20,953 nt of DNA from a virus, in IMG/VR virus record IMGVR_UViG_3300018421_000272, positions 1 through 20,953 of that record. One strand, 5' to 3'. The notes beneath the pieces were generated by a model. The model had not been told where the DNA came from. It saw only the letters and a program-made list of their open reading frames with translations, and did no database searches. The position numbers were made by a program, and so were the translations under genes. Below are positions 1-20,953 of this stretch, piece by piece. Numbering within the stretch: position 1 is the first letter of the stretch; the number at the start of each line of letters is the position of its first letter.

Positions 1-3000
1 AACAACCTTTAACCTCTGCTGTCTGAAGCCTGTGAATGGTTCGTATAGTATGTCGGAGAACACAGTGCTGTTGTCAAAAATCAGGATGTGTTCCTTCTGC
101 ACAGTGTTTAGTGAGATATTGTATAGTCCAACGTCTGTGGATTTTAAATTAAGGTCAAAAGTCTTGCCCACACGTTTTGTGCTTATCTCCCTTATGTCTA
201 TTTTCCTACCACCAGCATCAAGTAGTGAATAGTCTCCTGCTAGGTTACGCAGTTGTCCCACAGTGCTGTTGTCAGTGTCCAACTCGAATCCATCAGTGGC
301 CGGTGATACTGTGATCGCTGATCCGGGTGCCCATTCCTGTGTTGTCCAGAACAGGAATTCTCTGACCGCGTTATCCCAGTTTAGAGTTTCCTTTATCTCG
401 TTTGAATACTTGTTGAATCGGAAACCCTGTTTCTCTAGATACTGTCCATACCCTTGTAAGAAATCTGCCACATCCTGTATAGTCTCGAACACGTAACCAT
501 AAGGTATGGTCTGCACAGTGTTGTCATAAGAAATGTACCTGTTTACAGATGCACCTGGCACGGATATCTTGGCAGAGGTGACTGATTTGAAAGGGTAGTA
601 AAATTTGAAATAAGGATCGGTAGTGCTGTAACCAAGCACCTTGTATCCACCAACGTAGGTACTCGTAGACCCGTCAGTGTCTGTGGTTGTGTCTGTGTTC
701 TTTTCAATAAGCACACCAGAATAATTGAAACTCTGTACGGGGTTAGAAGTCCTGAACAATATCTTGTAGTTCTCATCTGGTATAAATTTTGATCCTGCCG
801 TTGATCCTGGCGAAACAGAATCTGTGAGAACTTTTATATTGTCTTTGTCTGTGAATCCTCCCAACTTGTATGCTAACTGCACACCAAGATCTTTCATCTT
901 GTCATAGTAGAACGTCACAGGATCTAGATTACGTGACACTAGGTAGTTCACAGTTAACACCTGGTATCCTGCGGTCTGGTATCTCGTCGTTAATCCTGTG
1001 TTGTTGTCGGTCAGTGTTTCAAGATGGTATTTGGAAGTTTTAAGGGTTTGCCTTACTCCTGTATCAGAATAGATCTGATTACCAGATATGTTTGTGGACA
1101 ACCTCGAAACATCAAAATAATTAGAAAAGAATTTTGCAGGTTTTGTCAGTGCAAGAGTTTTTAAGACCGTGAAAGGATATGCACTGGATCTTCTCCAAGA
1201 AGTTTCTGCTGGTGCTTGATCACCAAATTTCCATGGCTGTCGTCTGCCTGGTACGTTGTAATCGTCTATCAATCCTGCCTGTAGTGGATCAAGTAGATTT
1301 CCAGAAGCATCGACTGGTAAATGATTTGTTATACCTGGTTTTCCATATCTGCCAGGTTCGGTTGCTATCTTGTTCCAAAGGACGTCATTGCCCGCTGTGT
1401 ATGGTGCTGGACCATACGTGTCTTCCCAGGTGCTTGGCTTCTCTGAATAGCCTAACATCTCCCAAGGTCTAGTGTGCGGAGAATCTGTATCATAGAAAAA
1501 CTTGTATATGCCCCTCCAGTGTCCTGGTAACTTATTGCCTGTAAGGTGGCTTGTAGAGTTGGCGTAGTTATAGGTGAACGGAGATCCTTCAACAAAAGCA
1601 GTATTGTTAATGTACTGCACATTGTTCCTCCCTGCCCAAACATAGAAGTCATGTCCCATTATATCGTCTACTTCGTTAAGTGTGTACTCGGTTTCAGTGA
1701 AGGCACTTGGAGTAACATCAGATATGTCCAACAAAGTTCTGTCGTAAGTGACCTTAATGTTGTTGTATATCCTTTTTTCTAGTTCAAGAATCAGGTCATC
1801 CCTTTCATCTCCATATGCTTTTACAATAGAACCGTCGTGTCTCCTGATCACAGTCTGACTTGTTACGTATGTGTCGTCAGTGAATGACTCTGGTTTGAAC
1901 TTTGGATATATGCCAAGTTTTGTTGGAGTGACAGGCATATAACTTCCAGTTGTGTCGGCGTAATCCTTTATCACTATCTTGTCACCCACTGCCAGTGCTT
2001 TTGATATGTTGATGCTGTCGTCTGTTGTGCTGAATGTGTAATCGGTATCCAATGTCAATTGGACATCGTTGTGATAGACGTACACTGCCCGATTGCCGAG
2101 AGCGGTCATACTGTGCTGAGAATCTATTGCGTAATCTTTCTGTGATGTGCCTTGCACAGTGTAAGTCCTCGTGGACACGTTCTGTCCCCAACCCACCATG
2201 TCTTCATAATAGAATGGGAAACTACTATTCTTGCCTTGATTGATCGATTCAATAATTTCGTCAACCCTATCTCTGGCTATGCCCTCGTATGGGGTGCCAG
2301 TTGCCTTTGTTAGGAAAGCATTGTACCATTTTTCGTATTCAAGATTCACGTAATCTATCGCCGATACTATGTTGGCCTGTTGATCTATGAGGTTGAATAT
2401 GGCAGGCACCAATGAACCCTGGTGCTGTATGATAGTACCACCTTTTAATCTTGTGTCTGGCTTGTCTCTCAGATTGGTATTTCCTGGGATCGCTCCTGTG
2501 AGATCTTGGTTCTTGTCAAAGATATCTACCAGGTGTTTAAGTACCTGGCCGTATGTGAAAGATCCTGTGGTCTGGTTCAAACTGTTTGTGGACAAGTTTT
2601 CAGGTACCTCATATATTCCTTTGTCTGCTATCTTGTCAGCGGCACTGTAACCCGCTATCCTGATCTGGTCGTTTACTTTCAATTCCTTGACAAAACGCAC
2701 ATACTTGTTGGTTGAACCGTTAACCAAAGTGTAGTCAGTAGTCAGTGTCTTTCTCACACCATTGACTTTGACCGAAATTTCTAAATCTGTCAATGATGCG
2801 GAGTTGGCATAGAAGTCAATAGGGAAAAGACGCTTTTCGGTCTCGTCCACTATGTGTGTCCTGATCACACGCTGTTTTATTTCGTTGGTCCTCTTGATCC
2901 AAGCGGATTTGCTGTTGTGTGTGGTCCTGCCCGTGGTGTAGTGCAGGTGTCCTTCCGCAAGATTCTTGGTCACCGTCTTGCCAGCGTCCTGGTAAGTGAA

Positions 3001-4875
3001 TGTTCCTGAGGTGTGGTCAGACTCGAAAACCATGTCTCCCACATTGTTGATCGTGTTGTACTTGACCTTTATGCCCAGCACAGTGTCTGTGACTGCCGTG
3101 TCCGAAGTGGCATAGGCGAAAACTTTCGCTCCTGCAAAAGTTGAATTGGGGTACGCTGTCGCGTCGTCATAACTTGTATGATTATTGTCATACATGTTGA
3201 ACAACGGCTGTTGGTTTAACTTTGTTTTCGGTTGTGTGGACTTCCAATTGGTTGTTGTCTCGTCATAATAAAATGATTTACCTTTGTTGGAATTCCCGCC
3301 CTTGACGTAAACAGTGTCCTTGTCTAGAGCAGTACCATTTGTATCTTCATTCAAAGTAAGTGACAACACAGAAGAGTCGCCTGCGTCAACAAAGTTGGCC
3401 ACATAAATTTTGCTTCGTACCAACGCATCAGTGTCTTTTGAAAAAATAATACGCATTCCGTCGGTTATTGCAACACCGTCAATGATGTACCCAAATTTAC
3501 CCGACACATTTGAAAATGCGTCCGTGGTCGCTGTGTCAAAAAGGTCAACAGGATTCTTGGCCACTGTACCACTATTGTAAAGTGAAAGTCCTGAGTCAAA
3601 TTCTATGATTGGTCTTTTTGCTCTGTCGGTCTCGTCCAGCACAGTGGTTGTGCCGTTAACTGTTGATGCTGTCTCGATCACTGACCTATGGAACCATCTG
3701 TTATATCTCGACCAAGCGTTCTGGTCGAGGCTGTCTCTCTTGATTGTGATGTAGTCCTTGTCTACCGGCACACCATTTGTGGCGTAACTCTCGGGCGTTG
3801 CAAGTTTGCTGACATCTGTCAGGGTAATAGCGTCACCAACACCTTCGACATAGAACTCTTTGTTCTTGTAATCCGATGTGACCTTGCTCGAAGGGAACTT
3901 TATCTTCATTCCGTTTGAAAGTGACAAGGTCCTCAACTTGTAATTCTTGGTGCCTATAATGTCATCTTGCACATTTATTGACGAAGTGGTCGCCACTGTA
4001 CGGATGTGTAGTATTCCATACATGCCGTCATGGCTACCGCATTGGTAATATAAAGTGTCTGGTGCTCCGTCTGGTACGACAAAAGTCACTGTGCCTTTGT
4101 CAGCACCGTTGTTTGTGACTCCCGTTGAATACAGCACCGACGTAGAACCGTCTGCACCTATACCATCCTTGCTTGGTTCCGTCATTATGTAAAAAGGATG
4201 TCCCTGTGCGTCGACCACAAATTTATATGTGTTGCCACGCCACAGAGTCATGTCTGGATTTCTCTCATTCTCCAGGTGTGGAAAAGAGAACGCTCTGCCC
4301 GTAGAACCGTCGTCTGGCAATGCCTCTACCTTGTACTCTACCATTGCTCCTGTGCCCACGGAATCTATCTCGATAGCCGAAGGGCCGCCACTCAGCCAGT
4401 AGTACTCCCTATAATTGACCAACTTGTCGTAGTCAATCGCAGGATTCCAAGAATACACAACTTCCTTGTTTAGTCTATCATGATTGCCTACCTTGCCTCC
4501 AAAGTATTTGATTTGATTTATGTAGTCGTCATAGGTCCCTGTGAACTTGACTTGGTCCTCAGGGTTGATCGATGTGGTGTCCTTGTCAGTGTAGGTGATT
4601 GTTGGTTCCAACTGATACGCGAACCTGTCTCTGCTTGTTGCTGACACGTACCTGTCGTCGATCTGCCTTGTGTATGCGTCTTGTTTGCCTACGAAGCCAT
4701 CCAATCTTTCTAGCGAACCTTTCTGCACCAACGGATCCAGGGTGCTTGACAGGAATCTCTGGTTCGTGTCTGTCCTGTAGAACGCAGGCAAGTGCTGAAC
4801 AGTCCTACGAAGTTCTCTCGTGCCTTGTTTTACGACTTCTTGATTTGTTAATGAATTGGTTATCTTGTCAGCCAT
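1..4875 (-). CDS. very large virion structural protein, partial (3' end outside window)
   Basis: The frame is open from the ATG at 4875 to the window edge, 1625 codons with no stop, so the C-terminus is missing. The ATG shares one base with the gp6 stop (TAATG) and has AGGA five bases upstream, so it is probably coupled to gp6. The protein is beta-rich, Asn/Thr/Asp-rich and has no signal peptide. Residues 273-285 (DTLYYQCGSHDGM) resemble the cupredoxin-like or YHYH-type motif common in marine phage structural proteins. Two related modules, about 697-742 and 922-972, share a pattern V.VNGV..TL.TDYT followed by GD.I.I. A stretch near 1000 (RHDGSIVKAYGDERDD) recalls a motif I associate with marine T4-like virion proteins. 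Its place after gp6 suggests a baseplate-peripheral or fibre-attachment part. The exact role is unknown. Confidence 0.85.
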   Translation of the reverse strand, partial: MADKITNSLTNQEVVKQGTRELRRTVQHLPAFYRTDTNQRFLSSTLDPLVQKGSLERLDGFVGKQDAYTRQIDDRYVSATSRDRFAYQLEPTITYTDKDTTSINPEDQVKFTGTYDDYINQIKYFGGKVGNHDRLNKEVVYSWNPAIDYDKLVNYREYYWLSGGPSAIEIDSVGTGAMVEYKVEALPDDGSTGRAFSFPHLENERNPDMTLWRGNTYKFVVDAQGHPFYIMTEPSKDGIGADGSTSVLYSTGVTNNGADKGTVTFVVPDGAPDTLYYQCGSHDGMYGILHIRTVATTSSINVQDDIIGTKNYKLRTLSLSNGMKIKFPSSKVTSDYKNKEFYVEGVGDAITLTDVSKLATPESYATNGVPVDKDYITIKRDSLDQNAWSRYNRWFHRSVIETASTVNGTTTVLDETDRAKRPIIEFDSGLSLYNSGTVAKNPVDLFDTATTDAFSNVSGKFGYIIDGVAITDGMRIIFSKDTDALVRSKIYVANFVDAGDSSVLSLTLNEDTNGTALDKDTVYVKGGNSNKGKSFYYDETTTNWKSTQPKTKLNQQPLFNMYDNNHTSYDDATAYPNSTFAGAKVFAYATSDTAVTDTVLGIKVKYNTINNVGDMVFESDHTSGTFTYQDAGKTVTKNLAEGHLHYTTGRTTHNSKSAWIKRTNEIKQRVIRTHIVDETEKRLFPIDFYANSASLTDLEISVKVNGVRKTLTTDYTLVNGSTNKYVRFVKELKVNDQIRIAGYSAADKIADKGIYEVPENLSTNSLNQTTGSFTYGQVLKHLVDIFDKNQDLTGAIPGNTNLRDKPDTRLKGGTIIQHQGSLVPAIFNLIDQQANIVSAIDYVNLEYEKWYNAFLTKATGTPYEGIARDRVDEIIESINQGKNSSFPFYYEDMVGWGQNVSTRTYTVQGTSQKDYAIDSQHSMTALGNRAVYVYHNDVQLTLDTDYTFSTTDDSINISKALAVGDKIVIKDYADTTGSYMPVTPTKLGIYPKFKPESFTDDTYVTSQTVIRRHDGSIVKAYGDERDDLILELEKRIYNNIKVTYDRTLLDISDVTPSAFTETEYTLNEVDDIMGHDFYVWAGRNNVQYINNTAFVEGSPFTYNYANSTSHLTGNKLPGHWRGIYKFFYDTDSPHTRPWEMLGYSEKPSTWEDTYGPAPYTAGNDVLWNKIATEPGRYGKPGITNHLPVDASGNLLDPLQAGLIDDYNVPGRRQPWKFGDQAPAETSWRRSSAYPFTVLKTLALTKPAKFFSNYFDVSRLSTNISGNQIYSDTGVRQTLKTSKYHLETLTDNNTGLTTRYQTAGYQVLTVNYLVSRNLDPVTFYYDKMKDLGVQLAYKLGGFTDKDNIKVLTDSVSPGSTAGSKFIPDENYKILFRTSNPVQSFNYSGVLIEKNTDTTTDTDGSTSTYVGGYKVLGYSTTDPYFKFYYPFKSVTSAKISVPGASVNRYISYDNTVQTIPYGYVFETIQDVADFLQGYGQYLEKQGFRFNKYSNEIKETLNWDNAVREFLFWTTQEWAPGSAITVSPATDGFELDTDNSTVGQLRNLAGDYSLLDAGGRKIDIREISTKRVGKTFDLNLKSTDVGLYNISLNTVQKEHILIFDNSTVFSDILYEPFTGFRQQRLKVV

Positions 4876-7800
4876 TAGTATCCTGCCCCACTACTGCCGG
4901 TGCTTGAACCCGAGCCTGATGTAGTGGAACCTGACACTGCTGAACCTGTAGTTGTGTTGGTTGTGGCGGTTGATGTGGATGTTACTACTGTGCCTGAAGC
5001 CTCCAATTGGTTGGCTCCCAAAGCACTTATGATAGAAACATCATCAACGGTGGCCCCACTGATGAAAATTTCGTCTGCCGCTGAGTTTATCTGGAACAGA
5101 GACCCAAAACTCTGTCCTGACTCGTTTGGTACTATCACAACTGTCAACAGGTCTGGCGCCAGTTCATTGTGTATGTAAGCGGCCAGTTCTGTGAAATAGA
5201 AAGTGTCACCGAAATCCCAGTTGTCCAATGCGAAGAACTCATTGATTGCGGCTATCACTCTAGTTTTGATCACTGCGTCTGTGACATTTGTGTTTTTGTT
5301 TTTTACAACCTTGAAAGTTGCCTGTAATTGTTCGTCGGCACTGGTGCCAAATAACAACTTGTACTTCACAGGATGGTATATGATCTGGTCTGAAAGCGAT
5401 TTCAAAGGATTAAGCACTCCAGAGTAACTAATTCTCAATGCATCAGTTGTTGAAGGTGTTGGCTTAACTCCACCTTCTTGTAACCAGATTCTGAAAAGAT
5501 TATCGTAAGTCCTCTCTAGCAAGTACAAGTCAATGATGTTTGATACACTAGGATCTATCCTAGTTTCCTGTCCAGCGTGGTGTTTGTACTGGAAGTCTAT
5601 CGAACTCCTACCTATCCTAGCATAATAATCCGTGTTAGTTGAAAGCGTGTTTGTGGAACTACTGTATTTCTTGATTACATTCTCGGTATCTGCGTAGAAA
5701 TAAAACAGTTGTCCGTCTGTGTACGTTGTCGTATTGAGGTTGATGTCTGACTCGTTCGCAGTGACAACAAAGTTTGAAGCCGCATATGGCTTGTATCTTT
5801 CTATGCTGTCATAACTGATGTACTTCTGGAAGAAGACAAACTTCGTTGCTACGCTGGTGTCCGGTTCCACGTAAATGTCAAACAGTTCGGGATTGTCCAC
5901 TACACCGTCGTCGTCACTGTCATAGAATCCAACTTTTATCTTACGGTTGTCCTGGAAGCCGTCGGCCTCTGTGACCGTGTCAGTTACTGTCCATGTCAGA
6001 GGATAACCTATTGCATTTCCTGAGGAAACAATCGAATTGGTCTTGAGTATTTTCACTGTGTCTTTGACAGCCTGTCCTGTTGCGTAATCATATATTTTCT
6101 CTTCTGTGTCAAAATGAAACTTGTTCTGTGACTCTGATTCAAAAATGTAATCCATTTTACGATAGGTTACTGTGTACGTGTTTCCGTCGTTCGTGAACTT
6201 GAACCACCAACTTGCGTCTATATTAGTGCCTGATGTGTTTCCTGCGTTGTTAAGACTGAATACCGAACTAGTGCTGAGGTTGGTGGTAGTGATCACTTTC
6301 CAAGTCTCAGAATCAACATCATACCTTAGTCCAAAATCTTCGTATGCCTCTATCCTGTCAAGTAGATTGGTCTCCAGTGCGGTCGAGAATGACGTGGTGA
6401 AGTTTGGTATTACAGAATTCAGCACAGCACCATTAGGTATAATATCCGCCAGTGTTATAGGTCCCTTGCCTGTTGAAAGATTTCCCTGGCCACCGTTTGA
6501 CCCATCGCCCACGACATCTGAAATTTTCGCCCACGCTCTATCTTCTGCGTTGTCGGTGCCTGACGTAACAAGAGATCCGTCAAGGAATTCTCTAGTGTCA
6601 GGAGATGTGAATTTGACTAACGCTCCTGGTTTGGCATATTTTAAGTTTGAAGTTGCAGAATCACCTGTGGCCAACGCTCCACCTGATGTGAAATACCCGG
6701 TGTTTGTGTTGGTTGATGTTGTGCTTGAGTTCCATGTTGCTGTCAATGAGGTCAGGCTCTTGAATTCATACTTGTCATAGTAGAACTGCCTCGCATATGC
6801 TTCCTTAAGTTTTGTTTCCACAGACGTGTCAAGCACGTTCTGTATCTGTGATCTATTTTTAAATGTAAATGTGAAAGTAGGCGTAGTCTCCTCCCTGTAG
6901 AGTATGCCGTCCTCTGCAAAAACGCTCACGTTCGAGTAGGCACCTGTTGGATCTAATATTTCTTTGGCCCTGCTTATTCCTGATGCGGCCCTGTTTACTG
7001 ATCTAACTTTGACTATTTCCTGAGACGCAGATAGAGGCACCACTTGGTAGTCCTCCGCCGTGATCATCCTGTTCTGTGAGTAGTAGACCTGTCCCGCTTT
7101 CGTCCTGATCGAGTCGTTGGATTCTGTGGCCGCGGCGTTATACACGCTGGCCTTGAGGCTCATAGTGATTGTAAGTGTCTGCTGTGAACCATTGGCGTCA
7201 AGATAGTCTACGTTGACTTGTATATTCTGCATGTCCCTAGGCTGTAAAGCGTACTTGTCATTGTCGCTGATCCTGTAGTAGGTCCTGAAAGATCCAAGTG
7301 GCAAGTTTGCAAACGTGCCATCACCAAACACAAGATCTATTGCATCATTGTTCTTTGTTATGACGTTAAAAATATTTCTTTCGTTTTTTGAAAGGGAGTT
7401 GTAGACTGCATTGTTTCCTGACAGCGAAGGGACCTTGGTCCAACTTTCCGCTATCTGTCCGAACTGGTCCAACTTGTAAAGCCATACGTCTGTGTCATTG
7501 ATGTTGCTCACATCAATGCTTCTAACATAATTTGTAATAGCAGAGTCTACTGTGAAATCTGTGAATTGCATCGTGCCTTGTTTGAACAGTAAAAAGAATC
7601 CTGTGTTGTTAGATGAATCACCCGATCCGTCTGCCCTGTACACGTAGGTTAGACCTGTGCCTTCGACAGGTGCTGACTCATAAATTGATTCACTGCTGTT
7701 TATAGTGGATGGTACCACCTCGAACGATCTGCTAATGCCACCTACTGATTTTGAAAAGTTATACATCGGTAAACCATTCTGGTTCGATGCCAGTGTGTAG

Positions 7801-8357
7801 ACCTCTGTGTCTATGCCGCCTATCTCGCCGGACTCTCTTGGACTACCGAACAACTGTCCTGACTGGTTGGCCGCATTGAGTATGGCAATGAACTGCTCTC
7901 TGTAATTGGAGTTCGCTGAGTCATTCCATATGATGGTAGAATTCGCTAGGTTTGTGCCCGATGAGTCATTCACATCTTGTGTGGTTGATACTGCATCAAT
8001 CTTCAACAGACCTGTTGCAGGTTTGTTACGCTTGGCGTTGTAGTTGATCAGCCTGGCCAACCTTAGAACACTGTTTCTCCTCTCCGCCGTTTCCAGGAAG
8101 TTCTCCCTAGCGTTGAGGTCGACCCTGAATGATAGGGCCTGTGCTATGTAGGCTATCAGATCTATCAGTGCAACGTACTCAGAGCTCTCAACGAAATCAT
8201 TGAAATCATCTGGATAGTTCTCTTGCAAATAGGCCACCATGGTCCTACGCAGTGTCTCGAAGTCGTAACTCTTGAAATCTGCCTGCTGGAAAGCCTGGTA
8301 GATCTTACGCCAATCCTCGGCTACTAGTAATCTGTTCTGTCTGTCTGTTGTGGCCAT
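4875..8357 (-). CDS. gp6: baseplate wedge protein gp6 (baseplate J-like), enlarged
   Basis: gp6 dimers join the baseplate wedges into the ring around the hub. The first 120 residues (DWRKIYQAFQQADFKSYDFE, then ALIDLIAYIAQALSFRVDLN, then LARLINYNAKR) match the conserved gp6 start. A baseplate-J signature lies near 413-438, including NRMITAEDYQ from about 429. At 1160 residues it is much longer than T4 gp6 (660). The extra length lies mainly in a beta-rich middle section and contains an Asp-rich loop (DSDDDG, 813-818) like a calcium-binding turn. The last ~40 residues are almost only Ser, Thr, Gly and Ala. It follows gp25 after a 42-base gap holding its own TATAAATA late promoter. Unlike most genes of this operon it has no visible Shine-Dalgarno. 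Identity is firm; the added segments are unexplained. Confidence 0.9.
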   Translation of the reverse strand: MATTDRQNRLLVAEDWRKIYQAFQQADFKSYDFETLRRTMVAYLQENYPDDFNDFVESSEYVALIDLIAYIAQALSFRVDLNARENFLETAERRNSVLRLARLINYNAKRNKPATGLLKIDAVSTTQDVNDSSGTNLANSTIIWNDSANSNYREQFIAILNAANQSGQLFGSPRESGEIGGIDTEVYTLASNQNGLPMYNFSKSVGGISRSFEVVPSTINSSESIYESAPVEGTGLTYVYRADGSGDSSNNTGFFLLFKQGTMQFTDFTVDSAITNYVRSIDVSNINDTDVWLYKLDQFGQIAESWTKVPSLSGNNAVYNSLSKNERNIFNVITKNNDAIDLVFGDGTFANLPLGSFRTYYRISDNDKYALQPRDMQNIQVNVDYLDANGSQQTLTITMSLKASVYNAAATESNDSIRTKAGQVYYSQNRMITAEDYQVVPLSASQEIVKVRSVNRAASGISRAKEILDPTGAYSNVSVFAEDGILYREETTPTFTFTFKNRSQIQNVLDTSVETKLKEAYARQFYYDKYEFKSLTSLTATWNSSTTSTNTNTGYFTSGGALATGDSATSNLKYAKPGALVKFTSPDTREFLDGSLVTSGTDNAEDRAWAKISDVVGDGSNGGQGNLSTGKGPITLADIIPNGAVLNSVIPNFTTSFSTALETNLLDRIEAYEDFGLRYDVDSETWKVITTTNLSTSSVFSLNNAGNTSGTNIDASWWFKFTNDGNTYTVTYRKMDYIFESESQNKFHFDTEEKIYDYATGQAVKDTVKILKTNSIVSSGNAIGYPLTWTVTDTVTEADGFQDNRKIKVGFYDSDDDGVVDNPELFDIYVEPDTSVATKFVFFQKYISYDSIERYKPYAASNFVVTANESDINLNTTTYTDGQLFYFYADTENVIKKYSSSTNTLSTNTDYYARIGRSSIDFQYKHHAGQETRIDPSVSNIIDLYLLERTYDNLFRIWLQEGGVKPTPSTTDALRISYSGVLNPLKSLSDQIIYHPVKYKLLFGTSADEQLQATFKVVKNKNTNVTDAVIKTRVIAAINEFFALDNWDFGDTFYFTELAAYIHNELAPDLLTVVIVPNESGQSFGSLFQINSAADEIFISGATVDDVSIISALGANQLEASGTVVTSTSTATTNTTTGSAVSGSTTSGSGSSTGSSGAGY

Positions 8358-8371
8358 TGTATATACAACGG

Positions 8372-8379
8372 TATTTATA
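8372..8379 (-). promoter_or_regulatory. T4-type late promoter (TATAAATA) before gp6
   Basis: The minus strand reads TATAAATA exactly, in the gp25-gp6 gap. In T4 this octamer is the only sequence element of late promoters and is bound by gp55. Applying T4 spacing, transcription would start near 8366, leaving about nine untranslated bases before the gp6 ATG. It would act as an internal booster for gp6 and the large structural gene. Confidence 0.78.
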
Positions 8380-8399
8380 TGTTAGGAAATGTGCGTATA

Positions 8400-8816
8400 T
8401 TAAGATAGACGTAACAAGGAGTTCTCGTCAAAGTTGAATCTTAGTTTCTCTGTGATGTTAAGGGGAACAAATGTGATTGTGGCCTGTATGGCTATGCCTT
8501 TATCTGCTTCCGATACTAGGATTTCTTCCGTGGCTATACGTGGATCAGCGTTAAGATTTGCAGTCACGTCTTCTACTATTGCTTCTTTTAACTGTTCTGT
8601 GAAAGGTTCAAATATTGCATCGTATATGATTGTGCCGAACTCTGGGTTCTCAACACGTTCTCCCTTACGCACTGATAACCTGTTGATTAGATCCTGTTTT
8701 GCACACTCAAAATCATAAAGTTTGAAATTTTGTTGGTCGGCCCTAGAGGAAAACCCCTTGAAGGTCACTGACCTATTTGCCAAACCCGAACCGCTTTTGT
8801 TGTCTCCGTATGCCAT
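8400..8816 (-). CDS. gp25: baseplate wedge protein gp25 (GPW/gp25 family)
   Basis: gp25 is the small wedge protein that, with gp6 and gp53, forms the inner baseplate core and offers the docking platform for the first sheath ring. The 138-residue length fits T4 gp25 (132). The family core is plain: FKLYDFECAKQDLINRLSVR at 31-50, then ENPEFGTIIYDAIFEP at 56-71, followed by an amphipathic helix and a beta pair typical of gpW/gp25. Its ATG shares one base with the gp5 stop (TAATG), and AGGAAG lies eight bases upstream, supporting this start. The gp5-gp25-gp6 order suits a baseplate assembly cluster. Confidence 0.93.
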   Translation of the reverse strand: MAYGDNKSGSGLANRSVTFKGFSSRADQQNFKLYDFECAKQDLINRLSVRKGERVENPEFGTIIYDAIFEPFTEQLKEAIVEDVTANLNADPRIATEEILVSEADKGIAIQATITFVPLNITEKLRFNFDENSLLRLS

Positions 8817-11158
8817 TAATTTAACTTCCTAAATTCAACATCCACTTTGCTGTAATCTACAACATAGTATCCTGTGTCTGTCATTTCTCTTGCCCATGGA
8901 ACTTCTTGTGCCATGACTCCCACATACCTTCCCGGTATTTTTTTGTATTTAAACGAATAAATGTTAATTCCTCGAGGAGATTTTCCCACGTATTGGATGT
9001 CCTCTTTCAGACGCACATCACTAAAACCTTTGAAGAAACTGCCTATTGCAGTTGCGGCTCTGGCCGCCGCTCCTTTGAACGCCGTTGCAACCTGTGTGAT
9101 CCTGCCGGCCGCTGTGCCACGCAAAGACGGTGGCAGGTTGTTTGCTGAAGATCTTCCTAGAAGTGTGCCTCCTAGTTTGGATGCCACGCTGACAATTTTT
9201 CCTGCAACAACCTTGCTGGTTAGTAATTGTGATATGTCACCGGTTTTCAAGTTTTGCACCACGCTCTTAACATTGTAGATTTCGTTGTAACCTGCTGTGA
9301 ATTTTTCTGACAGTTGCTTCATCTTGACCAAGTTCACATCTAGATTTTTCCCTCTCAGTGATGGTGGAATGTTATTCTCAGAACCAGAAAATAACGACGA
9401 GGCCTTGTCCTTGATTGCTTTAGTGTATTCATTTGTTTTTAGGATGTTCTTGCCTATGTCCTTGCCTTTGTTGATTGTATCGATTTTTACATTTTCCACA
9501 ATCGAGTTCAAGTCGGTGCCTTTGACTTCAATCAATCCCTGTGACTCGAGATATTTCTTCTGGTCCGCAAAGAACTGTAGGTTCCTGATGTACTCGACAT
9601 CACTCTCCCTATTCTGTTGGGCAAGGTATTCCAATGTGCCTGGGGTCTTGCTGAGTTTTTTCCACTTCACAGGATCTTCCCATTGACTTACTGTCTCTAT
9701 TATTGCCGACGGTGCCCTAGTGAAAGGTTCGTGTGTGACCAAATTTGGCACTGTGGTCTTTGTCTTCTTCGTGTTGGCCTCTAACACACTTCCTCTTCCC
9801 ACAGTTAGATTGACATCATTCTGTGACTCGTCAGTGATTATTCCGGCCGCCTGTGGATTCAACCAAGTAGGTCCCCACGACGGACTTGCGCCAACTGAAT
9901 TAAAGTGTACCTGAGAGCCTGCAAGATCTATTCTTCCCCCGGCGCCATGCAGTTGCGTGCCTGATGTGTATGAAGTAATACCGTCCCTGGCGAAACTCCT
10001 CACACTGCCTTTTTCAGAAGTGTTGAACACGCCTTTCTGTCCCATTGTGAGCATGTAACCTTCGGCATTGAGAGCCAGGTCTTGTTCGGCAGTAAACTTT
10101 ATGCTGTGCTTGGCGTGGAAATTTATGTCACCACCCGAGTGCAGATCGAAGTTTCCGTCTGACCTAAGATTGAATCCATCCTGTGCGTAAATCATAACTT
10201 TCCCGTCACTGTTCATCTCTATCCAACTGTTGCCGGAGCCGTTGGCTATGTACACCACCCCGTGTGTGTCGTGCATCAGTAACTGGTGTCCTGACGCTGT
10301 CCTTATCCTTGTCAGTTGGTTGTTGCCATTTAGATCTCCGTCGTCCATCACAAAACTGTGTCCTGGATTCCTGTCTGGACGCACCTGGCTTCCGTTTATA
10401 CCTATGTTCAATTTCCTAGAATCTGGACGCACCCTGCCCGGAGTGTTCAATCCAAAAACCTGGCTTGGAGATTCCCTCTTGGCCGAACTTGACGTTGTAC
10501 CCCTGATGTCGTCCTGTATGAGACCCTGCTCTAAAAGTTGTTCTGCCAATACGTCATTGACAGGATAACGGAATTGGTTGGCTGATTCTATCGTGGAAGC
10601 ATTGTCAATCATCCTACGGTTCTTCTCGCCCACTGGCAGAAAGTCCGTGCCGTAGTTGGTCTGTCCTGACCTTGCCCTCTCCCTGGCGTCAAGCCTGTCA
10701 GCGGCCTGCTCTGTGAATTTTGATGCGCCATAGCCCGGCACCTGTTGGTTCGTCAGTGGCTGTTGCACACAACCTATCCAGAACGCACTCTTCTTCTCGG
10801 TCTCGCCCTTGGCGAATATCACCAAAACCTCTGTGTCTATGTCGGGTGGTATTGCCCAGAATCCATAACTGTGTTGGGTGGCCTTGTAGTCATTGGGATC
10901 GGACTTGCTGGTGGCGTTGATGCTCTTGGCACCATAAAAGGGTGACAGATACTGGCACCACACTATGTTGTCAACCGTTGGATTGGCCGTGTTCGTGAGG
11001 GCGGGAATGTTCACTCCCAACCTACCCATTCTCAGCGGATCTGTCGTGGCCTTGACCACCCCCACGTATGGACCCGGATCGCTGTCTATGTACTTCTCGT
11101 TGATGTTCTTCTGGTTGTCAAAAGAATCTGTGAATCCACGTTGATCTATGTATGCCAT
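8816..11158 (-). CDS. gp5: baseplate hub/needle protein gp5 with C-terminal S74-type chaperone domain
   Basis: Central spike of the baseplate. Residues about 29-135 form the gp5/VgrG-like OB-fold (YVGVVKATTDPLRMGRLGVN, then WAIPPDIDTEVLVIFAKGE). Residues about 265-425 are the repetitive beta-helix section (SWIEMNSDGKVMIYAQDG, LHSGGDINFHAKHSIKFTAE). No lysozyme domain is visible between them, unlike T4 gp5. A linker of roughly 270 residues carries the nonapeptide NN(I/L)PPSLRG twice (595-603 and 673-681). The last 68 residues begin SDVRLKEDI (713-721) and include GVMAQEV, the signature of the peptidase S74 intramolecular chaperone seen on tailspikes and fibres; Ser713 and Lys718 sit at the usual self-cleavage positions. 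The start is preceded by GAGGACAGTAGG. It directly follows the probable gp27-like gene, its expected partner. Confidence 0.9.
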   Translation of the reverse strand: MAYIDQRGFTDSFDNQKNINEKYIDSDPGPYVGVVKATTDPLRMGRLGVNIPALTNTANPTVDNIVWCQYLSPFYGAKSINATSKSDPNDYKATQHSYGFWAIPPDIDTEVLVIFAKGETEKKSAFWIGCVQQPLTNQQVPGYGASKFTEQAADRLDARERARSGQTNYGTDFLPVGEKNRRMIDNASTIESANQFRYPVNDVLAEQLLEQGLIQDDIRGTTSSSAKRESPSQVFGLNTPGRVRPDSRKLNIGINGSQVRPDRNPGHSFVMDDGDLNGNNQLTRIRTASGHQLLMHDTHGVVYIANGSGNSWIEMNSDGKVMIYAQDGFNLRSDGNFDLHSGGDINFHAKHSIKFTAEQDLALNAEGYMLTMGQKGVFNTSEKGSVRSFARDGITSYTSGTQLHGAGGRIDLAGSQVHFNSVGASPSWGPTWLNPQAAGIITDESQNDVNLTVGRGSVLEANTKKTKTTVPNLVTHEPFTRAPSAIIETVSQWEDPVKWKKLSKTPGTLEYLAQQNRESDVEYIRNLQFFADQKKYLESQGLIEVKGTDLNSIVENVKIDTINKGKDIGKNILKTNEYTKAIKDKASSLFSGSENNIPPSLRGKNLDVNLVKMKQLSEKFTAGYNEIYNVKSVVQNLKTGDISQLLTSKVVAGKIVSVASKLGGTLLGRSSANNLPPSLRGTAAGRITQVATAFKGAAARAATAIGSFFKGFSDVRLKEDIQYVGKSPRGINIYSFKYKKIPGRYVGVMAQEVPWAREMTDTGYYVVDYSKVDVEFRKLN

Positions 11159-11161
11159 TAC

Positions 11162-13381
11162 CTACTGTCCTCTACTTCCCCTAGGATTGGATGATCCCGG
11201 GCCTGTCTTTTTAATTACCTCGTTGATCAGTTCACTTTTTTTAAATCTGCTGTTCTCGAAATTCTTGAAACGTTCCTTTAAACCTTTGGCTGTGTTGAAG
11301 CCATCTGTCTTTTTGTTATCAATGGAGAAATCCCTGTCGGCCGCCTTCTGTAGTATGGCCGGTGCTCCCTCGCCCTGTTGGTTGTTCATACGCACACAGG
11401 TCAGTGTCTGCAGGAACTGACCGTTGTCGAACTTGCTCTCTACCTTGACAACCTGGTATATGCCGTTGAAGAACAGGTCCTCGTCCCTGTATGTTGCGGC
11501 CTTGCTGAACATCAGTCCGTCCTTGTCCGATATGTCGTCCGGTATCCTGTACCTGATCAACACCAGTGGACTGACCTGGTCCGCGTTGAAACTCTCCAGT
11601 TCGCTGTCATAGTCAGACCTAGATCTTGGTTTGTTGTTTCCGTCTTTATCTAGGGGCACGTAGATGTCCTGGCAGATGTATGCGGGATCTCCCAGTATGT
11701 CCATCTCCACACGTATCATATCTGCCTCTGGGTTCGTGAGGTAGTCAAAGAACTCCTGGGCACGTTGTCCTTCGCCCGATACCGTTCCTCCCAGTGCGCT
11801 CCTGTTCTTGAGGTTGGATGGATACTGTCTTATCTGCTTGGTGGGTTCTGGATAGGTTTCCGCACCAAAAACCTTCTGCCACGCATCTGACACTGTAGCA
11901 AATATACCTTCATTTGCCTTGGCGTCAAACACGTTACGCATGTAATATGCACTTTTGTAGTTGATCCTGAGGTTCTGCACGTCCACGTTCTCTCCTGTGT
12001 AGATGTAGTTGTATTCCTTCCTGACCAACCTGCTGAAATCCAGACGCTTGATGGCCACGCCCGGTTTGATCAGTTTCAGGATGTGCACCTTGTATGGCAT
12101 GGCCCTGAATATCACTTTCTTCTTGTGCATCTTTGTTATGTTGTCGAACTTGTCGGTGTCAGTCTGTACCGTGGCCTTTATCTTGAACCAGTCCACGTAT
12201 TGGTTATCCAGTAAAACTTTCGAAAAGTCCTCTGCATTCACTATCTTGTTGATCTGCTTGTCTGTCAACTTCTCGCCTCCCTTTATCACGTTGGCACGTT
12301 CCAGGTAGGTCACCCAGAAGTCGTTTGCAAGCCGCTGGTAGCCATAGGCCTCCCTGATTGCGTCCTCGAAGAACTTGACCAGGCTCGTGGTTGTTTCCGC
12401 CTTGCCGTTGGCTAACTTGATCTTTGGTGGTGGTGTCTCGAGATCTGTGCTCAGCCCGGAGTAATCATCGTCGGCCGCGTTGAACACCGACTTGACTGTT
12501 TCCTTGTAGGCGCCGGCCACACGCTTGACCTCTTCATCTATAATAAACTCGTATTCATCATCTAGTTCACGCAGGTTGGCCTTCCTCTCCTTCTCCATCT
12601 GCTCTTTGAGTTTATTTTTGACCTGTACTACCCATTCCTGTGGGTAACTGATGGCGTCCACGTTTATGGTTGTCCTCGGAAACTTGAACCTGTCATCGAA
12701 TGCCATGTCTGTGTAAGGCACTGCTGTAATGCTGTACTGCGCTCCGCCCTCGTTAACGTCAAAGTCCACACGCACTATCAATATCGGGATCTTGCGTTCT
12801 GGCACGATGGTGGCAGAAGGATCACCGTTCTCGTTGAATCCCTTGAACCTGATGGTCAGCAATAACGGTGCGTCCTGGTAGTCCTTGAAGCCATTCAACG
12901 CCGTCGCGGCACGCACCTTCTCTATGAAAGTGACACCATAGGGCTCGTGGATCTGGAACTCCATCTTGGTGAAGTTTGCCAGATTACGTTCCGCGTTAGG
13001 ACCCACCGTTGACAATATGTTGATGTTCTCAAAGAACACGTCATGGCTACGTTGCAGTATGGCAATGCTGTCCTGGTAGTCTTCAACAAACTTGTTGTAC
13101 CTTGACTGAACTATCCTGTCTATCTGATCGTTGTCGCCTGTCTTCCTGGCCATTTTATCACCGGTAATGTTGGCGTCAACTATTCCGCCTGTCCGTGCAA
13201 CTATATCGTGTTCTCTGTACCCCGTGCTAAGGAACGATTGGTCACGTATCTCTTTCTCTGATATGCCACTGAGTGTGAAGTTGGTCATGTAAGAAGCGAA
13301 TCCGTGCAATATGTTTGGCTTCAGGAACGGTCGTTGCGTCTTCTTGCTTTTCCCCAGTATGTTATCTTCGTAAAATGACAT
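11162..13381 (-). CDS. baseplate hub-like structural protein (probable gp27 counterpart)
   Basis: A 739-residue protein between gp53 and gp5, three bases from each. I do not recognise it with certainty. Residues about 139-182 (MEFQIHEPYGVTFIEKVRAA, then APLLLTIRFKGF) and 635-663 (FFNGIYQVVKVESKFDNGQF) resemble the tube-like folds of tail hub proteins (gp27, gpD), where a closing strand of the form GxYxVxxVxxxFxNGxF is common. A charged helical, possibly coiled-coil insertion spans about 250-300. The C-terminal ~75 residues are Lys/Gly/Ser-rich and look flexible. Placement directly before gp5 supports a gp27-like role as trimeric hub holding the gp5 needle. Alternatively it is another virion protein of marine T4-like phages. 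GGGAG upstream supports the start. Confidence 0.62.
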   Translation of the reverse strand: MSFYEDNILGKSKKTQRPFLKPNILHGFASYMTNFTLSGISEKEIRDQSFLSTGYREHDIVARTGGIVDANITGDKMARKTGDNDQIDRIVQSRYNKFVEDYQDSIAILQRSHDVFFENINILSTVGPNAERNLANFTKMEFQIHEPYGVTFIEKVRAATALNGFKDYQDAPLLLTIRFKGFNENGDPSATIVPERKIPILIVRVDFDVNEGGAQYSITAVPYTDMAFDDRFKFPRTTINVDAISYPQEWVVQVKNKLKEQMEKERKANLRELDDEYEFIIDEEVKRVAGAYKETVKSVFNAADDDYSGLSTDLETPPPKIKLANGKAETTTSLVKFFEDAIREAYGYQRLANDFWVTYLERANVIKGGEKLTDKQINKIVNAEDFSKVLLDNQYVDWFKIKATVQTDTDKFDNITKMHKKKVIFRAMPYKVHILKLIKPGVAIKRLDFSRLVRKEYNYIYTGENVDVQNLRINYKSAYYMRNVFDAKANEGIFATVSDAWQKVFGAETYPEPTKQIRQYPSNLKNRSALGGTVSGEGQRAQEFFDYLTNPEADMIRVEMDILGDPAYICQDIYVPLDKDGNNKPRSRSDYDSELESFNADQVSPLVLIRYRIPDDISDKDGLMFSKAATYRDEDLFFNGIYQVVKVESKFDNGQFLQTLTCVRMNNQQGEGAPAILQKAADRDFSIDNKKTDGFNTAKGLKERFKNFENSRFKKSELINEVIKKTGPGSSNPRGSRGQ

Positions 13382-13384
13382 GCG

Positions 13385-13684
13385 CTACACTCCCAGGTCT
13401 TGTGAGATGTTGGCCGGTTTCGGCAACTGTATTGTCACTCCTGGTTTGAAGTCGTAGATGGGGTCCTCTATTTCATTTGGATTACGCTGTGCGAACACCC
13501 ACCATAGCCTTGGTGTGCCGTAAAGGTCATATGCCAACAGGTCTGGCCTGTATGCATATGTTCTTTCTATTGTGTAAGTTTGGTCATCGTCCTCGGCGGT
13601 AATCGGTCTTGGCACGAAGGTCTCTAGATTGATCTCGTTCTGTGGTGTGGCAAAGTATGGTGATGTTGCTGAGTACTTGGCCAT
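13385..13684 (-). CDS. gp53: baseplate wedge protein gp53
   Basis: gp53 completes the wedge by clamping gp6 and gp25 and joining wedges to the hub. The diagnostic run is TYAYRPDLLAYDLYGTPRLW followed by a WVFAQRNPN stretch and DPIYDFKPGVTIQLP, the gp53 core ending in a LysM-like strand. At 99 residues it is about half of T4 gp53 (196 aa); only this conserved core is kept. The ATG overlaps the gp48 stop by one base (TAATG), with TAGGA eight bases upstream; the stop is three bases before the hub-like gene. Confidence 0.9.
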   Translation of the reverse strand: MAKYSATSPYFATPQNEINLETFVPRPITAEDDDQTYTIERTYAYRPDLLAYDLYGTPRLWWVFAQRNPNEIEDPIYDFKPGVTIQLPKPANISQDLGV

Positions 13685-14511
13685 TAGATGAATCCTACCT
13701 CATTGTCGCCTTTGCCGTTAAGTTCTCCCCTGACGAATCTTCTCATTGAGAAGTTTTTGATTGACTCCCTAGAATATATAGGTGTGATCAACACTGAAAT
13801 GTTTGAAAGTGTTGGCGCCCAGGTCTGGTCTTCTCCCTCGGCGTTCATGAAGAATCCTGCATCTGCCCCAGACAACTGCCTGTATGGAGTGTTGGTTTGT
13901 TTGGTCGAGATGTAGTCTATGCCTTGTCTTAGTTCTATGTTGAAAGAGTTTACCACTACCGGCACCTTGTTGAACATGTGATCGCCGTATCCAGAAAAGT
14001 GTAGTATCGGTGGCGGATTGCCTTTCAAACCATCTATAGAGTCAGCACCGAAAAACATCTTGGTCGCTGTCCTCAGGAAATTCACTGTTGCAACCCAATG
14101 CTTCGCGTCTTCTGAATTCTGTACCGGGAACTCTCCCAACACGTTGAATGAATCCACTGACGAATTCTGGTATGCCTGGAATGGATAATTGCTGTGTGTC
14201 TGCGACAGAGCGTTGTAGTTGGCCGAGTGCTGTATTTGGCACAGTGGGGTCAACGGCCAAAAAATTCCACGGGTTTCGGCCAACGGTTCCAACAGTTTGT
14301 TATTGTCAAAATCAAAAAATTTCTGTAGTGGAGAGTTTTGTGGCACTTGCAGTCGCACCCTCCAATCGGTGGTGTCGTTCCTGCCTGACCATTTGGCTCG
14401 TGCCTGTGTGAGTCTTGAGTCCGTGGAAATACCAGCACCCGTTAACCTGTTCAAAGTTCTGTTGAAGAACCCGGATGCCACGTTCTTTATAATTCCGCCC
14501 AGTGTCGCCAT
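13684..14511 (-). CDS. gp48: baseplate tail-tube cap protein gp48
   Basis: gp48 caps the hub and, with gp54, starts tail-tube polymerisation. The conserved section lies at about 108-155 (NYPFQAYQNSSVDSFNVLGE, then FLRTATKMFFG), the tube-like fold shared by gp48/gp54 and related cap proteins. It has 275 residues against 364 in T4, short but with the core intact. It is the first gene of the leftward operon, 41 bases downstream of the start site predicted from the TATAAATA late promoter. The Shine-Dalgarno is weak (GGAAAG, rather far upstream). The related cap gene gp54 is not in the window, so an equivalent gp54 label cannot be wholly excluded. Confidence 0.85.
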   Translation of the reverse strand: MATLGGIIKNVASGFFNRTLNRLTGAGISTDSRLTQARAKWSGRNDTTDWRVRLQVPQNSPLQKFFDFDNNKLLEPLAETRGIFWPLTPLCQIQHSANYNALSQTHSNYPFQAYQNSSVDSFNVLGEFPVQNSEDAKHWVATVNFLRTATKMFFGADSIDGLKGNPPPILHFSGYGDHMFNKVPVVVNSFNIELRQGIDYISTKQTNTPYRQLSGADAGFFMNAEGEDQTWAPTLSNISVLITPIYSRESIKNFSMRRFVRGELNGKGDNEVGFI

Positions 14512-14521
14512 ACAATTTAGG

Positions 14522-14550
14522 TTGCTTTCCTTTGTAAAATTTCGTATACT
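14522..14550 (+). promoter_or_regulatory. possible sigma70-like promoter toward gp55
   Basis: TTGCTT (14522-14527), a 17-base spacer, then TATACT (14545-14550), one base off the -10 consensus; the -35 matches only in its first three bases. It faces right in the divergent region and would read gp55-gp47-gp46 with host RNA polymerase, as expected for early or middle genes. The match is modest. Confidence 0.4.
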
Positions 14551-14557
14551 TTAACTA

Positions 14558-14565
14558 TATTTATA
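14558..14565 (-). promoter_or_regulatory. T4-type late promoter (TATAAATA) for the baseplate operon
   Basis: A perfect TATAAATA on the minus strand, 46 bases before the gp48 ATG. With T4 spacing the start site would be near 14552. It is the natural promoter for the operon from gp48 to the large structural gene. gp55, which recognises this element in T4, is encoded just on the other side of it. Confidence 0.87.
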
Positions 14566-14652
14566 GGCACAATTCTAGGCGCACTTAATTAACCGTACGG
14601 CAAGATTCAACAGACCTGTTTGTGGTCACTCCAAGAAAAATAAAGGATAATT

Positions 14653-15633
14653 ATGAAACGAGTGAAATACCTAAACAACCGAGATCTGTTGGCACAGATA
14701 CACGCCAGCAAGAACACCTATTGTTCGTACGTCAGTCCCGAGGACGCACAGTACGACATCATCGTGCCCAACCTCAAGAAGATCAACATCAGGACCATAG
14801 CAGAGGCCAAGAAAGCACGTGCCAAGCGTCTCACACAGGAAGCGTGGGAACAGGCCAAGGACGCAGGCTTGAAGAAAATAAAATTACTGGACTACACGGT
14901 TTCGCCTAGGAAGATCGACAAGACGGACCTAGTTTTCCGCGTCATGATGTTTGACCACATTCCGATGGACGACACAAGAAAAAAGAATCCCAAGCAGGTC
15001 TCAGATCACCACACCAAAGTGAACTTCCCACCGTTCCAACACTACAGATTGGACAAGAAGGGCAAACCGGTGTGCGTGGGCAAATCACACTGGGTGGGCG
15101 GAATGAGTAACGGCTACTTCTCTGCGGACCATGGCAAGATGACCAACCAACTGGCGCTGATGTACATGAAGTTGTGTGAACGTTATGGAACGAGAGCCAA
15201 CTGGAGAGGTTACACATACAATGACGAGATGCAGTCACAGGCCTTGATGCAACTGTCACAGATCGGTTTGCAGTTCGACGAATCAAAATCGGACAACCCC
15301 TTCGCGTACTACACGGCCGCAATAACCAACTCATTCACGAGGATATTGAACATAGAGAAGAAAAATCAAGCAATAAGAGACGACTTGCTAGAGTTCAACG
15401 GAATGATGCCTAGTTTCACAAGGCAGAACGAGAACGAGACAACCGGTCCTTCATACCAAAAAAAAATGAAGACAGCACACGGTGAGGCAAAGATCGTGAA
15501 CAAAACAGGAATCAAACAACTGAACAAAGTATTAAAGAAAAAAGGCAAATTAGATTCAGATGATTTCGGTGAAGTAAACTACAAAAAAGTTGACATGACC
15601 AATCACAAACCAATCGTAAAGAAGAAATGGTAA
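14653..15633 (+). CDS. gp55: late-transcription sigma factor gp55, N-terminally extended
   Basis: gp55 is the phage sigma factor that directs host RNA polymerase to TATAAATA late promoters, activated in T4 by the gp45 clamp. The sigma region 2-like core spans about 152-248 (NGYFSADHGKMTNQLALMYM, RANWRGYTYNDEMQSQALMQ, LSQIGLQFDE, NPFAYYTAAITNSFTRILNI). It agrees well with marine T4-like gp55. At 326 residues it is far longer than T4 gp55 (185). The first ~100 residues form a basic section (MKRVKYLNNRDLLAQIHASK onward) that looks like a separate domain joined upstream. The tail (about 250-326) is Lys-rich, and I see no obvious clamp-binding hydrophobic end. AAAGGA five bases before the ATG fixes the start. 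gp47 begins three bases after its stop. Confidence 0.93.
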   Translation: MKRVKYLNNRDLLAQIHASKNTYCSYVSPEDAQYDIIVPNLKKINIRTIAEAKKARAKRLTQEAWEQAKDAGLKKIKLLDYTVSPRKIDKTDLVFRVMMFDHIPMDDTRKKNPKQVSDHHTKVNFPPFQHYRLDKKGKPVCVGKSHWVGGMSNGYFSADHGKMTNQLALMYMKLCERYGTRANWRGYTYNDEMQSQALMQLSQIGLQFDESKSDNPFAYYTAAITNSFTRILNIEKKNQAIRDDLLEFNGMMPSFTRQNENETTGPSYQKKMKTAHGEAKIVNKTGIKQLNKVLKKKGKLDSDDFGEVNYKKVDMTNHKPIVKKKW

Positions 15634-15636
15634 CAT

Positions 15637-16656
15637 ATGTTTTTTAAGAAAGTCGCTTGTTTCACAGACATACACTTTGGCCTCAAGGGCAACAGCCGTG
15701 TACACAATGACGACTGTGAGGAATTCGTGTACTGGTTCATAGAACAGGCCAAGGCACACGGTTGCGAGACCTGTATTTTCCTGGGCGATTGGCACCACCA
15801 TAGATCGGCAACCAATGTGAGCACAATGAACTACACAGTGTCCAACATGGAACGACTGGGTCGGGCATTTGAAAAAGTCTATGTGATAATGGGCAACCAC
15901 GATCTGTATTACAGAGACAAGAGAGAAATCAATTCAATGGAGTACATAAGGAACATACCAAACATACACATCGTCAACGAATGGATAGTGGAGGATGACG
16001 TGGCCATAATCCCATGGGTGGTAGGTGATGAATGGAAAGTGATAGAAAAGATGAAACAGAAGTACGTGTTTGGACACTTCGAACTGCCGTACTTCAAGAT
16101 GAACGCAATGGTGGAGATGCCGGACACGGGTACGATACAGGCGGATCACTTCGCTGGCTGTGGCAAGGTATTCTCAGGTCACTTCCACAAGAGACAGTAC
16201 ATGAAGAACGTCACATATATGGGCAACGCCTTCCCACACAACTACGCAGACGCCGGAGACGACGAACGCGGAATGATGGTGCTGGAGTACGGAAGTGAAC
16301 CAAAGTTCATAAACTGGCCTGACATGCCGAGGTACAGAACAATAAGGATAAGCGAACTACTACAAGATCCAGAAAAACATCTCAAACCAAAGATGTACGT
16401 GAGGGTCACATTGGACATAAAAATATCATACGAAGAGGCCAACTTCATACGTGAGACCTTCATGGACAAATACGGATTGAGAGAACTGCAACTTATACCT
16501 GAACAGATCGACCAGGCGCAACAGCCAATGGTGGAGGTACAGAAGTTTGACAGCGTGGACCAGATAGTGATCAAGCAACTGCAAGGTGTTGATTCAGAAG
16601 TCTATGACAAGAAAATATTAACAGCAATTTACAACGATCTAGATGTCGAGAATTAG
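15637..16656 (+). CDS. gp47: recombination endonuclease subunit gp47 (Mre11-like)
   Basis: Nuclease subunit of the gp46/gp47 complex, which resects double-strand ends for recombination-dependent replication. All metallophosphoesterase motifs are visible: DIH (11-13), GDW (50-52), GNHD (86-89), H147 in FGHFE, and GHFH (181-184) for the two-metal site. The 339-residue length equals that of T4 gp47. It sits between gp55 and gp46, the usual order in marine T4-like phages. The start lies in a CATATG context with only weak ribosome-binding sequence, three bases after the gp55 stop, so coupling is likely. Its last 14 bases overlap a small gene. Confidence 0.96.
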   Translation: MFFKKVACFTDIHFGLKGNSRVHNDDCEEFVYWFIEQAKAHGCETCIFLGDWHHHRSATNVSTMNYTVSNMERLGRAFEKVYVIMGNHDLYYRDKREINSMEYIRNIPNIHIVNEWIVEDDVAIIPWVVGDEWKVIEKMKQKYVFGHFELPYFKMNAMVEMPDTGTIQADHFAGCGKVFSGHFHKRQYMKNVTYMGNAFPHNYADAGDDERGMMVLEYGSEPKFINWPDMPRYRTIRISELLQDPEKHLKPKMYVRVTLDIKISYEEANFIRETFMDKYGLRELQLIPEQIDQAQQPMVEVQKFDSVDQIVIKQLQGVDSEVYDKKILTAIYNDLDVEN

Positions 16657-16807
16657 TAAAAAGAAACTGATAAAAGCACTGAAGGGTGAATACGAAGAAA
16701 AGATGACAAAGTCTCAGATATTTGACATGTTCAAAAACCCGCCCACACAGGAAGAGTGGTTGAGAGGCTACAACGAATGGAAAAGGAAACAACTTGCTAA
16801 CGATTAA
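16643..16807 (+). CDS. small 54-aa protein between gp47 and gp46, unknown function
   Basis: ATG at 16643, TAA at 16805-16807. It overlaps the end of gp47 and the start of gp46 by 14 bases each, and fills exactly the 137-base gap between them, which makes a real gene likely. The product is highly charged and Lys-rich at its start (MSRISKKKLIKALKGEYEEK), with an aromatic acidic/basic helix later (EEWLRGYNEWKRK). There is no signal or membrane segment. No Shine-Dalgarno is obvious; translation probably relies on ribosomes finishing gp47. T4 and its relatives carry small open frames near 46/47, but I cannot assign homology. A helper or modulator of the nuclease is only a guess from position. Confidence 0.75.
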   Translation: MSRISKKKLIKALKGEYEEKMTKSQIFDMFKNPPTQEEWLRGYNEWKRKQLAND

Positions 16808-18569
16808 AGAACTTACAGTAAAAAACTTCATGAGCGTGGGCAACCAGGCACAGGCCATAAACTTCTCCAACAAAAGCCTTGTGTTGGTGATAGGTGAGAA
16901 CATGGACCTAGGAGGCGATGACGCAGGTGCAAGAAACGGAACAGGTAAGACCACAATCATAAACGCATTGTCATATGTGTTCTACGGTGAGGCACTCACA
17001 AACATCAGGAGAGACAATCTCGTGAACAAGACCAACGAGAAAGGCATGATGGTAAGTGTGAAGTTCATAAAGAACAACATCACATACACAATAGAGCGTG
17101 GACGTAAACCACAGATATTCAGATTCTACGCCAACGACATAGAACAGAAGACAGACGCAAACGAGGCACAAGGTGAGAACAGGGAGACGCAGGTGGAGAT
17201 CAACAAACTGCTGGGCATGACCCATGCCATGTTCAAAAACATAGTGGCCTTGAACACATACACGCAACCGTTCCTGTCAACAAAACAGGCAGAGCAACGT
17301 GAGATAATCGAGCAACTGTTGGGAATAACACTGCTGTCACAAAAGGCGGATTTACTCAAAGAAAAACAAAAGTCAACAAAACAACTGCTGACTGAAGAAA
17401 AACTGAAACTGGATGCCATGAATGCGTCCAACGAAAAGATACAGGAATCCATAGAAAGCCTGAAGATAAGATCAAACGCTTGGATCAAACAGAAGGAAGA
17501 GGACATAGCAAACTTCCGAGATGCGATAGCGGAACTTGAAAAGGTGGACATAAAAGCAGAACTGGAAGCACACAAGAAACTGCAACAACACAACGAGATG
17601 CAGACAGCACTGCGTGGACTAGAGAAAGAAAAAGCATATCACGAACACAGCCTCACAAAGGCGGAAAACAATGTTGAGAAGACAAAAACAGACCTACAGT
17701 TCGCAGAACAACAGAAGTGTCCTACTTGTGAACAGGAACTGCACGACGACAAGCACACACACCTGCAGGACAAACTGAAGACACAACTGACAGAATCAAC
17801 AGACTACGCAAATCAACTCAAGGACGATCTTGCAAAAATACAACAGGGCATAGACGAGATCGGAGACCTAGGGCAGATACCAGACACCTACTATGACACC
17901 ATAGATGAGGCATACAACCACAAGGGATCACTACAGGATTTGAAGAGACAGTTAGAGAGGACAGAGAAACAGGAAAACACATACGCCGAGCAGATAGAGG
18001 AACTAGAGAAGAAAGCCATACAGAAGATAGACTACGAGAAGGCCAACGAACTGGAGGACCTACACAGGCACCAGGACTTCCTGTACAAATTATTGACTGC
18101 AAAAGACAGTTTCATAAGAACAAGGATCATAGAACAAAACTTGACTTACCTGAATCAACGTCTAGCATTCTTCCTCGGTAAAGTCAAACTGCCACACACG
18201 GTCACATTCCAGCCAGACCTTAGTGTGCGTATCGAGGAACTGGGCAGGGAGTTGGACTTCGACAACCTGTCGAGGGGAGAGCGAAACAGGTTGATACTCA
18301 GCATGAGCTGGGCGTTCAGAGACGTGTGGGAAAGTTTATATCAACAGATCAACTTGCTGTTCATAGATGAACTTGTGGATGCTGGCATGGACATATCGGG
18401 TGTAGAGAGCTCAATGGCTGTGCTCAAGGACATGTCGAGGACACAGAAGAAGAACATATTCCTGATCTCACACAAGGACGAACTGGTAAGCAGGGTGAAC
18501 TCGGTGCTGAAGGTCGTCAAGGAAAACGGATTCACAAACTACGCCAACGACGTAGACATAATCGTTTAA
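16794..18569 (+). CDS. gp46: recombination endonuclease subunit gp46 (Rad50-like SMC ATPase)
   Basis: ATPase partner of gp47. Walker A NGTGKT is at 48-53; long coiled-coil arms run about 160-300 and 315-420 around a zinc hook CPTC (309-312). The ABC signature LSRGE is at 492-496, Walker B LLFIDE at 521-526, and the switch histidine at 560 (LISH). The length of 591 fits T4 gp46 (560). The start is TTG at 16794: there is no in-frame ATG before the preceding stop at 16761, and AAAGGA sits upstream at good spacing. It overlaps the 54-aa gene by 14 bases. Its stop overlaps the stop of the convergent minus-strand gene inside TTAA. Confidence 0.97.
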   Translation: MLTIKELTVKNFMSVGNQAQAINFSNKSLVLVIGENMDLGGDDAGARNGTGKTTIINALSYVFYGEALTNIRRDNLVNKTNEKGMMVSVKFIKNNITYTIERGRKPQIFRFYANDIEQKTDANEAQGENRETQVEINKLLGMTHAMFKNIVALNTYTQPFLSTKQAEQREIIEQLLGITLLSQKADLLKEKQKSTKQLLTEEKLKLDAMNASNEKIQESIESLKIRSNAWIKQKEEDIANFRDAIAELEKVDIKAELEAHKKLQQHNEMQTALRGLEKEKAYHEHSLTKAENNVEKTKTDLQFAEQQKCPTCEQELHDDKHTHLQDKLKTQLTESTDYANQLKDDLAKIQQGIDEIGDLGQIPDTYYDTIDEAYNHKGSLQDLKRQLERTEKQENTYAEQIEELEKKAIQKIDYEKANELEDLHRHQDFLYKLLTAKDSFIRTRIIEQNLTYLNQRLAFFLGKVKLPHTVTFQPDLSVRIEELGRELDFDNLSRGERNRLILSMSWAFRDVWESLYQQINLLFIDELVDAGMDISGVESSMAVLKDMSRTQKKNIFLISHKDELVSRVNSVLKVVKENGFTNYANDVDIIV

Positions 18570-19375
18570 ATCCTGTTAAGAATATTCGCAACACCTATAG
18601 GTTTTCCATTTTTCTTGGCAACGTGTATAAAGTCGGCCTGCTCTAGGTCAAGTTCATGGCAGATTTGCTTGTAGTGATCCTCATGGTTATCCCAGGCGTG
18701 ATCTATATGTATGTTATCCATTACGAAATTGGCACAGTTAATAGTGTTGAGATTAACCCACCCGCTGGCGTTACGCACAGTAATACTGTCTATGGTTTTC
18801 TGTCTTGAAAATCTTATACCAAATTTGTTCCACTGGAATCCTGTCTTTGTCAAACTGAATCCTACGGTCTTGATGTTAGGATGGCTGACATCTAATTGCA
18901 TTCCGTTTGACGCTGTATACCAAGCGGCATCAAGGTGTATGTTAATATTTTTTGTTTCACACTCTTTCAAGAAATCTTTCCAATCGGGCCTATTGTTGCC
19001 ATGGTACCAGTTTGGCAATGAAACTATCACAGGAACGTTCTCCTCCAACTCGCCAACAGAGTTTTCCGTTTTACCAAGTAATTTGTAGTAGGAGTAATCG
19101 TTTTTGATGATCTGATATTTCTTCTCTTTCATTAGAAAGTTGTCAATGTAATCGGTACAACCATATATCACATCCAACTTGGGAAAATTTTCAATACCGT
19201 ATACGGAATTCCGTTTGCTCGACAACAACCATTCCGCCGCCTTTTCGGTCACATTTGTGAGGGTGGCGTCGCCCGCGTAGTCACTGTGTAACCAGTCATG
19301 TTTCACTTGCCTGATCTTCGTGTCTTCTATATGTATCAACTTATCTGTAAGAAGATCCTCACGAATATCTAACAT
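18566..19375 (-). CDS. short PLP-dependent (aminotransferase fold I)-like protein
   Basis: A 269-residue protein read from the ATG at 19375, chosen because GGAAGGA lies just upstream. An in-frame ATG 14 codons earlier (19417) has no such signal and would deepen the overlap with the oxygenase. The layout resembles a fold-type I PLP enzyme: VIYGCTDYIDNFL (69-81) at the place of the phosphate-binding turn, PVIVSLPNWYHGN (115-127) like the PNNPTG loop, HLDAAW (147-152) like the Asp that binds the pyridine nitrogen (D149), and GFSLTKTG (172-179) with K177 at the Schiff-base lysine. It is much shorter than full aminotransferases (about 350-420), so it may be reduced or non-catalytic. It overlaps the oxygenase gene by 17 bases, so the two are probably co-translated. 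Substrate unknown. Confidence 0.5.
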   Translation of the reverse strand: MLDIREDLLTDKLIHIEDTKIRQVKHDWLHSDYAGDATLTNVTEKAAEWLLSSKRNSVYGIENFPKLDVIYGCTDYIDNFLMKEKKYQIIKNDYSYYKLLGKTENSVGELEENVPVIVSLPNWYHGNNRPDWKDFLKECETKNINIHLDAAWYTASNGMQLDVSHPNIKTVGFSLTKTGFQWNKFGIRFSRQKTIDSITVRNASGWVNLNTINCANFVMDNIHIDHAWDNHEDHYKQICHELDLEQADFIHVAKKNGKPIGVANILNRI

Positions 19376-19904
19376 AAAGGCTTTTCCTTCCGTTCTTTGA
19401 CAGGCGAGGAACTCCATGGAGGCTCTTGTCGTTGTTCACTAACGCATAGCCAAAGTTTCTCTTGAATTCAAAAGTGTGCAACTTGTTCTCTTCTTCATCG
19501 TAAAGACAGGTACCCTGGTTGTCGTCACTGAGGTATATTTGCACGTGCAACTTGATAATGTGATTGTCCCTGTGCGGCTCGCTGACATATCCTTCTCCGT
19601 CCACCCAGTAGTCCGCGGAGTCAAACTTGAGATCCATTCCAAATTTCTTACCCAGCGCCTCGGTGATCTTGCTGTTCATGAAAAAAATCCGTATCTTTTT
19701 CATTTCCTCATTTTGTTGTGCAAGGCTGACACGGTTGAGATGCTCTTGTCCTGTGACTTTTACATAATCAGACTCTTCTAAAACCTGTAGATTAAAATTT
19801 TCGCCAAAGAAATTTTCATATTGCTGAAATATTTTACCATCTAAATTTACCAAAGGTGCTTTTTCTATTGACCAAACCACTTCTTGTGTGCTTAAATTAA
19901 ACAT
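19359..19904 (-). CDS. 2-oxoglutarate/Fe(II)-dependent oxygenase
   Basis: A 181-residue dioxygenase-like protein. The double-stranded beta-helix core carries the iron triad PHRD (H111, D113) and LHGV (H163), and R173 in NGRKS for 2-oxoglutarate. The strands between (KLHVQIYLSDDNQGTCLYDE) match the prolyl-hydroxylase-like small phage oxygenases that are frequent in marine T4-like phages. Substrates of these are generally unknown; protein, nucleotide or sugar hydroxylation are all possible. It starts in a CATATG context without a Shine-Dalgarno. A TATAAT-like sequence lies just upstream on the minus strand, but no good -35. Downstream it overlaps the PLP-like gene, suggesting a two-gene unit. 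Confidence 0.85.
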   Translation of the reverse strand: MFNLSTQEVVWSIEKAPLVNLDGKIFQQYENFFGENFNLQVLEESDYVKVTGQEHLNRVSLAQQNEEMKKIRIFFMNSKITEALGKKFGMDLKFDSADYWVDGEGYVSEPHRDNHIIKLHVQIYLSDDNQGTCLYDEEENKLHTFEFKRNFGYALVNNDKSLHGVPRLSKNGRKSLYVRYS

Positions 19905-19948
19905 ATGTTAATTAATTATATCGTACGAAAATAGGAAGGAAAAAACAT
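19905..19948. promoter_or_regulatory. short divergent control region
   Basis: 44 bases between the oxygenase and H1-like starts, very AT-rich. It holds the palindrome TCGTACGA (19921-19928), a minus-strand TATAAT-like hexamer, and GGAAGGA for the rightward gene. Both genes start inside CATATG. No promoter can be called with certainty. Confidence 0.4.
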
Positions 19949-20143
19949 ATGTCAAATGAAACACATGAACAGATCATGACAGAGATACAAACTTACTCAG
20001 AAGAGAATGGTAAGTTCGTAGACAAAGGTGTCAAGGCTTCTGCCACTAGGGCTAGAAAGGCACTTGCCAACCTTGCTAAATTGATCAAAGCAAGAAGAAA
20101 AGAGATTCAAGAAGTTAAGAACGCGGCGAAAACCCAAGCGTAA
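19949..20143 (+). CDS. histone H1/Hc1-like small DNA-binding protein
   Basis: A 64-residue Lys/Arg/Ala-rich, all-helical protein. After a short acidic start, residues 22-58 (KFVDKGVKASATRARKALAN, then LAKLIKARRKEIQE) follow the pattern of bacterial Hc1/histone H1-like proteins: K-F-x-x-K-G-x-K-A-x-x-T-R-x-R-K-A-L-x-x-L, then R-K-E-I-Q. Hc1 proteins compact DNA or alter nucleoid structure. A strong Shine-Dalgarno (GGAAGGA) stands upstream, and a strong intrinsic terminator lies 25 bases after the stop, so it appears to be a monocistronic, well-expressed unit. Likely roles are binding host or phage DNA after infection or in the capsid; these are inference. Confidence 0.75.
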   Translation: MSNETHEQIMTEIQTYSEENGKFVDKGVKASATRARKALANLAKLIKARRKEIQEVKNAAKTQA

Positions 20144-20168
20144 TTTTTTGGATTTGCAAAACCAATAC

Positions 20169-20198
20169 ACCCCCGGCTTTCCAAGTTGGGGGTTTTTT
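20169..20198 (+). terminator. intrinsic terminator after the H1-like gene
   Basis: A GC-rich hairpin, left arm 20169-20179, three-base loop TCC, right arm 20183-20193, with two G-T wobbles and the rest Watson-Crick. It is followed by TTTTTT (20193-20198). The U-run lies only on the plus-strand side, so it mainly ends rightward transcription. Confidence 0.92.
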
Positions 20199-20601
20199 AT
20201 TTCCTGATTATTCCCTTACCGTGAACACGGACGCGGATGTGTCCGTTGTAGTAGTCATTAGATTCTAGCACCTTGCGGGCGAACTGCTCCCTGGCCTCGA
20301 TGTACGACAGTTCCGCCTTGGAGTAGCAGTAGAACAGTATCTCCCGTTGGAACTTGTCCTTGCCCAGTTTTAGTATATCCGCGGTCAGCTCGTCACTGCT
20401 TCCGTAGTAGTCGCGCCAATCAGAATCCACCTTGTACCTACGCTTGTTCTTCCTGCCCTTCAGTGGTGGTCGGCTTCGCTTGAACCTGGCCAACTTCTTG
20501 CCGATGTACATCCTGCCGTTCTCCAGATTGGTAATTTGGTAGACGAATCCCACCACATCATCTGGTAGTTGATCAACTGTCTTTTGTCCGTAAATCCACA
20601 T
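20197..20601 (-). CDS. GIY-YIG family endonuclease
   Basis: A 134-residue protein from the ATG at 20601; a TTG two codons upstream is a less likely start. The GIY-YIG core is FVYQITNLENGRMYIGKK (19-36), with FVY and YIG in place of GIY and YIG. It is followed by a basic segment (FKRSRPPLKGRKNKRRYK), DWRDYYGSS (61-69), a helix with the probable metal-binding glutamate (Y100-IEAREQF), and YYNGHI near the end. This compact form occurs in many phages as a free-standing nuclease, sometimes homing. It lies convergent to the H1-like gene, with its stop against the terminator's U-run. No Shine-Dalgarno is visible; TTTAAATA lies six bases upstream. It may cut host or competing phage DNA, or may be a selfish homing enzyme; nothing decides this. 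Confidence 0.8.
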   Translation of the reverse strand: MWIYGQKTVDQLPDDVVGFVYQITNLENGRMYIGKKLARFKRSRPPLKGRKNKRRYKVDSDWRDYYGSSDELTADILKLGKDKFQREILFYCYSKAELSYIEAREQFARKVLESNDYYNGHIRVRVHGKGIIRK

Positions 20602-20860
20602 TGACAATATTTAAAGCCAAAAAGATTGACCTTGAAATAAAACTAGTATAAACAAGTGCGATAGGCAAACTACAATTTCTTAAAAATTTCCAATAGGCAA
20701 ACATAGCATCGCAACCAGTGAGCAAGGAAATGCGGCTAACAAGCGACAGGTGAATCCTTAGATGCACACGGCAAAAAATGATGAGGCTCTTAGAAAAAGT
20801 TAATCCTCAGGTTTACCAAGAACTATTATACAAGGGTTTGGTAGGCTCGCGTTGTAATGA
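20602..20860. other. gene-poor segment with direct and inverted repeats
   Basis: No convincing reading frame on either strand in a genome otherwise packed with genes. It contains ATAGGCAAAC twice (20661-20670, 20693-20702), an inverted repeat TGAGG/CCTCA (20782-20786, 20805-20809), and TACCAA/TTGGTA (20814-20819, 20838-20843), the latter extendable outward by G-T and G-C pairs. A further GTTGT/ACAAC pair spans the 20851 region and about 20879-20883. It may be a structured RNA, an origin-like or regulatory region, or a gene remnant. No known RNA family could be matched. Confidence 0.4.
20626..20652 (+). promoter_or_regulatory. weak sigma70-like promoter into the right-edge segment
   Basis: TTGACC (20626-20631) and TATAAA (20647-20652) with a 15-base spacer, two short of the optimum. 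It faces right into the gene-poor segment. Low support. Confidence 0.25.
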
Positions 20861-20953
20861 ATGAGCAAATGGGTACAGCACAACCGCCCAACTACGGTAG
20901 CGATGTATAGTGACTGCGAACTCACCACAGGGTTCAAGTCGGTTCGGCTAGAA
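20861..20953 (+). CDS. possible start of a new gene, partial
   Basis: An ATG at 20861, directly after an in-frame TGA, opens 31 codons to the window edge (MSKWVQHNRPTTVAMYSDCE, then LTTGFKSVRLE). The composition looks protein-like, but there is no Shine-Dalgarno, and so short an open run is not significant. The sequence beyond the window would decide it. Confidence 0.3.
   Translation, partial: MSKWVQHNRPTTVAMYSDCELTTGFKSVRLE

Follow-up and report, generated by a model that had tools for sequence, protein, structure and literature searches.

Does the 2OG-Fe(II) oxygenase encoded next to a short PLP-type protein in a marine phage act together with its neighbour, and on what? Oxygenases rank among the most frequent unexplained genes of marine phages, and once one of them is tied to a specific PLP enzyme, often along with an amidinotransferase, a gene without a name becomes part of a pathway that can be tested. 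Our window, the whole stretch of 20,953 nucleotides that was analysed (IMG/VR record IMGVR_UViG_3300018421_000272), is a fragment of a T4-like marine phage. Baseplate-type genes on its minus strand are followed on the plus strand by genes for a gp55-like sigma factor, gp47 and gp46. The oxygenase and PLP-type genes, both on the minus strand with the oxygenase upstream, converge on gp46 from the right (Table 1).

Table 1. Features at the oxygenase/PLP locus, in window coordinates.
Feature	Position	Strand	Description
gp46/SbcC-like recombination nuclease subunit	16794-18569	+	convergent neighbour; position marker only
PLP-type gene	18566-19375	-	269 aa; predicted short fold-type-I PLP enzyme of an unannotated family
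Oxygenase	19359-19904	-	181 aa; predicted 2OG-Fe(II) oxygenase; triad H111/D113/H163 plus R173
Divergent intergenic stretch, 44 bp	19905-19948	.	between oxygenase and Hc1-like gene
Hc1-like small protein, histone H1-like	19949-20143	+	PF07432, E 3.9e-12
SegE-type GIY-YIG homing endonuclease-like gene	20197-20607	-	borders the variable slot

Both reading frames and the 17-base overlap between them, as given in the original prediction, were confirmed. The PLP-type frame can be read from a longer start at 19417 (18566-19417, minus strand); close relatives use the internal ATG at 19375, exactly where several family members begin, and from there the overlap with the oxygenase spans 19359-19375. The stops of the PLP-type gene and the convergent gp46 overlap by four bases (18566-18569). 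The 44-bp stretch upstream of the oxygenase is a probable control region shared with the divergent Hc1-like gene, which constantly accompanies the oxygenase in the gp46 lineage (34 loci) and whose product is lysine-rich and has at most a putative role in the pathway. The variable slot flanked by segE holds an amidinotransferase or a radical SAM gene in relatives; no amidinotransferase gene was seen in the window.

Neither gene was named by a Pfam, PHROG, NCBIfam or GenBank-phage match. Single-sequence searches of both proteins against Pfam, PHROG, NCBIfam, PADLOC and PDB gave nothing usable, and tblastn with the window proteins and two diverged PLP homologues found no match among 50,697 GenBank phages. 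Scanning IMG/VR with small alignments yielded 136 relatives of the PLP-type protein, of which 80 were kept, and 33 oxygenase loci. The resulting family alignments comprise 56 PLP sequences, down to 25% identity to the window protein, and 60 oxygenases.

The oxygenase had been credited with a complete iron triad. Indeed, H111-x-D113...H163 and R173 are invariant in all 60 sequences, among eleven invariant residues. An AlphaFold2 model built from the deep family alignment (pLDDT 94.0, pTM 0.90) matched 130 PDB chains in Foldseek, the best of them 2OG oxygenases: PasI (9ei6, TMq 0.73) and PolD, both at 13-14% identity, closely followed by protein hydroxylases of the PHD2 type. Tpa1 and the viral collagen prolyl hydroxylase were also among the matches. 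From this model, with its double-stranded beta-helix, HxD...H triad and 2OG-binding arginine, the protein is confidently predicted to have the 2OG-Fe(II) oxygenase fold. PasI, PolD and PHD2 (PF13640-like) share these features, including the counterpart of R173; the window protein differs from them in its overlapping PLP partner. At the sequence level 14 of 25 relatives reached PF13640, with a best E of 2.9e-4, no match to solved oxygenases exceeded chance, and the TET/JBP family was not among the listed Pfam matches.

For the PLP-type protein, D149 and K177 had been named as landmarks of a PLP fold, and both are invariant in the 56 homologues. The other invariant positions are W49, D68, G72, T74, Y94, Y96, P121, H147, W152, H165, P166, I168, S174, G186 and W228. 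The predicted active site comprises S174 and K177, the latter as internal aldimine lysine, D149 facing the pyridine nitrogen, the G72-C73-T74 loop and R188. A fold comparison, suggested with the original prediction as a check, placed the protein in PLP fold type I. The AlphaFold2 model from the deep family alignment (pLDDT 93.4, pTM 0.90) matched 733 PDB chains at E<=1e-3, and the best 50 were fold-type-I PLP enzymes only, headed by HisC (1uu1, E 3.7e-8), NifS, CobD and tyrosine aminotransferase. In a profile search the family Asp and Lys fell in register with those of valine-pyruvate aminotransferase 3g7q, at a weak E of 0.014. A viral homologue listed as 'uncharacterized protein' from an uncultured Caudovirales phage (A0A6J5KXV0) superimposed with a TM of 0.94 at 30% identity. 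The modelled large domain, the Schiff-base lysine that follows a strand and the pyridine-nitrogen aspartate at a strand end confidently point to fold type I, and both predicted enzyme classes were thus right. Since the fold is of this type, flavodoxin matches to the 'PNW..G..PDW' stretch were dismissed as chance local similarities.

The family is compact. HisC, CobD (L-threonine-O-3-phosphate decarboxylase) and NifS share its fold, the SxxK motif and a downstream GxR; they measure roughly 310-420 residues against 269 here, and the window protein is set apart by an HxDxAW motif and by a small domain cut to about 27 residues. These residues follow the long interdomain helix of the model, and the 56-sequence alignment shows no near-invariant arginine among them. 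The C-terminal small domain with a carboxylate-binding arginine that characterises the aspartate-aminotransferase type (class I/II) is therefore missing, and the label 'aminotransferase' is unjustified. The protein lacks most of the small domain and might be an enzyme with unusual catalysis or a derivative that is no enzyme at all, even though the residues of its active site are invariant. In sequence the family escapes Pfam (of 17 members, 4 touch PF00282, the best at E 0.0046), and no profile library used here recognised it. A scan of genome contigs turned up just two relatives; both lie on phage-like contigs that had been binned into MAGs of archaea and Pelagibacter, and the scan therefore showed no cellular parent.

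One 196.6-kb phage record carries a second, diverged copy of the PLP gene (G003 C1:185569-186360; L124 8558-9421). It has no oxygenase-family member nearby and no informative neighbours; it lies a few genes from open reading frames that, by sequence reading, resemble clamp-loader, UV-endonuclease and formate-dehydrogenase genes.

The original prediction held that the two proteins could act together and proposed their co-occurrence in other phages as a check. We examined 65 distinct PLP proteins, 36 of them in full context, with 2.5 kb or more of sequence on either side. In 31 of the 36 and in 54 of the 65, an oxygenase-family gene lay within 2.5 kb of the PLP gene; seeds from the PLP family alone keep out a bias towards the oxygenase, and the pooled 65 also include loci first found via the oxygenase. 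In long records (38-210 kb) searched over their whole length, an oxygenase-family gene adjoins the PLP gene in 14 of 16, counting the better of two hits in a 209.5-kb record whose second, weak hit lies elsewhere. Altogether, more than 100 aquatic phage contigs carry the pair.

Two phage lineages provide two genomic settings: one with gp46/gp47, segE and the Hc1-like gene, the other with helicase and primase genes. The description of the pair as inserted beside recombination genes thus holds for the first lineage and fails for the second. Two deep clades of the oxygenase tree match the settings. Across the settings the pair takes four gene orders, with both strand relations represented: the oxygenase upstream and overlapping, the PLP gene upstream, the two convergent, or an amidinotransferase gene between them. 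Shared lineage alone therefore does not explain the linkage. Pairwise identities within the two families also correlate (Mantel r 0.38, 0/2000 permutations; r 0.36 and 0.60 within settings), a correlation that partly reflects shared phage ancestry, and the rearranged orders are the stronger argument. The oxygenase and PLP genes are a real functional unit, widespread, conserved and unannotated, and co-occurrence across two lineages in several orders bears out the idea of joint action. As the pair has been kept together in dozens of different phages, the proteins probably catalyse linked steps on one substrate.

The partners of this unit are exchangeable. Among oxygenase-seeded loci in the gp46 setting, 21 have the PLP gene, 10 have an SDR-like gene and one (L025) has an oxygenase with neither. 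The SDR-like frame (159 aa, on the opposite strand; L018, L019, L022, L023, L026 and L028-L032) occupies the slot of the PLP gene between oxygenase and gp46; its putative identity was read from GGNGxLAN and YGLEK motifs, with no profile hit. Partners switched at least twice on supported branches, and five times by parsimony. One locus, L039, is a fossil of gene replacement: it keeps the probable 44-bp control region and the first ~24 oxygenase codons, followed by a stop, a gene of the c6 family and the PLP gene. An amidinotransferase gene lies near 35 of the 65 PLP genes. Its product is a clear member of the GATM/StrB1/SxtG family (E 5.5e-26 to GATM 2jdx) with the catalytic Cys-His-Asp set, C264, H159 and D161, invariant in 24 sequences. 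Radical SAM genes lie near 15 of the 65. Both kinds of gene are also present in phages that lack the pair.

The oxygenase remnant in L039 (10001-10072) reads MFNLSTQDVVLSIENATLVNLNGI before the stop, and its first seven residues are invariant in oxygenases of the gp46 lineage. The c6 family is itself unannotated, with about 160 residues and a 'YPEPWA...SPFY' signature (L066 7501-7980 and 26 relatives), and has no PDB sequence match. In the second lineage the c6 gene (160 aa) lies upstream of the PLP gene and overlaps its start. We rejected c6 as a part of the unit, as it is common elsewhere and 19 of 51 c6 loci lack the PLP gene.

Such turnover could also mean that two independent accessory genes with different substrates merely share an insertion hotspot, for example an oxygenase that drains 2-oxoglutarate to affect nitrogen signalling and an unrelated PLP enzyme. 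A draining role has been proposed for cyanophage oxygenases (PMC3037559), the contents of the gp46-segE slot are swapped among amidinotransferase, radical SAM, SDR-like and c30 genes, and L025 (an oxygenase without partner) and the solitary second copy in G003 fit this explanation as well. However, the pair is still joined in the second lineage, at another genomic place and in reversed and convergent orders, and the other hotspot genes associate less often with the PLP gene. We consider a shared hotspot rather unlikely.

What the pair acts on is a separate matter. Nucleotide or DNA modification was one option raised from the sequence: the oxygenase would oxidise a base or its precursor, the PLP enzyme would install or trim an amino substituent, and the phage DNA would be protected. 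Thymidine hypermodification is known to use PLP and radical SAM enzymes, and in the pathway represented by Pseudomonas phage M6 a PLP enzyme takes part, a likeness to our pair. Moreover, PasI and PolD, the best structural matches of the oxygenase, hydroxylate octosyl-acid nucleoside intermediates, albeit at the low identity given above and with PHD2-type enzymes close behind, and in both lineages the cassettes have replication or recombination genes next to them. Campylobacter phage IBB_35 belongs to a group with an amidinotransferase/radical SAM module, and its DNA is insensitive to endonucleases (PMC3322345).

Yet the genes of the known route were absent from the carriers. PF00303 (the thymidylate-synthase/hydroxymethylase family) and PF18723 and PF18724 (5-hmdU DNA kinase, HMUDK, and amino-acid:DNA transferase, ADDT) were found in 0 of 16 carrier records, including those of 196.6 and 209.5 kb, and Thy1 was absent too; these records may not be complete, and an entirely new route, such as direct base oxidation, would escape this test. 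In phage M6, our positive control, the thymidylate-synthase family member (gp58), HMUDK and ADDT were all found. The M6 PLP enzyme, gp52, belongs to PF00291 and fold type II and is unrelated to the PLP family of the window. DNA hypermodification by the pair is thus not supported, and we regard DNA modification as a less likely reading, indeed an improbable one. The combination of an oxygenase with a PLP enzyme in a phage need not imply hypermodified DNA.

In a protein-modification reading, which we consider equally improbable, the oxygenase would hydroxylate a virion, ribosomal or Hc1-like protein in the manner of prolyl or lysyl hydroxylases, and the modified residue would be processed further by the PLP enzyme. 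PHD2, Tpa1 and the viral collagen prolyl hydroxylase among the structural matches are consistent with such a role, as is the lysine-rich Hc1-like protein encoded divergently throughout the gp46 lineage. Nevertheless, the second lineage showed no Hc1-like gene close to the cassette, PLP enzymes that act on side chains within proteins are rare, and the substrates of GATM-family amidinotransferases are small amines or free amino acids.

We favour a co-inherited accessory enzyme pair that hydroxylates an amino-acid-like small molecule and then processes it with PLP, a reading that we give about an even chance of being correct. We infer catalytic activity, substrate and product, and take the order of the steps from chemistry. 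With Fe(II), O2 and 2-oxoglutarate, the oxygenase would place a hydroxyl group on an aliphatic carbon. Its substrate would be small and polar, most likely an amino acid or an amine made from one. The PLP enzyme would then attack this substrate at the carbon that bears the amine, using the Lys177 aldimine; the reaction might be a transamination, a decarboxylation or a retro-aldol cleavage. The original prediction had hydroxylation followed by transamination or derivatisation; transamination is one of several reactions that the fold allows. In about half of the carriers the glycine-amidinotransferase-family enzyme may add or remove a guanidino group, in others radical SAM enzymes may contribute, and in some relatives the SDR-like protein might take the place of the PLP enzyme. 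The product would probably not modify DNA but change host metabolism or decorate molecules of the virion or the host surface. A nucleotide is also among the possible substrates of the oxygenase, given that PasI and PolD work on substrates of the nucleoside type.

More tentatively, the cassette might be the core of an undescribed, natural-product-like phage pathway, founded on a new, truncated fold-type-I PLP family. In it the oxygenase, the minimal PLP enzyme, the amidinotransferase and sometimes radical SAM enzymes would make, during infection, an amino compound that is hydroxylated and may bear a guanidino group, and partners would be swapped between lineages. This broader proposal is possible, but we would not call it probable.

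The nearest described analogue is a module of Campylobacter phages CP220 and CPt10 with exchangeable radical SAM and glycine amidinotransferase genes (PMC2853527). It resembles our cassette in the family of its amidinotransferase, in its radical SAM enzymes and in the swapping of blocks. No 2OG oxygenase was found in that module, and its short PLP protein (262 aa, aminotransferase class I/II) was not matched by the profile of the window PLP family and was rejected as a member at the level of sequence. Cyanophage S-SCSM1 has 24 copies of 2OG oxygenases (PMC9602691); these and the oxygenases of S-SCSM2R belong to the same enzyme class as that of the window and are only remotely related to it. 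In S-SCSM2R an amidinotransferase gene is directly followed by an oxygenase gene (profile E 1.5e-5), and the stretch examined there held no member of the window PLP family. Our literature search on phage amidinotransferases with oxygenases, or in a pelagiphage context, returned nothing specific.

A non-coding stretch of ~390 nucleotides lies beyond segE, at 20608-20953 in the window, where it is cut by the window end, and at about 7512-7905 in L036. ARAGORN and Rfam returned nothing for it, and its single-sequence fold was no better than shuffles. It is conserved far better than nearby proteins, with 93-97% nucleotide identity to several phages, among them L027 (97%), whose PLP protein is only 38% identical, and 76 loci contain a match. 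A structured RNA is suggested by paired changes in helix-like segments, GAGG/CCTC against GGGG/CCCC.
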